This document shows positions 1-64,000 of a stretch of 64,000 nucleotides of DNA, one piece after another. The stretch spans positions 2,575,001 through 2,639,000 of the forward strand of contig NZ_JAZHRR010000001.1 of the NCBI RefSeq assembly GCF_036924515.1. The letters run 5' to 3'. Under the pieces are notes generated by a model. It ran no database searches. It saw only the letters and a list, made by a program, of their open reading frames with translations, and was not told the DNA's origin. Numbering within the stretch: the first letter of the stretch is position 1; every line of letters starts with the position of its first letter. This DNA is from Bradyrhizobium sp. AZCC 1610. GTDB lineage: Bacteria > Pseudomonadota > Alphaproteobacteria > Rhizobiales > Xanthobacteraceae. Position numbers and translations under genes: made by a program.

Positions 1-1
1 G

Positions 2-565
2 CTGGTGAAGGCCGGTGCTGACGTGCAGAATGTTTCTCTCGATCTTTCCGGTGCGCAGCATACGCTGGAAGTGATCTGGGGCGCATCGCATGCCGCATTG
101 GTGCGCGATTTCGATGGCGCGCAATTGGCGGCGCTCGATCCGGGCCTGCGGCGGCTAGTCATATCAGCCCAAAATATTTCCGCGATCCAATTGCAGGCGG
201 CCTATGCCGAGATGCGCGCGCTGAGCCAGAAGATGCAGTTGTTTCATCAGGACTATGATCTGCTGCTGACGCCGACCGTTCCCATCACCGCGTTCGCGGC
301 CGGCGTCGACACGCCCGACATCACGCGCTTCCCCCAATGGTTCGATTGGACGCCGCTGACATGGCCGTTCAACCTCACCCGCCAGCCTGCGGCCTCGGTG
401 CCCTGCGGATTTGTCGAGGGTCTGCCGATCGGCTTGCAAATCGTGGGACCGATGTTCGGCGAGCAGAACATCCTCCGGGCGAGCCGCTGCGTCGAGCAGG
501 CCTGCGCCACCGGTGCGCGGCCGAGCCTTGGAGCAGGCGGCCCTCCTCAAGAGGAAAAACAATAG
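2..565 (+). CDS. Amidase signature family protein, C-terminal part (5' end outside window)
   Basis: The reading frame is open from the first bases, so the gene starts upstream of the window. About 187 residues remain. They match the C-terminal part of amidase signature enzymes such as GatA-like or aryl-acylamidases: the block with LLTPTVPITAF, then FNLTRQPAASVPCG, then GLPIGLQIVGP. The family hydrolyses amide bonds with a Ser-cisSer-Lys triad, which would lie in the missing part. The substrate cannot be told from this fragment. The last 20 residues are Gly/Pro/Gln rich and poorly conserved in the family. It ends at TAG and is followed by a repeat, with no downstream gene on the same strand. 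Confidence 0.88.
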   Translation: MVKAGADVQNVSLDLSGAQHTLEVIWGASHAALVRDFDGAQLAALDPGLRRLVISAQNISAIQLQAAYAEMRALSQKMQLFHQDYDLLLTPTVPITAFAAGVDTPDITRFPQWFDWTPLTWPFNLTRQPAASVPCGFVEGLPIGLQIVGPMFGEQNILRASRCVEQACATGARPSLGAGGPPQEEKQ

Positions 566-607
566 CTATGATGCGTCTGGATAATCGAGTGGGAGGAGGG
601 GCATAAG

Positions 608-700
608 TCCAACGGGTCCGCGCGAAGCGTGGCCCGATGACAGGCTCCGGCGTAATCCACCGCATGCCCGTAATGGCGGACTACGCTTTCGCTAACTCGC
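608..700. repeat. Interspersed palindromic repeat, copy A
   Basis: The segment contains CCGCGCGAAGCGTGGCCCGA followed by GCGTAATCCACC and then GGCGGACTACGC, an imperfect inverted repeat. A close copy lies at 5855-5910. This style of extragenic element, reading roughly GCGTAATCCACC facing GGCGGATTACGC, is common in Bradyrhizobium. It lies between an amidase and an oppositely oriented gene and may also serve as a transcription terminator. Confidence 0.6.
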
Positions 701-768
701 CGTTCGAGCCGATCTCATTGCCATGCACGAACGATATTTGCGCCCGGCACACCATGCTCCGAAAACGA

Positions 769-1110
769 CTACCGAAACTGCGGACAACGATGCACGTAAT
801 CCCAGGGAATATCATATACGCACGTGAAGCGGAGATCGTCTGACATCTTTGGTGGCGGAGCCTCTACCACCGGCTCCCGAACCTCATTCGGTAGACCATA
901 GAAGACGCCTCCGGTCGCAGGGAAGAAGCCGCCTGTTGGCCGGTGATGGTGATGATGCGTCGATCGGGGGAAAGACGGGAAAGCCGGGCGCGCCGGAGCA
1001 ACCCCCGCACCGCGTGCTCCCGGATCGGCAATTGCCTCGCTCGCGGCAAGGACAAGCGCGACTGCACCGAGGGACGCGATAAACGTCGTTCTATAGGTCA
1101 TGGCACTCAC
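769..1110 (-). CDS. Small exported His/Pro-rich protein of unknown function
   Basis: A 113-residue product. The N-terminus is a clear Sec signal peptide: a hydrophobic run FIASLGAVALVLA followed by a likely cleavage after EAIA (about residue 28). The mature part is Pro/Gly rich and has a five-histidine run (THHHHHRP, about residue 52), which could bind metal. It ends with DDLRFTCVYDIPWDYVHRCPQF, containing two cysteines that could form a disulfide. I do not recognise a named domain. The gene stands alone; its start is about 110 bp from the facing end of the deformylase-like gene. Confidence 0.65.
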   Translation of the reverse strand: MSAMTYRTTFIASLGAVALVLAASEAIADPGARGAGVAPARPAFPSFPRSTHHHHHRPTGGFFPATGGVFYGLPNEVREPVVEAPPPKMSDDLRFTCVYDIPWDYVHRCPQFR

Positions 1111-1225
1111 CCATTCGTAGGTTACCGAGCAGCATTCCTAAGACGCTAAGCCGTGCCTTTTGTGCCCGCAAAGGCATAATTAATTATTAGTTAAGGCGTA
1201 ATCTTAACGGAGGGCCGCATTCATC

Positions 1226-1723
1226 TCAACTGCGCGACATCTTCTCAAAGCGCCTGATCAGCCGCTCGCGCTTGAGGCGGGACAGCCGCTGGATCCAGAA
1301 CAGGCCGTTGAGCTGATCGATCTCATGCTGGTGGCAGACCGCGCGCAGACCCTCCGATTCCTCGGTCTGCAGGTTGCCATGGACGTCCTGATAGCTGATC
1401 CGGACCCGCGCATGACGACTTACCTCGTCGTTGACACCGGGCATCGAGACGCTGCCTTCCCGATGCAGGATCATCTCGGGCGACGCCCAGATGATCTCCG
1501 GATTGACGTAGGTCCGCGCACCATCGACGGGGTCGAGGTCGAGCACCACGACCCGCAGCGGGATGCCGATGTGCGGGGCGGTAATCCCGATTCCCGGCGC
1601 GGCGTGCATGGTCTCGAGCAGGTCGCTGGCAAGGTCGCCCAGCGCGTCGTCAAACACAGTCACGGGTTGCGCCGGGAGCGCAAGCCGCGGGTCGGGATAA
1701 CGGACGATGGGGCGGATGGTCAT
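1226..1723 (-). CDS. Peptide deformylase-like protein with altered metal ligands
   Basis: The 165-residue protein has the length and fold signature of type I peptide deformylase (removal of formyl from nascent protein N-termini): GIGITAPHIG (motif 1), EGSVSMPG (motif 2), and CHQHEIDQLNG (motif 3). In canonical enzymes these are GxGxAAxQ, EGCxS and QHExDH, and the Cys and both His bind the metal. Here the Cys is Ser (the codon reads AGC) and the second His is Gln (CAG), and the motif 1 Gln is His. The first His and catalytic Glu are kept. It is therefore probably not a normal deformylase. It may be a paralogue with changed chemistry or a binding role; a housekeeping def is expected elsewhere in the genome. 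Confidence 0.88.
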   Translation of the reverse strand: MTIRPIVRYPDPRLALPAQPVTVFDDALGDLASDLLETMHAAPGIGITAPHIGIPLRVVVLDLDPVDGARTYVNPEIIWASPEMILHREGSVSMPGVNDEVSRHARVRISYQDVHGNLQTEESEGLRAVCHQHEIDQLNGLFWIQRLSRLKRERLIRRFEKMSRS

Positions 1724-1818
1724 GATCCGGTTGGCACAGGGAAGCGGGATGTGTCTGACCAGAGCGGGATGATTTTTCTTCGAATCGTCATCCCGCTCTG
1801 TCTTTTCCGGATCATGCC

Positions 1819-2286
1819 CTAAGCCGGGAAGAACTGATAATCGATCAGGATCCGGCCGTCGTCGTCGATGATCAGAAACTCCAATCCTCTGGCCAGGACG
1901 GTGTCACCATTGGCGGGCAGCATCTCCCAATGGAACGTAACGACGTCGTGCAGACGGCGGGCGCCGGGCGCTGCGCGAAATCTGTTGCCGTTATCCCTGA
2001 CATTCTTTTCGTGTGATCCTTGGATCCGCTTCTCCAACTCCTCATAGCCGCGGGCCTGCCGGCCTTCGACGAAGTGCTGGCCGTTTGGCACCCAAAGCGC
2101 TGATGTGGCGTCCCGCCTGCGCTTCTCGTCGGCTTCATTCCATACGGCAACGTATCGATCGGCTAGCGTCTGTGGGTCGAGCATCGCTTTTTCTCCAATT
2201 GGCGATCTGGTGTTCTGGGCGAGAGCAGGGATCGCAAGCACTGCGCTCATCAAAAGTGCGAGCAGGTAGTGATCAAGCCTGGGCAT
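1819..2286 (-). CDS. Exported SnoaL/NTF2-like protein
   Basis: The chosen ATG at 2286 gives a 155-residue protein beginning MPRLDHYLLALLMSAV, a typical signal peptide with likely cleavage after ALA (about residue 24). A longer frame exists upstream but would place the signal peptide internally. The mature part has NTF2-like/SnoaL features: LADRYVAVWNEAD near the start, WVPNGQHFVEGR, and a closing ILIDYQFFPA. These domains form a small cone-shaped pocket and include ketosteroid-isomerase-like enzymes and simple binding proteins, so no reaction can be assigned. The gene faces an XRE regulator across 173 bp with paired operator-like sites, so regulation by that neighbour is likely. Confidence 0.75.
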   Translation of the reverse strand: MPRLDHYLLALLMSAVLAIPALAQNTRSPIGEKAMLDPQTLADRYVAVWNEADEKRRRDATSALWVPNGQHFVEGRQARGYEELEKRIQGSHEKNVRDNGNRFRAAPGARRLHDVVTFHWEMLPANGDTVLARGLEFLIIDDDGRILIDYQFFPA

Positions 2287-2367
2287 GTTCCACCTCGAAG
2301 TTTCGCTGGTCTCAAGTTCGAACCAAAGCCCCGCGTCAGCATTCGCTTGAACGTCAGCCGAAATCGA

Positions 2368-2424
2368 TGACCCCACAGGTCAAAAAGCGCATGTTCCGCG
2401 CAGCCAACTTGACCTCTGAGGTCA
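2368..2424. promoter_or_regulatory. Twin operator-like palindromes between NTF2-like and XRE genes
   Basis: Two 15-bp sites of the form TGACC-N5-GGTCA lie at 2368-2382 (TGACCCCACAGGTCA) and 2410-2424 (TGACCTCTGAGGTCA, a perfect palindrome apart from its central base). Their centres are 42 bp apart, about four helical turns. They sit in the divergent intergenic region, so they are good candidates for autoregulation by the XRE protein encoded at 2460 and co-regulation of the exported gene. Confidence 0.6.
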
Positions 2425-2459
2425 TTGAGAGCGGCCGTGTCGGACGCTAGATTCGCGCG

Positions 2460-3305
2460 ATGAGTGCCTATCAGCTTCCTTTCGGCATCCTTCTCCGGCG
2501 TTGGCGCGAGCGGCGCCGCATGACGCAGGCCGACCTCGCACACGCAGCGGAGAGCTCGACCAGGCATCTGTCTTGTCTTGAGACCGGCAGGTCGCAACCC
2601 AGTCGTGAAATGATCATGCGACTTGCCGAGCACCTGGATCTTCCGCTTCGCGATCAGAACAAGCTGCTTCTCGCCGCGGGCTTCGCCCCCGCTTTCCAGG
2701 AGCGGGCGCTGGAGGAACTGGAGGCGGCAAAGAGCGCCATTGATAGTGTGCTGAGCGCTCACAGGCCGTATCCTGCGTTCGCGGTAGATCGGCACTGGAA
2801 CGTGGTGCTATCGAATTCGGCGCTTCCGCAACTTTACGAAGGTTGTTCGGCGGAGCTCTTGCGCAAGCCTGTCAATGCCATGCGTCTCATCCTGCATCCG
2901 GCTGGAATGGGGCCGCGCATCTTGAATTTCGAAGAGTGGCGGGTGCATTCACTGAGCGTCCTTCGCCAGCAGATCGAGACGGGAGCCGATCCGGCGATTC
3001 AGCGGTTGCATGCAGAAATAGCGGCCTATCCCGTGCCGCCCAATTCCGAACCGCTCGGTGGCTTCGAGGCCAGGCAGCATCTGGCAACGCCACTGCGTAT
3101 CGCGACGCGCCTGGGCACGGTGTCGTTCCTGAATACCGTGACTGTTTTCGGCACTCCCAATGACGTGACGCTGGCCGAGCTCGCGTTGGAAATGCTCTTC
3201 CCTGCCGATGCCAGGACAATTGAGATTGCGGGAAGCATGGTGCGGGAGCACGAGGTCCAGCTCAACAACGTGCCCAGCAGCAACGCTCAGTTGTTCGCGA
3301 CTTAG
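2460..3305 (+). CDS. XRE-family regulator with MmyB-type ligand-binding domain
   Basis: The 281-residue protein starts with a Cro/C1-type helix-turn-helix (residues about 8-65, including RRMTQADLAHAAESSTRHLS and CLETGRSQPSREM). The long C-terminal part (about 95-270) has the features of the MmyB-like domain: AFAVDRHWNVVLSNSALPQLY near its start and EMLFPADARTIE near its end. This PAS-like domain in related regulators binds small, often lipid-like ligands. Such regulators usually control a divergent oxidoreductase or small protein gene; here the divergent gene encodes an exported NTF2-like protein. Twin TGACC-N5-GGTCA sites lie directly upstream. Confidence 0.88.
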   Translation: MSAYQLPFGILLRRWRERRRMTQADLAHAAESSTRHLSCLETGRSQPSREMIMRLAEHLDLPLRDQNKLLLAAGFAPAFQERALEELEAAKSAIDSVLSAHRPYPAFAVDRHWNVVLSNSALPQLYEGCSAELLRKPVNAMRLILHPAGMGPRILNFEEWRVHSLSVLRQQIETGADPAIQRLHAEIAAYPVPPNSEPLGGFEARQHLATPLRIATRLGTVSFLNTVTVFGTPNDVTLAELALEMLFPADARTIEIAGSMVREHEVQLNNVPSSNAQLFAT

Positions 3306-3311
3306 CTGCAG

Positions 3312-3337
3312 GGTGGAATAGCGCAGCGTATTCCACC
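3312..3337. terminator. Inverted repeat, repeat-derived terminator candidate
   Basis: GGTGGAATA and TATTCCACC form a perfect 9-bp stem around an 8-base loop just after the XRE stop codon, between convergent genes. There is no clear T run, so it may be an interspersed repeat rather than a standard terminator. It resembles the GCGTAATCCACC elements elsewhere in the window. Confidence 0.45.
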
Positions 3338-3386
3338 AATCGGTATCGCCGACACGACGCGCTTCGCTATCCGTCGTACGAGCTGG

Positions 3387-3869
3387 TTACCGCCCGTAAA
3401 GCCGCTCATCCCACCACACCGGCTCGGGCAGGGTGTGCGTGATGCCGTTGGCGTCGGAGTGAGCCGGGTTGATCAGAAAGTTGCGCTCCGGCCGCGCCGG
3501 CAGTGAGGGGACGATCAGGAGCGCCGAACGCTTCTCCTCGTACCATTGCTGGCCGAAAGTCTTGCAGATGGTTTCGTTTCGGGAATCCCAGCCCGTATGC
3601 GCGGCGGTCTGAAAGACTTCGTAAGAGACACCGTTTGGAATCGTGATCTCGATAAAGTGCTGATTGGCGGGCATCACCTGATTGGCGTGCACCAGCTTTT
3701 CCAGCAGCGCGGTGGAATAGTGCTCCGAGGTGTAGATGGTCGGGCTCGTATGCGTGTTCCAGCGTCCGGGATACAGGCGGGCGCCTTCGGCATCATAGAT
3801 CGGGAACGCGCCGTCCGGATCCCCGATGCGATAGCATTTCAGGACCCGGTCGGTCTTCTGAAAGCTCAT
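3387..3869 (-). CDS. RES-domain toxin of a RES/Xre toxin-antitoxin pair
   Basis: A 160-residue RES family protein. The domain starts with CYRIGDPDGAFPIYD and contains GARLYPGRWN, SPTIYTSEHYSTALLEKLVH and a terminal NFLINPAHSD, the conserved Arg, Tyr, Glu and His positions typical of the family. RES toxins of this group (MbcT, ParT relatives) degrade or transfer from NAD+, arresting growth, and are neutralised by a cognate Xre/MbcA-type antitoxin. The gene overlaps the antitoxin stop by 4 bp (ATGA), so the two are translationally coupled in one operon. Length is usual for the family and no key residue is obviously lost. Confidence 0.9.
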   Translation of the reverse strand: MSFQKTDRVLKCYRIGDPDGAFPIYDAEGARLYPGRWNTHTSPTIYTSEHYSTALLEKLVHANQVMPANQHFIEITIPNGVSYEVFQTAAHTGWDSRNETICKTFGQQWYEEKRSALLIVPSLPARPERNFLINPAHSDANGITHTLPEPVWWDERLYGR

Positions 3870-4330
3870 ACGCCGCCGCTATACGCCGCCCGGCCCATCA
3901 GGTTGATCACCGCATCGGCGCCGGGGCCGGTCGCCAGCGCCACTTCGAGCGGGGCCTTGTCGTCGAGCATCGGGTGCGGCCGCTCGAGAAAAGCGCGGAC
4001 CTTGGTTTCGTCACGGAAGACATCGATCCCAAAGGCGAACACCTTGGCGACGCGCGCGAGGCGGTCGCTTTCATCGATGGTCAAAAGCTGCTTGTGCTTG
4101 CGCCGGCGTTCGAGCGTCGGCTTTGGCACGACCTGATAGGTGAAGCGGCGGACATCGTTCGGGCTGACACGGCCCGCGAGTTTGTCCAGCGCCGAGACCG
4201 GCAGGCCCTTCTCGACGGAGTAGGCCAGCGTCAGCGTCGTCTCGGTGTTCTTTGGTTTGACGCCGAGCAGTTCGGCGGCGGTCGCAGCCTGGTAGCCCAT
4301 GAAGCCCTCTGAAACTGAAATCCCTTGCAT
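3866..4330 (-). CDS. Xre/MbcA/ParS-type antitoxin
   Basis: The 154-residue protein has the N-terminal Xre-like region (about residues 15-75, with a helical stretch ending VSPNDVRRFTYQVVPKPTLERR) and the C-terminal DUF2384/MbcA-ParS toxin-binding domain (LLTIDESDRLARVAKVFAFG followed by FRDETKVRAFLERPHPMLDDKAPLEVA). It binds and inhibits the RES toxin encoded immediately downstream and should repress the operon. A TTG start at 4342 is possible, but ATG at 4330 fits better because the promoter and operator repeats occupy 4335-4370. The alternative start would lie inside them. Confidence 0.9.
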   Translation of the reverse strand: MQGISVSEGFMGYQAATAAELLGVKPKNTETTLTLAYSVEKGLPVSALDKLAGRVSPNDVRRFTYQVVPKPTLERRRKHKQLLTIDESDRLARVAKVFAFGIDVFRDETKVRAFLERPHPMLDDKAPLEVALATGPGADAVINLMGRAAYSGGV

Positions 4331-4334
4331 CAGT

Positions 4335-4370
4335 TGAGGCAAAGATATGCCTCAGATGAGGCAAAGTCAA
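4335..4370 (-). promoter_or_regulatory. Promoter and operator of the RES/Xre operon
   Basis: On the minus strand TTGACT (4370-4365), 17 bp, then TATCTT (4347-4342) forms a good sigma-70-like promoter. It carries the palindrome TGCCTCATCTGAGGCA (4363-4348) plus a third TGCCTCA half site at 4341-4335, so half sites repeat with 22-bp spacing. This is the expected autorepression site for the antitoxin. Confidence 0.62.
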
Positions 4371-4413
4371 GGGGCCCGTTGCCGTGCCCGTCGCGGGCCA
4401 GGGCCGCCGCAGC

Positions 4414-4824
4414 CTAGCGCTTTCCGGGCAGCAATTGGTCGAGCGTAATTTTCGAAAGCGCCTGCTCAAAGCGGGCTGCAGCTTCGGACAATGCGCGCGA
4501 CAAAGCGCGGTTGGCGGAACGTTCGACGACGCATTTGGGATGATCGTCGCTGGTTGCGATCGTAAACGGCGATCCCGGCTCGAACGCCTTGTAGATATTC
4601 AGGAACGTGATCTCGTGAAGCGGCCGCTCGAGCTGCCATCCGCCTTTCGGCCCCCGCTCGGAAGATACATAGCCGCCTTCGCGGAGCGCACCCATGATTC
4701 GTCGGACGACGACCGGGTTGGTGTCGAGCATGGCAGCGATCGTCTCGGATGTTGCTGTGCCCTCGTTGAAGCTCATGTGAACCAGCACATGAGCCACGCG
4801 GGCGAGCCGGGTGTCCTTGCTCAC
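4414..4824 (-). CDS. Rrf2-family transcriptional regulator
   Basis: A 136-residue Rrf2 protein. The winged helix lies at about residues 5-60 (RLARVAHVLVHMS, TSETIAAMLDTNPVVVRRIM, and the wing GYVSSERGPKGGWQL). Rrf2 members such as IscR carry three cysteines for an Fe-S cluster; here only one Cys (KCVVE) is visible, so an iron-sulfur cluster is unlikely and the sensing mode may be a thiol switch or ligand. The gene faces a thioredoxin-reductase-like flavoprotein, with a palindrome over that gene's promoter, which suggests it represses this neighbour. This Rrf2 plus flavoprotein pairing is common in proteobacteria. Confidence 0.9.
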   Translation of the reverse strand: MSKDTRLARVAHVLVHMSFNEGTATSETIAAMLDTNPVVVRRIMGALREGGYVSSERGPKGGWQLERPLHEITFLNIYKAFEPGSPFTIATSDDHPKCVVERSANRALSRALSEAAARFEQALSKITLDQLLPGKR

Positions 4825-4898
4825 GGCGGTACCTCGCTTGATGTCATCGCAGCCTAGACCGCTTCCCCCGTTATCGCAACAGACACAGTGACAAATTA

Positions 4899-4940
4899 TT
4901 GACGCATTTTCCGAATATCGTACTAGTAACAGTTACGAGT
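4899..4940 (+). promoter_or_regulatory. Promoter with overlapping palindromic operator for the flavoprotein gene
   Basis: TTGACG (4899-4904), 16 bp and TACTAG (4921-4926) make a likely promoter for the gene at 4958. The 19-bp interrupted palindrome ACTAGTAAC-A-GTTACGAGT (4922-4940) overlaps the -10 element, with 8 of 9 arm positions matching. This is a strong candidate site for the divergent Rrf2 repressor. Confidence 0.6.
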
Positions 4941-4957
4941 AGCGACAGGAAATCAGC

Positions 4958-5836
4958 ATGCACTTTGATGTCATCATTATTGGCGGCAGTTTCGCCGGCC
5001 TGTCGGCGGCGCTTCAACTGGGCCGGGCGCGTCGGACCGTGCTCGTCATCGATGCGGGGCAGCGGCGCAACCGCTTTGCATCGGCCTCTCATGGTTTTCT
5101 GGGCCGGGATGGCGTTGCGCCGGGCGAGATCATCGCCGAAGCAACGAGACAGTTGGCGCGCTATGTTACCGTCGCAACCCTGAAGGGATCCGCATCAAAG
5201 GCGGGGCGCACGGAGGAGGGGTTTTACGTCGAGACGCACAACGACATCTTCCGCGGCAAGCGGCTGATCCTTGCCGGTGGCGTCGCCGATATCCTGCCTG
5301 ACATCCCGGGCCTCGCCGATCGCTGGGGCACCTCGATCTTCCACTGCCCCTATTGTCATGGTTACGAACTCGAACGAGGCCCGATCGGCGTTTTGGCCAC
5401 CAGTGCGTTCTCCATGCATCATGCCATGATGCTGCCCGACTGGGGTCCAACCACGCTTCTGATCAACGACAGCTTTATCCCCGACGAAGCACAATTGTCA
5501 GCTCTGGCTATGCGGAGGGTCTCGGTGGAGGAGGGGCGCGTCCGGCAGATATTCGGTCAGCGCCCGACCGTTGAACTCGCAAATGGCCGCACGATTGAAT
5601 TCGCCGGCATCTTCACGCTTGGCCGGACCATGGGAGGGCCGATTGCCGAACAGCTTGGCTGCGATTTGAAGGACGGACCGCTCGGAAAATTCATCGGGGT
5701 TGATGAGCAGCAGCAAACGTCAGTTCCCAAAGTATTTGCCTGTGGCGACGTCGCGCGCGCCGCCGGATCGATCGCGCTCGCGGTATCAGACGGAAGCATG
5801 GCGGGCGTGGCCGCCCATCGATCCCTCATCTTTTGA
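4958..5836 (+). CDS. Thioredoxin-reductase-like NAD(P)/FAD oxidoreductase
   Basis: The 292-residue protein has the short two-domain build of thioredoxin-reductase-like flavoproteins. An FAD-binding GxGxxG-type motif opens it (DVIIIGGSFAGLSAALQLGR), a CPYC redox motif is at about residue 131 (FHCPYCHGYE), and the FAD-binding end motif KVFACGDVARAAGSIALAV lies near the C-terminus. The second nucleotide-binding region reads GPIGVLATSAFSMHHAMML, which lacks the clean GxGxxA of true TrxB, so NADPH use is uncertain. Similar proteins act with disulfide or dithiol partners such as holomycin-type oxidases. A dedicated Rrf2 regulator faces it. Confidence 0.88.
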   Translation: MHFDVIIIGGSFAGLSAALQLGRARRTVLVIDAGQRRNRFASASHGFLGRDGVAPGEIIAEATRQLARYVTVATLKGSASKAGRTEEGFYVETHNDIFRGKRLILAGGVADILPDIPGLADRWGTSIFHCPYCHGYELERGPIGVLATSAFSMHHAMMLPDWGPTTLLINDSFIPDEAQLSALAMRRVSVEEGRVRQIFGQRPTVELANGRTIEFAGIFTLGRTMGGPIAEQLGCDLKDGPLGKFIGVDEQQQTSVPKVFACGDVARAAGSIALAVSDGSMAGVAAHRSLIF

Positions 5837-5854
5837 TCTCGGCTCGAAGGGGGG

Positions 5855-5910
5855 ATTAGCTCAACGGGCCCGCGCGAAGCGCGGCCCGATGGGCGTAATC
5901 CACCACATCC
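5855..5910. repeat. Interspersed palindromic repeat, copy B
   Basis: The segment CAACGGGCCCGCGCGAAGCG, then CGGCCCGATG and GCGTAATCCACC, closely matches copy A at 608-700. It sits between convergent genes. Nothing coding is seen in the rest of 5837-5977. Confidence 0.6.
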
Positions 5911-5977
5911 TCTCATCAAGTCGAGCTGTGTGGCGCGTTCAACCTGCAATTCGATATTGAGCAGGGCGCTACGCAGC

Positions 5978-6982
5978 CTATGCCAGTCGGCGCACTTCGA
6001 TAGCTCGCGCCGTGGGGCCATTGCCTTTGATCTCGGTCGTCGTTCCGTCTGCAAACGCCACGGTCACGGGAGAGCGAGGGTCAAGATGGAGCGTGATCTG
6101 ATCTGATCCATCGCCGAAGGAAATCGTGGCAGTGTTGCCGGAAACCGCGACCTGCATCTTGTCGGCCGTCAATCCCTCTCCCAGTCTGAGGGTGGTGTCG
6201 AGACCGGCATGAACCGTGTCCTTGCCGTCGCCGGCTGAGAACAAAACCGTGGAGCCGCGGTTGGCGAAGATCGTGTCATCTCCCGTGCCGCCAGACGCGA
6301 GAGAGTCGGTAAAGACCGTAAGTGTGTCGTTGCCGGAACCACCGTCGACGAAGCCGTTGCTCCATGCGGAGATCCGATCATCGCCCTCGCCACCGCTCAC
6401 GCGGCTATTGGACCAGGCGCTGATTACATCGTTGCCGGCGCCGCCGTCGACCTGACTGTCGGACCACGCACTGATGGAATCGTTGCCGTTGCCGCCGAGG
6501 ACCACAGTGTTGGACCAGGCTCGTATGGTGTCGTCGCCATCCCCGCCGTCCGCCGCACTGTCCGACCAGATATCGATCTGGTCGTTTCCAGCCCCGCCGT
6601 GGACGCCGGATCCAGACCAGGCCCGGATGGAGTCGTTGCCGGCGCCACTGTCCACCACGCTGTCCGACCAGACATCGACCGTATCGTTGCCGTTACCGCC
6701 ATCAACAAGGCTTTTGCTCCACCCTGCAAGCCTGTCGTGGCCGTCCGTTCCGCTGACGGATGTCATTCCGAGCTCCTGAAGACGGAGCAGGAACGCCTGA
6801 ACAACCGGGGAAAGACCAATGCTGCTTGTCGCCTTCTCCGCTGCACCCGGGTCAACTGCAGGCATGCCCGTAGCGGCCGTATTCTGCTCTGCGGTCGGAC
6901 TGGGCCAGGAGAATCGAGGCGGTGACGGCGGTTGAAGTAGCGTCAGCGTCACATTCCAAGCGCTCAAGGTTCCGATCTGCAT
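5978..6982 (-). CDS. RTX-like calcium-binding repeat protein with 17-residue tryptophan repeats
   Basis: A 334-residue protein. An N-terminal segment of about 75 residues is Pro/Ala rich. Residues about 85-245 hold nine tandem units, mostly of 17 residues, each reading roughly xGGxGNDxIxAWSxSxV. The first nine residues of each unit are the classical RTX nonapeptide that binds Ca2+ in a parallel beta roll; the other eight carry Trp-Ser-Asp/Asn instead of a second nonapeptide. The last two units lose the Trp. The C-terminal 85 residues (DGKDTVHAGL onward) resemble the end cap seen in haemolysin-type secreted proteins. RTX proteins usually leave through type I secretion, but no transporter is adjacent. 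Function beyond secreted Ca2+-binding is unknown. Confidence 0.82.
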   Translation of the reverse strand: MQIGTLSAWNVTLTLLQPPSPPRFSWPSPTAEQNTAATGMPAVDPGAAEKATSSIGLSPVVQAFLLRLQELGMTSVSGTDGHDRLAGWSKSLVDGGNGNDTVDVWSDSVVDSGAGNDSIRAWSGSGVHGGAGNDQIDIWSDSAADGGDGDDTIRAWSNTVVLGGNGNDSISAWSDSQVDGGAGNDVISAWSNSRVSGGEGDDRISAWSNGFVDGGSGNDTLTVFTDSLASGGTGDDTIFANRGSTVLFSAGDGKDTVHAGLDTTLRLGEGLTADKMQVAVSGNTATISFGDGSDQITLHLDPRSPVTVAFADGTTTEIKGNGPTARAIEVRRLA

Positions 6983-7348
6983 GACTGTTTACTCCCGTTC
7001 TGGATGTACAACCTCTGGTGTTGTTTCGTTCTTTTGCCCCAGAAGAATTAATGATGTGTCAAAGCAAAGCTGACATGTTGTGCGCGGGGTCAATCTGCCG
7101 CAGGCGAGGTGTGAGTGGTGACATTCCCAGGTTGCAGGTTGAGATACCGATGCCATCACCTTTGAAGGTGGATGGATCATGCCTCCCTGCAAGGAGTTCG
7201 TTTCGGTCGGGTCGGAAACTGCGAGGAGCCTCGCATTGCCGCTTCACCGTTCCCTCGCGAAAAAGTGAGGTGGCCTGCTCGCCGGCATGTCGGCTTCGGT
7301 CCATCCCGCTCGTCTTCCACCCAGAGAGATCTGAAGTGGAGACCAGGA
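6983..7348. other. Intergenic region without a recognised gene
   Basis: This 366-bp gap separates the RTX-like gene from the MFS gene, which diverge, so it should hold both promoters. An open frame continuous with the MFS gene runs through part of it but has no family resemblance and no good ribosome site. I see only a short hairpin CACCTTTGAAGGTG near 7159 and no palindrome strong enough to call an operator. Confidence 0.4.
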
Positions 7349-8560
7349 ATGGAAAATTCTCACTATCGCTGGGTGATCGTCGCGGCCGGTGGCCTGCTCG
7401 GCTGTGTCGCGATCGGAGGCATGTTTTCGCTGCCGGTGTTTTTGCAGCCGATCGCGCGGGACACCGGCTGGTCGGTCACCGGCATATCCAGCGCCATGAC
7501 CATCGGCTTTCTCGCCATGGCCTTCACCAGCATGGTCTGGGGCACTTTGTCCGATCGGCTGGGGCCGCTGCCAGTGGTGCTGACAGGCTCAGTCGTGCTG
7601 GCGGTGAGCCTGGGGCTGGCCAGCCTTGCGACCTCGCTGGTCGTCTTTCAATTCGTCTTCGGGCTGATGGTGGGGGCCGCCACCGCTGCGATCTTCGCGC
7701 CGATGATGGCTTGCGTCACCGGCTGGTTCGATACCCATCGCAGCCTTGCCGTGTCGCTGGTCTCAGCCGGCATGGGAATGGCGCCGATGACGATGTCGCC
7801 GCTCGCCGCCTGGCTGGTCTCGAACCATGACTGGCGGACCTCGATGCAGATCGTGGCCCTCGTCGTCGCGGCGATCATGATCCCGGTCTCATTGCTGGTG
7901 CGCCGCGCGCCGGCGCTGGCTGCCGGGCCGTCGGCGCCATCAGACGATCCGGCGCAAGCGGACATGACGCTGGCGCAGGCGCTGCGCTCACCGCAATTCA
8001 TCATCCTGCTGCTGACGAACTTCTTCTGCTGCGCCACGCATTCGGGACCGATCATCCACACCGTGAGCTACGCCATCAGTTGCGGCATCCCGATGATCGC
8101 GGCCGTGACCATCTACAGCATCGAGGGTCTCGCCGGGATGGGCGGCCGTATCGCCTTCGGCCTGCTCGGCGACCGCTTTGGCGCCAAGCGCGTGCTCGTG
8201 TTCGGCCTGCTGGCGCAGGCGTTCGGTGCGCTCGGTTATGTCTTCGTGCGCGAGCTCGCCGCGTTCTATGCAATCGCGGCGCTGTTCGGCTTCATCTATG
8301 CCGGCACCATGCCGCTCTACGCTGTTTTGGTGCGCGAAAACTTTCCGCTGCGGATGATGGGCACCGTGATCGGCGGCACCGCGATGGCCGGCAGCCTCGG
8401 CATGGCAACGGGTCCGCTCGCCGGCGGTTTGATCTACGATACGTTTGCCAGCTACGCCTGGCTCTATCTCGGCTCGTGGATCATGGGTCTCGGCGCGTTC
8501 CTGATCATCCTGACGTTCCGGCCGATGCCGGTGGCACGGGCGGTGCCGGTGCCGGCGTAA
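7349..8560 (+). CDS. MFS transporter, monocarboxylate/oxalate-formate antiporter-like
   Basis: The ATG at 7349 gives 403 residues, about 12 membrane segments. The first starts at WVIVAAGGLLGCVAIGGMFS. MFS motif A-like sequence lies between helices 2 and 3 (GTLSDRLGPLPV) and a second copy appears mid-protein (GLLGDRFGAKRV), typical of the two six-helix halves. A charged loop with Ala/Pro/Asp residues separates the halves. The overall pattern resembles bacterial relatives of monocarboxylate and oxalate/formate transporters, but the substrate cannot be named. A longer frame starting at 7172 is possible; it would add a non-hydrophobic tail unlike the family. The gene appears to stand alone. Confidence 0.88.
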   Translation: MENSHYRWVIVAAGGLLGCVAIGGMFSLPVFLQPIARDTGWSVTGISSAMTIGFLAMAFTSMVWGTLSDRLGPLPVVLTGSVVLAVSLGLASLATSLVVFQFVFGLMVGAATAAIFAPMMACVTGWFDTHRSLAVSLVSAGMGMAPMTMSPLAAWLVSNHDWRTSMQIVALVVAAIMIPVSLLVRRAPALAAGPSAPSDDPAQADMTLAQALRSPQFIILLLTNFFCCATHSGPIIHTVSYAISCGIPMIAAVTIYSIEGLAGMGGRIAFGLLGDRFGAKRVLVFGLLAQAFGALGYVFVRELAAFYAIAALFGFIYAGTMPLYAVLVRENFPLRMMGTVIGGTAMAGSLGMATGPLAGGLIYDTFASYAWLYLGSWIMGLGAFLIILTFRPMPVARAVPVPA

Positions 8561-8569
8561 CCTCTCCAT

Positions 8570-8603
8570 CATTCTCCGGTGTGCAATTGCACATCGGAGA
8601 ATG
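8570..8603. terminator. Bidirectional stem-loop between convergent genes
   Basis: A 34-base near-perfect palindrome with arms CATTCTCCGGTGTGCAA and TTGCACATCGGAGAATG lies 10 bp after the MFS stop and 13 bp before the end of the facing cupin gene. Only two positions fail to pair. It lacks a long T tract but is well placed to terminate both transcripts, and it may be a member of a repeat family. Confidence 0.6.
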
Positions 8604-8615
8604 ACGAGTGGGGAC

Positions 8616-9101
8616 TTACTTCTCCACGTGCTGATGAACGAACGTCGCCAGCGGCTGGCCTTGCTCGACGATGTAGGTCGAGAGCATCCGTCCCGTCTCC
8701 GGACCGAGGTCGCGCGCATTGTGCGGGGTCCGCGGCGGGATGAGGAAACCGTCGCCGGCGCGCAGGATGACGGTGGGACGCCCCTCGACCTTCATCTCGA
8801 CCTCGCCGGCGATGATGTAGCCGACCTCTTCGCCGGGATGAACGTGCCATCCGGACTCGACGCCTGCGGGAATCTCCGTCTCTACCTGCACGATCTCGCG
8901 GCCTGGGATCGATGACGGCGCGCGCTGGATAATGCGCCGGGTAAGCTTGCCGGCCAGATCGTCGCGTGGCCGATCGGATGCCGCTGAGGTTCGATCACCC
9001 GCGGTGCCCTGTGTCGTCTGAGCCGGTGCGGCTGAAAGCATTAGAGCCAGCGCGAGCGCGGTCACCGGAATAAGTGAGAAGCCCTTGGATAACGTACGCA
9101 T
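8616..9101 (-). CDS. Exported cupin-domain protein
   Basis: A 161-residue protein with a signal peptide (LIPVTALALALMLSAAPAQ, cleavage about residue 28). The single conserved cupin barrel has motif 1 GWHVHPGEEVGYIIAGEVEM, giving two His and one Glu as metal ligands, and motif 2 LRAGDGFLIPPRTPHNARD, giving the last His. Exported single-domain cupins of this type are common near stress genes in Bradyrhizobium and have no settled function; metal-dependent oxygenase, isomerase or binding roles are all possible. The neighbour on the same strand upstream is a glyoxalase-like gene, 85 bp away, so co-transcription from the OhrR-type promoter is possible. Confidence 0.85.
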   Translation of the reverse strand: MRTLSKGFSLIPVTALALALMLSAAPAQTTQGTAGDRTSAASDRPRDDLAGKLTRRIIQRAPSSIPGREIVQVETEIPAGVESGWHVHPGEEVGYIIAGEVEMKVEGRPTVILRAGDGFLIPPRTPHNARDLGPETGRMLSTYIVEQGQPLATFVHQHVEK

Positions 9102-9186
9102 TGCAAATCTCCATGATGGGTTGGCTGATGCATCGGCGGCGAAGTCACCAGGAACTGCCGCCGATGCCTGTCGTCACAAGCGCTGC

Positions 9187-9864
9187 TTATGCGGCCTGTT
9201 GCTGGCCGCTCTGTTCGCTGACGATGTAGTCGGCATACCAGTCCGGCCAGTTCTCATCGTGCTTGCCGCCGTTGCGCGTTTCGTATTCGCCATGGGCGGC
9301 GGCCGCCCGGCGGAACGCGGCGGCGAGATCGGCCGAGGAGGTGAACGAGGTGCCGTTACCGTCGATGCGACCGGGCAGTCGCGCGGTGACTTCCTGCAGC
9401 AGCCAGCCATTGCCGTCGGGATCGCTGAACGAGGCGTAGGAGCGATAGCTGCCGCGCGCCGGATCCGGGCCGCTCAGCCGTACCCGTCCAAACAGGTACG
9501 GCTCGTCTGTGCCAACGTGCACATCGCCGCCGGCGTGAAACGCTTCACTGATCGCGACGCCGCGGCCGAGCAGCTCCTTGCGGGCAGCTTCGATGTCCGA
9601 GACCACCAGGTACAGCCCCTGCGCGGAGCCGGGCGCGGCGGAGGTGACGTTCTTGCCGAAGATCACCGAGGCGTTGGAGCCGGGCGGGGTGAACTGGATC
9701 ACGCGGTAGTCGTCCGGGCCGGCGAAATCGGCGTCGAGCCGCCAGCCAAGCTTGGCATAGAACTGCTTGGCGCGGTCGACGTCGGAAACGGGGATGACGA
9801 CGATTTCAAGCTTCAGGTCGACCGCCGGCGCATTCGAGGTCTGGTTTGCAGATGTGGTGGTCAT
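9187..9864 (-). CDS. VOC-superfamily (glyoxalase-like) protein
   Basis: The 225-residue protein carries a vicinal-oxygen-chelate fold: KLEIVVIPVSDVDRAKQFYA at about residue 18, LYLVVSDIEAARKELLGRGV mid-protein, and ASFSDPDGNGWLLQEVT at about 155. Typical members use a metal held by His and Glu to act on glyoxals, dioxygen or antibiotics. The C-terminal 60 residues (SSADLAAAFRRAAAAHGEYE and the Glu-Asn-Trp-Pro-Asp-Trp stretch) form a separate helical tail seen in a rhizobial subgroup. Its start faces the OhrR/MarR regulator across 149 bp containing two identical-type operators, so its expression is probably derepressed by oxidants or organic hydroperoxides. Confidence 0.87.
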   Translation of the reverse strand: MTTTSANQTSNAPAVDLKLEIVVIPVSDVDRAKQFYAKLGWRLDADFAGPDDYRVIQFTPPGSNASVIFGKNVTSAAPGSAQGLYLVVSDIEAARKELLGRGVAISEAFHAGGDVHVGTDEPYLFGRVRLSGPDPARGSYRSYASFSDPDGNGWLLQEVTARLPGRIDGNGTSFTSSADLAAAFRRAAAAHGEYETRNGGKHDENWPDWYADYIVSEQSGQQQAA

Positions 9865-9880
9865 GGCTCTCTCCTCTGAT

Positions 9881-9968
9881 TATATCGTGTGCGATATATT
9901 CGCGTGCGGCCTATAAATACCCACCGAGCTCGACTGTCAACCCTTCCGATTTAATCGTATGCGATATA
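9881..9968. promoter_or_regulatory. Twin palindromic operators of the OhrR/MarR-type regulator
   Basis: Two near-identical 18-bp sites lie at 9881-9898 (TATATCGTGTGCGATATA) and 9951-9968 (TTAATCGTATGCGATATA), exactly 70 bp apart. Each has the core ATCG-N4-CGAT. One is next to the glyoxalase-like gene and the other next to the regulator gene, so a dimer on each site could control both promoters. Confidence 0.72.
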
Positions 9969-10013
9969 TATGGATACGAGACTTCACATGTTCGTGTCGG
10001 AAAGGACGACCTC

Positions 10014-10547
10014 ATGAAACCGAATGACGGTCCCAAATCCGGTCAGGCGGCCGGTTACAGGGACAATTCCAGAGACAATTCAAAGGCCAGCCAGAATGCG
10101 GAGCCGCCGGGGGCCGACCGGCGGCTTGGCGATTTCCTGTGCTTTGCGATCTACTCGGCCAACCTCGCCTTCGGCCGGGCCTACAGGAAGGGCCTTGAGG
10201 ATCTCGGCCTGACGTACCCGCAATGGATCGCGATCGTGGCCTTGTGGGAGCAGGACGGCCAGACGGTGAGCGAGCTTGGCGAAAAGATGTTCCTGGAATC
10301 CAACACGCTGACGCCGGTCCTGAAAAAGCTCGAGACCATGGGTTATCTGCGCCGCCAGCGCGATCCCGCGGACGAACGGCAGGTGCGCGTCAGCCTCACC
10401 GACGATGGCCGGCTGCTGCGCGAGAAGGGCATGCACATGAACCTCGTGGCCTCGACCGGATTGAAGCCGGACGAGTTCGCGCGGCTGCAGGAAAATGTTG
10501 TCACGCTGCGTGACAATCTGATCAAGGCGACGGCCGAGGAGGCGTGA
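10014..10547 (+). CDS. OhrR-type MarR-family regulator
   Basis: The ATG at 10014 gives 177 residues with a non-conserved, charged N-terminal tail of about 35 residues. The rest matches OhrR: RRLGDFLCFAIYSAN holds the N-terminal redox Cys (Cys43 here), followed by LGLTYPQWIAIVALWEQDG and a winged helix (VSELGEKMFLESNTLTPVLK, then GYLRRQRDPADERQVRVSLT). OhrR proteins sense organic hydroperoxides by oxidation of this Cys and then leave DNA. Here the divergent target is a VOC protein, not Ohr itself, which is unusual. Twin operators lie upstream. The SDR gene 66 bp downstream may be in the same transcript. Confidence 0.9.
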   Translation: MKPNDGPKSGQAAGYRDNSRDNSKASQNAEPPGADRRLGDFLCFAIYSANLAFGRAYRKGLEDLGLTYPQWIAIVALWEQDGQTVSELGEKMFLESNTLTPVLKKLETMGYLRRQRDPADERQVRVSLTDDGRLLREKGMHMNLVASTGLKPDEFARLQENVVTLRDNLIKATAEEA

Positions 10548-10613
10548 CGGTGCGCTCCATCGGCGCTTCGATGCGATCGGAGTCCGGCGGCGGCGCGTGA
10601 AGGGGAAGTTGCG

Positions 10614-11591
10614 ATGAATGTTGCGTCACACGAGGGCTCGCTTCGCGGACGTATCGCCGTCGTGGCAGGCGCGACGCGCGGCGCCGGCCGCGGCATCGCC
10701 ACAGCGCTCGGCGAGGCCGGCGCGACGGTGATCTGCACCGGCCGCAGCAGCACGCGCGCCGATGCTCCGACGCGATCCGACTATGACCGGCCCGAGACGA
10801 TCGAGGAGACGGCCGAGCTTGTGACCGGGCTAGGCGGCAAGGGCATCGCCATCGCCGTCGACCATCTCGAACCGGCGCAGGTCGCGGCGTTGGCTGAACG
10901 TATCCGTGACGAGCACGGCCGCATCGACGTGCTCGTCAACGACATCTGGGGCGCCGAAGTGCTGAAGGGCGGGCCGCCGCAATGGAATACGCCGATCTGG
11001 AAGCTCGACCTGCAGAAGGGCTTGCGGATTCTGCGGCTCGGCATCGAGACGCACCTGGTGACGTCGCATTATCTGCTGCCGCTGCTGATCGCGCAGCCCG
11101 GTGGCCTTCTGGTGGAAGTCACCGACGGCACCGCCGACTACAACGCGCAGCATTACCGGATCTCGGTGTTCTATGACCTCGTCAAGCAGAGCGTGAACCG
11201 TCTGGCCTTCTCGCAAGGCCACGAACTTGGCCCCCACGGGGCGACGGCGGTTGCGATCACGCCGGGTTGGCTGCGCTCCGAGATGATGCTGGAGAATTTC
11301 GGCGTCACCGAAACCAACTGGCGCGAGGCGCTGACGGCGAGGGAAGGCGGCAAGCCTCAGGCGCCGCCGGATTTCGCGCTGTCGGAATCGCCGCGCTATG
11401 TCGGTCGCGCCGTAGCCGCGCTCGCCGCCGATTCCGACCGGTCGAGGTGGAATCAGAAATCGGTCAGCTCCGGCGAGCTCGCCCGCCACTACGGCTTTAC
11501 GGATATTGATGGCTCGCGGCCCGACATCTGGCGCTACACGGCCGAGGTTCGGGAGGGCGGCAAAGTCGCCGACCTCGGCGATTACCGCTAG
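10614..11591 (+). CDS. Short-chain dehydrogenase/reductase (long variant)
   Basis: A 325-residue SDR. The NAD(P) motif is VVAGATRGAGRGIATAL near residue 20. The arginine-rich CTGRSS following strand 2 suggests NADP preference. The catalytic Tyr-x3-Lys is FYDLVKQS (about residue 182). The C-terminal region is longer than classical 250-residue SDRs and contains ESPRYVGRAVAALAADSD. Related proteins are annotated only as SDR family oxidoreductases, so the substrate is unknown. It follows the OhrR-type regulator and could be part of its regulon. GATG overlaps do not occur; a ribosome-site-like GGGGAAG lies just before ATG. Confidence 0.9.
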   Translation: MNVASHEGSLRGRIAVVAGATRGAGRGIATALGEAGATVICTGRSSTRADAPTRSDYDRPETIEETAELVTGLGGKGIAIAVDHLEPAQVAALAERIRDEHGRIDVLVNDIWGAEVLKGGPPQWNTPIWKLDLQKGLRILRLGIETHLVTSHYLLPLLIAQPGGLLVEVTDGTADYNAQHYRISVFYDLVKQSVNRLAFSQGHELGPHGATAVAITPGWLRSEMMLENFGVTETNWREALTAREGGKPQAPPDFALSESPRYVGRAVAALAADSDRSRWNQKSVSSGELARHYGFTDIDGSRPDIWRYTAEVREGGKVADLGDYR

Positions 11592-11598
11592 CGTTGTC

Positions 11599-12330
11599 AT
11601 GCAATCGAGTGAGAATGAAAGCAGCCTGATGATGTCCGTTCACGACAGCCCTAGCCATCCCCTCGATTATCCGATCTGGACCGCGCTGACGACCACGCAG
11701 CAGGCGTTGGCCGAAGGCGATGCCCGCGCGCGGCGCTATCCGACGCAGATGACGCCATTCGCGGCCATGCCGGATATGTCTGCGGAAAATTTCGCAGCGC
11801 TCGGTGCGCTGATGTCGCCGCAAGACATCGCCGTGCTGTTCACACCGGAAGCCGTCAGTCCGCCCGCGGAATTCAAGATCGTGCTGGCGGATACCGGCGA
11901 GCAGATGATCGGTACGCCGGTTGAGATGCCGGCGAACGGTGTCGATATCGTCACCCTCGGCGCCGATGACGTTCCGGCTATGATGGAATTGACCGCGCTC
12001 ACCAAGCCGGGCCCGTTCAGCGCGCGGACCCATGAACTCGGCACCTTTCTCGGCATCCGCGTCGACGGCCAGCTTGTCGCGATGATCGGCGAGCGGATGA
12101 AGCCCGCTCGCTACACCGAGATCACCGCCGTCTGCGTGCATCCATCCCATCGCGGCCGCGGCTACGGGCAGATACTGCTATCCGCCATCTCCCGCCAGAT
12201 TGTATCGCGCGGGGAAGTTCCCTTCCTGCACGTCTTCACCAGCAATCACTCGGCCATCGCGCTCTACCGGCGGCAGGGGATGGAAATCCGTCGTCGCCTT
12301 CATGTGACGGTGTTGAAGAAACAGGACTGA
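11599..12330 (+). CDS. GNAT-family N-acetyltransferase
   Basis: The ATG at 11599 gives a 243-residue protein; ATG codons at 11629 and 11632 are also possible starts. The C-terminal part is a GNAT (FR47-like) acetyltransferase domain with the acetyl-CoA-binding motif AVCVHPSHRGRGYGQILLSA (about residue 175) and HVFTSNHSAIALYRRQGMEI. The N-terminal half (TTTQQALAEGDARARRY and following) is a family-specific region seen in GNAT proteins that transfer acetyl groups to unknown amines. The gene is 7 bp after the SDR stop, so the two are likely co-transcribed. Confidence 0.87.
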   Translation: MQSSENESSLMMSVHDSPSHPLDYPIWTALTTTQQALAEGDARARRYPTQMTPFAAMPDMSAENFAALGALMSPQDIAVLFTPEAVSPPAEFKIVLADTGEQMIGTPVEMPANGVDIVTLGADDVPAMMELTALTKPGPFSARTHELGTFLGIRVDGQLVAMIGERMKPARYTEITAVCVHPSHRGRGYGQILLSAISRQIVSRGEVPFLHVFTSNHSAIALYRRQGMEIRRRLHVTVLKKQD

Positions 12331-12365
12331 TCGTCCAGCGATGCACGCCTTGACCGACACCGTTC

Positions 12366-12821
12366 TTACGCGTTGCGTGTGCCACTCGGTCCGCGGTCCG
12401 GTCCGGGGTCCTGGCCGGCGGCTACCTTGGTCAGCCTGTCGAGATAATGCGTCCAACCCTTGGAATGGGCGTCGCGGGTTGCCTCGGTGGGGAGGCCGCT
12501 ATGGGTCATGCGCAACAGCGTGCCGCCGTCCCGTTCGATCAGATCGATCTCGATCAGGCCCGATCCCGGCGGCACTTCCTCGTTGCCTTCCCAGCCAAAG
12601 CTGTAGGCGAGACGGTGAACCGGCACGACCTCGCGGAACGCGCCGCGTGCCGTGGAGCTGCCGACGCCTTTCAGGAGGTACATGCCGCCCGGATGCATCT
12701 CCGTCACTGCCTCGCTTCCCATCCATTGCACGATCTTCTCAGGGTCCGTCAGGAAGGCGAACACGCTGGCGCGGGGGGCGGCGATGTGGGTCTCGCGCTG
12801 GAGCACAAACGATTCAGTCAT
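12366..12821 (-). CDS. SRPBCC (AHSA1-type) protein
   Basis: The 151-residue protein has the START/Bet v1-like fold of the AHSA1 family: RETHIAAPRASVFAFLTDPE at the start, WMGSEAVTEMHPGGMYLL, and LLRMTHSGLPTEATRDAHSK near the end followed by WTHYLDRLTKVA. These proteins bind hydrophobic ligands in a deep cavity; the exact ligand is unknown. AHSA1 genes are often next to ArsR regulators, and such a pair lies 1.3 kb away at 14087-15002. The final dozen residues are Asp/Gly/Pro rich and not conserved. It faces the GNAT gene end to end. Confidence 0.88.
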   Translation of the reverse strand: MTESFVLQRETHIAAPRASVFAFLTDPEKIVQWMGSEAVTEMHPGGMYLLKGVGSSTARGAFREVVPVHRLAYSFGWEGNEEVPPGSGLIEIDLIERDGGTLLRMTHSGLPTEATRDAHSKGWTHYLDRLTKVAAGQDPGPDRGPSGTRNA

Positions 12822-12926
12822 CGAAAGCCTCGTGGGTCGTTGGGCAGGACACGCTGATACAACCAGCGAGTGCCTAAGTTAAGCGCCGTGGGTGACAATG
12901 CAACATCGCTGCCGCATGATCGATCC

Positions 12927-14015
12927 ATGCAACTGAGTTCGACGCTGACATGGTTGGTCGACGCAGCCAGCGCTTCGCCGGGCGCCGACCGGTTCCTCGC
13001 CGAACTCGGCACCCGCCTGATCGAGGACGGCGTGCCGCTCGCCGGCGGAGCGCTGACGCTCGCCGTGCCGCATCCGATCGTCGCCCGCCGGACCTGGCTA
13101 TGGCGCGCCGAGAATGGGGCGGTGATCGAAGCCGTGGGGTTCGCTCCGGCGGGATTCGGAGCGGCGGGGAATTTGTCCGGCGACGCCGGCCGGAGCTGGT
13201 TGGCCGGGCTCGCAGGCGGAGCGGTGCATGAAGATAATGTGAGCCCGGGATCGGACGGGCCGATTCTTGGCTGGATCGGACTGCGGCCGTTCACGCAACC
13301 GGAGTCTGATCGCCTGCGCGATGCCGCCCGCTTCGCTGCAGCGCCGCTCGCCGCGCTTTCGGCGCGCGCGACCGTGACCGCTGCGCTCGAAGCCTATCTC
13401 GGCAAGCGGAGCGCGGCGCGCGTGCTGACGGGGCCGCTGCGGCGCGAGGTCGGTGAGACGATCCGGGCCGCGCTGCTGTTTGCCGACTTACGCGGCTTCA
13501 CGGCACTGTCCGAGGCCGAGCCTCCCGCGGCGGTGATCGCCGCGCTCGGCGCCTGGTTCGATTGCATTGCCGGCGCTGTTCATGCCTTCGGCGGCGAGGT
13601 GTTGAAATTCATCGGCGACGGCGTGCTGGCGATCTTTCCGGTCACCGGCCCATCTCCCCGCGATGCCTGCGACGCTGCGCTCCGGGCCGTTGCTTCCGCG
13701 CAGGCCGGAATGGCGCATCTCGGCGACGCACGGAGAGAGCAGGGGCTGCCGCCGCTGTCGTTCGGCGTGGCATTGCATCTCGGTGAAGTTCTGTGGGGCA
13801 ACGTCGGAGCGGCCGACCGGCTGGATTTCACGGCGATAGGTCCCGCGGTCAATCTGGTGAGCCGGCTGGAAGGGCTCTGTCGGCCGCTCGGCCGAACGGT
13901 GCTAATATCAAGCGCACTCGCCGCCGAATCCACCACAAAACTGATCCCGCTGGGAACGCACGCGCTGCGCGGCATTGCGGCTCCCTGCGCCGTGTACACC
14001 GTGCCGGACGGCTAG
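12927..14015 (+). CDS. Class III adenylate/guanylate cyclase
   Basis: The cytoplasmic protein (362 residues from ATG 12927; a GTG at 12870 would add 19) has an N-terminal domain of unclear type and a C-terminal class III catalytic domain. Metal-binding aspartates are in LLFADLRGFT and FIGDGVLAIF, the base-contacting Lys in EVLKFIGDG, and the transition-state Asn and Arg in AVNLVSRLE. The base-contact position preceding this reads DFTAIG with Thr, as in many bacterial adenylate cyclases. It should make cAMP, probably in response to whatever the N-terminal region senses. No membrane segment is visible. Confidence 0.87.
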   Translation: MQLSSTLTWLVDAASASPGADRFLAELGTRLIEDGVPLAGGALTLAVPHPIVARRTWLWRAENGAVIEAVGFAPAGFGAAGNLSGDAGRSWLAGLAGGAVHEDNVSPGSDGPILGWIGLRPFTQPESDRLRDAARFAAAPLAALSARATVTAALEAYLGKRSAARVLTGPLRREVGETIRAALLFADLRGFTALSEAEPPAAVIAALGAWFDCIAGAVHAFGGEVLKFIGDGVLAIFPVTGPSPRDACDAALRAVASAQAGMAHLGDARREQGLPPLSFGVALHLGEVLWGNVGAADRLDFTAIGPAVNLVSRLEGLCRPLGRTVLISSALAAESTTKLIPLGTHALRGIAAPCAVYTVPDG

Positions 14016-14037
14016 GCCCAAATCTCATCACGAAAAC

Positions 14038-14096
14038 GTTAAACCGATTGGTTGACAATTAGCATCGCGCGACTATGTTAAACCACATGGTTGAAC
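14038..14096 (+). promoter_or_regulatory. Promoter and twin operators of the ArsR gene
   Basis: Two similar palindromes lie at 14038-14056 (GTTAAACCGATTGGTTGAC) and 14077-14096 (GTTAAACCACATGGTTGAAC), 39 bp apart. TTGACA at 14052-14057 overlaps the first, and TATGTT at 14074-14079, 16 bp on, overlaps the second, so bound repressor would cover both promoter elements. The layout fits autorepression by the ArsR-family product. Confidence 0.65.
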
Positions 14097-14464
14097 GTAG
14101 TGCCCATCTCGACGCCGTTTTTCACGCCCTCGCGGATCCAACGCGGCGGGCGATGCTTGGTCGTCTGGCGGAACGGGAACTGACGATCGGGGAACTGGCG
14201 ACGCCGTTTCACATGAGCTTCGCCGGCGCCTCGAAACACGTGCGGGTGCTGGAGAGCGCTGGTCTCGTCAAACGCACGATCCGCGGTCGCTCCCATCTCT
14301 GCCGCCTCGAGGCGGCGCGGCTCGCGGAAGCCGATGCATGGCTGAAGCGTTACGAGCGTTTCTGGACCGCAAAGCTCGACAGGCTGGAAGCTCTGCTGCG
14401 CGAAGAGGACCGGGCGAAAGCAAGATCCAAATCAAAATCCAAATCAAAATCGGTGACGGAGTAG
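14087..14464 (+). CDS. ArsR-family regulator (AHSA1-associated type)
   Basis: The core matches the ArsR subgroup that precedes AHSA1 genes: HLDAVFHALADPTRRAMLGR, LTIGELATPFHMSFAGASKH and the wing VKRTIRGRSHLCRLEA. No Cys-rich metal site is visible, so it is unlikely to be a metal sensor. I chose ATG 14087 (125 residues); ATG 14075 adds four residues but lies inside the predicted -10 element. If the promoter is right, the mRNA would begin at or near 14087 and be leaderless. The C-terminus has a repeated Lys-Ser tail. The AHSA1 gene starts 4 bp after the stop, indicating one operon. Confidence 0.88.
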   Translation: MVERSAHLDAVFHALADPTRRAMLGRLAERELTIGELATPFHMSFAGASKHVRVLESAGLVKRTIRGRSHLCRLEAARLAEADAWLKRYERFWTAKLDRLEALLREEDRAKARSKSKSKSKSVTE

Positions 14465-14468
14465 AGCG

Positions 14469-15002
14469 ATGAATTCAACGACAAAGCCCGACGCGTACGG
14501 CAGCCTGCCCGAGCCCACGACGCTGAAAATCCAGCGGATGCTGCCCGGCCCGATCGAGCGCATCTGGGCCTATCTCACCGACAGCGAGTTGCGCCGCAAA
14601 TGGATGGCGGCCGGCGATATGGGGACAAAGGTCGGCGCGCCCTTCGAACTCGTCTGGCGAAACGACGAATTGACGGATCCGCCCGGCAAGGCCCCGGCCG
14701 GCTTTGGCGGCGAGCATCGCATGCAGAGCCGGATTACCGAATTCGATCCACCCCGAAAATTGTCGATCACCTGGAACAGTACCGGTGACGTCACGTTCGA
14801 ACTGGAGCCCAAAGGCAAGGGCGTGCTGCTCACGGTCACCCATCGGCGCTTCCCCGACCGCGCCACGCTGCTCAAGCATATGGCCGGTTGGCACATGCAT
14901 CTCGATGTTCTGGTCGCCCGTGCGAGCGGAGAGGAGCCGGCGCCGTTCTGGGATGGCTGGAGCGGCCTCATGAAGGAATACGACGCGCGTCTGCCGGCCT
15001 GA
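14469..15002 (+). CDS. SRPBCC (AHSA1-type) protein, ArsR operon
   Basis: A 177-residue AHSA1-family protein: LKIQRMLPGPIERIWAYLTD followed by LRRKWMAAGDM, FELVWRNDEL, ITEFDPPRKLSITWN and a final FWDGWSGLMKEYDARL. The fold is a ligand-binding START-like grip. It is translated right after the ArsR regulator (4-bp gap), the classic pairing in which the repressor controls its own neighbour. The ligand is unknown. It is about 25 residues longer than the paralogue at 12366-12821 and has little local similarity to it outside the family motifs. Confidence 0.88.
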   Translation: MNSTTKPDAYGSLPEPTTLKIQRMLPGPIERIWAYLTDSELRRKWMAAGDMGTKVGAPFELVWRNDELTDPPGKAPAGFGGEHRMQSRITEFDPPRKLSITWNSTGDVTFELEPKGKGVLLTVTHRRFPDRATLLKHMAGWHMHLDVLVARASGEEPAPFWDGWSGLMKEYDARLPA

Positions 15003-15055
15003 CGCTGCAAGTCGAAGCTCAAGTGACAAACGTCCCAACAAACAGGAGGTTAGCC

Positions 15056-15805
15056 ATGCAGATTCACACCGTTTCGGCACAGGAATGGGAAGCGGCCCGC
15101 CAGCAATTGCTCGTGAAGGAAAAGGCCACGACCCGCGCCCGTGACGCGCTCGCCGCCGAACGCCGGCGGATGCCGTGGTTGGCCGTGGAGAAGGAGTACA
15201 GGTTCGAGGGGCCCAACGGCCAGGCGAGCTTGCGCGACTTGTTCGAGGGCCGTCGTCAGCTGATCGTCTACCGCGCCTTCTACGAGCCCGGGGTGTTCGG
15301 CTGGCCCGACCATGCCTGCCGCGGCTGTTCGATGGTGGCCGACCAGGTTGCTCATCTCGCTCATCTGAATGCGCGTGACACCACGCTCGTGTTCGCCTCG
15401 CGCGCGCCGCAAGCCGACATCGCGCGCCAGAAGGCGCGAATGGGATGGGAGATGATCCCCTGGTACACCATCACGGACAGTTTCGATGCCGACTTCGACG
15501 TCGGCGAATGGCACGGCACCAACGTGTTCTTCCGCGACGGTAGCGAAATTTATCGCACCTACTTCATCAACAACCGCGGCGACGAGCAGATGGGGAGCAC
15601 CTGGAATTATCTCGACATCACGCCGCTCGGGCGCCAGGAAGTGTGGGAGGATTCTCCCGAAGGCTATCCGCAGACCCAGACCTACAAGTGGTGGAACTGG
15701 CACGACAGCTACGTTGAAGGCGCGGCGCCCGACAAGAGGTGGGTCGAGGTGTCTGACGCCGGGGAAGCCGCATTCCGGAAGCAGAGCGCGAGTGCGAAGT
15801 CGTGA
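15056..15805 (+). CDS. DUF899 family thioredoxin-like protein
   Basis: The start ATG at 15056 has a perfect AGGAGG at 15044-15049. The 249-residue protein belongs to DUF899, a thioredoxin-fold family. The family hallmark is present: RQLIVYRAFYEPGVFGWPDH followed by ACRGCSMVADQV, a CxxC pair at about residue 87. Later blocks include MGWEMIPWYTITDSFDADFD, GTNVFFRDGSEIYRTYF and WNYLDITPLGRQE. The biochemical role is not established. It lies 53 bp after the AHSA1 gene and overlaps the next small membrane-protein gene by 4 bp, so ArsR, AHSA1, DUF899 and that gene probably form one operon. Confidence 0.9.
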   Translation: MQIHTVSAQEWEAARQQLLVKEKATTRARDALAAERRRMPWLAVEKEYRFEGPNGQASLRDLFEGRRQLIVYRAFYEPGVFGWPDHACRGCSMVADQVAHLAHLNARDTTLVFASRAPQADIARQKARMGWEMIPWYTITDSFDADFDVGEWHGTNVFFRDGSEIYRTYFINNRGDEQMGSTWNYLDITPLGRQEVWEDSPEGYPQTQTYKWWNWHDSYVEGAAPDKRWVEVSDAGEAAFRKQSASAKS

Positions 15806-16086
15806 GCCAGGCCTGTCACAGCAACTCGACTGGTGCTGTGAGTTGTGATGGCGAGAGCGACGCGGTCGCGCGCAGCATAGTCAGATGGCTATCGCTCGCG
15901 GCCGCGCCGACCTTCGCGATCATGGCGCTGCTCACTGCTGTGGTTGGCAGCGGCCCGCTCGATACGTTTTGTTCGGCTGCGAACGCATCGCCGGTGGGCG
16001 GAATGGTCCCGATGTACTTGCTGATGAGCGCCTTCCATTCGGCGCCCTGGCTGAAGCTGATCTCGGGCCGGCGAAGCGGAGTCTGA
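15802..16086 (+). CDS. Small membrane protein downstream of DUF899
   Basis: The 94-residue protein starts at a GTG that overlaps the DUF899 stop (GTGA), pointing to translational coupling. It has one hydrophobic segment near RWLSLAAAPTFAIMALLTAV and a second, GGMVPMYLLMSAFHSAPWLK, which is well suited to a membrane helix. Three cysteines occur, two of them in the N-terminal tail. I know of similar small proteins beside DUF899 genes in rhizobia but no function for them. Confidence 0.7.
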   Translation: MSQACHSNSTGAVSCDGESDAVARSIVRWLSLAAAPTFAIMALLTAVVGSGPLDTFCSAANASPVGGMVPMYLLMSAFHSAPWLKLISGRRSGV

Positions 16087-16155
16087 AGTGCTGCGAACGG
16101 TTGCGCTCCGCTCCCCGCTGTGCCTCCAGTTTCAGACAACCAGATCGTGCTTTCG

Positions 16156-16722
16156 TCAGCAGGGCGCCACTCGTTCGAAAAGGTGCTGGTAGCGAAGCAC
16201 CAGGCCCCGATCATCGACCTCAAGGTCAGCCTCGAAACCTGCCGAGACCCCGAGGTCCACGTAGCGTACCCGATCCGGGGCGAGGCGGTCGTATCTTTGA
16301 CGTGAACGCTGCACCGTCATGGCGGCCCCGTCCACGAAGCAGGTGTCGAGCGTGCGACTCTCTCCTGCGCCGGCAGGCGTCCTGCGGATCGGGAATGTAT
16401 TGCAAAAAGGGGTGACCGAGAGGTCCGGTTCCTCCGCGCCGTCGAGGTCAGTACGTCGTCGGCCATTGACACTCCAGCCGCTGTCCGTTCGCTCGAGGTT
16501 GAGATGGGTTCGCCCGGTCGGTCCCCATCGCTCGACGTCCAGCGATTGAGCTCGCCAGTCGGGCGTCAGCCTCCACCGGTGGTCGAGCCGAAAGCCGCGG
16601 TCCTCAACGCAGATCACGGTAGATTCCGCCACCACGGCGTCAGCGGAAATGCTGAGTTTCAGACGCTCCAGGCCGGTCACGTCGGTGCGTCGCCAGAACA
16701 GGATTTCGGGGTCACCCTGCAT
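16156..16722 (-). CDS. Putative glycolipid-binding family protein (DUF1089 type)
   Basis: A 188-residue protein matching the putative glycolipid-binding family: WRRTDVTGLERLKL at the start, LDHRWRLTPDWRAQSLDVER, GWSVNGRRRTDLDGAEEPDL and the signature SVTPFCNTFPIRR. It closes with RYVDLGVSAGFEADLEVDDR. The family is found beside START-fold proteins and takes its name from a structural resemblance to LolA/LolB-like lipid carriers; no enzymatic activity is known. It has no signal peptide here. It faces the DUF899 cluster end to end. Confidence 0.85.
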   Translation of the reverse strand: MQGDPEILFWRRTDVTGLERLKLSISADAVVAESTVICVEDRGFRLDHRWRLTPDWRAQSLDVERWGPTGRTHLNLERTDSGWSVNGRRRTDLDGAEEPDLSVTPFCNTFPIRRTPAGAGESRTLDTCFVDGAAMTVQRSRQRYDRLAPDRVRYVDLGVSAGFEADLEVDDRGLVLRYQHLFERVAPC

Positions 16723-16903
16723 GTGCTTCCTCGAATTGGATCCAACCCCGGCGGAGAACGCTGGTCGCTACTGTTCGGTTCCTGCCATCATTTCATCCCG
16801 GCGCTGATAGGCTCGGACCAGAGCCGGCAGATGAGTACTCGCTCGCATGAATCGCGGACGACTGATACGTATGTAAATTCACTCAACGATAGCAGGAAAC
16901 ACT

Positions 16904-17254
16904 ATGGCACGCGTGCGCTGTATCACCGAAATGGGCATGGGCGTCGACGTTCACGGACGCGATGCCACCAAGGCCGCCAAGCGCGCCGTCTCCGACGCCA
17001 TCCGCCATTCCAGCCTCGGCTTCTTCCGGATGCTGGGCAAGACCGCCAACGACATGTTCGTCGATGTCACGATCGCCGTGCCGGACCCGAGCGGGGTAGA
17101 TACCGCGGCGGTAGCCAAGGAGTTGCCGTACGGCACCGTGAAGGTAACGGCGATCAATGGCGGACTGGAAATTCCCGCCGAAAGCGGCAGCGACTCCATC
17201 CTGATTGCGAACGCCGCCGTGATCGTCAGCTTCGATGACGGCAAGACTGGCTAA
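16904..17254 (+). CDS. Lin0512 family protein
   Basis: The 116-residue protein matches the small Lin0512 family throughout: RCITEMGMGVDVHGRDATKA, AAKRAVSDAIRHSSLGFFRM and NDMFVDVTIAVPDPSGVD. These proteins form small ring-like folds and have no known function. The stop is 26 bp before an IlvD/Edd-type dehydratase, so the two are likely co-transcribed; that pairing suggests a role in sugar-acid or branched hydroxy-acid breakdown, but this is inference. A usable ribosome site AGGAAACAC precedes the ATG. Confidence 0.88.
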   Translation: MARVRCITEMGMGVDVHGRDATKAAKRAVSDAIRHSSLGFFRMLGKTANDMFVDVTIAVPDPSGVDTAAVAKELPYGTVKVTAINGGLEIPAESGSDSILIANAAVIVSFDDGKTG

Positions 17255-17280
17255 TCCGCGCAGGGCCCGGGAGCTAACCC

Positions 17281-19002
17281 ATGACGACGCAAGACAGCAG
17301 CACCTATTGGAAGCAGGCGCGCGTGGAGCTGCGCGCCGCCGGATTCGATCCGGATCGAGCGGCCCGGACTAACGCGGTGGTGACGATCGCCAGCGCCTAC
17401 ACCAACGCCCATCGCTGCAACAACCGCGTCCGCGCCATTACCGATCTGCTGGTCGAGATCCTGGCGGAGCGCGGCGGGCAGGGTCTGATCGTCGGTGCGC
17501 CGGCGGTGTCGGATGCCCTGACGCAGGGCACGCCGACAGCGGGTTACAGCCTCGCCTCGCGCGACGTCGTCGCCGATTGCTTCGAGATCGGTCACTACGC
17601 CCATCATGGCGATGCGATGATCGTAATTTCCGGCTGCGACAAGACCGGTGCGGCCGCGCTGATGCCGCTGGCGCGCACCAATGCCTTTGGGCTCGTGCTC
17701 TATCCCGGCACCGGCACGCCGGGCCACGTCTCGTTCGGCGCATGGGCCAGCAAGGGCAACAACCTCACGGTCATGGATTATGCCGAGGCGCGCTCTGCCA
17801 ATGAATCCGGCCGATTGTCCAGCGAGGAACTGCTGGAGGTCGAGCGCAACGTGATGCCCGGTAGCGGCACCTGCGGCGCGATGTTCACGGCCAACACCAT
17901 GAGCACGATCGCGGAATCGATCGGCATGATGCTGCCGCGCGGCGCCTCGCATCCCGCCGATTACAACGCTGGCAGCGACATCCACGCCGACGTCCGCGCG
18001 CAGGCGCATGCCTCGGTCGATACCCTGTACCGGCTGATGGAGGCCGGCATCCGGCCGCGCGACATCACGACCGAGCGCGCGTTCGAAAACGCGATCACGA
18101 CCGTCTACGCGATGGGCGGTTCGACCAACATGTATCTGCATCTGCTCGCGGTCGCGCGCGAGGCGCAGGTGCCGATCACCATCGAGCGTATCCAGCAGGT
18201 CGGCGAGCGCGTCCCGCTATTGGCCAATCTGCAGCCGCATGGCCCGTTCGCGATGGGCAGCCTGCATGCGATCGGCGGCGTGCCTGTCGTGATGAAGGAA
18301 CTGCTTCGCGCAGGCCTTCTGCATGGCGACGTCATGACGGTGACCGGCAAGACGCTGGCGGAAAATCTCGCCGATGTTCCGACGCTGGAAGAGATGCCGC
18401 CGCAGCAGATCGTTTTCCCGGTGTCGAAACCGATCGCGCCGGCGAACAATCACATCAGCGTCCTGAAGGGCAACCTCGCGCCGGAGAGCTGTTTGCTCAA
18501 GCTCTCGGGCAAGGCGCTCGAGAAGGGGCAGTTCCGCGGCACCGCGCGCGTTTTCGAGTCCGAAGCCGATACGATGGCCGCCATCCGCACCGGCGAGATC
18601 GTGCCGGGCAACGTTATCGTGGTGCGCAATGTCGGTCCGGTCGGCGGGCCCGGCATGCCGGAGATGGTGATGCTGACTATTCAGTTGCAGGGGCGGGGCC
18701 TTGGCGAAGACGTCGCGCTGATCACCGACGGCCGTTTTTCCGGCGTGTCGCACGGCATCCTGATCGGCCACGTTTCTCCGGAAGCCGCGCGCGGCGGCCC
18801 GATCGCGGCGGTGCGCGACGGCGACGCTATCGTGATCGATCCCGGCGCCCGCACCGTGAATCTCGAAGTGTCAGCGGAAGAGATCGTCCGCCGCATGGCC
18901 GACTGGCGCGCACCGGCTTCGTTGACCGCGGTGCGGCCGGGATCGGTGCACGACAAGTACATCCGGCTGGTGTCGTCGGCGCATTATGGATGCGTGCTGT
19001 GA
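17281..19002 (+). CDS. IlvD/Edd family dehydratase
   Basis: A 573-residue member of the dihydroxy-acid/sugar-acid dehydratase family. Iron-sulfur ligands lie in AHRCNN (about residue 43), [12 protein letters not shown] (about 119) and [14 protein letters not shown] (about 195); the C-terminal domain has [18 protein letters not shown] and [12 protein letters not shown]. Members remove water from 2,3-dihydroxy acids: IlvD in valine/isoleucine synthesis, Edd with 6-phosphogluconate, and aldonate dehydratases. Length and divergence from IlvD suggest an aldonate-type paralogue rather than the housekeeping enzyme. It follows the Lin0512 gene directly. Confidence 0.9.
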
Positions 19003-19049
19003 GGGGGAGGTTGCATTTCGCGGAGATAGTCCGGGGTCCTCATGGGCCC

Positions 19050-19097
19050 TTGCCAATTTTTGGGTTTCGGCCTATATGACTACTGTAGTCATATAGG
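19050..19097 (+). promoter_or_regulatory. Promoter and 27-bp palindromic operator of the Phd/PIN operon
   Basis: TTGCCA (19050-19055), 17 bp and TATATG (19073-19078) form a good promoter. A perfect 27-bp palindrome spans 19071-19097: the left arm CCTATATGACTAC and right arm GTAGTCATATAGG flank a single central T at 19084. It covers the -10 element and ends 6 bp before the antitoxin start codon, as expected for autorepression by the toxin-antitoxin complex. Confidence 0.75.
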
Positions 19098-19103
19098 TGT
19101 TTC

Positions 19104-19346
19104 ATGAAAGAAATTCAGCTTCGAGATGCAAAGGCTAGCCTGTCTGCCGTGGTCGACGAGGCGATGCGCGGGACGCCCGCGGTCATTACCCGTCACGGCA
19201 AACGGCAAGCGGTGGTCGTCAGCTACGAAGAGTGGGAGCGATTATCCCACGTTCCGACATTCGGCCGACTACTGATGGCGGCTCCGTTGGCGGCGGACGA
19301 TCTGCCAAATCGCAACAGTTCTGGTCCGCGGACTGCTGATCTCTGA
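19104..19346 (+). CDS. Phd/YefM-family antitoxin
   Basis: An 80-residue protein with the Phd/YefM N-terminal DNA-binding fold: IQLRDAKASLSAVVDEAMRG, TPAVITRHGKRQAVVVSYEE and EWERL. The C-terminal 30 residues are disordered-looking and Ser/Asn/Pro rich, the usual toxin-wrapping tail. It neutralises the PIN-domain toxin encoded 6 bp downstream and should repress the shared promoter through the long palindrome at 19071-19097. Confidence 0.9.
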   Translation: MKEIQLRDAKASLSAVVDEAMRGTPAVITRHGKRQAVVVSYEEWERLSHVPTFGRLLMAAPLAADDLPNRNSSGPRTADL

Positions 19347-19352
19347 CCGCCT

Positions 19353-19787
19353 GTGTACCTCGTCGACACCAACATCATTTCAAGCGTGGCGCCTGCGCGG
19401 CCGGCGCCTTCTGCGCTTGTCCAATGGATGGACGCGCATTCCGCTTCGCTATTCCTGTCCGTGGTGACTGTAGCCGAGATCGAAGACGGAATCGCCAAAT
19501 TGATGCGCGAGGGAGCGACGCGCAAAAGTGCGGACTTGGCATCATGGTTGGAAACGGTGTTACATCTCTACGGTCACCGTATCCTTGTTTTCGATGCGCC
19601 CACTGCACGGATTGCCGGTGGCATCGCAGATCAGGCTCGGGGAAGAGGTCATTCTCCCGGTTTTGCCGACATCATCATCGCGGCGACAGCCCGGCGTCAC
19701 GAACTCACTATTCTGTCGCGCAATCTTAGGCATTTCGAGCCGCTCGGTGTTGCTGCGTGCGATCCTTTCGCGACCCTGCCATCGTAG
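19353..19787 (+). CDS. PIN-domain toxin (VapC family)
   Basis: A 144-residue PIN-domain ribonuclease starting at GTG. The acidic metal-binding residues are in YLVDTNIISS (Asp5), TVAEIEDGIAK (Glu), and HSPGFADIIIAATARRH (Asp); NLRHFEPLGV follows at the end. VapC toxins cut specific RNAs, often tRNA or the rRNA sarcin-ricin loop, halting translation. It is expressed with a Phd/YefM-type antitoxin 6 bp upstream, the FitB/Phd-like mixed arrangement common in alphaproteobacteria. All catalytic positions appear intact. Confidence 0.9.
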   Translation: MYLVDTNIISSVAPARPAPSALVQWMDAHSASLFLSVVTVAEIEDGIAKLMREGATRKSADLASWLETVLHLYGHRILVFDAPTARIAGGIADQARGRGHSPGFADIIIAATARRHELTILSRNLRHFEPLGVAACDPFATLPS

Positions 19788-19871
19788 CCGAGAACGATCA
19801 GAGTTCTCGAGGAAGGCCTGCTTCGTGAAGGTTTGACTTTCATATTTGTTCATGATTTGTTCTAGTTGGTC

Positions 19872-20414
19872 ATGGACAAGTTTGCAAGCAGTAGTAGTGC
19901 CCGGATTTTCCTCGCAGCCGTTCCCGACGCGGCTACAGCGGAACGAATTCGCCGGCTGGCCAGCGTGCTCAAACGCGCTCACAAATTCGATGGCAAACTC
20001 ATCGCGCCAGGGCGTCTGCACATTTCATTGTTTTCTCTCAACGGTTTGCCGGATCGGCAGCTTCGCTCCGCATGCGAGGCCGCGACGGAATTGCGAGCCG
20101 AGCCGTTCGAGGTTTCGTTCGACCGCACCGTGAGTTTTAGGGGCAGGCCGGGCAATCGGCCGCTTGTCCTGATCGGAGAGAATGGGTTGCGCCGGCTGGA
20201 AGCATTTCGGCAGATGCTCGGCACTGCACTGACGCGAAGAGGGTTGAGGCGGGCGGCGAGCAGGAATTTTACGCCGCACGTCACGCTCTTGTACGACGCG
20301 CGCAGTGTCGATGAGCATCCGATTCAGCCGATCTTCTGGACAGTGACGGAGTTCGTGCTCATCCACAGCATGAAGGGCCACGATTATCTTGCACGTTGGC
20401 CTTTGCGGGCATGA
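19872..20414 (+). CDS. thpR: 2'-5' RNA ligase family protein (2H phosphoesterase)
   Basis: The ATG at 19872 gives 180 residues; an in-frame TTG precedes it. The two HxS/TxL motifs of the 2H phosphoesterase fold are visible: RLHISLFSLN (about residue 50) and TPHVTLLYDA (about 136). The protein opens with RIFLAAVPDAATAERIRRLA. Bacterial members are called RNA 2',3'-cyclic phosphodiesterase (ThpR) or 2'-5' RNA ligase and act on RNA ends; the physiological substrate is unsettled. It has its own upstream region after the PIN toxin and no operon partner. Confidence 0.87.
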   Translation: MDKFASSSSARIFLAAVPDAATAERIRRLASVLKRAHKFDGKLIAPGRLHISLFSLNGLPDRQLRSACEAATELRAEPFEVSFDRTVSFRGRPGNRPLVLIGENGLRRLEAFRQMLGTALTRRGLRRAASRNFTPHVTLLYDARSVDEHPIQPIFWTVTEFVLIHSMKGHDYLARWPLRA

Positions 20415-20454
20415 CCGGAAATTGGCACGAGAAGATCGGAAGTGATCGGCGACA

Positions 20455-21105
20455 CTAGCTTGGCACAGCGAGCCGCTCAGTCATCTCGTCGATGGAGTTG
20501 AACAGATAGGTTGGTCCCGCCGCCTGCAATGCGGTGGGAAGGGCATAGCCCCAGGTCACGGCGCCCGAATCCATTTCGGCGACTTTCGCAGCTTCGATAT
20601 CGCGGATCTCGTCGCCAATGCAGATCGTCTCTGAAGGCTTCGTGCCAAGCGTTCGTGCGACCCGTCGAAATTTCCAGTGCTTGCCGAACACCGCGGCGCC
20701 GCAGTCGAAGCGGGTGATCAGGGCAGTGCTGGGCCCAAGCACCTGGCGGACGGACGCTTCGCCGTCGGAACTGACGATGGCGGTCTTGATCCCTAAGCGC
20801 TGCAATTCGGTCAGCATGGCCGGAATGCCAGAGAACAGCGATATTTCGCTCGCGGCGGCGAGCTTGCGCTTTCTCATGTCGCTGACGATGGCCGGCAGTT
20901 GCCACGTGGATACGTTGAGCCGCGCCATGATCTCGCGGGCGGTCAGGCCGCGTAGCCCCTCCATTTCCTCAGCGGGCACGGGCGTAAGATTGAACCGCGC
21001 GACCATGTCGTGAAAGGACGAGCGAAACCAGGGAAGCGAATCGGCCAGTGTGCCGTCGAAATCGAAGATGGCGAGGCGATAGCGCGTCGTGGGCAGGCCT
21101 GTCAT
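20455..21105 (-). CDS. HAD-family hydrolase
   Basis: ATG at 21105 gives 216 residues. HAD motif I is FDFDGTLADSLPWF with the nucleophile and acid aspartates; motif II is AIVSSDGEASVRQVLG; the motif III lysine is in FGKHWKF; motif IV is ICIGDEIRDIEAAKVAEMDS. The alpha-helical cap after motif I is of the phosphoglycolate-phosphatase type. The substrate is probably a small phosphorylated metabolite but cannot be named. A longer frame begins at 21189 but has no domain support upstream. The SDR gene on the same strand ends 16 bp upstream, so the two may be co-transcribed. Confidence 0.88.
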   Translation of the reverse strand: MTGLPTTRYRLAIFDFDGTLADSLPWFRSSFHDMVARFNLTPVPAEEMEGLRGLTAREIMARLNVSTWQLPAIVSDMRKRKLAAASEISLFSGIPAMLTELQRLGIKTAIVSSDGEASVRQVLGPSTALITRFDCGAAVFGKHWKFRRVARTLGTKPSETICIGDEIRDIEAAKVAEMDSGAVTWGYALPTALQAAGPTYLFNSIDEMTERLAVPS

Positions 21106-21121
21106 GGGCAATTTCAGCGCG

Positions 21122-21994
21122 TCACTTGTCGTCGCCGCCGAAGTACGCCGGCTTGCCCGTGGTCCAGGTCTCGCCCCAGAGCTGACCACCGCCGTCGACC
21201 GTCAGCGTCTCACCGGTCACGAATTTCGCGGATGGTCCGGCGAGGAAGACGCTGGCCTCCGCGACGTCCCATGGCGAGCCGACGCGCATCATCGGGTTCG
21301 AGCGCGGGTAGGCGGCGCGTGCCTCGGGCGAGTAGACGTTCCATCCTTCGGTTTCGATCGCGCCCGGCGCTACGCAGTTGACCCGGATGTTCAGTGGCGC
21401 CCATTCGACCGCGACGGCGCGCGAGAGCCCGATCACACCACTTCGCGCGGCAATGGTGTGCGCGATGCCATAGAGGCCGTGTGTCGTCACGACCACGATG
21501 TTGACGATGCTGCCGGGATGCTTGTGGTCGCGCCAGCGCTGCGCGGCGGCCTGCATCATGTACCAGGTGCCGTTCAGGTTGGTGTTGATGACGGCGTTCC
21601 AGCCCTTCACGGAAAAATCGATCGCCGCTTGCGGAAACTGTCCGCCGGCGCTGTTGATGAGGCCGTCGACGCGGCCTTGCGCGGCCCAGATCGTGTCGAA
21701 CAGGGCGTTGACCGCATCGGGCTCCCTGATGTCGGCGACATGCGCGGAAGCCTTGAGACCGCGACCCGCCAATCGGCCCACGAGCGCGTCGAGCTTGCCT
21801 TCGTCGCGCCCGACTACGGCGACATGCGCGCCCAGCCGCGCGAACAGCCAGGCGATCGCCCGCCCGATGCCGCCGGCGCCGCCCGAGACGACGACGACCT
21901 GATCCTTCAGCGCATCGGCCGCGAACATGGTCGGGTGAGCCGCAAGCTCCTCATCGGTGAGGCCGAGCTTCGCCGGGGACGGTTGATCGGTCAT
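21122..21994 (-). CDS. SDR oxidoreductase of the PECR/2,4-dienoyl-CoA-reductase type
   Basis: A 290-residue SDR with the NADP motif VVVSGGAGGIGRAIAWL and the family signatures NSAGGQFPQAA and VNCVAPGAIETEGW. It differs from classical SDRs at the active site: the usual Tyr-x3-Lys is replaced by AHTIAARSG, with His and Arg in the corresponding block. The same change is known in peroxisomal trans-2-enoyl-CoA reductase (PECR) and 2,4-dienoyl-CoA reductase relatives, so an enoyl- or dienoyl-CoA reductase role is plausible. It is probably co-transcribed with the HAD gene. Confidence 0.87.
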   Translation of the reverse strand: MTDQPSPAKLGLTDEELAAHPTMFAADALKDQVVVVSGGAGGIGRAIAWLFARLGAHVAVVGRDEGKLDALVGRLAGRGLKASAHVADIREPDAVNALFDTIWAAQGRVDGLINSAGGQFPQAAIDFSVKGWNAVINTNLNGTWYMMQAAAQRWRDHKHPGSIVNIVVVTTHGLYGIAHTIAARSGVIGLSRAVAVEWAPLNIRVNCVAPGAIETEGWNVYSPEARAAYPRSNPMMRVGSPWDVAEASVFLAGPSAKFVTGETLTVDGGGQLWGETWTTGKPAYFGGDDK

Positions 21995-22072
21995 GAACGG
22001 CGCGGACCCTTGTTATACGCGGCATCAGCCGTACATTAGCCGCGCAACAATAACCATGCAAAACGAGTTTCG

Positions 22073-22777
22073 ATGTCCGATCTCTCCGCCTTCCCGATCA
22101 CCAAACGCTGGCCCGCCAAATATCCCGACCGCCTTCAGCTCTATTCGCTGCCGACGCCGAACGGCGTCAAGGTCTCGATCATGCTCGAAGAGATCGGACT
22201 GCCCTACGAGGTGCATCTGGTCGACTTCAACAAGGACGACCAGAAGACGCCGGAATTCCTGTCGCTGAATCCGAACGGCAAGATTCCGGCAATCCTCGAT
22301 CCCAACGGGCCCGGCGGCAAGCCGCTGCCGCTATTCGAGTCCGGGGCGATCCTGCAATATCTTGCGGACAAGACCGGCAAGCTTCTGCCAGCCGATCCGG
22401 CGCGGCGATATCAATCCATCCAGTGGCTGCACTTTCAGATGGGCGGGATCGGACCGATGTTCGGGCAAGTTGGCTTTTTCCACAAATTCGCCGGCAAGGA
22501 GTTTGCCGACAAGCGGCCGCTCGAGCGCTATGTGGCCGAATCGAAACGTCTGCTCGATGTGATGGAGACGCGGCTTGCCGGACGTCAATGGATCATGGAC
22601 GATGAATACACCATCGCCGACATTTCCATGCTCGGCTGGGTGCGCAACCTGATCGGCTTCTACGGTGCGCGCGATCTAGTCGCATTCGATACGCTGAAGC
22701 AGGTGCCGGCATGGCTGGAACGCGGGCTGGCCCGGCCGGCGGTGCAGCGCGGGCTTGATATGCCGAAGCGGCCCTAA
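22073..22777 (+). CDS. Glutathione S-transferase, YghU/YfcG-like
   Basis: A 234-residue GST. The thioredoxin-like N-terminal domain has RLQLYSLPTPNGVKVSIMLE, the cis-proline NGKIPAILD and the glutathione-contact FESGAILQYLADK. The helical C-terminal domain begins near QSIQWLHFQMGG and has YTIADISMLGWVRNL. The TPNG block following strand 1 is typical of the YghU/YfcG/Ure2-like (Nu) group, which show disulfide reductase activity with glutathione. It converges on dsbB with a 4-bp overlap, so the 3' ends may regulate each other. Confidence 0.9.
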   Translation: MSDLSAFPITKRWPAKYPDRLQLYSLPTPNGVKVSIMLEEIGLPYEVHLVDFNKDDQKTPEFLSLNPNGKIPAILDPNGPGGKPLPLFESGAILQYLADKTGKLLPADPARRYQSIQWLHFQMGGIGPMFGQVGFFHKFAGKEFADKRPLERYVAESKRLLDVMETRLAGRQWIMDDEYTIADISMLGWVRNLIGFYGARDLVAFDTLKQVPAWLERGLARPAVQRGLDMPKRP

Positions 22778-23331
22778 GCGGCCGGCTTGAGCAGTTCGTA
22801 CACAAGAGGATTGTCGGCGCAAGCGCCGAAGCCGCATTCCAGCAGCGTCGTCACCACGTTGGTTGCCGTAAGCGCGATCACAAGCCACACCGCGATTTGC
22901 GCGAACGCGCCGCCTGTAGCCGGTAATGCGGCATGGTCGTCTTCGAACTGGCGATCGAACAGCATCACGACGGCAATCAGAATGACCGCGGCAATGAAGC
23001 CGATCAAAGCCCAGGTATAATAATGGTAACCGAGCAGCGCCGAACCATAGCCGGCGTCGCCGGGCATGATGTGCAGCAGCACCTGCCGGGTCGACGCAAC
23101 AGCGCCTGCGACTGCCGCCAGCAGCGACATCGCATAGTGGCTGGGGCGGGGGCCGAAGCGGATATTGAGGATCGGTCCGACGGCCAGCGCCGCGAACAGG
23201 ATGCGCTGCAGCAGGCAGAGCGGGCAGGGCAGTTCATGAAGGATGAACTGCGCCGCATAAGCCGCCGCCAGCACCAGCGCCACCGCGTAGAGACTGAGTG
23301 CGTTCAGCGTAATGGCGCGCGTCTGGGTCAT
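22774..23331 (-). CDS. dsbB: Disulfide bond formation protein DsbB family
   Basis: The 185-residue inner-membrane protein has the DsbB build with about four membrane helices. The first redox pair CPLC (residues 36-39) lies just after helix 1 in HELPCPLCLLQR, and the second periplasmic pair is in LECGFGACADNP near residue 166. DsbB oxidises DsbA and passes electrons to quinone. Some rhizobial members act with a partner other than canonical DsbA. A tiny DUF5993-type gene starts upstream and its stop lies 7 bp before this start. Confidence 0.92.
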   Translation of the reverse strand: MTQTRAITLNALSLYAVALVLAAAYAAQFILHELPCPLCLLQRILFAALAVGPILNIRFGPRPSHYAMSLLAAVAGAVASTRQVLLHIMPGDAGYGSALLGYHYYTWALIGFIAAVILIAVVMLFDRQFEDDHAALPATGGAFAQIAVWLVIALTATNVVTTLLECGFGACADNPLVYELLKPAA

Positions 23332-23338
23332 GCGCCTC

Positions 23339-23497
23339 TCAGAATGACAGTTTCAGCGTATCGGTCGCATGGTGCAGATAGGTGGCGACGCACGCGATCA
23401 GGACAGCCCCAAACAGGCCGAGCGCCAGTGGGCGCTGCCCGCGCCAGGCGATCAGCATCACGATGGCCGTGGCCAGAAACAAAAGGGTGAATTCCAT
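23339..23497 (-). CDS. Small membrane protein, DUF5993 family
   Basis: A 52-residue frame beginning at ATG 23497 (EFTLLFLATAIVMLIAWRG) and ending at TGA 23339. It has two hydrophobic segments separated by an Arg/Gly/Gln turn (WRGQRPLALG), and a C-terminus HHATDTLKLSF. These match the DUF5993 family, which often sits next to dsbB in alphaproteobacteria; here the gap to dsbB is 7 bp. A role in the DsbB quinone or disulfide pathway is likely from context only. Its short length means it is easily missed in annotation. Confidence 0.8.
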   Translation of the reverse strand: MEFTLLFLATAIVMLIAWRGQRPLALGLFGAVLIACVATYLHHATDTLKLSF

Positions 23498-23623
23498 CGC
23501 CGGTCCTAACTTCGCGAACGATGGGCCAGTCTATGATAGATTCGCCGTTCCGCTTTGTATAAAAAACTGCTTGGCAGGACCAATTTGGCAGGACCAATAA
23601 CGTCATTACGGAATGCAACGAAA

Positions 23624-23995
23624 ATGCCCATCATCATCTACGGCATCAAGAACTGTGACACCATGAAGAAGGCGCGCGCCTGGCTTGACGATCACGGCGT
23701 GGCTTACGACTTCCACGACTACAAGCTGGCCGGCATCGCCAAGGACAAGCTCAAGCAATGGTCCGACGAACTCGGCTGGGAGACGTTGCTCAACCGTGCG
23801 GGGACGACGTTCAAGAAGCTGCCCGACAGCGACAAGGAAGGCCTGAACGAGCGCAAGGCGCTGGCGCTGATGCTGGCGCAGCCCTCGATGATCAAGCGTC
23901 CGGTACTGGATCTCGGCGGCAAGTTGCTGGTCGGCTTCAAGCCGGACGTCTACGGCAAGGAGGTGGCGTCCAAATCGCGCGGGCGCAAGGCCTAA
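23624..23995 (+). CDS. ArsC/YffB-like reductase family protein
   Basis: The ATG at 23624 gives 123 residues with the ArsC-like thioredoxin fold: IIYGIKNCDTMKKARAWLDD, then LNRAGTTFKKLPDSDKEGLN and PSMIKRPVLDLGGKLLVGFK. The single N-terminal Cys in NCDTMKKA and the motif MIKRPV fit the Spx/YffB/ArsC group. YffB-like members bind glutathione rather than reducing arsenate, and no ars genes are near, so arsenate reductase is unlikely. It is an independent unit; its stop overlaps the end of a convergent PAS gene. Confidence 0.88.
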   Translation: MPIIIYGIKNCDTMKKARAWLDDHGVAYDFHDYKLAGIAKDKLKQWSDELGWETLLNRAGTTFKKLPDSDKEGLNERKALALMLAQPSMIKRPVLDLGGKLLVGFKPDVYGKEVASKSRGRKA

Positions 23996-24615
23996 TCGAG
24001 GTCGATAACTTCGTCGGAAGAATGCGCGTCTGCCGAAACCGGCACGAAAGCGCGATCGATGATCGCCCTGACCAGAATCACGGGCTCGGCTTTCGGCCTC
24101 AGGCCCATGAGGTTGCTGACCTTGAAGCCGCCTTCAATGCTGATGCTCTTGAAGGATCCGACGATCTGCGTGACGGCATCGTCGCGGCCGAACGGCATCA
24201 GCAGCCGCTCATAGGACACGTCCTTGCCGTCGGCATCCTGCACCGTCGAAATGGAATAGACCGGCCGCTGACGGGCCACGCAAGCCCGGTACGAGGCAAC
24301 GACGTTGGCATATCGTTCGGGGCCGATCGCATCATCGAGATAGCGGTTGGTTCGCTGCGCGGGCTCGATATGGTCGCTGCCGTAGGTGGTGGCGAGCCTG
24401 GCGCCTTCATGCGTGATTAGAAATCGCGCGCCATCGCCCTGGCCGACGACCTCATAGTGCATCATGTCGATCAGTTCGTCGGCGACCTGCTCCGGCTCAA
24501 AATCGCCAGGCGGAGGCATGGTTCGCCGCTTGCCGAATGCGCGCAGCCATTCGTTCAGGAGATAGCGCTGCCTAATCGATTTGACGACCGAGGGATCGGC
24601 ACTTGCGAACTGCAT
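23992..24615 (-). CDS. PAS-domain protein (PAS_5 type), second of a tandem pair
   Basis: A 207-residue single-domain protein. The PAS_5 family pattern is visible: SVVKSIRQRYLLNEWLRAFG at the start, a loop with DFEPEQVADELIDMMHYEVV, and DVSYERLLMPFGRDDAVTQI then VGSFKSIS. No output domain is attached. Such proteins are abundant in Bradyrhizobium; ligand and partner are unknown. The upstream neighbour at 24622-25224 is a paralogue in the same direction, with a 6-bp gap, so they arose by tandem duplication and are co-transcribed. Confidence 0.85.
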   Translation of the reverse strand: MQFASADPSVVKSIRQRYLLNEWLRAFGKRRTMPPPGDFEPEQVADELIDMMHYEVVGQGDGARFLITHEGARLATTYGSDHIEPAQRTNRYLDDAIGPERYANVVASYRACVARQRPVYSISTVQDADGKDVSYERLLMPFGRDDAVTQIVGSFKSISIEGGFKVSNLMGLRPKAEPVILVRAIIDRAFVPVSADAHSSDEVIDLD

Positions 24616-24621
24616 TGCGGC

Positions 24622-25224
24622 TTAACTGAATTGGAGCACATCGCCTGCCGTGATGCGGCCCGGCGCGCGATGGAAGAGATCGCGGTCGATGATGGTGCGC
24701 AACTTCGGCACCGGCAACTTGTCGTTTCCACGCATCAGGTTCTTGATCTCGAAGCCGCCGTCCTCGCTGATGGTCTTCAGCGAAGCGATGATCTGGGTAA
24801 CGCTGCCGTCGTCGGAGAACGGCAGCAACAGCCGCTCATAGGCGACGATTCGCCCGTAGATGTCATCGATATTGGCGATGGTATAGGCGGGAAGGCGGCG
24901 CGCGACGCATTCATAATAGACCGGCATCACGATCGGAGCGAGCCTTGCGCCCAGATACTCGTCGAGATTGCGACCTTTGCCGGTATTCCCATAAGCAGTG
25001 GACATCCGCGTGCCGTTGCTCTGGATGGTCAGGCGTGGCGGCTGCGTGCTGGTATCGACGGTGTAGAATACCAGATCAGGAAGTTCGTCCTCGATCCGCG
25101 ACGGCTGGTATTCCGAGATGCGCGGCATCGACTGGTCGCGGGCGTATTGCCGCAGCCAGGTGTTCAGCAGGTCGCGCTGTTTGATAGATTTGACGACCGA
25201 CGGTCCGGCGCTTTCAAATTCCAA
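24622..25224 (-). CDS. PAS-domain protein (PAS_5 type), first of a tandem pair
   Basis: A 200-residue paralogue of the downstream gene. Matching blocks are SVVKSIKQRDLLNTWLRQYA, YQPSRIEDELPDLVFYTV, RIVAYERLLLPFSDDGSVTQ and IASLKTISEDGGFE. Both carry the same start-proximal phrase SAxPSVVKSI. It has no membrane or output domain. Sequence has diverged enough to suggest different ligands. The pair is followed by a 373-bp gap and then the liv operon on the opposite strand. Confidence 0.85.
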   Translation of the reverse strand: MEFESAGPSVVKSIKQRDLLNTWLRQYARDQSMPRISEYQPSRIEDELPDLVFYTVDTSTQPPRLTIQSNGTRMSTAYGNTGKGRNLDEYLGARLAPIVMPVYYECVARRLPAYTIANIDDIYGRIVAYERLLLPFSDDGSVTQIIASLKTISEDGGFEIKNLMRGNDKLPVPKLRTIIDRDLFHRAPGRITAGDVLQFS

Positions 25225-25597
25225 GGCGGCAATTCCTGGCTATCTAAATCACGTGATGATGCGGGCTGAGGCGGAAATATTGTATGAAAGCGTCTGATTG
25301 CAGCAGAACACCGTTAACGATGGCTTGCCGGCGCGAAGATCGTGGCTGAGCGCGGACGGCGAGCCAGCCGGGCCGGGCAATCGGCGCAATTCGACTTATG
25401 GCGCATCCGGAACCGGCACGCGCGTTTCCCCACGGCAGCTTTCCACCTTGCCTAACCCATACCGTTGACGGCATATTCCGGCCCGGAGGCGGCGGGCTCG
25501 GGACGGTTTCCAGGACGTCCGGCTGAGCCTGCCCGAACAGCGAAAAATTGGCCGCGCGCGAGCGAACTCGCGGAGACGGCTGACGGGGGAAATTTGT
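25225..25597. other. Intergenic region holding divergent promoters
   Basis: This gap lies between the PAS pair (left) and the liv operon (right), which diverge. I find no open frame with family resemblance. A TTGACG near 25468 could be a -35 element for the liv operon, but no convincing -10 or operator palindrome stands out. Confidence 0.35.
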
Positions 25598-26353
25598 TTG
25601 GCTGATGAGTTCATTCTCGAAACCCACGGATTGACCAAGGAGTTCGCGGGTTTCTTCGCCGTTCGCGATGTCGCCCTCAAGGTGCGTCGCGGCAGCATTC
25701 ATGCGCTGATCGGGCCTAATGGCGCCGGCAAGACGACATGCTTCAACCTGCTGACCAAGTTCTTGAGGCCGTCGGCCGGCCAGATCCTGTACAAGGGACA
25801 GGATATCACCGCGATGGCGCCGGCCGATGTGGCCCGCCTCGGGCTGGTGCGTTCGTTCCAGATTTCGGCGGTGTTTCCGCATCTGACGGCGCTGGAGAAC
25901 GTCCGCGTTGCCTTGCAGCGCCAGCATGGCTCTTCGTTCGATTTCTGGCGTTCCAAAAGCGTGCTCGACCGCTTCAACGGCCGCGCGCATGAGCTTCTCA
26001 ACGATGTGGGCCTGAGCGAGTTTGCCACCACGCCGGCGGTCGAGATGCCCTACGGCCGCAAGCGCGCGCTCGAGATCGCGACGACGCTGGCGCTCGACCC
26101 CGAGATGATGCTGCTCGACGAGCCGATGGCCGGCATGGGTCATGAAGACATCGACAAGATCGCGGCGCTGATCAAGCGCATTTCGGCGAAGTACACTATT
26201 CTGATGGTCGAACATAATCTCTCTGTGGTCGCCAACCTGTCCGACATCATCACGGTGCTGACGCGCGGGCAGGTGCTGGCCGAAGGCAATTATGCTGAAC
26301 TATCCAAAGACGAGCGCGTCAAGGAAGCCTATCTGGGGGCCGGTCATGCCTGA
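25598..26353 (+). CDS. livG: Liv-type ABC transporter ATP-binding protein LivG
   Basis: The 251-residue ATPase starts at TTG, with GGGGGA upstream. Walker A is GPNGAGKTT, the Q loop lies in FQISAVFPHLT, the signature region is EMPYGRKRALEIATTLA (a degenerate LSGGQ, normal for LivG), and Walker B is MMLLDEPMAGM followed by the switch His in MVEHNLSV. It powers uptake with LivF through the permeases encoded downstream. It overlaps livF by 8 bp. The operon order is livG-livF-livK-livH-livM, complete for a branched-chain-amino-acid-type or amide/urea-type importer. Confidence 0.92.
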   Translation: MADEFILETHGLTKEFAGFFAVRDVALKVRRGSIHALIGPNGAGKTTCFNLLTKFLRPSAGQILYKGQDITAMAPADVARLGLVRSFQISAVFPHLTALENVRVALQRQHGSSFDFWRSKSVLDRFNGRAHELLNDVGLSEFATTPAVEMPYGRKRALEIATTLALDPEMMLLDEPMAGMGHEDIDKIAALIKRISAKYTILMVEHNLSVVANLSDIITVLTRGQVLAEGNYAELSKDERVKEAYLGAGHA

Positions 26354-27089
26354 GTTGAAAATGGCCGAAGCCGCCGCCAAACCGGCGGGCGCGGAAGTCC
26401 TTTCCGTTTCCGACCTGCAGGCCTGGTACGGCGAATCCCACATCCTTCACGGCATCAACTTCAATGTGAAGGCCGGCGAGGTGGTTACGCTGCTCGGCCG
26501 CAACGGCGCCGGCAAGACCACGACGCTGAAGTCGGTGATGGGAATCATCGGCAAGCGTACCGGTTCGATCCGTTTCAACGGTCAGGACATCACGCGCGCC
26601 TCGTCCGACAGGATCGCACGGATGGGCGTGGCTTTCTGCCCGGAGGAGCGGGGTATTTTCGCAAGCCTCGACGTGCGTGAAAACCTGCTGCTGCCGCCGA
26701 TCGTGCGCCCTGGCGGCCTGTCGCTCGACCAGATCTTCGAATTGTTTCCAAACCTGAAGGAACGGCTCAACAGCCAGGGCACCAAGCTTTCCGGCGGCGA
26801 GCAGCAGATGCTTGCGATCGCCAGAATCCTGCGCACCGGCGCGCGCTTCCTGATGCTGGACGAGCCGACCGAGGGTCTCGCGCCCGTCATCATTCAGCAG
26901 ATCGGCCACACCATCGCGCGGCTGAAGTCGGAAGGCTTCACCATCCTGCTGGTCGAGCAGAATTTCCGCTTCGCTTCCACGGTGGCCGACCGCTACTACA
27001 TCGTCGAGCACGGCAAGGTGATCGACGGTTTCGCGAACTCGGAGTTGTCGGCCAATATGGACAAGCTCCACACCTATCTCGGCGTCTGA
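26346..27089 (+). CDS. livF: Liv-type ABC transporter ATP-binding protein LivF
   Basis: ATG 26346 gives 247 residues. Walker A is GRNGAGKTT, the signature TKLSGGEQQMLAIARIL is canonical, Walker B is LMLDEPTEGLAP, and the switch His position lies near LLVEQNFRFA. LivF pairs with LivG. The C-terminal stretch FANSELSANMDKLHTYLGV is typical of the family. The frame overlaps the livG stop by 8 bp, so the two subunits are translationally coupled. Confidence 0.92.
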   Translation: MPELKMAEAAAKPAGAEVLSVSDLQAWYGESHILHGINFNVKAGEVVTLLGRNGAGKTTTLKSVMGIIGKRTGSIRFNGQDITRASSDRIARMGVAFCPEERGIFASLDVRENLLLPPIVRPGGLSLDQIFELFPNLKERLNSQGTKLSGGEQQMLAIARILRTGARFLMLDEPTEGLAPVIIQQIGHTIARLKSEGFTILLVEQNFRFASTVADRYYIVEHGKVIDGFANSELSANMDKLHTYLGV

Positions 27090-27127
27090 TCGGTACTGCA
27101 TCTCAACTCAAGATTAATGGAGATACT

Positions 27128-28345
27128 ATGAAGCATCACATTTCAGCTCTCTTCCTGGGTACCGCTCTGGCGCTTGCCGCCGGCAGCGCGTTCGCGCAGG
27201 ACAAGACCGTCAAGATCGGCGTACTCACCGACAATTCCGGACTTTACTCCGACCTCGGCGGCGCCGGCTCGACGCTCGCGGCCCAGATGGCGGTCGAGGA
27301 TTCGGGGCTGGCGGCCAAAGGCTGGAAGATCGACGTGGTCTCCGCCGACCATCAGAACAAGCCGGACATCGGCACCACCGTCGCGCGTCAATGGATCGAC
27401 GTCGAGAAGGTCGATATCTTCGTGGACGTGCTGAACTCCGGCGTTGCGCTGGCGGTCAACAATCTGGTGAAGGAAAAGAACGCGATCATGATCAACACCG
27501 GCGCGGCGACGTCGGATCTCACCAATACCCAGTGTTCGCCGAACACAATTCACTGGGTTTACGATACCTATATGCTTGCCAACAGCACCGGCCAGGCGCT
27601 GGTGAAGGCCGGCGGCGACACCTGGTACTTCCTGACCGCGGACTACGCGTTCGGCCACGCGCTGGAACGCGACACCTCCGCAGTCGTGGTTAAATCGGGC
27701 GGCAAGGTTATCGGCACCGTCAGGCATCCCCTGAATTCGTCGGACTTCTCCTCGTTCCTGCTGCAGGCGCAGGCGTCCAAGGCCAAGATCATCGGCATGG
27801 CGAATGCCGGCGGCGATACCACCAACACGATCAAGCAGGCGTCGGAATTTGGAATCGTCGCAGGCGGTCAGAAACTCGCTGGCCTGCTGCTGTTCATCAA
27901 TGACGTCCACTCCCTCGGCCTCAAGGTGGCGCAGGGGCTGAACTTCACGGAAACTTTCTACTGGGATCTGAACGACGGCACCCGCGCGTTTTCCAAACGC
28001 TTCTCCGAGCGCATGAAGAACAAGGCGATGCCGTCGATGGTGCAGGCCGGCGTGTATTCGGGTCTGATCCACTATTTCAAGACGATCGATGCGATGGGCG
28101 GCAATCCGCATGATGGCGTCAAGGTGGTGGCGAAAATGAAGGAAACGCCGACCGACGACCCGCTGTTCGGCAAGGGCACGATTCGCCCTGACGGCCGCAA
28201 ACTTCATCCGGCCTACCTGTTTGAGGTCAAGAAGCCTTCAGAGTCCAAGGGGCCGTGGGACTATTACAAGCTGGTTGGAACGACCCCGGCAGACCAGGCC
28301 TTCCGGCCGCTTTCGGAAAGCGCCTGTCCGCTGGTAAAGAAGTAA
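27128..28345 (+). CDS. Liv-type ABC transporter substrate-binding protein
   Basis: A 405-residue periplasmic binding protein (type I fold). The signal peptide is HHISALFLGTALALAAGSAF with cleavage before QDKTVKIGVL. Conserved fold elements include DNSGLYSDLGGAGS and DYAFGHALERDTSA. It has the size of Leu/Ile/Val-like and amide-binding proteins; the ligand is not identifiable. The gene sits between the ATPases and the permeases. A close paralogue stands alone at 46408-47634 with the same end CPLVKK. A strong stem-loop follows the stop. Confidence 0.92.
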   Translation: MKHHISALFLGTALALAAGSAFAQDKTVKIGVLTDNSGLYSDLGGAGSTLAAQMAVEDSGLAAKGWKIDVVSADHQNKPDIGTTVARQWIDVEKVDIFVDVLNSGVALAVNNLVKEKNAIMINTGAATSDLTNTQCSPNTIHWVYDTYMLANSTGQALVKAGGDTWYFLTADYAFGHALERDTSAVVVKSGGKVIGTVRHPLNSSDFSSFLLQAQASKAKIIGMANAGGDTTNTIKQASEFGIVAGGQKLAGLLLFINDVHSLGLKVAQGLNFTETFYWDLNDGTRAFSKRFSERMKNKAMPSMVQAGVYSGLIHYFKTIDAMGGNPHDGVKVVAKMKETPTDDPLFGKGTIRPDGRKLHPAYLFEVKKPSESKGPWDYYKLVGTTPADQAFRPLSESACPLVKK

Positions 28346-28353
28346 CAACGATG

Positions 28354-28378
28354 GCCCGCCGGCTCCGTGCCGGCGGGC
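28354..28378 (+). promoter_or_regulatory. Intraoperonic stem-loop after the binding-protein gene
   Basis: GCCCGCCGGC and GCCGGCGGGC form a perfect 10-bp stem around TCCGT, 8 bp after the stop of the binding-protein gene and 54 bp before livH. There is no T tract. Such hairpins between a binding protein and its permeases commonly protect the upstream mRNA and let the binding protein accumulate in excess. Confidence 0.6.
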
Positions 28379-28432
28379 ATCCTCTCGCGTCACAACGCGA
28401 TTTGCGTCACAACGAGATTGAGTGCGAAACCG

Positions 28433-29296
28433 ATGCAAGCTCTTTACGCCCAGCTTTTGGTGGGATTGATCAACGGATCGTTCTACGCGCTGCTCAGTCT
28501 GGGGCTCGCCGTGATCTTCGGCATGCTCAACATCATCAATTTCGCCCATGGCGCGCTCTACATGATGGGCGCGTTCTGCGCGTATTTTCTGTTGAACATC
28601 GCCGGCATCGGCTATTGGCCGGCGCTGATCATCGCGCCCATCGTTGTCGGCATCTTCGGCATGATCCTGGAACGGACCATGCTGCAATGGCTCGCCGGCC
28701 TCGACCATCTCTATGGGCTGCTGCTGACATTCGGATTGGCGCTGATTATCCAGGGCGTCTTTCAGAATTATTTCGGTTCGTCGGGTCTGCCCTACGCGAT
28801 TCCCAGTGAACTGCAGGGCGGCATGAATCTCGGTTTCATGTTCCTGCCGATCTACCGCGGCTGGGTGGTGGTGTTCTCGCTCATCGTTTGCTTCGCCACC
28901 TGGTACCTGATCGAAAAGACGCGGCTTGGCGCCAATCTGCGCGCCGCCACCGAGAACCCGACGCTGGTGCGCGCGTTCGGCATCAACGTGCCGCGGATGA
29001 TCACGCTGACCTATGGGCTTGGCGTCGGCCTGGCCGCACTGGCCGGCGTGCTGTCGGCGCCGATCAATCAGGTACGGCCGCTGATGGGCGCCGACCTGAT
29101 CATCGTGGTTTTCGCGGTGGTGGTGATCGGCGGAATGGGATCGATCATGGGTTCGATCATCACGGGATTCGCGCTCGGCGTGATCGAAGGACTGACAAAG
29201 TATTTTTATCCCGAGGCTTCCAACACCGTGGTGTTCGTCCTGATGGTGCTGGTGTTGCTGTTGAAGCCAACGGGACTGACCGGACGGGCGGCCTGA
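28433..29296 (+). CDS. livH: Liv-type ABC transporter permease LivH
   Basis: ATG 28433 gives 287 residues and about 8 membrane helices: LLVGLINGSFYALLSLGLAV is the first. The conserved cytoplasmic loop lies around TRLGANLRAATENPTLVRAF, followed by GINVPRMITLTYGLGVGLAA, the usual EAA-like contact with the ATPase. A second conserved block is GADLIIVVFAVVVIGGMGSI. The permease forms the channel with LivM. It starts 54 bp beyond the intraoperonic stem-loop and ends one base before livM. Confidence 0.92.
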   Translation: MQALYAQLLVGLINGSFYALLSLGLAVIFGMLNIINFAHGALYMMGAFCAYFLLNIAGIGYWPALIIAPIVVGIFGMILERTMLQWLAGLDHLYGLLLTFGLALIIQGVFQNYFGSSGLPYAIPSELQGGMNLGFMFLPIYRGWVVVFSLIVCFATWYLIEKTRLGANLRAATENPTLVRAFGINVPRMITLTYGLGVGLAALAGVLSAPINQVRPLMGADLIIVVFAVVVIGGMGSIMGSIITGFALGVIEGLTKYFYPEASNTVVFVLMVLVLLLKPTGLTGRAA

Positions 29297-29297
29297 C

Positions 29298-30266
29298 ATG
29301 AGCGCATTGACTGACGATTCACTGCCGGTAACTCCGCAGGCCATGCGCGACGAGATGATCGTGTTCGCCGCGATGGCGGTATTGCTGGGCATGGTGCCCC
29401 TGACGGGCATCTACCCGTTCTTCGTAATGCAGGCGCTGTGCTTCGCGTTGCTCGCCTGCGCGTTCAATCTCCTGATCGGCTATGGCGGCCTGCTGTCGTT
29501 CGGCCACGCGATGTTCCTGGGAACGGCGGGCTACTGCACGGCGCATGCGCTCAAGGTCTGGGGTGTGACGCCGGAACTCGGAATTCTGGTCGGCGTCGCC
29601 GGAGCTGCCGCGCTCTCCGTCGTCACCGGCTTCATCTCCATTCGCCGGCAGGGCATCTACTTTTCGATGATCACGCTGGCGCTCTCGCAGCTCCTGTATT
29701 TCATTTATCTGCAGGTGCCGTTCACCCATGGCGAAGACGGCATCCAGGGCATTCCGCAAGGCTATCTGTTCGGAATATTCGATCTCTCCAAGCCGACGGT
29801 CCTTTATTACGTCGTGCTGGCCGGCTTCCTCGGCGGCTTCCTGTTGATCTACCGCACCATCAACTCGCCGTTCGGTGAGGTGCTGAAAGCGATCCGGGAG
29901 AACGAACCGCGCGCGATCTCGCTGGGCTACAAGACCGACCAGTACAAGCTTCTCGCCTTCATCCTCTCCGGGACCATCGCGGGCTTTGCCGGCTCGCTGA
30001 AGGTGTTCGTGGCCCAGAACGCCTCGCTCACCGACGTGCACTGGACGATGTCGGGCGAAATCGTGCTGATGACGCTGGTCGGCGGCCTCGGAACGGTGTT
30101 CGGCCCGGTGGTCGGCGCCTTCGTCATCATCGCCATGCAGCAATATCTGGCCGGTTTCGGCCAGTGGGTGACGGTGATCCAGGGCGTCATCTTCGTCGCC
30201 TGCGTGCTGACCTTCCGTCGCGGCGTGATCGGCGAGATCGCGCATTATTTCCGGAGATCGCTGTAG
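29298..30266 (+). CDS. livM: Liv-type ABC transporter permease LivM
   Basis: A 322-residue permease with about 9-10 membrane helices. The ATPase-contact loop lies in INSPFGEVLKAIRENEPRAI followed by SLGYKTDQYKLLAFILSG; the block SGEIVLMTLVGGLGTVFGPV is typical of LivM. It ends the liv operon (livG, livF, binding protein, livH, livM). Only one base separates the stop of livH from the ATG. Confidence 0.92.
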   Translation: MSALTDDSLPVTPQAMRDEMIVFAAMAVLLGMVPLTGIYPFFVMQALCFALLACAFNLLIGYGGLLSFGHAMFLGTAGYCTAHALKVWGVTPELGILVGVAGAAALSVVTGFISIRRQGIYFSMITLALSQLLYFIYLQVPFTHGEDGIQGIPQGYLFGIFDLSKPTVLYYVVLAGFLGGFLLIYRTINSPFGEVLKAIRENEPRAISLGYKTDQYKLLAFILSGTIAGFAGSLKVFVAQNASLTDVHWTMSGEIVLMTLVGGLGTVFGPVVGAFVIIAMQQYLAGFGQWVTVIQGVIFVACVLTFRRGVIGEIAHYFRRSL

Positions 30267-30354
30267 CTACCGGTTTTGGCGCCTTTTTCAGCCCCACAAA
30301 GCGGTGGATGACCCGGCTCCCGGGGGGCCCGCCGTCGCGCCTTGCCTTCGAATG

Positions 30355-30376
30355 TTCTATGACAGTTTTGTGACAG
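30355..30376 (-). promoter_or_regulatory. Pho box upstream of DUF47-pit
   Basis: Read on the minus strand, CTGTCACAAAA and CTGTCATAGAA form two 11-bp direct repeats, closely matching the PhoB-binding Pho box (two CTGTCA-type 7-mers separated by 4 AT-rich bases). It is 41 bp before the DUF47 start codon. In Sinorhizobium meliloti the equivalent orfA-pit operon is repressed by PhoB under phosphate limitation. Confidence 0.65.
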
Positions 30377-30417
30377 CTCGCCCGAGCGGTCATTTCTGAA
30401 CGACGGAAAATACCCCC

Positions 30418-31062
30418 ATGTTGCGCTGGTTTCGTGCCTTTCTGCCCAAGGAGGAGCGGTTTTTTGACCTGTTTGACCGGCATGCCCAGACGGTGGTGCA
30501 GGGTGCGCTGGCGCTACAGGACATGCTGCGCGGCGGCGACGAGACGCCGGTGTTTTGCCAGCGCGTCAACCAGTTCGAAAATGACGCCGACGGCATCACC
30601 CGCGAGGTGCTGACTGCGGTCCGCCGCACCTTCATCACCCCGTTCGACCGCGGCGACATCAAGAACCTGATCACGTCGATGGACGACGCCATCGATCAGA
30701 TGCAGCAGACAGCGAAAGCGGTGGTGCTGTTTGAAGTCCGCATTTTCGAGCCGCCGATGCGCGAGATCGGGACCCTGCTGGTCGAGTGCGCCAATCTGGT
30801 CGGTCGCGCGCTGCCGCTGATGCAATCGATCGGAAACAACGTCGCGATGCTGACCGCCATTACCGAGGAGATCGGAAAGCTGGAGGGCCGCATCGACGAT
30901 CTCCACGACATCGGATTGAAGGAACTGTTTCTCAAGCATCGAAGCGGCAACTCGATGGATTTCATCGTGGGCGCCGAGATCTACAAGCATCTCGAGAAAG
31001 TGTCCGATCGCTTCGACGACGTCGCCAATGAGATCAATTCCATCGTGATCGAACAGGTATAG
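30418..31062 (+). CDS. DUF47 family PhoU-like protein (Pit accessory)
   Basis: The 214-residue protein matches DUF47: FFDLFDRHAQTVVQGALALQ at the start, HxxExxxD-like FENDADGITREVLTAVRRTF, and MDDAIDQMQQTAKAVVLFEV. Such proteins fold like PhoU (helical bundles with metal-binding residues) and regulate or couple to the adjacent phosphate transporter. pit starts 16 bp downstream, so the two form an operon (orfA-pit of other rhizobia). A Pho box lies upstream, so it should respond to phosphate supply. Confidence 0.9.
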   Translation: MLRWFRAFLPKEERFFDLFDRHAQTVVQGALALQDMLRGGDETPVFCQRVNQFENDADGITREVLTAVRRTFITPFDRGDIKNLITSMDDAIDQMQQTAKAVVLFEVRIFEPPMREIGTLLVECANLVGRALPLMQSIGNNVAMLTAITEEIGKLEGRIDDLHDIGLKELFLKHRSGNSMDFIVGAEIYKHLEKVSDRFDDVANEINSIVIEQV

Positions 31063-31077
31063 GGCAGGGCCAATCAA

Positions 31078-32082
31078 GTGGACGCCTCGCTCGGTCTTCC
31101 GATTCTGGTCTTCTTGATCGCGGTCGCGCTGCTGTTCGACTTCCTCAACGGGTTGCACGACGCTGCCAATTCGATCGCAACGATCGTGTCGACCCGCGTG
31201 CTGCGCCCGCAATATGCGGTGATGTGGGCCGCCTTCTTCAATTTCATCGCCTTTTTGGTGTTCGGGCTCCACGTCGCCAATACGATCGGCACCGGCATCA
31301 TCGAACCGAGCGTCGTGGACGCCACGGTGATCTTCGCTGCGCTGGTCGGCGCCATTGTCTGGAACCTGATCACCTGGGCGCTCGGAATTCCTTCGTCCAG
31401 TTCACACGCGCTGATCGGCGGGCTGCTCGGTGGCGGCATGGCCAAGGCCGGGATTTCAGCGGCGGTCTGGACCGGCTTGTCCAAGACGCTTCTTGCCATC
31501 GTGCTGTCGCCGCTGGTCGGGTTCCTGCTGGCGCTGATGCTGGTCGCGATCGTGTCCTGGCTCTCGGTACGGTCGACGCCGTTTGCGGTCGACCGCGCCT
31601 TCCGCATCCTGCAATTCGTCTCGGCGTCGCTCTATTCGCTCGGCCATGGCGGCAACGACGCGCAGAAGACCATGGGCATCATCGCAGTGCTGCTGTACTC
31701 GCAGGGCCACATCGGCAGTGACTTCAATATTCCGTTCTGGGTGGTAATCTCCTGCCAGGCGGCCATGGGGCTCGGCACACTCATGGGCGGCTGGCGGATC
31801 GTTCGCACCATGGGGCTGCGGATCACGAAGCTGACGCCGATGCAGGGCTTTTGCGCGGAAACCGGCGGTGCTGCGACCCTCTTCATGGCGACCTATCTCG
31901 GGGTTCCCGTGTCCACGACCCACACCATCACCGGCTCCATCGTCGGAGTAGGCGCCGCGCGGCGGGTCTCGGCGGTGCGCTGGAACGTGGCGAGTTCGAT
32001 CGTTTATGCTTGGGTCATCACCATTCCGGCTTCCGGAATCGTGGCGGCGCTAACCTATTGGGCGGTGGTGCTGCTGCGCTGA
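31078..32082 (+). CDS. pit: Inorganic phosphate transporter, PiT family
   Basis: The 334-residue membrane protein starts at GTG. PiT family signatures are present in both halves: LFDFLNGLHDAANSIATIVS near the N-terminus and LGHGGNDAQKTMGIIAVLL in the second half; SSSHALIGGLLGGG and STTHTITGSIVGVGAARR are the family's duplicated hairpin. It imports phosphate (with metal, proton- or Na+-driven) as a low-affinity system. It forms an operon with the DUF47 gene and probably comes under PhoB control through the upstream Pho box. Confidence 0.92.
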   Translation: MDASLGLPILVFLIAVALLFDFLNGLHDAANSIATIVSTRVLRPQYAVMWAAFFNFIAFLVFGLHVANTIGTGIIEPSVVDATVIFAALVGAIVWNLITWALGIPSSSSHALIGGLLGGGMAKAGISAAVWTGLSKTLLAIVLSPLVGFLLALMLVAIVSWLSVRSTPFAVDRAFRILQFVSASLYSLGHGGNDAQKTMGIIAVLLYSQGHIGSDFNIPFWVVISCQAAMGLGTLMGGWRIVRTMGLRITKLTPMQGFCAETGGAATLFMATYLGVPVSTTHTITGSIVGVGAARRVSAVRWNVASSIVYAWVITIPASGIVAALTYWAVVLLR

Positions 32083-32400
32083 TCAGGTCGTGACCAGCTT
32101 CAGGCCGATAATGCCGGCCACGATCAGTCCGATGCTGGCGAGGCGGGCCGCGGTGGCAGGTTCACCGAACAATGCGATGCCAAGAAGCGCCGTTCCAACA
32201 GCGCCGATGCCGGTCCATACCGCATAGGCCGTTCCGATCGGCAGTGATTTCAGTGCCAGTCCGAGCAGAATGATGCTCCCGGCCATCGCTGCGAGCGTTA
32301 GCACCGACGGTACCAGCCGGGTAAAGCCTTCAGTGTATTTGAGGCCGATAGCCCAACCGATTTCCAGGAGACCCGCGGCGACGAGCACAAGCCAAGCCAT
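32083..32400 (-). CDS. sugE: Guanidinium exporter SugE/Gdx (SMR family)
   Basis: ATG at 32400 gives 105 residues: [20 protein letters not shown], then [17 protein letters not shown] and [20 protein letters not shown], and [13 protein letters not shown]. The sequence closely follows SugE/Gdx, with the essential membrane Glu in GLLEIGWA. Gdx proteins export guanidinium in exchange for protons. The alternative ATG at 32418 lies inside the upstream RNA element and before the GGAGGG ribosome site, so it is rejected. A guanidine-II riboswitch precedes the gene, confirming the substrate. Confidence 0.95.
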
Positions 32401-32418
32401 GACAACCCTCCGAACCAT

Positions 32419-32468
32419 GCAGGGTCGTCCCCGCGAAAAATGCTGTGAAATCGGAAGGTCGTCCTTCC
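32419..32468 (-). promoter_or_regulatory. Guanidine-II (mini-ykkC) riboswitch upstream of sugE
   Basis: On the minus strand two hairpins with identical ACGA loops lie 18 bases apart: GGAAGG-ACGA-CCTTCC (32468-32453) and GCGGGG-ACGA-CCCTGC (32434-32419). The paired GGACGACC/GGGACGACCC stem-loops are the defining feature of the guanidine-II riboswitch, in which each ACGR loop binds one guanidinium. The ribosome site GGAGGG (32412-32407) and the sugE start follow within 20 bases, so ligand binding should free translation of the exporter. Confidence 0.9.
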
Positions 32469-32556
32469 AGACCGGATATGGGACTGGCTAGCGGGTTCCA
32501 CAATCACCAAATGAGGCTTGATTAGCCCGGTTTTCCCTGCCAAACGCTCGAGCCTC

Positions 32557-34176
32557 ATGTCCGACATTGCCGTTACTTCCGAATCGCCGTCCCGCTCGCC
32601 GCTTGCAGATGAAGTGGCGCGGCGGCGCACGTTTGCGATCATCTCCCATCCGGACGCCGGCAAGACCACGCTGACCGAAAAGCTGCTGCTGTTCGGCGGC
32701 GCCATCAATCTGGCGGGACAGGTCAAGGCCAAGGGCGAGCGGCGCAATACCCGTTCCGACTGGATGAAGATCGAGCGCGAGCGCGGCATCTCGGTCGTGA
32801 CGTCGGTGATGACGTTCGAATTCGAGGGGCTCGTCTTCAACCTGCTGGACACGCCGGGCCACGAGGACTTTTCCGAAGATACCTACCGGACCCTGACCGC
32901 GGTCGATTCCGCCGTGATGGTGATCGACGCGGCCAAGGGCATCGAGGCGCGGACGCGAAAGCTGTTCGAGGTGTGCCGGCTGCGCGACATTCCGATCATC
33001 ACCTTCATCAACAAGATGGATCGCGAGAGCCGCGACACGTTCGAACTGCTGGACGAGATCGAAAAGACGCTGGCGCTCGATACCACGCCAATGACCTGGC
33101 CGGTCGGCCGCGGCCGTGATTTCCTCGGAACCTATGACGTCGTCAACGGCGGTGTGCGCCTGCTCGAAGGCGGCGGCGCCAAGACCGGCGCGACCGAGCA
33201 GATCGACATCGCCGATCTCGCCGGCCGCAACGCCAATCTCGACGTCGCCGAGATCAAGGATGAACTCGCGCTGGTTTCCGAAGCCTGCAAGCCGTTCGAG
33301 CTGGAGGCATTTCGTGAAGGCCACCTGACGCCGGTCTATTTTGGCAGCGCGCTGCGCAATTTCGGCGTCGGCGACTTGCTGGAGGGGCTTGGCAAGTTTG
33401 CGCCTGCGCCGCGGGCGCAAGATTCGAACCTGCGCAAGATCGAAGCGGCCGAACCGCGCATGAGCGCCTTTGTGTTCAAGATCCAGGCCAACATGGATCC
33501 GAACCACCGTGACCGCATCGCATTTGCGCGCCTGTGCTCCGGCAAGCTTAGCCGCGGCATGAAGGCGAAACTGGTGCGGACCGGCAAGAACATGAGCCTG
33601 TCCAGCCCGCAATTCTTCTTCGCCCAGGACCGCTCGGTGGCCGACGAGGCGTACGCCGGCGACGTCGTCGGCATTCCCAACCACGGCACCTTGCGGATCG
33701 GCGATACACTGACGGAAGGCGAGGACATCACCTTCGTCGGTGTTCCCAGCTTTGCGCCGGAAATCGTCCGTCGCGTGCGCCTGACGGATGCGATGAAGGC
33801 GAAGAAGCTGAAAGAGGCGCTGCAGCAGATGTCGGAAGAGGGCGTGGTGCAGGTGTTCCGGCCGCGCGACGGCGCACCGGCGCTGGTCGGCGTCGTCGGT
33901 CCGCTGCAGCTCGACGTGCTGAAAGCACGGCTCGATGCGGAATATTCGCTGCCGGTGGAATTCGAGGTCTCGGAATTCCAGTTGGCGCGCTGGGTCTCAT
34001 CCGACGACCGCAAGAAACTCGAGGCCTTCATCGCCGCCAACGGCTCCGGCATCGCCGATGATGTCGACGGCGACCCGGTGTTCATGGCCAAGAACGAATT
34101 CTATCTCGGCTATACCCGCGAACGGGCCGAGGGAATTACCTTTTCCAATGTCAAGGACGTGAAGAAGAAGGCTTAA
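32557..34176 (+). CDS. prfC: Peptide chain release factor 3
   Basis: ATG at 32557 gives 539 residues. It is a translational GTPase with G1 SHPDAGKTTL, G3 DTPGHEDFSED and G4 FINKMDRE. The switch I region reads RSDWMKIERERGISVVTSVM, typical of RF3. RF3 recycles class I release factors RF1/RF2 after termination. Downstream of the G domain are domain II (MSAFVFKIQANMDPNHRDRI) and a C-terminal domain. It diverges from sugE, whose riboswitch lies in the shared intergenic region. The start chosen avoids a 13-residue extension without family support. Confidence 0.93.
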   Translation: MSDIAVTSESPSRSPLADEVARRRTFAIISHPDAGKTTLTEKLLLFGGAINLAGQVKAKGERRNTRSDWMKIERERGISVVTSVMTFEFEGLVFNLLDTPGHEDFSEDTYRTLTAVDSAVMVIDAAKGIEARTRKLFEVCRLRDIPIITFINKMDRESRDTFELLDEIEKTLALDTTPMTWPVGRGRDFLGTYDVVNGGVRLLEGGGAKTGATEQIDIADLAGRNANLDVAEIKDELALVSEACKPFELEAFREGHLTPVYFGSALRNFGVGDLLEGLGKFAPAPRAQDSNLRKIEAAEPRMSAFVFKIQANMDPNHRDRIAFARLCSGKLSRGMKAKLVRTGKNMSLSSPQFFFAQDRSVADEAYAGDVVGIPNHGTLRIGDTLTEGEDITFVGVPSFAPEIVRRVRLTDAMKAKKLKEALQQMSEEGVVQVFRPRDGAPALVGVVGPLQLDVLKARLDAEYSLPVEFEVSEFQLARWVSSDDRKKLEAFIAANGSGIADDVDGDPVFMAKNEFYLGYTRERAEGITFSNVKDVKKKA

Positions 34177-34745
34177 GGGGCGCTGTCGCTCTGCTCTCTT
34201 CTGTCGTCCTCGCGAAAGCGGGGGACCCAGTACGCCGCGGCTTATCCGTAAAACATTGATGTCTCTGGAATACTTGTATGGGGGTGATCAAGAGTGAGCG
34301 TTGTCAGATCATTGCTATCGTCTCCTTGTTCGACGAAGACCGACATCTCCTCGTCCCGACCCCGAGACGACTAGCCGCCTGGGCGGAACGACGGTCAAGG
34401 GTGGCCGCAGGCCATCGCGGAGCGACGCAGCCCTTGACGGTCGTGAGCCCGGCGGCAGGCTTGAGGGCGGGACGAGGTTTGGCGTTAGCGGCATAGGGAC
34501 GATTTCCGAGGCGAGCCCACCGTGGACGCGATACCGCGTCGCAGACTTGTATTCGGTTGATCGATCGGGACCAGAACCATGATGCATGCATGCGCATCGG
34601 GGGGCGAAGCTCCGGGGCGGCGGGTCCATTCTGGGTCGCGGCGCAAAGGCCATGTATTCCGGCGGATCACCGCCACCTCGGATGTCGTCGGCAGACTGCC
34701 GGCTGCTGAACCGTCAATCGTGTTGGAGTTGCGGAAGCTGCATGG
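34177..34745. other. Non-coding stretch between prfC and the IS110 transposase
   Basis: No frame here has family support. At 34206-34226 a REP-like hairpin, GTCCTCGC and GCGGGGGAC around GAAA, follows prfC. The rest is probably the right end of the IS110 element, which in this family can hold non-coding sequence and sometimes the bridge RNA. An imperfect long inverted repeat (arms around ACGGTCAAGGG and CCCTTGACGGT) lies near 34392-34445. Confidence 0.4.
34206..34226 (+). repeat. REP-like hairpin left of the IS110 element
   Basis: GTCCTCGC-GAAA-GCGGGGGAC is followed by CCAGTACGCCGCGGC. A similar element in inverse orientation lies at 35989-36016 on the other side of the transposase gene, so the IS appears to be flanked by the two halves of an interspersed mosaic element. 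Confidence 0.55.
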
Positions 34746-35982
34746 TCAAGTGCCGGCCGGGCGCAGCCTGAGCCCCTCCGTCATCTCGCCGGTGGTTGCC
34801 AGCCGCCACAGCGCGATGAGCAGCTTGCGCGCCAGCGCCACGATCATGGTTTTGCGCGTGGCGCTGCGGCCATCCGCGGTGCGCTCGCGGAACCAGCGGA
34901 CGAGCCGGCTATCCTTCTGGAAGATCAGAAAGCGCCAGGCCAGTTGGATCATGCCGCGGCGGACCCGACCATTGCCGGCGCGGGCCAGTCCCTTCTCGCG
35001 CCGGCGCTTGCCGCTCTCGTCCGGCGCGCCGGTCAGTCCAGCATAGCGCGCAACAGCTTTGCGATCGCGCAGCTTGCGCGCCAGCGCCTCATTTACCAGC
35101 ATGTCGGCGGTCGCAATGCCGACGCCAAAAACCCTTGCGATCAGACGAACCATCGCGTGAGGCCTTGTCGTTGCGGCCGGCGCGAGCGCGAGCCGGCGCA
35201 ACCGTTCACTTTCGATGATGTGGATCTGGTCGTGCACCAGGCGCAGCCGCTCCAGATCGCGGCGCAATTCGGCGTGGGCATTTTCCGGTAACGGTGTTCC
35301 TTCCGCGGTGTGCAGTGTCGCAAGCTTCTGCGCCGCCTTGCGCAGCCTCGGATTGAACCCGCCGATGCCGAACAGGGCGAGGACAGCCTTGATCCGGTTG
35401 ACGATCCGTGTTTGCTCGCCCACGAGGCTCTCCCGCTCACGACTCGGCCGCCGCGCATCTTCTTCCGCCATGGTCGGGATCGCGACCATGCTGCAATGGC
35501 GCTTCTCGCCACGCAGCCAGCCGAAAAACGAGCGCATCAGCAGTTCCGTATCGATCCGATCGGTCTTGGCCCGGCGGTGCTCGCGGGACACTGCGATGCT
35601 TGCGGCATGGATGACGTAGGCCTCGATGGCGCGCGCCTGCAGCCAGCGCGCCAGCCAGAATCCGTCTCGCCCGGCCTCATAGGCGCAGACGATCCGCCTG
35701 ACCGTCCGCCCGGCCTTGCGCGCTTCATCCTGCCAGCGCTGCAACAGCTTCAGCAGAGCGTCCGCATTTGCACCAAGCTTCTTCAGGGGCTGGCGCTCGA
35801 CCCCCGGGATCACAGCCGCAACAAGCCACTTCGACTGGCTCATCTCGATCACTGCGACCAACGTGCTATCCTGTTCGAAGGCGGTGAGGGACCTGCTGGC
35901 GTCAAACGATTGCGACATGGGGTGCTCCATTGCGTGATCACGGCGCTCGAGGGTATCCACACCCTCGCCGCCGCTCCCCCCA
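34227..35982. mobile_element. IS110-family insertion sequence (ends approximate)
   Basis: The transposase gene is on the minus strand and REP-like hairpins lie at both sides (34206-34226 and 35989-36016). No terminal inverted repeats or target duplication are expected for IS110, so the true ends cannot be fixed from the sequence alone. The non-coding parts, 34227-34745 and 35919-35982, are where a bridge RNA could be encoded. Confidence 0.5.
34746..35918 (-). CDS. IS110-family transposase
   Basis: ATG at 35918 (GGAG 6 bases upstream on its strand) gives about 390 residues. The N-terminal RuvC-like DEDD domain is visible: VAVIEMSQSKWLVAA (first acidic position is Glu, not the usual Asp), CAYEAGRDGFWLARWL (Glu) and KTDRIDTELL (both Asp). 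The C-terminal transposase_20 domain has VFGVGIATADMLVNEALARK and YAGLTGAPDESGKRRREKG. IS110 enzymes use a bridge RNA encoded in the element to recognise target and donor DNA. The first-residue Asp-to-Glu change may be a subgroup trait. Confidence 0.92.
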   Translation of the reverse strand: MSQSFDASRSLTAFEQDSTLVAVIEMSQSKWLVAAVIPGVERQPLKKLGANADALLKLLQRWQDEARKAGRTVRRIVCAYEAGRDGFWLARWLQARAIEAYVIHAASIAVSREHRRAKTDRIDTELLMRSFFGWLRGEKRHCSMVAIPTMAEEDARRPSRERESLVGEQTRIVNRIKAVLALFGIGGFNPRLRKAAQKLATLHTAEGTPLPENAHAELRRDLERLRLVHDQIHIIESERLRRLALAPAATTRPHAMVRLIARVFGVGIATADMLVNEALARKLRDRKAVARYAGLTGAPDESGKRRREKGLARAGNGRVRRGMIQLAWRFLIFQKDSRLVRWFRERTADGRSATRKTMIVALARKLLIALWRLATTGEMTEGLRLRPAGT

Positions 35983-35988
35983 TAGCAT

Positions 35989-36016
35989 CTGGGTCGCCCG
36001 CCTTCGCGGGCGATGA
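35989..36016. repeat. REP-like hairpin right of the IS110 element
   Basis: GGGTCGCCCGCCTTCGCGGG then CGATGACG forms a stem-loop (GCCCGC and GCGGGC around CTTC). Its reverse complement resembles the element at 34206-34226. Confidence 0.5.
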
Positions 36017-36160
36017 CGGGTGAGGTGTTGGCCGGCTTCGTCATGTTTATGCATCCAGTGGATGCCTGCATGCATTCCGAGCCCGGATAAATCCCTTGCA
36101 CTGTCCTGGCTTCCATTAAAGTATCCATTGGATGCTTTTGAACAAGAAGGGAGACCGCCC

Positions 36161-36886
36161 ATGACTGATCTCGCGACCTATTCCCGTTCCGGCCCCGTCG
36201 GCGCCATCGTGATCGACGACGGCAAGGCCAATGTGATGTCGCTTGCGATGCTCAATGCCCTGCACGGGGCGTTCGACCAGGCGGAAAAAGACAGGACCGT
36301 CGTAATCCTGAAGGCACGGGGCAAGCATTTTTCGGGTGGCTTCGACCTCAGCGTGTTCGCCAAGGGCAGCGCCGAGGATCAGTATTTGATGGTGAAAGCG
36401 GGCGCGGAACTGGCGCTACGTATCCTCTCGTTCCCGATGCCGGTCGTGGCGGCCTGCCAGGGTAACGCCTATCCGATGGGCGCCTTCCTCATCATGTCCA
36501 GCGACCACCGCATCGCCGCCGACGGCGACTACCGGATCGGCATGAACGAGGTCGCGATCGGGCTCACAGTGCCGCGCTTTGCGATTGAAATCGCCAGACA
36601 GCGGCTGACGCCGGCCTATTTCAGCAGGGTGGTGATAACAGCGGAAATGTTCGGCCCCGCGGAAGCGGTCACCGCCGGCTTCTTCGACCGCGTCGTTCCG
36701 GCCGACGCGCTGGAGCGCAGCGCCGAGGAGGCCGCGCAAAAGCTCGCCACGCTCAATATGGCGGCCCACGCCGCCACCAAGGTGCGGGCGAGGGGCGCCG
36801 TGATCAAGATGATCCGCAGCATGATCGACGAGGACATTACGCCGCAATATGGCGAGGACCGCGTTGCCAAGCGGGCGTCGGCCTGA
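36161..36886 (+). CDS. Enoyl-CoA hydratase/isomerase family protein
   Basis: ATG at 36161 has AAGGGAG at 36147-36153 as ribosome site and gives 241 residues. It has a crotonase fold: GARGK-type oxyanion block LKARGKHFSGGFDLSVF, the second oxyanion block VAACQGNAYPMGAFLIMSSD followed by HRIAADGDYRIGMNEVAIGL, where the Glu of NEVAIGL matches the catalytic position of hydratases. The N-terminus is short. It should act on acyl-CoA double bonds in fatty acid or related breakdown; the exact substrate is not clear. A TetR regulator follows. Confidence 0.87.
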   Translation: MTDLATYSRSGPVGAIVIDDGKANVMSLAMLNALHGAFDQAEKDRTVVILKARGKHFSGGFDLSVFAKGSAEDQYLMVKAGAELALRILSFPMPVVAACQGNAYPMGAFLIMSSDHRIAADGDYRIGMNEVAIGLTVPRFAIEIARQRLTPAYFSRVVITAEMFGPAEAVTAGFFDRVVPADALERSAEEAAQKLATLNMAAHAATKVRARGAVIKMIRSMIDEDITPQYGEDRVAKRASA

Positions 36887-36946
36887 GACGAAAACTTCGG
36901 GCGTCCGGTAGTGGCGTTGCATCCCGTGCCTTTGTATGAAGGGGAT

Positions 36947-37504
36947 ATGACCGCAAAGCCGCGCCGGGCGACCTATCGCCATGGCAATCTGAGATCCGCC
37001 GCGCTGAAGGCGGCCACCCGCCTGGTGGCCGCTGCCGGCCATGAGCAGTTGAGCCTGCGCGAGGTCGCGGAGGCCGTCGGCGTCGCGCATCGCTCGCTGT
37101 ACAATCATTTCGCCGACCGCGAGGCGCTACTGGATGCGGTGGCGACCGAGGCCTACACGCGGCTCGCTGCCATCCTGGTCAAGGCAGAGACCCCGCAAGA
37201 CTACACCGCGAAATATGTCCGTTTCGCACTGGCCAATCGCGCGCTCTACGCCCTGATGACCAGCCGCCCGCACGCCACCATGAAGCACAACCCGCCGCTG
37301 CAGGCGGCGGTCCACAAGGTCATCACCCAGGCCATGCGGATATTCTGCCAGCATATCGAGAGTTCGGTCGAACGCCGCCGCGCGGTGATGAAGGTCTACA
37401 TCACGCTTTATGGCGGCATCTCGCTCTATTCGGCCGGCGTCCTCGACCAGCCCAGCGAGAAGGCCCTGATTGCGGAACTGTCGGCCATGAACGCGGGGAT
37501 GTGA
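36947..37504 (+). CDS. TetR-family regulator
   Basis: ATG at 36947 (preceded by GAAGGGG) gives 185 residues. The HTH reads LSLREVAEAVGVAHRSLYNH followed by FADREALLDAVATEAYTRLA. The C-terminal ligand domain has the pattern of TetR acyl-CoA regulators but no named family match is apparent. The gene is 60 bp downstream of the enoyl-CoA hydratase and in the same direction, so it probably controls that gene or a nearby acyl-CoA operon. No palindrome is obvious in the short gap. Confidence 0.87.
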   Translation: MTAKPRRATYRHGNLRSAALKAATRLVAAAGHEQLSLREVAEAVGVAHRSLYNHFADREALLDAVATEAYTRLAAILVKAETPQDYTAKYVRFALANRALYALMTSRPHATMKHNPPLQAAVHKVITQAMRIFCQHIESSVERRRAVMKVYITLYGGISLYSAGVLDQPSEKALIAELSAMNAGM

Positions 37505-37573
37505 ACGCGATCAGCCTTGATGCGGGCCAATACGCGTACCAGCTTGATTGGGTCGCTTTGAGGGCTTGCCCGC

Positions 37574-38176
37574 ATGTTCCGCCGCATCATCGTCTGCCTG
37601 ATCGGCCTGTTCGTCGGGATGAGCGCCGCCGATGCCCAGTTGCGGCGCCAGATCGACGCCACGCCGTTTTCGCATGCGCCCTGCAGCGTGCTCGACGGCC
37701 AGCCGTGCACGCCGTCGTTTTGCAGCGTGTTCAACGAGGGGCCGTGCATCCCCGAGATCGATTATCCGTACGGCCAGAATCTGCAACTTACGATCGAAGC
37801 CGTGCCGCCGCAGGATCAGGCCGCGAAGTACCGGAAGCCGGACCATGATCTCGATACGATCGGCGACCTGTTTGCCGCGCTGCGGTCCTGCTGGTCGCCG
37901 CCGCCTTCCGACATCGCGCGGCCGGGCATGCAGATGTCGGTTCGCTTCAGCTTTAAGCGCTCGGGTGAGATCATCGCCACCCCGCGCGTGACGTATGCCA
38001 CCGCCGGCGTCCCGGCCGACACCCGCGCTGCCTATCTGAAAGCGATCAACACCTCGCTGGCAGGCTGCGTGCCGCTCAAATTCACGGCCGGATTGGGCGG
38101 CGCGCTGGCCGGGCGGCCGATCGCGATCCGCTACGTCGACAACCGCGATTTGGCAAAGCAGGCGGAGAAACCCTGA
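37574..38176 (+). CDS. Exported protein of unknown function
   Basis: A 200-residue protein with a signal peptide (FRRIIVCLIGLFVGMSAADA, cleavage near residue 21). Six or more cysteines cluster in the first half: HAPCSVLDGQPCTPSFCSVF and GPCIPEID, suggesting a disulfide-rich module; a later block RSCWSPPPSDIARPGMQMSV may belong to the TonB-C-like or SH3-like fold. The C-terminus is hydrophobic strand-rich. A known relative exists in Bradyrhizobium, but no function is established. It is between a TetR gene and nnrU. Confidence 0.72.
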   Translation: MFRRIIVCLIGLFVGMSAADAQLRRQIDATPFSHAPCSVLDGQPCTPSFCSVFNEGPCIPEIDYPYGQNLQLTIEAVPPQDQAAKYRKPDHDLDTIGDLFAALRSCWSPPPSDIARPGMQMSVRFSFKRSGEIIATPRVTYATAGVPADTRAAYLKAINTSLAGCVPLKFTAGLGGALAGRPIAIRYVDNRDLAKQAEKP

Positions 38177-38262
38177 CGACGTCCGCGTGGCGCATTGCGC
38201 ACCAAGCCCCTAAAATGATACGCGGGTAATCAGCAAAACCAGCCGCGCAGCGGGAGGACATT

Positions 38263-38847
38263 ATGGGACTGCTGGTGCTGATCCTGGGCCTGATCCTGTT
38301 CTTCGGCGTCCACACGCTCACCACCCAGCGCAAGCTGCGCGCGCAGGTTATCGCCGCGACCGGCGAGGGCGGTTACAAGATCGGCTATGCGCTGGCCTCG
38401 TTCGCAGGGCTGGCGCTGATCATCTGGGGCTTTGCGCTTTATCGCGCGACGGGATGGTACAACGTCTGGAACCCGCCAGTGGCGCTCAAGCACATCACGT
38501 CGGCGCTGATGCTGCCCGCGGTCATCATGGTGGTCGCTTCCTACATCCGGGGCCGGATCTATACGACGCTGAAGCATCCGATGCTGACGGGCATCAAGCT
38601 GTGGGCTGCGGCGCATCTGCTCGCCAACGGCGATCTCGGCTCGATCATCCTGTTCGGTTCATTTCTCGCATGGGCCGTTTATGACCGCATTTCGCTGAAA
38701 TCTCGTTCCGACGCCGGCGCGCCGCCGATTCCAGTCGGTGGTCCCGGCAACGACCTGATCGCGATCGCGGTCGGCCTCGTCGCCTATCTGGCGCTCGCAT
38801 TCGCGTTCCACCCGGTCGTGATCGGCGTCCCCGTGGTTGGAGTCTAG
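38263..38847 (+). CDS. NnrU family membrane protein
   Basis: The 194-residue protein matches Nnr[21 protein letters not shown] at the start, [20 protein letters not shown], and [20 protein letters not shown] with the [20 protein letters not shown] block. About 5 membrane helices are visible. NnrU is associated with denitrification and nitric oxide handling in some species and with isoprenoid or haem modification in others; no nir/nor genes are near. It ends 1 base before panB, so the two are probably in one operon. Confidence 0.9.
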
Positions 38848-38848
38848 C

Positions 38849-39670
38849 ATGTCGGTTCAGTCTGCCATCAAGCGCAAAACTGCGCCGGATATCCGCGCGC
38901 GCAAGAACGGCGAGCCGATCGTGATGCTGACGTCCTACCATGCGCATACCGCAGCCCTGGTGGATCGCCACTGCGACGTCATTCTGGTCGGCGATTCCCT
39001 CGGCAACGTCATGCACGGTTTCGAGACCACCGTGCCGGTGACGCTCGACATGATGATCCTGCAGGGGCATGCGGTGATGCGGGGTTCGAAGCATGCCCTG
39101 GTCGTGGTGGATATGCCGTTCGGCTCCTATGAGGCCTCGAAGGAGCAGGCGTTTCATTCCGCAGTGCGGATATTGAAGGAAACCCATTGCGGCGCGGTGA
39201 AGCTCGAAGGCGGCGCGCGGATGGCGGAAACTGTCGCGTTCCTGTCCGAGCGCGGCGTGCCCGTCATGGGCCATATCGGATTGACGCCGCAATCGATCAA
39301 TACGCTCGGTTCGTTTCGCGCGCAGGGCCGCGATGAAGGCAGTTGGGACCCGATCCTGAGGGATGCCCAGGCGATCTCGGATGCCGGGGCTTTCTCGGTC
39401 GTGGTCGAGGCGGTAGCCGAGCCGCTGGCGCGAAAGATCACGGAGACCATCGCCATTCCGACCATCGGCATTGGCGCCAGCGCGGCCTGCGACGGGCAGG
39501 TGCTGGTGCTGGAGGACATGCTGGGCCTGTCACCGCGGACGCCGAAATTCGTTCGCCGCTACGGCGATCTCGGTCCCGCGATCGAAGCGGCGATCCAGGG
39601 CTACGCCAGCGACGTGCGCTCGCGCGCTTTCCCCGGGCCCGAACACGTCTACGAGATGAAGAAGAGCTGA
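38849..39670 (+). CDS. panB: 3-methyl-2-oxobutanoate hydroxymethyltransferase
   Basis: ATG at 38849 gives 273 residues. PanB signatures are clear: [40 protein letters not shown] and VDMPFGSY; then [20 protein letters not shown] and [20 protein letters not shown]. It catalyses transfer of a hydroxymethyl group from methylenetetrahydrofolate to 2-oxoisovalerate, the first committed step of pantothenate and CoA synthesis. The AMP-forming ligase gene starts 11 bp downstream and may be co-transcribed. Confidence 0.95.
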
Positions 39671-39681
39671 CGAGACGCGCC

Positions 39682-41277
39682 ATGGACTGGTCGCAGCACT
39701 CTATTCCGGCGATGCGGCTCGAGCCCCGCTTCGGCGATCGTATCGTTCCGACCTTTTGCGAGCGGCCCAAAAGCATCCCGGCGATGGTAGCCGAAGCCGT
39801 GGCACGAAACGGCGATGGCGAGGCGCTGGTCTGCGGCGCCACGCGAATGACTTGGCGCGAAGTCGCGCAGCAATCGGCGCAAATCGCGGCGGGCTTCGGG
39901 AAGTTCGGCCTCAAGCGCGGCGACCGCGTCGCGGTGCTGCTCGGTAACCGGATCGAATTCGTGCTGACGATGCTGGCCGCGGCGCATACCGGGCTGGTGA
40001 CCGTGCTGCTTTCGACCCGCCAGCAAAAGCCCGAGATCGCCTATGTGCTCACCGATTGCGGCGCGCGGCTCCTGATCCACGAGGCCGCGCTGGCCGACCG
40101 CGTGCCGGATGCGGGCGATATTCCCGATGTGACGCACCGGATCGCGGTCGATGATGATCCGCAACTCTCGCGCTTTTCGGATCTGGCCGATCACGTGCCG
40201 CTGGCAGCACCGGTCGATGTCGGCGAAGAAGACACCGCCATGATCCTCTATACCTCGGGCACAACAGGGCGGCCCAAGGGCGCGATGCTCGCCCATTGCA
40301 ACATCATTCATTCGGCGATGGTGTTCGTATCGTGCCTCAAACTGACCGAGGCCGATCGGTCGATCGCCGCGGTGCCGCTCGGCCATGTCACCGGAGTGGT
40401 CGCCAACATCATGACCATGGTCCGTTGCGCCGGCGCGCTGATCATCATGGCGGAGTTCAAGGCGGCGGAATATCTGAAGATGGCGGCGCGCGAGCGCGTC
40501 ACCTACACCGTGATGGTGCCTGCGATGTACAATCTCTGCATGCTGCAGCCGGATTTGGACAGTTACGATCTGTCGAGCTGGCGGATCGGCGGCTTTGGCG
40601 GCGCGCCGATGCCGATCGCCACGATCGAACGGCTGGATGCCAAGATTCCCGGCCTGAAGCTGATGAATTGCTACGGCGCGACCGAGACCACGTCGCCCTC
40701 GACCATGATGCCCGGCGAACTGACCGCAGGCCATATCGACAGTGTCGGCTTGCCCTGTCCGGGCGCGCAGATCGTCGTCATGGATGCAGAAGGCCGTGAG
40801 CTGCCGCGCGGCGAGATCGGCGAAATCTGGATACATGGCGGCTCGGTCATCAAGGGCTACTGGAATAACCCGAAGGCCACGGCGGAGAGTTTTACGGCCG
40901 GCTTCTGGCATTCCGGCGATCTCGGCTCGATCGACGAAGAGAATTTTGTTCGCGTATTCGATCGCCAGAAAGACATGATCAACCGCGGCGGACTGAAGAT
41001 CTATTCCGCCGAGGTCGAGTCGGTGCTCGCCGGCCACCCTGACGTGGTCGAGAGCGCGATCGTCGCCAAGCCGTGCCCGGTGCTCGGCGAGCGCGTGCAC
41101 GCGGTCGTCGTGACGCGCGGCACGGTCGGGGCCGAGGCGCTGCGCGCCTGGTGCGCCGAGCGGCTGTCCGATTACAAGGTGCCGGAAACCATGGATGTGC
41201 GGACGGACCCGTTGCCGCGCAATGTGAATGGCAAGGTGATGAAACGGCAGCTCCGCGAGGCTTTGCCAGCGGCCTGA
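39682..41277 (+). CDS. AMP-forming acyl-CoA synthetase/ligase
   Basis: ATG at 39682 gives 531 residues. The class I adenylate-forming motifs are complete: ILYTSGTTGRPKGAM (P-loop), MNCYGATETTSP, FWHSGDLGSIDEENFVRVFD and RGGLKIYSAEVE, with the catalytic Lys in NVNGKVMKRQ. The enzyme makes an acyl-AMP and then an acyl-CoA; chain length or aromatic preference is not clear from motifs alone. It lies 11 bp after panB. Because panB belongs to CoA synthesis, the link may be operonic convenience rather than functional. Confidence 0.9.
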   Translation: MDWSQHSIPAMRLEPRFGDRIVPTFCERPKSIPAMVAEAVARNGDGEALVCGATRMTWREVAQQSAQIAAGFGKFGLKRGDRVAVLLGNRIEFVLTMLAAAHTGLVTVLLSTRQQKPEIAYVLTDCGARLLIHEAALADRVPDAGDIPDVTHRIAVDDDPQLSRFSDLADHVPLAAPVDVGEEDTAMILYTSGTTGRPKGAMLAHCNIIHSAMVFVSCLKLTEADRSIAAVPLGHVTGVVANIMTMVRCAGALIIMAEFKAAEYLKMAARERVTYTVMVPAMYNLCMLQPDLDSYDLSSWRIGGFGGAPMPIATIERLDAKIPGLKLMNCYGATETTSPSTMMPGELTAGHIDSVGLPCPGAQIVVMDAEGRELPRGEIGEIWIHGGSVIKGYWNNPKATAESFTAGFWHSGDLGSIDEENFVRVFDRQKDMINRGGLKIYSAEVESVLAGHPDVVESAIVAKPCPVLGERVHAVVVTRGTVGAEALRAWCAERLSDYKVPETMDVRTDPLPRNVNGKVMKRQLREALPAA

Positions 41278-41305
41278 ACGGCGACGCAGGGCTGAAACCC
41301 AGCGG

Positions 41306-42172
41306 CTAGAGCTTCGGAGCGCTGCCCTTGGGCATCGCGCCTTCGTTCTGCCCCGCGGCGAGAGCGGCACTGTCAATCGTGGTCGCGCTGACGAGTTGCT
41401 TGACGTCCAGCAGGGTGAATTGCGCGATGCCGACACGGTCGGCCGGCGTGCCCGGGACGAGCTGCACGCTCAACACGCCGTCGCAATTTGCGCCCTTGGC
41501 CTCGGCCAGCATGGCGCTTGGTTCCTTGGCCTTGGTCTGAGCGCGCTTGACGACCGCCACGCAGCTACCGCGGACGGTGTCGCCGTTGAGCTTGACGGCG
41601 GCCCGGGGATCGAGCGGCTTGTCGATCGCTTCCAGCGCGGTCGCTTGCTTGTACTTGCTGCCGACGGACATGATCGAGCCCTTGCGGTAGATGTAATACA
41701 GATGCTGATCGCCGACGATGGTGGGCACGCCGTATTTGCCCATGACTTCCTTGACCATGTCCGCCTTCGACGGCTGCTGGTCCTGCGCGAAGGTCAGGTT
41801 GCGCGCCACGAAGTAAGCGCGGTTGGCGCTCGCTGGTGAGGAGAAGCTGGTCGAGAGCATCTCGCCGTTCTGTTTCGAACCGGCGGGGATGCTGAAATTC
41901 AGCGCAGCGACATAGCTGGCGCCGCCGAATTTCTGCTGCTGGATGTCGGTCTTGGTGTCGGTACGGTCCTTGAACAGGGAATCAAAGATGGCGCGCGCGG
42001 ATTCGGCGTTCGATTCGGTCGAGATACCCAAAATGTCGGGGCGCAGTTTGCCCGAGAACGCCGTCTCGGGCGCCTTCGGCTTGATGTCGTCGGCCAGTGA
42101 CGTTGCGGGCAGGTATGCCAGTCCCAATACCAAGCTCATGGCAAGCATCGAAACCAGCGCATGGCGAGGCAT
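41306..42172 (-). CDS. Exported protein of unknown function, about 288 residues
   Basis: The N-terminal signal peptide (ALVSMLAMSLVLGLAYLPA) is followed by a basic/polar region and a mature domain of about 260 residues. It contains GVPTIVGDQHLYYIYRKGSI and the later CAVVKRAQTKAKEP..., with two Cys residues (SCVAV and NCDG) that could pair. I recognise no named family, and the length is not diagnostic. The gene faces the acyl-CoA ligase and has its own promoter region. Confidence 0.7.
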   Translation of the reverse strand: MPRHALVSMLAMSLVLGLAYLPATSLADDIKPKAPETAFSGKLRPDILGISTESNAESARAIFDSLFKDRTDTKTDIQQQKFGGASYVAALNFSIPAGSKQNGEMLSTSFSSPASANRAYFVARNLTFAQDQQPSKADMVKEVMGKYGVPTIVGDQHLYYIYRKGSIMSVGSKYKQATALEAIDKPLDPRAAVKLNGDTVRGSCVAVVKRAQTKAKEPSAMLAEAKGANCDGVLSVQLVPGTPADRVGIAQFTLLDVKQLVSATTIDSAALAAGQNEGAMPKGSAPKL

Positions 42173-42414
42173 GAAACACCCAAGAAATCGGGGTAAGATT
42201 CGAAATGGAAGCGGGCGGGATTACGCCAAACTTTGAACCGCGATGTCAACGCTGTCAGGCGATTTCGCGGGCCGGCCGGGGCCGTTGTTAACGCTTTGAT
42301 CCACCTCGCTTTGCCTTGCCACCGCCATATCGATAGGCTACCTCGGCCATGCGGGGATCGGGCGCACGATGCTGCCGCCCAAGGCGCGGTTCCTCGGGGA
42401 TGGGATACCTTTAA

Positions 42415-43068
42415 GTGTCTGAATTATTTGATGAAGTCGACGAGGAGGTCCGTCGCGATCAGCTCAAAAAGCTGTGGGACCGATACTCGCTTTTTATCAT
42501 TGCCGGCGTGATTTTGATCATCGCCGCCGTGGGCGGCTGGCGTGGCTACCAATATCTGGAGGCCAAGAAGGCGGCCGAGGCTGGGGCTGCGTTCGACAAG
42601 GCCGTCGAGCTTTCGGAAGCCAACAAGCACACTGAGGCCGAAGCGGCCTTCGCCGATCTCGTCGCGAAGGCGCCGTTCGGCTATCGCGTGCTGGCGCGGT
42701 CGCGCATGGCAACCGAAGTTGCCAACCGCGATCCGCAGGCAGCGGCAAAGCTGTTCGATGAGATCGCCGCCGATCGCAGCGTTGGCGTCGCCGAGCAGGA
42801 TCTGGCGCGGATTCGTGCCGCCCAGTTGCTGTTGGAGAGCACCAGCTATCCCAACATGAAAGAGCGCCTCGAAGCCGCTGCCGCGCCGGGCGCCACTTTT
42901 CGCCATACCGCGCGTGAATTGCTGGCGCTGTCGGCCTGGCGTGCCAACGACGCTGCGGCGACGCGGCAATGGCTGGATATGATCGCCAATGACAGCGAAA
43001 CGCCGCCGAGCCTGCGCTCGCGCGCCGAAGCGCTGCAGGCCTTGCTGCCGCCGGTCGCCAAGAGCTGA
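42415..43068 (+). CDS. YfgM-like TPR membrane protein (ancillary SecYEG partner family)
   Basis: A 217-residue protein starting at GTG. An N-terminal cytoplasmic segment SELFDEVDEEVRRDQLKKLW leads into one membrane helix (YSLFIIAGVILIIAAVGGWR, about residues 25-45) and a periplasmic helical TPR-like part (AGAAFDKAVELSEANKHTEA and following). This is the build of YfgM, a membrane-anchored partner of the Sec translocon and periplasmic chaperones. As in E. coli it sits upstream of der, but the gene in the bamB position is a short lipoprotein. Confidence 0.83.
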   Translation: MSELFDEVDEEVRRDQLKKLWDRYSLFIIAGVILIIAAVGGWRGYQYLEAKKAAEAGAAFDKAVELSEANKHTEAEAAFADLVAKAPFGYRVLARSRMATEVANRDPQAAAKLFDEIAADRSVGVAEQDLARIRAAQLLLESTSYPNMKERLEAAAAPGATFRHTARELLALSAWRANDAAATRQWLDMIANDSETPPSLRSRAEALQALLPPVAKS

Positions 43069-43097
43069 CGCAAAACGAGCTGAGTGGAAAACCGACC

Positions 43098-43607
43098 ATG
43101 CGCCGCCCGCAACGTTTGATCGCAGCTACCGTCCTCATCGCGCTTTCAGGCGCGCTGGCGGGCTGTGGCAGCATGGGCAATTTCGATCCCTCCGATCTGC
43201 TCGACTTCCTCGATACCAAGAAAAAGTTGCCCGGTGAGCGCAAGCCGGTGTTCCCCGAAGGCGTGCCGGGCCTTGAACAGGGCGTGCCGAAGGATCTCTA
43301 CAAGGGCGCCCGTCAGCAGGACGACCCGAACGCGCAGGTTGCCGCTCCTCCGCCGGCGGAAGAACCGAAATCGAAGCGTGGCACGAAATCCAAGGGCAAA
43401 CAGGCCGCCGCCCCCGCGGCTGCGGACCCCGACGCCGCGCCCGAGGAGGAAGGCAGCACCGCCGCCGCGCCGCCAGCGCCCAAGCCGGCCAAGATCGTGC
43501 GCAAGCGCACCACCGCGCCGCCGCCCGATCAATCGGCGGCGCCTGCGCAATCCCCGCAACAATCCGCATTCCCGGCGCCGATGCCGAGCGGCACGTTCAC
43601 GCGTTGA
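43098..43607 (+). CDS. Pro/Ala-rich lipoprotein between yfgM-like and der
   Basis: The 169-residue protein has a lipoprotein signal peptide: [13 protein letters not shown] with lipobox LAGC and acylated Cys23. The first part ([20 protein letters not shown] then [20 protein letters not shown]) is conserved-looking, while residues 75-160 are a low-complexity Pro/Ala/Lys linker (for example [20 protein letters not shown]). I recognise no enzymatic domain. In E. coli this position is occupied by BamB, a beta-propeller lipoprotein of outer-membrane assembly; this protein is far too small for that fold. Confidence 0.82.
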
Positions 43608-43632
43608 TTTTCTTCTTTTCGTTCGATTGACA

Positions 43633-43650
43633 CGCCCTTCGAAAAGGGCG
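43633..43650 (+). promoter_or_regulatory. Hairpin before der
   Basis: CGCCCTTCGAAAAGGGCG folds as a 7-bp stem with a CGAA loop, 13 bp before the der start codon. It lacks a T tract and could be a weak terminator or a translation-affecting leader element. Confidence 0.4.
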
Positions 43651-43662
43651 TTTGGAATCATT

Positions 43663-45048
43663 ATGCCCTTTACGATCGCCATCATCGGCCGGCCCAATGT
43701 CGGCAAGTCGACGCTGTTCAACCGGCTGGTCGGGCAGAAGCTCGCGCTGGTGGATGACGAGCCCGGCGTCACCCGCGACCGCCGCGAGGGCAATGCGCGG
43801 CTCGGCGATCTCGAATTCACGGTGATCGACACCGCCGGCCTCGACGAGGGCGCCAAGGGCTCGCTCACCGCGCGGATGCAGGAACAGACCGAAGCCGCGA
43901 TCGGCCTTGCCGACGCGCTGATGTTCGTGATCGATGCGCGCGCAGGGCTGACGCCGAACGATCGCGCCTTTGCCGATTTCGCGCGCCGCGCCAACAAGCC
44001 GGTGGTGCTGGTCGCCAACAAGAGCGAGGGCAAGCACGGCGAAGTCGGCGCGATGGAATCCTACGCGCTGGGACTCGGCGACCCCATCCAGATTTCAGCC
44101 GAGCACGGCGAAGGCCTGAGCGACCTCTACGATGCGCTACGCGTGCTGATGCCGGAGCCGGTTGAGGAGGGTGAAGAGTTCGACGATGACGACATCATCG
44201 TATCGGATGAGGAACTCGCGCAGCGTCCCATCCGCGTCGCCATCGTCGGCCGCCCCAATGCCGGAAAATCCACGCTGATCAATCATCTGCTTGGCGAGGA
44301 GCGGCTGTTGACCAGCGCCGAGGCCGGCACCACGCGCGATTCCATTTCGGTGGAGATCACCTGGCAGGGACGCGAGTTCCGCGTGTTCGATACCGCAGGC
44401 CTGCGACGGCGCTCGCGGATCGAAGAGAAGCTGGAAAAGCTGTCGGTGGCGGACGCGCTGCGCGCGGTGCGCTTTGCCGAAGTCGTCGTGATGATGATGG
44501 ACGCGCAGAACCGGTTCGAGGAACAGGACCTGCGGATTGCCGATTTGATCGAGCGCGAGGGGCGGGCGATCGTGCTCGCGGTCAACAAATGGGACTTGAT
44601 GGAGCGGAAGGGAAATCTGATTTCCGCGCTGCGCACCGATGTCGATCATTGGCTGCCGCAGGTCAAGGGCGCGCCTGTTGTCGCGGTGTCGGGGCTGATG
44701 GGCGAGGGCATCGACCGGCTGATGACGGCGATTGAGGAAGCCTATGCGGTGTGGAACAAGCGTGTGCCGACGGCCACGCTCAATCGCTGGTTCGAGCAGG
44801 CGGTCGATGCCAACCCGCCGCCCGCGGTCTCGGGCCGCCGGCTGAAGCTGAACTACATTACGCAGGCCAAGGCGCGGCCGCCGAGTTTTATCTTGTTCTG
44901 CTCGCGCGCCGACGCCGTTCCACAATCCTATCTGCGCTATCTCATCAACTCGATGCGCGAGGCCTTCGACCTGCCGGGTACGCCGATACGTATCACGCTG
45001 CGCGAAAAGGCCAATCCATTCGCACACAAGCGCAAGCGGCCGTCATGA
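43663..45048 (+). CDS. der: Ribosome biogenesis GTPase Der
   Basis: ATG at 43663 gives 461 residues. Two complete GTPase domains are visible: first [20 protein letters not shown] with [11 protein letters not shown] and NKSEG; second [20 protein letters not shown] with [20 protein letters not shown] and VNKWDLM. A KH-like C-terminal domain ([20 protein letters not shown]) follows. Der acts in 50S subunit assembly and is essential in most bacteria. The MFS gene overlaps the stop by 4 bp (ATGA), so it is translated from the same mRNA. Confidence 0.95.
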
Positions 45049-46295
45049 GCGAAGCGGCGTCCGCGCAAGCTGCCGACACGCCGCCGGTACGCAGCGGCGC
45101 GGCGGCCTTCATATTCGTTACCATCCTGCTCGACATGCTTGCGCTCGGCCTGATCCTGCCGATCCTGCCCAAGCTTGTGGAAAGCTTCGTCGACAACGAT
45201 ACCGCAACCGCTGCGCGGATCTTCGGACTGTTCGGCACCGCCTGGGCGCTGATGCAGTTCCTGTTCTCGCCAATTCTCGGCGCGCTCTCGGATCGGTTCG
45301 GCCGGCGGCCGGTGGTGCTGTTGTCGAATTTCGGATTGGCGCTGGATTACGTGCTGATGGCACTGGCGCCGTCGCTTATCTGGCTGTTCATCGGGCGGGT
45401 GATTTCTGGAATCACGTCGGCGAGCATTTCGACTGCCTTTGCCTATATCGCCGACGTGACGCCGCCGGAACGGCGTGCCGCGGTGTTCGGCAAGATCGGC
45501 GCAGCCTTCGGCGCCGGGTTCATTCTCGGTCCCGCCATTGGCGGCCTGCTCGGCGGCATGGATCCGCGCCTGCCGTTCTGGGTTGCGGCAGGCTTGAGCT
45601 TTGCGAATACGCTCTACGGCTGGCTGATCCTCCCCGAGTCGCTGCCGCTGGAACGCCGCGCGCCGTTCCGCTGGAAAAGCGCCAGCCCGCTCGGCGCGCT
45701 GCATCTGCTGCGTTCCAACCGGATTCTGGCCGGGCTGTCGCTGGCGAATTTCTTCGGGCAAGTCGCGCATGTGGTGCTGCCCTCCACCTTCGTGCTCTAT
45801 GCGACCTACCGATATGGCTGGGATACGACGACCGTCGGCCTGACGCTGGCCTTGGTGGGCGTCTGCGCCATGGTGGTGCAGGGCGCAGGCGTCGGCCCGA
45901 TCGTCAACCGTCTCGGCGAACGCCGGGCGCTGCTGCTCGGGCTTGCCTGCGGCGCGCTTGGCTTTTTCATTTACGGCGCCGCTCCGACCGGACTGCTGTT
46001 CTGGATCGGCATTCCCGTGATGGCGCTGTGGGGCGTGGCGGGGGCCGCGATCCAGGCGCTGACGACGCAACTCGTTGCGCCGGATCAGCAGGGCCAATTG
46101 CAGGGGGCGACCAACAGCGTCAACAGCATCGCCCAGATGGTGGGACCGTTCCTGTTCACGCTGACCTTTGCCCATTTCATCAGTGACCAGGCGCCAGTGA
46201 AAATGCCGGGTGCACCGTTTTTGCTGGCGGCGGCGTTATTGGGGCTGGGGCTTGTGATCGCGTGGCGCACGCTGGCGGCGACGCCCAAGCGTTGA
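45045..46295 (+). CDS. MFS exporter, TCR/Tet-like
   Basis: ATG at 45045 overlaps the der stop. The 416-residue protein has 12 membrane helices and clear MFS motif A ([20 protein letters not shown]) plus the drug/proton antiporter C motif region [20 protein letters not shown]. The overall pattern ([20 protein letters not shown] at the start) resembles the tetracycline-resistance/MFS exporter family; the real substrate is unknown. The overlap with der is likely coincidental coupling but secures co-expression. Confidence 0.87.
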
Positions 46296-46320
46296 ATAGT
46301 AGGGTGGCCAAAAGCGAAGT

Positions 46321-46377
46321 GTGCCCACCATTCACGATGAAAATCCGTAGAGACGGTGGGCACGGCGCGAAAGCGCC
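46321..46377. repeat. Interspersed palindromic element between convergent genes
   Basis: GTGCCCACC (46321-46329) pairs with GGTGGGCAC (46355-46363), and GGCGCGAAAGCGCC (46364-46377) forms a second hairpin, followed by GCCCACCTTACGC. This composite is of a type widespread in Bradyrhizobium. Here it separates convergent genes and can act as a two-way terminator. Confidence 0.6.
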
Positions 46378-46407
46378 TTTGCCCACCTTACGCTCCCTAG
46401 TACGCCG

Positions 46408-47634
46408 TTACTTCTTCACCAGCGGACACTCGCTAGCTTCGAGCGGCTTGGCGGCGTCTTCCGCCGAGATCGTGGCGATCTGCTTGTAGTAGTCCCACGG
46501 TCCCTTCGACTCTTCCGGCTTCTTCACCTCGAACAGATAGGCCGGGATGAGACGGCGGCCGTCGGCACGCAGCGGCCCGTTGCCGAACAGCGGATCGTCG
46601 GTCGGCAATTCCTTCATCTTGGCGACGACTTTGGCGCCGTCATGCGGATTGCCGCCCATCGTGTCGAGCGTCTTGAGATAGTGCAGCACGACTGCATAAA
46701 CCCCGGCTACCGTCATCGAGGGCATCGTGCCTTTCGGTGACACTTTCTGGAAGCGCTTGGACCATTCGCGCGTCTTGTCGTTCAGGTCCCAGTAAAACGA
46801 TTCCGTGAACGTCAGACCTTGCGCGGTCTTCAAGCCCAACGAGTGAACGTCGTTAATAAAGAGCAGGAGCGCCGCAAGCTTCTGACCGCCCGCAACGATG
46901 CCGAATTCGGACGCCTGCTTGATCGCATTGGTGGTGTCGCCACCAGCGTTGGCAAGGCCAACTACCTTTGCCTTCGAGGACTGCGCCTGCAACAGGAACG
47001 ACGAGAAGTCCGACGTATTCAGCGGATGCCTGACTCCGCCCAGCACCTTGCCGCCGCTGGCGGTGACAACCGCCGAGGTATCGCGTTCCAGCGCGTGTCC
47101 GAATGCGTAGTCTGCGGTCAGGAAGAACCAGGAGTCGCCACCGGCCTTGGTCAGCGCCTTGCCGGTTCCGTTGGCTAGCATGTAGGTGTCGTAGGTGAAG
47201 GAAATCGTGTTCGGCGTGCAGGCCTTGCCGGTGAGATCGGCTGTGGCAGCGCCCGAATTGAGCAGGACAACGTTCTTGTCCTTGACGAGGTTGCTCACCG
47301 CGAGCGCGACGCCGGAGTTTGGTGTGTCGGCGATGACGTCGACCTTGTCGTTGTCGATCCACTGCCTGGCGATGTTGACGCCAACGTCGGGCTTGTTCTG
47401 GTGATCGCCACTGACCAGATCGATCTTCCAACCCTTGGCGGCGAGGCCGGAATCTTCAATCGCCATCTTCGCTGCAGCCACCGAATTGGGTCCGCCGATG
47501 TCGGCATAGAGGCTCGACATGTCGTTCAGCACGCCGATCTTGACGGTTTTGTCCTGGGCCAGTGCTGGCGTCGCGAGGGCGAGTGCGGCAAGCGCGACGG
47601 AAGCGGCGAAGCGCCGCGCAATTCTAGTCGTCAT
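46408..47634 (-). CDS. Orphan Liv-type substrate-binding protein
   Basis: ATG at 47634 follows GGAGGAAC on its strand and gives 408 residues. Signal peptide FAASVALAALALATPALA, cleavage before QDKTVKIGVL. The whole sequence follows the binding protein at 27128-28345, sharing PNTISFTYDTYMLAN-type blocks, DYAFGHALERDTSAV and the end CPLVKK. There is no ATPase or permease next to it, so it either uses the liv operon transporter as an alternative receptor or has an unlinked one. Ligand unknown. Confidence 0.9.
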   Translation of the reverse strand: MTTRIARRFAASVALAALALATPALAQDKTVKIGVLNDMSSLYADIGGPNSVAAAKMAIEDSGLAAKGWKIDLVSGDHQNKPDVGVNIARQWIDNDKVDVIADTPNSGVALAVSNLVKDKNVVLLNSGAATADLTGKACTPNTISFTYDTYMLANGTGKALTKAGGDSWFFLTADYAFGHALERDTSAVVTASGGKVLGGVRHPLNTSDFSSFLLQAQSSKAKVVGLANAGGDTTNAIKQASEFGIVAGGQKLAALLLFINDVHSLGLKTAQGLTFTESFYWDLNDKTREWSKRFQKVSPKGTMPSMTVAGVYAVVLHYLKTLDTMGGNPHDGAKVVAKMKELPTDDPLFGNGPLRADGRRLIPAYLFEVKKPEESKGPWDYYKQIATISAEDAAKPLEASECPLVKK

Positions 47635-47849
47635 GGTGTTCCTCCAGAAATGGTTGTTCGCCGGCTCTCTTTTCGGAACCTGCCAGCGGTCCTGCGATAG
47701 TCCTTCTCGCTGGGACGGGCAATCCACCTATCGTAGCGCGCCCGAGGTCAACTTGAACTTCTGGATCCGCTTACCGGTATCGACCTCGGCGGTATGATCA
47801 TCGCCGCTCGCAGCCACAGCGGGAATCAAATGGAACCGTCCGGCGCTGG

Positions 47850-48590
47850 TTACGCCGGGCTTCGAAAACTCATCAGCGTGCGCGTCTTGTAATCGTAAAA
47901 CTTGCCGGTCTCGTTCCAGTCGGGCGCGCACATCGGCACGATGGATTCGGCGACTTGCTCGGGCGTGTCAAGCGTCATCGGATCCTCACCGGGAAACACC
48001 GTGGCGCGCATGCGGGTGCGGATCGGGCCAGGGTTGAAGAGGTTGACGCGCATCTTCGTGCTCGCGGTCTCCTGTGCCCAGACCCGCACCAGGGTTTCGA
48101 GTGCGGCCTTCGAGGCGGCATAGGGACCGAGATAGGCGGTCGCCTTGTTGGCGGCGCCCGAGGTGACGAACACCGCACGTCCCGCATCGGATTGCTTCAG
48201 CAGCGGCTCCATGCAGCGGATCAGTTGAAAATTTGCGGTGACGTTCACCGCCATTACATCGTTCCAGGGCTTCAGTTCGATATGCCCGAGCGGCGAGGAG
48301 GGGCCGGCGACTCCGGCATTGCCGACGAGAATATCGATCTTGCCGTGGCGCTCATGCAGCGCCGCGCCGAGTCGCGCGATGCCGTCGAAATCGGTGAGGT
48401 TGAGCGGCACCAGCGTGGCGCTGCCGCCGTCTTTCCGGATCTCGTCGTCGAGCTCTTCGAGTCCGCCTTGCGTGCGCGCGACGGCCACGACATGCGCGCC
48501 GGCGCGAGCGAGCGCACGCGCCGTGGCGTAGCCGATGCCGCGTGAGGCGCCGGTGACGAGGGCGATGCGGGAGGCGAGGGGTTTGGTCAT
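47850..48590 (-). CDS. SDR family oxidoreductase downstream of purF
   Basis: A 246-residue classical SDR with TGASRGIGYATARALARAG, the NAG motif in VGNAGVAGPSSP, the active-site VTSGAANKATAYLGPYAASK (Ser, Tyr and Lys) and the PGPIRTRMRA stretch. The cofactor arginine in VARTQGG suggests NADPH. The position after purF is conserved in rhizobia. The substrate is unknown. A REP-like element separates it from purF, so it may have its own promoter. Confidence 0.92.
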   Translation of the reverse strand: MTKPLASRIALVTGASRGIGYATARALARAGAHVVAVARTQGGLEELDDEIRKDGGSATLVPLNLTDFDGIARLGAALHERHGKIDILVGNAGVAGPSSPLGHIELKPWNDVMAVNVTANFQLIRCMEPLLKQSDAGRAVFVTSGAANKATAYLGPYAASKAALETLVRVWAQETASTKMRVNLFNPGPIRTRMRATVFPGEDPMTLDTPEQVAESIVPMCAPDWNETGKFYDYKTRTLMSFRSPA

Positions 48591-48604
48591 GTCGTGCCAC
48601 TTTC

Positions 48605-48690
48605 GTCATGCCCGGACTTGTTCCGGGCATCCACGTCTTTGCGGCGGGTATTACAGACGTGGATGGCCGGGACAAGCCCGGCCATGACGG
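48605..48690. repeat. Composite REP/BIME-like element
   Basis: Two perfect hairpins are present: ATGCCCGGA-CTTGT-TCCGGGCAT (48608-48630) and ATGGCCGGG-ACAAG-CCCGGCCAT (48663-48685). An outer pair CCACGTCT (48631-48638) and AGACGTGG (48655-48662) joins them, so the whole folds as a cruciform-like unit. It lies between SDR and purF and is typical of Bradyrhizobium extragenic repeats. Confidence 0.7.
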
Positions 48691-48723
48691 AAAATTACTG
48701 GATTATTCGCTGTATGCGCGCTC

Positions 48724-50250
48724 TCAGCTCGCCTCCGCCAGCAGCGACAATTGCCGGGGCTGCGGCTCGACCTGGGTCTGGTCGGTGAGGTGGGTCGGAT
48801 AGGCGCCGGTGAAGCAGTGGTCGGAGAATTTCGGATTGGCGGGATCGCGGCCCGGTTCGCCCATGGCGCGGTACATGCCGTCGATCGACAGGAACGCCAG
48901 CGAATCCGCGCCGATGATGTCCTTCATCTCCTCGAGCGAGTGGGTCGCGGCGAGAAGGCCGCCACGGTCCGGCAGGTCGATGCCGTAATAGTCGGGATAC
49001 AGGATCGGCGGCGAGGCGAGGCGGAAATGCACCTCGCGGGCACCGGCATCGCGCATCATGCGGACGATCTTCTTCGACGTGGTGCCGCGCACCAGCGAGT
49101 CGTCTATCAGGATGATCCGCTTGCCTTCGATCGCGGCGCGGTTGGCCGAATGCTTCATGCGCACGCCGAGTTCGCGCACGCTCTGGGTCGGCTGGATGAA
49201 GGTGCGGCCGACGTAATGGTTTCGGATGATGCCGAGTTCGAACGGCACGCCGGAATGCTGGCTGTAACCGAGGGCGGCAGGCACGCCGGAATCCGGCACG
49301 GGCACCACGACGTCGACGTCGACGTGGCTCTCGCGGGCGAGCTGCGCGCCGAAGGCCTTGCGGACCTCGTACACCGAGCGGCCGCCGACGATCGAATCCG
49401 GCCGCGAGAAGTAGATATATTCGAAGATGCAGGGCCGCGGCGGTTTCGGCGGGAACGGCTTGTGGCTGTGGGCGCCTTCCTCGTCGAACACGACGATCTC
49501 GCCGGGCTCGACATCGCGCACATATTTCGCGCCGATCATGTCGAGCGCGCAGGTTTCCGAGGTCAGGATCGGACAGCCATCGAGATCGCCGAGCACCAGC
49601 GGACGGATGCCGAGCGGATCGCGGGCGCCAACCAGCTTCTTGTTGGTCAGCGACACCAGCGAATAGGCGCCCTCGATCGCGCGCAGCGCTTCGATGAAAC
49701 GGTCGATGAAGCGGCCGCGCTTGGACTGCGCTACCAGATGCAGGATCACTTCGGTGTCAGTGGTCGACTGCATCATGGCGCCGTTCTTCACCAACTCGCG
49801 GCGGAGCGACAGCCCGTTGGTGAGATTGCCGTTGTGGCCGACCGCGAAACCACCGGCATTGAGCTCGGCGAACAATGGCTGCACGTTGCGCAGGATGGTC
49901 GCGCCGGTCGTGGAATAGCGGACATGGCCGACCGCCACGATGCCGGGCAGGCGTTCGATCACTTCGCGGCGGGAGAAGGTATCGCCGACGAGACCGAGGC
50001 GGCGCTCGGAGTGGAAGCGGCTGCCGTCGAAGGAGACAATGCCGGCGGCTTCCTGGCCGCGATGCTGGAGGGCGTGTAGTCCGAGGGCGGTAATCGCGGC
50101 GGCCTCGGGGTGGCCGAAGATGCCGAACACGCCGCATTCCTCGCGTAGCGTGTCGCCTTCGAGATCGTCCTGCAACTCGATGCCAAGATTTAAATCAGGA
50201 TTCAGATCGAGTTGGCCGGCGGGATCGGAAGGTTTTTGCATCGCGTCCAT
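48724..50250 (-). CDS. purF: Amidophosphoribosyltransferase
   Basis: The 508-residue protein is PurF, first step of purine synthesis (PRPP plus glutamine to phosphoribosylamine). The N-terminal propeptide of 38 residues is followed by the nucleophile Cys in EECGVFGIFG, the glutamine-amide-transfer domain (HGNLTNGLSLRREL), and the PRPP-binding loop RIILIDDSLVRGTTS in the phosphoribosyltransferase domain. The propeptide suggests an iron-sulfur type enzyme; four Cys ligands could exist but were not checked. It lies 24 bp downstream of cvpA in an operon-like pair conserved with E. coli cvpA-purF. Confidence 0.94.
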   Translation of the reverse strand: MDAMQKPSDPAGQLDLNPDLNLGIELQDDLEGDTLREECGVFGIFGHPEAAAITALGLHALQHRGQEAAGIVSFDGSRFHSERRLGLVGDTFSRREVIERLPGIVAVGHVRYSTTGATILRNVQPLFAELNAGGFAVGHNGNLTNGLSLRRELVKNGAMMQSTTDTEVILHLVAQSKRGRFIDRFIEALRAIEGAYSLVSLTNKKLVGARDPLGIRPLVLGDLDGCPILTSETCALDMIGAKYVRDVEPGEIVVFDEEGAHSHKPFPPKPPRPCIFEYIYFSRPDSIVGGRSVYEVRKAFGAQLARESHVDVDVVVPVPDSGVPAALGYSQHSGVPFELGIIRNHYVGRTFIQPTQSVRELGVRMKHSANRAAIEGKRIILIDDSLVRGTTSKKIVRMMRDAGAREVHFRLASPPILYPDYYGIDLPDRGGLLAATHSLEEMKDIIGADSLAFLSIDGMYRAMGEPGRDPANPKFSDHCFTGAYPTHLTDQTQVEPQPRQLSLLAEAS

Positions 50251-50274
50251 CGCCTCTCTCTATTTTGGCCAGAA

Positions 50275-50904
50275 TTACCGGTCCGCGGGTTTCTCGATCA
50301 GCTTTTTAAGGCTGTCGCGGGCAGGTTTGCTGTAGCCATCGCCGGACGCAGGGGCTACCTGGCCGGCGTCAGTTTGATCGTCTTCCGGTTTATTCTTCTT
50401 GAATCTCTTTAAGATGGTGTTCTCGGGGTCGTCAGGCAAGAGCGACATTAACCAATCCCCGGTTCCCTGCAGGACCACCCGGGACTTCGCACCGGTGATC
50501 CAGTCCGGCCGCTGCTTGTCCGGGACCAGCCAGCTGAAGAACAGGAAGGCGACCACCACGATCAGGAGGCCGCGGCCGAGCCCGAACAGGAATCCGAGGG
50601 TGCGATCAAGCGCGCCGATCCGCGAATCGAGGATCATGTCGGATATCCGCACCGTGACGATGGACACCACGATCAGGGTACCGATGAAGGTGCCCGCTAC
50701 CACCACCACGGCCGCGACTGTGTCGTTATTGAAATAAGTCTTTGCTGTCGGCAGCAGCTTCGAGAAGGCATACAGCGTCACCAGCGCCGCCGCGCCCCAT
50801 GCTGCGATCGACAGGATTTCGCGCATGAAGCCGCGCACCATGGCGAGCAGCCCCGAAATCAGCATTACTCCGAGCAGGACGAGATCGAGTATCGTTATCG
50901 GCAT
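50275..50904 (-). CDS. cvpA: CvpA family membrane protein
   Basis: A 209-residue protein with about four membrane helices: ITILDLVLLGVMLISGLLAM, then AAWGAAALVTLYAF, AVVVVAGTFIGTLIVVSIVT and GRGLLIVVVAFLFFSWLVPD. Region DRTLGFLFGLGRG is the CvpA signature. The C-terminal 70 residues are polar and repeat-like. CvpA is required for colicin V production in E. coli and more widely for envelope stability; it is often paired with purF. Confidence 0.9.
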   Translation of the reverse strand: MPITILDLVLLGVMLISGLLAMVRGFMREILSIAAWGAAALVTLYAFSKLLPTAKTYFNNDTVAAVVVVAGTFIGTLIVVSIVTVRISDMILDSRIGALDRTLGFLFGLGRGLLIVVVAFLFFSWLVPDKQRPDWITGAKSRVVLQGTGDWLMSLLPDDPENTILKRFKKNKPEDDQTDAGQVAPASGDGYSKPARDSLKKLIEKPADR

Positions 50905-51068
50905 CGGCTGGTCAGGTCCGCTCGTAAGTTCTCAAGCAGCGAATCGGCGGGTCAGGATCACCCCAAGTGAGGGGCAGACGGCGCATCCCGCAAGGCCGGA
51001 TATCGCACCATCCCGCCCGCCTTTCGCGCGCGTTGTATAGCGGCGAGGGCGGTGCGCGTCACGCCGCT

Positions 51069-52544
<1,476 letters not shown>

Positions 52545-52668
52545 CAAATGTGAGTCGCTGCTTCCTGTCGAACACCGTGCATAACACGGTTAGGCCCGGA
52601 AGCACGAACGCGCAGCATCGAACGCGGTGACGCCGACCCTAAAGCGCGCTTCGGTGGGACTGCCTTTG

Positions 52669-53472
52669 TCAGAGAGCGACAGGCATGAGCGAGCCGGTGA
52701 ACAGGACCGGACCCGACGGCTGCCCCGTCGTCGAGCCGTCCCTTGGCTCCAGGCTGACGGCGAGCGCCGCTTGGGCCAGCGCTTCGGCAGTGGCGTGCGG
52801 CAGCACGAGAGCCGTCGTTGTGCCGGGGCGCTCACTCGGGAAAAGGCCAAGCGAGCGGCGCGTGCCGTCCGGGGACACCAGCCAGACCTCAAGCACATTG
52901 CTGTTGAAATCACGGGGCGGCGTGAGGTTGAGCCGCAGCACCAGCCGTCCGTCGGCAACGTCGAGATCCGCCGTCATCATCGGACGCTGATCCTTGTCGA
53001 GCAGCACCGCCACGTGCGTGGGCGGCGAGGCTACCAGGCCCTTCGTTGTGTCCTCGATGCGTGCAAGCCGCTTGTCGAGCGCCGCAATCTGCTCCGGTGC
53101 AACACTCTGCGGGAGCGAAACGACGTAGAGGAGCAAGGCCGCCGCCGTAGCTGCGGCCAAGGCAGCCGCGCCGCGCCAGAAGCCGACGCTGTCCCACAGC
53201 CGATCGAACCAGCCTTCGCGTACCGGTGCTGCCGGTGCACGTGCCAGCGCGATCTGCCGGGCAATCTCGTCCCAGACATGCGCAGCCGGCTCCTCGGCCG
53301 GGACCGACTCGGCGAGGGGATTAAGCCTCTGTTCCCAGCGTTCCACGAGATCGCGCAGGTCGCGGTCGCCGGACAACAGCCGCTCGAAACGGCGGCGCTC
53401 GGCGCCGCTCAGCGTGCCGAGTACGTATTCGGCCGCCAGTAGGTCACGCGTTTCCGGTTCGACGTAGTTCAT
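52669..53472 (-). CDS. Anti-sigma factor, RskA/ZAS type
   Basis: ATG at 53472 overlaps the sigma stop by 4 bp, so both are translationally coupled. 267 residues. The N-terminal cytoplasmic domain (DLLAAEYVLGTLSGAERRRF) follows the anti-sigma pattern of the RskA family; one membrane helix lies near ALAAATAAALLLYVVSL; the periplasmic C-terminal RskA domain has DLDVADGRLVLRLNLTPPRD and VWLVSPDGTRRSLGLFPSER. The protein should hold the ECF factor inactive until a periplasmic or membrane signal triggers its cleavage. Confidence 0.9.
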   Translation of the reverse strand: MNYVEPETRDLLAAEYVLGTLSGAERRRFERLLSGDRDLRDLVERWEQRLNPLAESVPAEEPAAHVWDEIARQIALARAPAAPVREGWFDRLWDSVGFWRGAAALAAATAAALLLYVVSLPQSVAPEQIAALDKRLARIEDTTKGLVASPPTHVAVLLDKDQRPMMTADLDVADGRLVLRLNLTPPRDFNSNVLEVWLVSPDGTRRSLGLFPSERPGTTTALVLPHATAEALAQAALAVSLEPRDGSTTGQPSGPVLFTGSLMPVAL

Positions 53473-54098
53473 CGTTCCAAACACCCCCTGAGCCGGATCA
53501 GGCTTCGCCGAACCCAACTCTTCACGGTGCCGAGCGGCACGCCCACATGGGCTGCCACCTCCTGGTACGTCATACCCTCATAATATATCAGCTTGAGGGT
53601 ATTGCGCGGCCCCTCCTCGAGTTTGTCAAGGCAGTCCTGCAGGCGGCGGGCATCGCGACTAAGCACCGCCTGATCGGCCGGATGCGATGCCGGGTCCTCG
53701 CGGTCCTCAATCGGTGCATCATCGAGTGGCGCCTCGCGCCCGCGCCGTCGTATGACATCGATGCACCGGTTCCGGACGATGCGGGCGAGCCAGGCCATCG
53801 CAGCACCGCGACTGGGATCGAAGGTGTGCGCGTTGCGCCAAACGAGAACAAAGCAGTCCTGTATGATTTCCTCGGCTGTTTCACGACTCCTGAGAATACG
53901 CAGAGCGAGTCCGAATAGTTGCGGTGCCGTTCCCTTATAGAGGCTATGCAGGGCAGTCTGATCGCCGCTGGCACAGGCCTGCAGCAGGGTCTCGGGACTC
54001 TGCGTCGTCTCCGCATCTGGGGCTGCCGGTCGGATGGATCGGCTGATCACCCGCTCATCAGAGCTCGACACGAAGCTGACCGTCTTGATTTCCGGCAT
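53469..54098 (-). CDS. ECF sigma factor (SigK-like)
   Basis: ATG at 54098 gives 209 residues. Region 2 is FGLALRILRSRETAEEIIQD followed by CFVLVWRNAHTFDPSRGAAM; region 4 is IYYEGMTYQEVAAHVGVPLG then TVKSWVRRSLIRLRGCLER. This matches the SigK/RskA-regulated ECF group, and the anti-sigma gene overlaps by 4 bp downstream. The protein should direct RNA polymerase to a small regulon, possibly including its own operon and neighbours. Earlier ATG codons exist upstream in the same frame but without family support. Confidence 0.9.
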   Translation of the reverse strand: MPEIKTVSFVSSSDERVISRSIRPAAPDAETTQSPETLLQACASGDQTALHSLYKGTAPQLFGLALRILRSRETAEEIIQDCFVLVWRNAHTFDPSRGAAMAWLARIVRNRCIDVIRRRGREAPLDDAPIEDREDPASHPADQAVLSRDARRLQDCLDKLEEGPRNTLKLIYYEGMTYQEVAAHVGVPLGTVKSWVRRSLIRLRGCLER

Positions 54099-54415
54099 TT
54101 CGACTCGTCGGATTCTTCTGCGCGAGGTCACATGCGACGGCATCTGCTTGTTCGCCCCTGTCGCCTGACCACACCGCGCCCGCAGCGGGCGGTTGGCAAC
54201 GACTGCGCGGGTATTGTGCGTAGTCGACAGCAAGGTAGCGAGCGCGCCTGCTCTCATCGCCTTTAACCTTAGCACCAACCCGACGGACACTTAAGCCAAC
54301 AAGTTGATCGTACACGACGCGGTTCCACGGATGTGCGTGACAGGTTCCACGGGCGTGCGTGAAAGTTGGGCCCGCGCATCTCCAACTATCGGACAGCACG
54401 AGGCTGGCTCGGCAG
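54099..54415. other. Region between sigma gene and exporter permease, with 22-bp tandem repeat
   Basis: A direct repeat of 20 bp with 22-bp period lies at 54321-54340 (GGTTCCACGGATGTGCGTGA) and 54343-54362. On the minus strand each unit contains GTGGAACC, which resembles the GGAAC -35 element of many ECF sigma promoters, upstream of the sigma gene at 54098. I see no clear -10 and no other gene in this gap. Confidence 0.45.
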
Positions 54416-55648
54416 TCACGCGTACCGCAACGCTTCGATCGGATCGAGCCGCGACGCACGCAGCGCCGGAAACCAGCCGAAGAACACGCCGACGAATCCG
54501 GAAAACAGCACTGCCAGCACGATCCATTCCGGCTCAATCAGCAGGGGCCACTGGGCTAGGCTCGCGATTGCGCAGGCGGCGAGGATCCCGGTCAGAATGC
54601 CGATGGCGCCGCCAATGAGCGACAACGCGATTGCCTCGAACATGAATTGTTTCAGGATATCACGTGGACGCGCGCCGATCGCGAGCCGCAGCCCGATCTC
54701 GCGCGTGCGCTCGGTCACCGACACCAGCATGATGTTCATGATGCCAATGCCGCCCACCGCGAGCGAGACCCCGGCGACGATCGCGAGCAGCAAGGCAAGC
54801 GTGCCCACGCTTTCTTCCTGCGTCGCCGCAATGTCGGCGAGGTTGCGGACCGTGAAGTCGTCGTCCTGCATCGGCTGCCGACGGTGACGCTGGCGTAGCA
54901 GCATCTTCACGTCGCTCTCCGCCGCGGCGAGGCTCTCCCCCTCGCGCACTTTGAGATAGAAAGAGTCGACCGAGCGCGAATTGGCTGCATTGCGGCCGAT
55001 CACCCGCTGGCGCGCCGTGTTGAGCGGCAGGAGCACGACATCATCCTGGTCGTGGCCCCAGGCGGATTGGCCCTTTCTTGCCATCACGCCGATCACGCGG
55101 AACGGCACGTTGCGCACCCGCAACTCCTGCCCGACCGGATCGAGCCCGCCATAGAGCGCGCGCGCCACGGACTGCCCAATCAATGCCACCTGCGCCCCGC
55201 GGGCGATCTCGTCCGGCGCGAACAGTCGACCCGATTCCACGTCCCAGTCGCGCGCCTCGAACAGGCCAAGATCGACGCCGTAGACCAGACTCGACCAGTT
55301 GACGCCGGCAGCGATCAGTTGGGCATTTTCGCGAACGAATGGCGCGGCTACCTGCAGCAACGGCACTTCCCGCACGGCCGCCGCTGCATCCTCGTCAGTC
55401 AATGAGGAAGCGGAGCCTGAGCCGAGGCCCACGCCGGATTTGGTGATGCTGCCCGGCATGACCACGAGCAGGTTGGCGCCGAGGCTGCGGAACTGCGCCG
55501 CGACCTGCTCGCGTCCACCGCTGCCGACCGCCACCATCGCTATCACGGCTGCAACGCCGATGATGATGCCAAGTATCGTCAGGGAGCTGCGCAGCTTGTG
55601 CAGCCGCAGCGCGTCGAGCGCTGAGATGACCGCATCAGCAAACGTCAT
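54416..55648 (-). CDS. MacB-like ABC exporter permease (FtsX/MacB_PCD)
   Basis: A 410-residue membrane protein. Helix 1 is SLTILGIIIGVAAVIAMVAV near residue 30, and three more helices lie toward the C-terminus (LLLAIVAGVSLAVGGIGIMN, ALSLIGGAIGILTGILAACA and WIVLAVLFSGFVGVFFGWFP), the FtsX fold of MacB. The large periplasmic domain carries ANLLVVMPGSITKSGV. Here the ATPase is a separate protein, overlapping by 4 bp. MacB-type systems export peptides, toxins, haem or lipids from the periplasm with a MacA adaptor and an outer-membrane channel. Confidence 0.9.
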   Translation of the reverse strand: MTFADAVISALDALRLHKLRSSLTILGIIIGVAAVIAMVAVGSGGREQVAAQFRSLGANLLVVMPGSITKSGVGLGSGSASSLTDEDAAAAVREVPLLQVAAPFVRENAQLIAAGVNWSSLVYGVDLGLFEARDWDVESGRLFAPDEIARGAQVALIGQSVARALYGGLDPVGQELRVRNVPFRVIGVMARKGQSAWGHDQDDVVLLPLNTARQRVIGRNAANSRSVDSFYLKVREGESLAAAESDVKMLLRQRHRRQPMQDDDFTVRNLADIAATQEESVGTLALLLAIVAGVSLAVGGIGIMNIMLVSVTERTREIGLRLAIGARPRDILKQFMFEAIALSLIGGAIGILTGILAACAIASLAQWPLLIEPEWIVLAVLFSGFVGVFFGWFPALRASRLDPIEALRYA

Positions 55649-56400
55649 GCTGCCGTCTCCGCGAAGTCTGGCATGATCTCGACCGGGCTTGCGACCAGCT
55701 TGGCGGCAGCGTCGTCCGGGCGCTGTGGTCTGTCACTCAGCACGCGACCGTCGCGGAAACGCACGAGGCGCGACGCAAACCGCGCCACCTCGGGTTCGTG
55801 GGTGACGACGACAACGGTCGTCCCTTCATTGTTCAGTTCCTGGAACAGCGCCATCAGCTCGAGCGAGGTGCGGCTGTCGAGCGCACCGGTCGGCTCATCG
55901 GCGAGCAATAGCCTTGGTGTGTTGACGAGTGCGCGGGCGATGGCGACGCGCTGTTGCTGCCCCCCCGAGAGCTGTGTCGGCTGATGATACAGGCGCTCGG
56001 CGAGGCCAACGCGGGTGAGTGCGGCCGCGGCTTTGTCGCGTCGTCGCCTGCGCTCCTCTCCGGCGTAAATCGTCGCCAGTTCCACGTTTCCAAGCGCATC
56101 AAGACGCTCAAGCAGGTTGAACTGCTGAAACACGAAGCCGATCTTGCGGTTGCGCACGGCAGCGAGCGCATCGCGACTCATCGCCGACACTTCCTCGCCG
56201 TCGAGGCGGTAGCGGCCGGAGGTCGGCCGGTCGAGGCAGCCGATCAGGTTCATGAACGTTGACTTTCCCGAGCCCGACGGACCCATGATGGCGGTGAATT
56301 CGCCGGCCGCGACCGAAAGCGTCACCTCGCGCAGCGCATGCACGGCTTCGTCGCCGAGCCGATAGACGCGGGTGAGCTGCTCGGTCTCGATGAGCGACAT
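55645..56400 (-). CDS. MacB-like ABC exporter ATPase
   Basis: A 251-residue ATPase of the LolD/MacB type: Walker A GPSGSGKSTFMNLIGCLDRP, signature TQLSGGQQQRVAIARALVNT, Walker B LLADEPTGALDSRTSLELM and the switch His VVVTHEPEVARFASR. It pairs with the permease encoded immediately downstream (overlap 4 bp) and the adaptor immediately upstream (gap 10 bp). Together they form a complete adaptor-ATPase-permease operon. Confidence 0.93.
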   Translation of the reverse strand: MSLIETEQLTRVYRLGDEAVHALREVTLSVAAGEFTAIMGPSGSGKSTFMNLIGCLDRPTSGRYRLDGEEVSAMSRDALAAVRNRKIGFVFQQFNLLERLDALGNVELATIYAGEERRRRRDKAAAALTRVGLAERLYHQPTQLSGGQQQRVAIARALVNTPRLLLADEPTGALDSRTSLELMALFQELNNEGTTVVVVTHEPEVARFASRLVRFRDGRVLSDRPQRPDDAAAKLVASPVEIMPDFAETAA

Positions 56401-56410
56401 GGTGTCCTCT

Positions 56411-57814
56411 CTACAAGCTGCCGGGTGGCGTGGTCTTCGCCTCGGCGGTGCGCGGTCCGCCGCCGATGATCACCTCGCGGCCGGGCTCGAGGCCCGATAC
56501 GATCTCGGTTGATGCTCCTTCGGTTGCGCCGATGCGGACCGTGACCCCTTGCGGCTTGCCGTCCGGCCCGACCACGAAGACCCGCCCAGGCTGCGTGGCC
56601 CGATTGCGTTCGACGAGGGCGGCATTCGGCTCGCCGGACAGATTGCTTCCTTGAGACTGCGAAACCTGTGCGCCGGAAACGTCGCTGGTCGTCGGGGGAC
56701 GCCAGCGCAAGGCGGCACTCGGGACCTGCACGGCCCCGTCGCGCCGGTCGGTTTCGATCCGCAGCGTGGCGGTCATTCCCGGCAGCAGCTCGAGACGCGG
56801 ATTCTCGATCGAGACGATTGCCGTGTAGATCACCACGTTCTGTATGGTCTGCGACCCCAACCGCACCTGCTTGACGGTTCCCTCGAAGGTTCGCCCGGGA
56901 AAGGCGCCTACCGTGAATGTCGCGCGCTGGCCCGGCTTGATACGGCCGACGTCGGCCTCGTCTATATTGGCGGATATCTCCATTTGGCGAAGATCGTCCG
57001 CTACCAGGAACAAGGTCGGCGACTGCAGCGCGGCCGCGACGGTCTGACCAAGCTCGACCTGACGCTGAACCACGACGCCGGAAACCGGCGAGCGGATCTC
57101 CGTGTTCCGGAGATCGACCTCGATCTGTCTGACCGTGGCCTCGCGCGCGGCGACCTGCGCGGCCGCGGCTGCAAGCTGCGCCTCTGCCACGCGCTGATCG
57201 GCTTGGAGGCCAACGAGCTGCGCCTTGGCGGATTTGAGCTGCGCTTTCACCGAGTCGAGGCTCGCACGCTGGGCATCGCGTGTCGTCCGGGCCGCATCGA
57301 GCATCGCCTCAGCGGTGACGCCGCGCGCACGCAGCTCGCTCTGACGCTGGTAAGTGCGCTCGGCGTCGGCGAGCAGCGCCCCGTTGCGAGCGATCTGCGC
57401 TTCGATCTCTGCCTCGGCAGCTCGGGCCTTTTCCGTGTCCGCGCGCACGCGCTCGATCTGCGCTTTCTGCACCAGCTTCTTGGCGCGGGCCTGCTCGAGA
57501 TCGGCGCGCGCCGCATCGAGCTTGGCGAGGATCTGGTCTGAATTGAGCCGCGCCACCACTTGCCCCGCCTTCACATTGGAATTGTAGTCGGCAAGGAGTT
57601 CGACGACCTGGCCCGAGAGCTGCGAGCCGACGATAACTGTCGTGGTTGGATTGATGGTGCCGCTCGCGCTTACCGTGGCAACGATTTCGCCTTCGTTTGC
57701 CTTGGCGAGTCGGTAGGACGGCTGGGCCGGCGCACCGCTCCAGTGCGGAAAGAAATGGAAAGTGCCCGCGGTGGCAGCGGCGATGGCAAGCAGGGTGATC
57801 AGCAGGCGGCGCAT
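56411..57814 (-). CDS. MacA-like periplasmic adaptor (HlyD family)
   Basis: ATG at 57814 gives 467 residues: an N-terminal membrane anchor (LLITLLAIAAATAGTFHFF), the lipoyl half TVSASGTINPTTTVIVGSQL then SGQVVELLADYNSNVKAGQV, a long coiled coil (about residues 90-230), the second half IRSPVSGVVVQRQVELGQTV and a beta-barrel domain. MacA bridges MacB to an outer-membrane channel such as TolC, stimulating its ATPase. No TolC homologue is encoded in the window. The gene heads the three-gene exporter and lies directly after the two small peptide genes. Confidence 0.92.
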   Translation of the reverse strand: MRRLLITLLAIAAATAGTFHFFPHWSGAPAQPSYRLAKANEGEIVATVSASGTINPTTTVIVGSQLSGQVVELLADYNSNVKAGQVVARLNSDQILAKLDAARADLEQARAKKLVQKAQIERVRADTEKARAAEAEIEAQIARNGALLADAERTYQRQSELRARGVTAEAMLDAARTTRDAQRASLDSVKAQLKSAKAQLVGLQADQRVAEAQLAAAAAQVAAREATVRQIEVDLRNTEIRSPVSGVVVQRQVELGQTVAAALQSPTLFLVADDLRQMEISANIDEADVGRIKPGQRATFTVGAFPGRTFEGTVKQVRLGSQTIQNVVIYTAIVSIENPRLELLPGMTATLRIETDRRDGAVQVPSAALRWRPPTTSDVSGAQVSQSQGSNLSGEPNAALVERNRATQPGRVFVVGPDGKPQGVTVRIGATEGASTEIVSGLEPGREVIIGGGPRTAEAKTTPPGSL

Positions 57815-57886
57815 CTGTGACGATCCCCCTCCATTTCTCCAGTTGAGTGCCGCGTGACGCGTGATAGGTCGCGATTGGCAACGGCG

Positions 57887-57918
57887 GCAGAGGCCGACCG
57901 GCGGCGGACGGCCTCTGC
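57887..57918 (-). terminator. Stem-loop after peptide gene 1
   Basis: On the minus strand GCAGAGGCCG pairs with CGGCCTCTGC across a 12-base loop, a perfect 10-bp stem, 17 bases after the peptide 1 stop. Copy 2 has an equivalent hairpin at 58477-58508. No T run follows, so partial read-through into the adaptor gene is likely. Confidence 0.6.
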
Positions 57919-57934
57919 GTCTTGCTGCAAGCAA

Positions 57935-58063
57935 TCAGAGCGGTACGTAATACAGAGGCACTGCCCTCCAGCTAAACCAGTGCGCCGACGCGCTATCGAC
58001 GGCGGACACGGTCGCCAGAGCCAGGACGGCCACGGCGAGTGCGATGCGGAACTTATCCGGCAT
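57935..58063 (-). CDS. Tiny secreted peptide precursor 1 (42 residues)
   Basis: An unlisted small gene: ATG at 58063, TGA at 57937-57935, with a strong AGGAG ribosome site 8 bases upstream. Product: PDKFRIALAVAVLALATVSA, then VDSASA, then HWFSWRAVPLYYVPL. The signal peptide has a basic start, hydrophobic core and a canonical ASA cleavage site, predicting a 15-residue mature peptide rich in Trp and Tyr. A paralogue lies 461 bp upstream at 58525-58659 and shares nearly the entire signal peptide and the mature core AVPLY. The gene is 120 bp before the MacA-like adaptor. Confidence 0.75.
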   Translation of the reverse strand: MPDKFRIALAVAVLALATVSAVDSASAHWFSWRAVPLYYVPL

Positions 58064-58205
58064 GATGCTCTCCTGTTTTCGCTCACGTGAGCGACGTTAG
58101 GTTGCTGTCATCGGAGCGGCGTGATTGTCGCTCCTGTCTGCCGGTACGAATTCAGGGTACGGTTCGGATGCAGGCCTCGCGCATTTGTGAGCTGGTTGCA
58201 GGTAG

Positions 58206-58352
58206 AGCATGATCCGGACCCGGAGGGCCGCGTTAGCGCAAAGTGGAAACCGGTTTTCCCTTAGCTAACAAACGCGAAGCGTTTGCTCGGAGATCACGCT
58301 CGAACAATGCGATGAGATCATGATGCGATTCCATGTAATCGCATCATGATCT
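58206..58352. repeat. Interspersed repeat and perfect 16-bp-arm palindrome
   Basis: The stretch after GAGCATGATCC contains AAAGTGGAAACCGGTTTTCC, a repeat familiar from Bradyrhizobium. Further on AGATCATGATGCGATT (58315-58330) and AATCGCATCATGATCT (58337-58352) form a perfect inverted repeat around CCATGT. It lies between the two peptide units; no gene is visible here. Confidence 0.6.
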
Positions 58353-58476
58353 ACATGGTCTACGCAAGATCGCCTCGCCGCGGTAACCACGCGCGCTATT
58401 GCTGCTATTTTTGGAACGGCGTCGCGACGGCTTCGTCCGGCCGCAAGCTTCGCGATGGTCGCGTCTGGCGACACCT

Positions 58477-58508
58477 GCAGAGGCCGCCCGGCGGCGGGCG
58501 GCCTCTGC
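58477..58508 (-). terminator. Stem-loop after peptide gene 2
   Basis: The minus strand again has GCAGAGGCCG pairing with CGGCCTCTGC, 17 bases after the peptide 2 stop. Loop bases differ slightly from unit 1, while the stem is kept. Confidence 0.6.
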
Positions 58509-58524
58509 GTCTCGCTGCAAGCAC

Positions 58525-58659
58525 TCAGTACGGTATGCCGTACAGAGGCACTGCGAACCAGCTCCAGTTAAGTATGCCCGCCGACGCGCTATCGACGGCG
58601 GACACGGTCGCCAGAGCCAGGACGGCCATGGCGAGTGCAGTGCGGAACTTGTCCGGCAT
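58525..58659 (-). CDS. Tiny secreted peptide precursor 2 (44 residues)
   Basis: ATG at 58659, TGA at 58527-58525, with AGGAG ribosome site. Product: PDKFRTALAMAVLALATVSA, VDSASA, then GILNWSWFAVPLYGIPY. The signal peptide matches precursor 1 at 24 of 27 positions or better, while the predicted 17-residue mature part differs except for the core AVPLY and a final proline-rich end. Conserved signal and variable, aromatic mature peptide is the pattern of secreted signal or toxin peptides. It lies just downstream of the membrane cyclase gene, in the same direction. Confidence 0.75.
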   Translation of the reverse strand: MPDKFRTALAMAVLALATVSAVDSASAGILNWSWFAVPLYGIPY

Positions 58660-58814
58660 GATGCTCTCCTGTTTCGCTCATGCGAGCGACGTTAGGTTGC
58701 TGTCATCGGAGCGGCGTGATTGTCGCTCCTGTCTGCCGGTACGAATTCAGGGTACGGTTCGGATGCAGGCCTCGCACATTCGTGAGGATGCACCCGTCGC
58801 GCGCTTCAGGACCA

Positions 58815-60323
58815 TCAGCAAGCGACGTTGGCACATGTCCAGATGCCGACCGGTTGCTCGAGACCGCGAATGATCTGTGCCGGCTGCTCGACGAGCAACG
58901 CGAAGTCGGCGCTTGAATGGCTCGATTCCGCCCGGGCCTGCCGCACCAGCGCGTCGCTGACCACGATGGCGCATCCGAATTCGCGGGTAAGCGCCTCGAG
59001 CCGGCTCGCCGCATTCACGGTGGTGCCGATCACAGCGAATTCGAGCCGGTTGAGGCCGATATCCCCGAGCACGACCTGACCATAGTGCAATCCGACACTG
59101 ACCTGGATCGGCGGTTCGGTGCGATTGCTTCGTTCTCTGTTCAACTCGGCGATGGAGCCGATCATAGCCCTGGCGCAACGCAAGGCATTCAACGCATCGG
59201 AATCGCCGGCGAACGGCGTGCCGAACGTCGCCATAAGGCCATCGCCGAGGTACTTGTCGAGCGTTCCGCCGTGCTGAAACACCTCTCTTTCCATTCGTTC
59301 GTGGAATTGTCGCAGTGTATCGATGACCTCCTTCGGGTCTCGTCTATCGGCGTAAGCAGTGAATCCCACGATATCGGCAAACAACACCGCGACGTCCTGT
59401 GTGCGAACCCGCGTGAGCGGCTCGTCATTGCCGGACAATTCATTGACGACGTTGGGTGAGAAATAACGCGCCAGGTTGGCGCGTTCGCGTTCGATCCCGG
59501 CGTGGCTGATCAGAAGCGCATTCGAACGGCGCACCATCAGCGCCAGGATCGCGGCGACGATGATGAACACGGTGACCTGCTGGAAGCGCGCGCCGAAGCC
59601 GATCGACGAGGGATCGATGATCTCGAACATGCGAATATCAGCGCCGACTGCTTCCCTGACGCGCTCCGACAGCGCGGCATGGCTTTCCGGCTGCAGGTAC
59701 GACCAACCGACCGCGATGGCCCACAGGGCCGAGGTCCAGAAGCCAATCGCGATCACCGTTCGCCACGAATAGGCGAGGGTGGCGGTGGCAAGGAAGATGA
59801 AGAAGTAGATGAAGCTGTCGAACCGGAATTGCATTCCGATCGGCCAGTGAACGCTGCTCCATGGATTGGGTACGACGCTGAGGAAGGTCAGCAGCGCGAG
59901 GTCGCAAAATATCAGGAAAAGTTCGGGACGCGAACGGCCCACCTTGCCGACCTTGAGTTGGGCCCATCCGATCAGCGCAAAGAAGCCCAGCATCAGGACG
60001 TAATAGATCACGTCCCAGTTCGGGTTGATGATCGGCAGGGTAACGGCAGTGACTGCCAGCGCGACCCAGCGGGCCCGGACGGCGAGCAGCAGTCCATCAC
60101 GCTTGCTGTCGGCAAGGGCGGCTTCGGCGAATTTCAGGGTGTCCTGCCGGGCGTCGGCTCGCCCGGCCGTTTCGCTCCGGAGATTTGTGATATCAGCCGC
60201 TTCCGCCAATGCGCTCAAGACACTCGTCCCCAAACTAAATGTATCGGATGATGCACTATGCCACGGCACCCGATGCCGTTCGCGCTGACATGATACCACC
60301 GGAGGGCGTGCGCCCCTAGCCAT
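58815..60323 (-). CDS. Membrane-bound class III nucleotide cyclase
   Basis: From ATG 60323 (8-bp overlap with the HAD gene) about 502 residues; a TTG at 60218 is an alternative start. The N-terminal half has six membrane helices (for example YVLMLGFFALIGWAQL and FIYFFIFLATATLAYSW), then a helical linker and the catalytic domain: VLFADIVGFTAYADRRDPKE (first Asp), GTLDKYLGDGLMATFG (Lys and second Asp), FAVIGTTVNAASRLE (Asn, Arg). The base-contact residue (usually Thr or Asp before VIG) is Ala here, so substrate preference is uncertain. It may regulate the small peptide genes directly downstream. Confidence 0.88.
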   Translation of the reverse strand: MARGARPPVVSCQRERHRVPWHSASSDTFSLGTSVLSALAEAADITNLRSETAGRADARQDTLKFAEAALADSKRDGLLLAVRARWVALAVTAVTLPIINPNWDVIYYVLMLGFFALIGWAQLKVGKVGRSRPELFLIFCDLALLTFLSVVPNPWSSVHWPIGMQFRFDSFIYFFIFLATATLAYSWRTVIAIGFWTSALWAIAVGWSYLQPESHAALSERVREAVGADIRMFEIIDPSSIGFGARFQQVTVFIIVAAILALMVRRSNALLISHAGIERERANLARYFSPNVVNELSGNDEPLTRVRTQDVAVLFADIVGFTAYADRRDPKEVIDTLRQFHERMEREVFQHGGTLDKYLGDGLMATFGTPFAGDSDALNALRCARAMIGSIAELNRERSNRTEPPIQVSVGLHYGQVVLGDIGLNRLEFAVIGTTVNAASRLEALTREFGCAIVVSDALVRQARAESSHSSADFALLVEQPAQIIRGLEQPVGIWTCANVAC

Positions 60324-60981
60324 TGAAAAAGCGAAGGGCGAAGCGTTCGACGTCTGACCAGGAATGCGCCAGATGCACGGCTCCAGCATCGCGCAGCTTG
60401 AGATCATGGCCTTCGCGAATGTGGCTGGCTGCGCACAGGCCGACGACGGTCATCCCGGCGGCAACGGCCGCCCTGATCCCACCTGCGCTGTCTTCAATCA
60501 CAAGACACTGATTCGGGCGCACGCCCAATTTGCTTGCGGCGAACAGAAAAATGTCCGGGTGCGGCTTTCCTCGCGCGACCATATCCGCGCTAAAGACGTG
60601 ACTGCCGAATTCCGCTTCCAAGGCCAACAGCGAAAGGCACAGCTGCAGGCGATCAATCGAACTGGAGGAGGCAATGCACCGGGGGACGTGGCCAAAACGC
60701 CTGATGAAATCTGTCGCCCCGCTCACTTCCTTCAAATCTGTTCGGAACCGGTCCAGCGTCGCAAGCTTGAGCTGGCCGGAAAAATCGGAAGGCAGCGGCC
60801 GTCCGATCGCCGCTTCGATCTCCGCCACGGCTTCGTCCCATCTCCGTCCGGAATAGCGGGTGAGCGCCTCGTCAAGCGTTGTTGAATGACCGAGCTTGGT
60901 GACAGTTTCCGCCAGAACAGTATTGGCAATCGCTTCGCTGTCGGCGATGACGCCGTCGAAGTCAAAAATCAGTGCGCCCAC
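60316..60981 (-). CDS. HAD hydrolase, beta-phosphoglucomutase/phosphatase type
   Basis: A 221-residue HAD protein. Motif I is ALIFDFDGVIADSEAIANTV, motif II CIASSSSIDRLQLCL, motif III lysine in VARGKPHPDIFLFAA, and motif IV CLVIEDSAGGIRAAVAAGMT. This group includes phosphatases and beta-phosphoglucomutases with a helical cap after motif I. The substrate is not known. It starts the leftward run and overlaps the cyclase start, so the two are probably translationally coupled. Confidence 0.9.
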   Translation of the reverse strand: MGALIFDFDGVIADSEAIANTVLAETVTKLGHSTTLDEALTRYSGRRWDEAVAEIEAAIGRPLPSDFSGQLKLATLDRFRTDLKEVSGATDFIRRFGHVPRCIASSSSIDRLQLCLSLLALEAEFGSHVFSADMVARGKPHPDIFLFAASKLGVRPNQCLVIEDSAGGIRAAVAAGMTVVGLCAASHIREGHDLKLRDAGAVHLAHSWSDVERFALRFFNG

Positions 60982-61038
60982 TATTTCAATTCCTGCAAAA
61001 AGATCAACGTTCGCGCATTCAGGTGGAGAGCCGCATTC

Positions 61039-61854
61039 TTATGAAAATGCCGTCCACAACAGGGTGAGACCAGCGACTAGCATGATGCCATCCATCAACA
61101 GTCGAAAGACGTCAGGCTTGAGCCGCAGCACAAAGCGTTTGGCGATGAAGGCGCCGAACATGAGGGAGGAGCCCGCAATCAGGCCTTTCAGCGCGATATC
61201 AGGCGTCAGCGCGCCGAAGCGTTCGAAAGTGACCGACTTGCTCAGATAAAGCCCGAGCGAGCTTGCGGCTTCGGTGGCGAGGAAGGCGCCCCTGGTCAAC
61301 CCGTAAAACAGAAACAGCGGCACGCTGAGCGGACCGGTCGAAACCACGATGCCGGTGAGATAGCCGATGATGGCGCCGCCGACCGCAAGGTGCCAGATGC
61401 GTGCTTTTAGCTGGTGGCAGGCCAGCCAGTGCCGCACCGGCACCATCGCGATGAGAAACAGGCCGATCGCGATATCGACGGCGTGCGAGGGCAGCGCGAG
61501 CAGCGTCCGCGCGCCAAGCGCAGCAGCCGGAATGCCGGTGGCCGAATAAGCAAGGCAGGCGCGCCAGTCGACCTCGCGCCACCACGCGAGAATGCGCGAG
61601 AAGTTCGCCATCACGGCCGCGACCGCCATGATCGGCACCGCCTCCTTCGGCCCGTATTGATAGACCAGCACCGGCATCAGCATGATCGACGAACCCGTGC
61701 CGACAATGCCTGAGATGGTGCCGGCGAGCAGGCCGACAATGAGGACGAAGAGGAAACCCAACAAGGAATACAGCTCCGGGACCGGCGGGGCCGGGAATCG
61801 TAATGCGAGGGTATCGGCAATCGCAAGACCGGAACATGAGGGTTGGCTTGGCAA
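61039..61854 (-). CDS. Sulfite exporter TauE/SafE-family membrane protein
   Basis: A 271-residue protein with eight helices: LLGFLFVLIVGLLAGTISGI, then VGTGSSIMLMPVLVYQYGPK is the first conserved TauE/SafE block; WRACLAYSATGIPAAALGAR and GLIAGSSLMFGAFIAKRFVL are the second repeat. Members export sulfite, sulfoacetate or organic anions; the substrate is unknown. The start codon is uncertain, since the first 25 residues are polar and could be cut to a downstream start near the first helix. Confidence 0.87.
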   Translation of the reverse strand: MPSQPSCSGLAIADTLALRFPAPPVPELYSLLGFLFVLIVGLLAGTISGIVGTGSSIMLMPVLVYQYGPKEAVPIMAVAAVMANFSRILAWWREVDWRACLAYSATGIPAAALGARTLLALPSHAVDIAIGLFLIAMVPVRHWLACHQLKARIWHLAVGGAIIGYLTGIVVSTGPLSVPLFLFYGLTRGAFLATEAASSLGLYLSKSVTFERFGALTPDIALKGLIAGSSLMFGAFIAKRFVLRLKPDVFRLLMDGIMLVAGLTLLWTAFS

Positions 61855-62000
61855 ATGTCACCGTTGGTTGTGAGCTGGGTCACATTCACGCTGCTCGTTT
61901 TCTGCAAGGTTGGTGTCGTGGAACGGGATCTTGGCTGGTTAAAGCGATCGGCAGTGCAATTTCGCCAGTACTGGTCGCCGGAAAAGGGGAGACCGCAATC

Positions 62001-62456
62001 ATGGAGAAAGCACGCGCCACCTTCTTTGCGACGTATCTGAGCGGGTTTAAGCCTAGCCTGTTTGCCATGCTTTTCGGCGGGGTGACCACGGCGACCGCTG
62101 TGTTCGCAATGGTCAGCCAGGCAGGCACTGCCGTTCCGTTGATTCTCAAGACGCTCAATCTTCCGAGTTGCCGCAGCTCCGACGTCTATCGCGGTACGCA
62201 GACCGATTTCAAAAAGGAGGGTGACGTCTGGCATGAGTACTCGCCTGGTGTCGTCGCCCACCTGTATCAGTTCAAAGAGATCAAACGCACGCGTGACGTA
62301 ATTATGTTGCGCAACCTTACGCCGCGCGACACGAAGGATTGGGCCACCCTAACGGTTCACCTGCCGGCTTGCGACGGCACCGCCAAGTTGAGCGAGGGAC
62401 TTCCCGAGCGCTGGACAGACCTGCAGCAAGTCTGGCGCGCCCCACGGGAGAGCTGA
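62001..62456 (+). CDS. Small membrane-anchored protein of unknown function
   Basis: ATG at 62001 follows AAAAGGGGAG and gives 151 residues; an upstream frame at 61803 would add sequence with no support. One membrane segment lies near LSGFKPSLFAMLFGGVTTAT, and the rest is polar: GDVWHEYSPGVVAHLYQFKE then RDTKDWATLTVHLPACDGTA. Two Cys residues are present. I recognise no family. It diverges from the TauE/SafE gene across about 150 bp. Confidence 0.6.
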   Translation: MEKARATFFATYLSGFKPSLFAMLFGGVTTATAVFAMVSQAGTAVPLILKTLNLPSCRSSDVYRGTQTDFKKEGDVWHEYSPGVVAHLYQFKEIKRTRDVIMLRNLTPRDTKDWATLTVHLPACDGTAKLSEGLPERWTDLQQVWRAPRES

Positions 62457-62459
62457 CGC

Positions 62460-62576
62460 CGATTTTCGGCGCAGCCGGACTTCGACAATCCGAAGGTCGG
62501 CGTCAATTCGCGGCTGTTTGATGATTTCAACCTCGATGCCGTGCCGGTCACCGTCATCGACGGCAAGAATTTGTGA
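62460..62576 (+). pseudogene. C-terminal gene remnant
   Basis: An open frame with a coherent end, SAQPDFDNPKVGVNSRLFDD then FNLDAVPVTVIDGKNL, and no start codon or upstream continuation. It is 3 bp after the stop of the small membrane protein. I could not assign it to a family; the ending looks like a degraded copy of a longer protein. Confidence 0.45.
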
Positions 62577-62600
62577 TGATATGGCAGCCAGCCAACAGGG

Positions 62601-63219
62601 CTATGCGGCGCAAAGCTCGATCGGGGTATCGAACCCCTTGAGCTGGAATGCTTTTGACTGGCTGTCCTTCAAATCCGGTTGGGCGCGGTCAAACACGGCC
62701 TTCGTCACGAGGATCTGGTCGGCTCCGGCGACCGACTGGGCCCCGGGAGGCGGTGTTGACGACGGTGCCGATCGCCGTCAGGTCCCGGTGCGATCGCCCG
62801 AACTCGCCAAAACTTTGTTCGCCGGAATGGATGCCGATGCCGATTCCCAGTTCGCTTGCGGTGAGGCCGTGCGCGGCAACCAGAGCTTCCCGGCGGTCGC
62901 GCCAGTTCTTCTGAATGTCGCGCGCTGCAAGCACGGCGTTTCTGGCATGCTGCTCCCGCCGCAGGGGAAAGTTGAAGACCGCCATGACGGCGTCGCCGAT
63001 CGCCTTGTTGAGGAGCCCGTCATGCTCCCAGATTGCGCTCGCACATTCGTCATAGAATGCGTCGAGCAGGCCTGAGACGGCATCCGGCGACTGTGATTGG
63101 GACAGGCTGGTATAGCCCCGCAGATCGGCGAACATGATGGTCGCGTCGATGATGATCTTGCGGGCCCGCATCACCTTCGTGAACATCAGTTCGCAGATGG
63201 TGCAGGTGTTGGGATTCAT
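62601..63219 (-). pseudogene. Frameshifted class III cyclase
   Basis: The intact start MNPNTCTICELMFTKVMRAR leads to a complete metal-binding half of a cyclase: FADLRGYTSLSQSQSPDAVS (Asp) and LNKAIGDAVMAVFNFPLRRE (Lys, Asp), then TAIGTVVNTASR. The frame is then lost near 62740: reading on in one frame gives GPVGRRSRPD, while shifting by one base restores QSVAGADQILVTKAVFDRAQ and a normal C-terminus ending at a stop at 62601. One base appears to be inserted in a GGGGCCC run. This may be a true pseudogene, a programmed shift or a sequencing error. Confidence 0.75.
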
Positions 63220-63295
63220 TCGGCTAGTGGATTGATCGGGACAAAAGAGTCCGGATTGGAATTCCGCGCAGTGCGGCGTCGTGCGAGTCTGCGGG

Positions 63296-64000
63296 ATGCG
63301 TACTGGCGTTGTCGTCCATCTGAGCCCAACAGATCGTAAGCGACTGCGGTCGATCGTTGACGACCGCAACAGCCTTCAGAAACATGTTTGGCGCGCCCGG
63401 ATCGTGCTGGCCACGGCCGATGGCGTGGGCACAGTGGAGATCATGCGGACGGCGGGGGTCAGCAAGACCGCTGTCTGGCGCTGGCAGGCGCGGTTCATGG
63501 ACGAAGGCGTCGAGGGCTTGCTGCGCGACAAGACCCGGCCGCCCGATACGCCCCGCCTGCCGCTGGATGTGGCCGAGCGGGTCGTGGCCCTGACGCTCTG
63601 CGATCCTCCCGGCGAGAGGACGCACTGGACCGGGCGGCTGATGGCCAAGGTGGCGGGCGTTGGCCTGACCTCGGTTCAGCGCATCTGGAAGGCTCATGGC
63701 CTGGCGCCGCACCGCATCCGCGCCTTCAAGCTTTCCAACGATCCGAAGTTCGCCGCCAAGGTCCGCGACATCGTCGGTCTTTATGTCGATCCTCCCGCCC
63801 ATGCCGTGGTGCTCAGCATCGATGAGAAGTCGCAGATTCAGGCCCTAGATCGCACCCAGCCGGGCCTACCCATGAAGAAGGGTCGCGCCGGGACCATGAC
63901 CCACGACTACAAGCGCCACGGCACGACCACCTTGTTCGCCGCCTTCAACATCCTGGAGGGTAATGTCATCGGCCGCTGCATGCAGCGCCACCGGCATCAG
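63296..64000 (+). CDS. IS630-family transposase (3' end outside window)
   Basis: ATG at 63296 opens a frame that runs to the window end, about 235 residues without a stop. An N-terminal HTH region (TVEIMRTAGVSKTAVWRWQA then RFMDEGVEGLLRDKTRPPDT) precedes the start of the DDE domain with the first Asp in VVLSIDEKSQIQALDRTQPG. These are IS630 hallmarks. The element inserts at TA; its left end must lie between 63220 and 63295. It reads toward the cyclase's upstream region. Confidence 0.9.
   Translation, partial: MRTGVVVHLSPTDRKRLRSIVDDRNSLQKHVWRARIVLATADGVGTVEIMRTAGVSKTAVWRWQARFMDEGVEGLLRDKTRPPDTPRLPLDVAERVVALTLCDPPGERTHWTGRLMAKVAGVGLTSVQRIWKAHGLAPHRIRAFKLSNDPKFAAKVRDIVGLYVDPPAHAVVLSIDEKSQIQALDRTQPGLPMKKGRAGTMTHDYKRHGTTTLFAAFNILEGNVIGRCMQRHRHQ

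Follow-up and report, generated by a model that had tools for sequence, protein, structure and literature searches.

The window analysed here, a stretch of 64,000 nucleotides of Bradyrhizobium sp. AZCC 1610 DNA, holds a cassette of seven genes, all on the minus strand (Table 1). Their order is pep1, pep2, the MacA-like adaptor, the ATPase, the permease, the ECF sigma factor and the RskA_C anti-sigma factor. Every open reading frame named in the original prediction was found on this strand and at its predicted place. The peptide genes do stand in tandem upstream of the exporter, but they do not form a tight operon: 461 bp separate pep1 from pep2, and each has its own conserved upstream region and its own hairpin. 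The distance from pep2 to macA is 120 bp, and that from the permease gene to the sigma gene is 317 bp. The neighboring cyclase gene (guanylate cyclase domain by Pfam/NCBIfam) ends at 58815 on the minus strand. A link to anti-phage defense was considered and set aside, the matches being limited to a generic ATPase, a LolE-type protein and a weak HTH.

Table 1. Features of the cassette (positions in the window)
Feature	Positions	Strand	Basis or remark
Whole cassette, ~6.2 kb, seven genes	52565..58788	-	Between cyclase gene and radA; approximate ends, set by visual inspection
RskA_C anti-sigma factor of 267 aa with a single membrane segment (residues 102-120)	52669..53472	-	PF10099, hydropathy
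ECF sigma factor, 209 aa	53469..54098	-	TIGR02937 over cut-off
MacB-like permease of 410 aa with four membrane segments and a large periplasmic domain	54416..55648	-	PF12704, PF02687, hydropathy
MacB-like ATPase, 251 aa, encoded separately from permease	55645..56400	-	PF00005 (ABC_tran)
MacA-like periplasmic adaptor of 467 aa with a single N-terminal membrane segment	56411..57814	-	PF16576, TIGR01730, hydropathy
GC-rich hairpin downstream of pep2 with a single internal mismatch	57887..57918	-	
pep2, precursor of 42 aa; mature part predicted as HWFSWRAVPLYYVPL	57935..58063	-	
Conserved upstream region of pep2	58064..58175	-	97% identity with the pep1 upstream region
GC-rich hairpin downstream of pep1 with a stem of 14 bp, lacking a T run	58477..58508	-	
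pep1, precursor of 44 aa; mature part predicted as GILNWSWFAVPLYGIPY	58525..58659	-	
Conserved region upstream of pep1, presumably promoter and 5' UTR	58660..58770	-	~97% identity, both with the paralogous region and across species

The adaptor scored 59.1 bits with PF16576 (cut-off 30) and 166.3 bits with TIGR01730 (cut-off 94.9), a Pfam/NCBIfam assignment of HlyD_D23/RND_mfp that places it in the HlyD/RND_mfp fold, and it matches MacA chains by sequence. The permease scored 174.3 bits with PF12704 (MacB_PCD) and 78.5 bits with PF02687 (FtsX), which with its four segments is the architecture of a MacB permease; it matches MacB chains (5nik, E=1.7e-69). The best NCBIfam match of the ATPase is the MacB ATPase half, below its cut-off. 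The MacA and MacB labels given earlier are borne out as a resemblance, but the NCBIfam equivalog cut-offs were not reached: MacA gave 134.7 of the 342 bits needed, and MacB 289.6 (ATPase) and 276.6 (permease) of 966, its halves being separate genes here. Judged by sequence, the exporter is one that resembles MacAB and is not the equivalog. Similarly, the sigma factor is of the ECF class, as had been stated, but its SigK-type label fell short of the NCBIfam cut-off (158 of 226 bits). The anti-sigma factor scored 56.5 bits with PF10099 (cut-off 29.4) and is of the RskA_C type. The 147 residues that follow its single membrane segment are presumably periplasmic.

The peptide genes are short enough for gene callers to miss, and Pfam, NCBIfam and PADLOC returned no family for either product. 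Both open reading frames have an AGGAG ending 6 nt before the ATG, in agreement with the ribosome sites proposed originally. Each precursor has a single hydrophobic segment and an AxA motif before the mature part, the layout, by hydropathy and motif, of a Sec/signal peptidase I precursor. The predicted mature peptides, 17 residues for pep1 and 15 for pep2, are aromatic and nearly uncharged. Across the 265 Bradyrhizobium genomes searched, five hold the cassette MacA (E<=1e-90), and all five of these carriers, B. algeriense RST91 being one example of a carrier, hold both peptides. The reading that we favor, and to which we would give roughly an even chance, is that of a self-contained cassette of Sec-secreted peptides with a dedicated MacAB-type pump under ECF control; the co-occurrence in the carriers counts in its favor.

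It must first be asked whether the peptides are genuine. When the 64 kb were scanned on both strands for ATG-initiated frames of 35-60 aa with a strong Shine-Dalgarno sequence, a hydrophobic segment and AxA, pep1 and pep2 were the only hits; with their preservation in five genomes, this indicates more than chance. The frame is intact in all 10 gene copies, which agrees with the conservation at the protein level that had been predicted, codon statistics alone being weak. The indels inside the reading frames (3 and 6 nt) are in frame, whereas those of 1-2 nt lie just upstream, a pattern that supports translation and with it the favored reading. Among the variable codons, 17 are nonsynonymous and 13 synonymous, a nonsynonymous share that lies only weakly under the neutral 72-79%; for the pep2 tail by itself the numbers are 3 and 0. 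Both counts weigh against the favored reading. Inside one genome, pep1 and pep2 share 96.5% identity in their upstream regions and 70% in their mature parts, whereas each mature part is 96-97% identical between species. We take this to mean two different products behind one kind of control region. That region has only two full copies in the genome, and other genes of the genome have nothing beyond short partial matches to it. Accidental frames, with the conservation owed to a duplicated regulatory RNA or promoter, would accord with upstream DNA that is more alike between the paralogues than the frames are, and with the weakly constrained codon ratio. The in-frame indels, the Shine-Dalgarno sequences, the intact frames, the invariance of the cleavage motif and the divergence of the tails between paralogues, with little change between species, make this explanation highly unlikely.

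The cleavage motif also bears on whether the peptides are released. ASA at residues 25-27 is invariant in the 10 precursors, in support of the favored reading, while the four residues preceding it in pep2 vary among the carriers; together these form the pattern expected of a cleaved signal. Were the anchor left uncleaved, the products would be small inner-membrane proteins with a periplasmic aromatic tail regulating the pump or the anti-sigma factor, and the pump would export a drug, lipid or siderophore, for example. The one hydrophobic segment per peptide would suit this, as would the existence of pump relatives lacking such peptides; YknW, according to PMC5985334, is an accessory membrane protein of a Bacillus pump of the same family. 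The cleavage pattern and the preservation of two diverged tails speak against the arrangement, which we regard as rather unlikely.

A hairpin follows both peptide genes in all five carriers (10 of 10). This location, the conserved C-terminus adjoining the stop codon and the short distance from pep2 to macA would be in keeping with leader or translation-arrest peptides acting in cis on the exporter mRNA. The hairpin leaves the macA ribosome site uncovered, however, and pep1 lies 461 bp from pep2 with its own upstream region and hairpin. Moreover, in precursors of 42-44 residues the signal would hardly be out of the ribosome at the stop codon. We consider such a role in cis very unlikely.

The distribution of the peptides follows that of the exporter, as had been proposed, inside the genus. 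At E<=1e-8 the peptides occur in 3 of 195 genomes, the identical three that hold the cassette MacA in that set, and the pattern named as contrary at the outset, peptides mostly without the exporter in relatives, was not seen. The same three hold the sigma factor at 98-100% identity, its next matches being ~42-43% identical, and this too favors a self-contained cassette. In the sets searched, no credible peptide relative was found beyond the carriers. In the 195 genomes no credible peptide occurred without the cassette MacA, the other matches having E>=0.019 and lying mostly in longer frames; in 22 genomes with a related MacA, peptide alignment gave partial matches only (best E 0.0185); and plasmid records gave no match. 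A set of 270 genomes of the class yielded four matches in non-carriers (E 0.0016-0.0098). The strongest of them (L217) is antisense to a longer frame and was taken as chance, and the other three lie inside frames of 402-781 codons. In a set of 397 genomes of the order, the anti-sigma factor has its best match outside the two carriers of the set at 42% identity (E 1e-24). At 18 loci with a relative of the anti-sigma factor, the flanking sequence, up to 1.5 kb on each side, showed no match to the adaptor, the permease or the peptides; at one of these loci the ATPase has a weak match (28% identity, E 1e-5).

By comparison with relatives, the seven genes are one unit, inserted as a block. In a blastn comparison of the window with seven non-carrier loci, the cassette stretch was unmatched and the flanks were matched; the block is missing from all seven, in keeping with the favored reading, and the junctions were read in three relatives. 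Four of the seven sites are nearly bare, with the cyclase and radA matches 103-113 bp apart. Thus, the cyclase is an old neighbor that adjoins radA also in relatives devoid of the cassette, and its proposed membership of the system is not supported. No foreign base composition was seen when the GC content of the cassette (0.649) was compared with its flanks (0.645 and 0.608). In the radA tree two non-carriers (G019 and G023) group with the window's own strain among the carriers (support 98-99). The cassette is therefore dispensable, which counts against the favored reading.

The nearest exporter relatives outside the carriers are in other Hyphomicrobiales (17 loci, L036-L049 and L066-L068), with identities of 51-72% for the adaptor, 67-78% for the ATPase and 58-73% for the permease. 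In 14 of the 17 the adaptor has an additional ~80-100 residues, which fall between positions ~373 and ~411 of the cassette adaptor, and six loci have no permease relative within the sequence stretch examined. Upstream regions were scanned for small frames at 30 exporter loci, extended to 3 kb for 20; none of the 17 nearest relatives has a peptide relative or a similar small aromatic secreted frame upstream. Nor is there a sigma/anti-sigma match at the 13 of them with >=4 kb of downstream sequence, four loci with <=1.5 kb after the last exporter gene (L226, L232, L234 and L238) being left out of this count. The pump family thus needs no peptides, and both absences count against the favored reading, as do more distant MacA proteins (39-42% identical) that occur in Bradyrhizobium without peptides of the pep1/pep2 type. 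On the supporting side, 2 of 11 more distant MacAB loci have, in the same position, a gene for a small secreted protein from another, unrelated family.

According to the favored reading, pep1 and pep2 would be made as Sec precursors and cut by signal peptidase I after ASA, giving the 17- and 15-residue peptides in the periplasm. The cassette pump would take them up from there and expel them via an outer-membrane channel encoded elsewhere. The genome has candidates for TolC-type channels (six OEP matches in three frames); the lack of a channel gene and of a separate immunity gene in the cassette counts against this reading. Pumping may also keep the peptides off the producer's membranes, so that the pump would double as immunity. 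The peptides are cysteine-free, a further point against, as peptide substrates of MacB are said, in PMC5985334, to be commonly disulphide-bonded. Once outside the cell, the peptides would most probably serve as a narrow antagonist or a signal, aimed at close relatives or at the producer itself.

As for control, the membrane anti-sigma factor may sense the state of the envelope by its periplasmic part and free the ECF sigma factor, which would then turn on the cassette. An exact two-block motif search found no promoter common to pep1, pep2 and the sigma gene, and this counts against such control. It also speaks against autoinduction, in which binding of the peptides to the anti-sigma factor's periplasmic part would trigger the sigma factor, and the pump would thereby set the pheromone level. 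The presence of the sigma pair with the peptides in all five carriers and the 147 residues beyond the membrane segment would fit autoinduction; the binding itself is a proposal, and RskA-type regulators are not known to us as peptide receptors. We hold autoinduction to be distinctly unlikely. Cargo and cue could also be combined: the Sec-released aromatic peptides would serve a dedicated MacAB-type pump as cargo and the RskA-type anti-sigma factor as a periplasmic cue, in a two-peptide communication or antagonism system that is one instance of a wider alphaproteobacterial theme of unrelated small secreted proteins directly upstream of MacAB pumps. This broader proposal is speculative and, as a whole, unlikely.

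According to PMC5985334, which substrates MacB-family pumps can handle is still an open question. The cassette offers two candidate substrates, its own regulator and near-bare relatives, and makes substrate, immunity and regulation jointly testable in a soil bacterium. A precedent is STII of Escherichia coli, which, according to PMC5985334, reaches the periplasm via Sec and exits via MacAB-TolC. The cassette is like it in a small Sec-secreted peptide, periplasmic maturation and a MacA/MacB pump, all of them predicted from sequence in the cassette; STII is disulphide-bonded (PMC5985334), in contrast to the cysteine-free cassette peptides. The cassette differs also in its separate ATPase and permease genes and in the attached ECF pair. 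To our knowledge, the STII gene is not fixed to its pump. In Bacillus, according to PMC5985334 and PMC4887032, YknXYZ protects the cell from SDP, an endogenous Sec-dependent peptide, and YknWXYZ shares with the cassette an adaptor, a separate ATPase and a separate MacB-type permease. Its host is Gram-positive, unlike that of the cassette. The SDP producer genes lie away from the YknWXYZ operon, and we know of no ECF pair in that operon. Finally, the regulatory genes resemble SigK-RskA in their overlap, the RskA_C domain and the one membrane segment, and differ in a sigma factor that scores below the NCBIfam SigK cut-off.

The seven genes of the cassette were all found on the minus strand where the original prediction had placed them, running from two small peptide genes through an exporter to an ECF sigma/anti-sigma pair. 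By their coordinates, a 10-bp gap parts the adaptor gene from the ATPase gene, the ATPase and permease genes overlap, as do the sigma and anti-sigma genes, and 317 bp lie between the permease and sigma genes. Hydropathy gave four membrane segments for the permease, a single N-terminal one for the adaptor and a single one (residues 102-120) for the anti-sigma factor.

Positions of the cassette genes in the window, and of related genes at other loci
Feature	Location	Strand	Remark
pep1	58525-58659	minus	first in reading order
pep2	57935-58063	minus	second in reading order
MacA-like adaptor	56411-57814	minus	domain search; match to solved MacA chains by sequence
MacB-like ATPase	55645-56400	minus	domain search
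MacB-like permease	54416-55648	minus	domain search; match to solved MacB chains by sequence
ECF sigma factor	53469-54098	minus	domain search
RskA_C anti-sigma factor	52669-53472	minus	domain search
110-116 aa protein gene	L221 (genome G138) 5556-5903; L222 (genome G553) 7407-7736		immediately precedes another MacA-MacB set
Adaptors with extra residues	L066 7001-8656; similar in L036-L041, L045-L049, L067, L068		sequence comparison

Both strands of the 64-kb window were scanned for ORFs of 35-60 codons that start with ATG, follow a strong Shine-Dalgarno (SD) site and encode a hydrophobic segment plus an AxA motif; only pep1 and pep2 passed. Both frames are unbroken in all ten copies from five genomes, and the motif ASA at residues 25-27 is invariant in them. 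Indels within the ORFs measure 3 nt (one species) or 6 nt (pep1 versus pep2), and those immediately upstream 1-2 nt. The codon test is weak: against a neutral nonsynonymous fraction of 0.72-0.79, the nonsynonymous and synonymous variable codons numbered 6 and 8 in pep1, 11 and 5 in pep2, and 1:3 and 3:0 in their respective mature parts. Neither peptide had a match among the families searched. Judged from sequence, the two ORFs are not a product of chance.

The 105 bp upstream of pep1 and pep2 are 96.5% identical within a genome and about 97% identical between species. The signal parts are 85% identical between the two peptides within a genome and 89-92% between species; the mature parts are 70% identical within a genome, and 97% (pep1) and 96% (pep2) between species, the kept products being GI(x)NWSWFAVPLYGIPY and (H/G)WFSWRAVPLY(Y/L)(V/I)PL. 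By these identities the control region is shared or homogenised, with two distinct products maintained. A GC hairpin with no T run lies 3' of each peptide gene (10/10 copies; folding energy of the stretches that were folded -24 to -37 kcal/mol). Between the pep1 and pep2 units, positions 58230-58400 of the window are repeat-like with palindromic parts; 38 bp of this stretch match the carrier genome G087 inverted, and a 34-base piece of it occurs only once within the window.

Adaptor matches at E<=1e-90 were present in five of 265 Bradyrhizobium genomes (the window's own, G087, G103, G585 and G634), of which G103 is probably Bradyrhizobium sp. CSA112 (locus L065) and G585 probably B. algeriense RST91 (L064). 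Each of the five genomes encodes the two peptides as well as the sigma and anti-sigma factors. The peptides themselves (E<=1e-8) occurred in three of 195 genomes, two copies each, the same three that have the adaptor in that set. More distant adaptors (39-42% identical, E 1e-78 to 1e-62) were found in five other Bradyrhizobium genomes of the order sample. A tree built from 29 radA sequences clusters the window's strain with the non-carriers G023 (support 99) and G019 (98), and splits all carriers plus these two only weakly from the remainder (support 69). Gain followed by loss and recombinational exchange both fit this history.

No cassette gene was matched at E<=1e-4 around radA in seven of seven non-carrier Bradyrhizobium loci (L162-L168). 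In four of them (L162, L163, L166, L168) 103-113 bp separate the cyclase match from the RadA match, about 1.8-2 kb of other genes stand between them in L164 and L165, and the cyclase is absent from L167. The cyclase is thus an old neighbour of a site that accepts varied cargo, and the junction looks like a small insertion hotspot. The site holds a PALP-family enzyme and a 154 aa unknown protein in L164 (11195-12809), and a DUF5131 protein and a 293 aa unknown protein in L165 (3180-4798). Three bare junctions compared with the window by eye place the insert limits at about 52565-58788. Domain searches of the seven cassette genes matched neither an integrase nor a transposase domain, and foreign base composition was not seen in the cassette. 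Directly upstream of radA, the DNA at 52548-52668 of the window is unlike that of non-carriers, and for this reason radA expression in carriers may hinge on cassette DNA.

Exporter relatives were sought in 397 genomes of the order and by a scan of genome contigs. The 17 nearest loci outside carriers (L036-L049, L066-L068) show identities of 51-72% for the adaptor, 67-78% for the ATPase and 58-73% for the permease. None had a peptide match in the 1.5-2.5 kb, then up to 3 kb, scanned, and no SD-preceded small secreted ORF was present there except in L239 (same place as L049), where an 83-codon lipoprotein-like, non-aromatic ORF lies 2 kb upstream. Longer stretches of the 17 loci gave no cassette sigma or anti-sigma match (E<=1e-3), with cover past the last exporter gene seen of at least 4 kb in 13 and at most 1.5 kb in four. 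Six (L226-L231, one genus of the order) have no permease relative in the 11-19 kb covered; their adaptor and ATPase relatives adjoin, and at the loci inspected other genes come after the ATPase (L226 covers only 1.5 kb past it). The next large frame in L227 and L230 appears to resemble adenosylhomocysteinase. Since its nearest relatives lack the peptides, the cassette pump looks, by this comparison, to have been recruited from an exporter line functioning without them. In 14 of the 17 loci (L036-L041, L045-L049, L066-L068) the adaptor carries about 80-100 extra residues between about positions 373 and 411 of the cassette adaptor, which is without them; the extra part of the L066 adaptor matched no Pfam family.

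With orientation corrected, 30 loci were scanned, comprising two carriers (L064, L065), the 17 nearest loci and 11 more distant ones. In two of these 11, L050 (Bradyrhizobium G138) and L052 (G553, a different family of the order), the ORF preceding the adaptor gene encodes a protein of 110-116 aa that contains two cysteines and whose N-terminus is signal-like; the proteins of these two loci are 38-42% identical to each other and have no Pfam match. The 15-16 kb around these exporters held no match to the cassette sigma or anti-sigma factor; in L221, which covers the same genes as L050, another ECF-type sigma gene (Sigma70_r2, r4_2, DUF6596) lies on the opposite strand 1.3 kb beyond the exporter. 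Three further distant loci (L223-L225) gave no peptide or sigma match. The L050/L052 proteins may form a second, unrelated substrate family. Because their arrangement matches that of the cassette despite unrelated sequence, it favours, in two cases only, a reading in which the small proteins would be substrates of the adjoining pump.

Beyond the observed anatomy, conservation, co-occurrence and insertion of the cassette, the best reading is that the precursors would be exported by Sec and cleaved after ASA. The strongest rival explanation is that the ORFs encode small membrane proteins that stay uncleaved and act as regulators of the pump. In the best reading, the MacA/MacB-type pump would take up the mature forms in the periplasm and expel them via a TolC-type channel encoded outside the cassette (three ORFs elsewhere in the genome are candidates), with expression set by the ECF pair. 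Precedents are the handling of STII by MacAB-TolC (PMC5985334) and the case of SDP and YknXYZ (PMC5985334, PMC4887032). The combination of peptide, pump and ECF pair was not found described in the open-access literature searched, PMC5985334 and PMC8103513 included, most subscription journals being outside this scope. The cassette would handle peptides much as MacAB/YknXYZ-type systems do; it differs from them in its added ECF pair, and its proteins miss the cut-offs for MacA, MacB and SigK.
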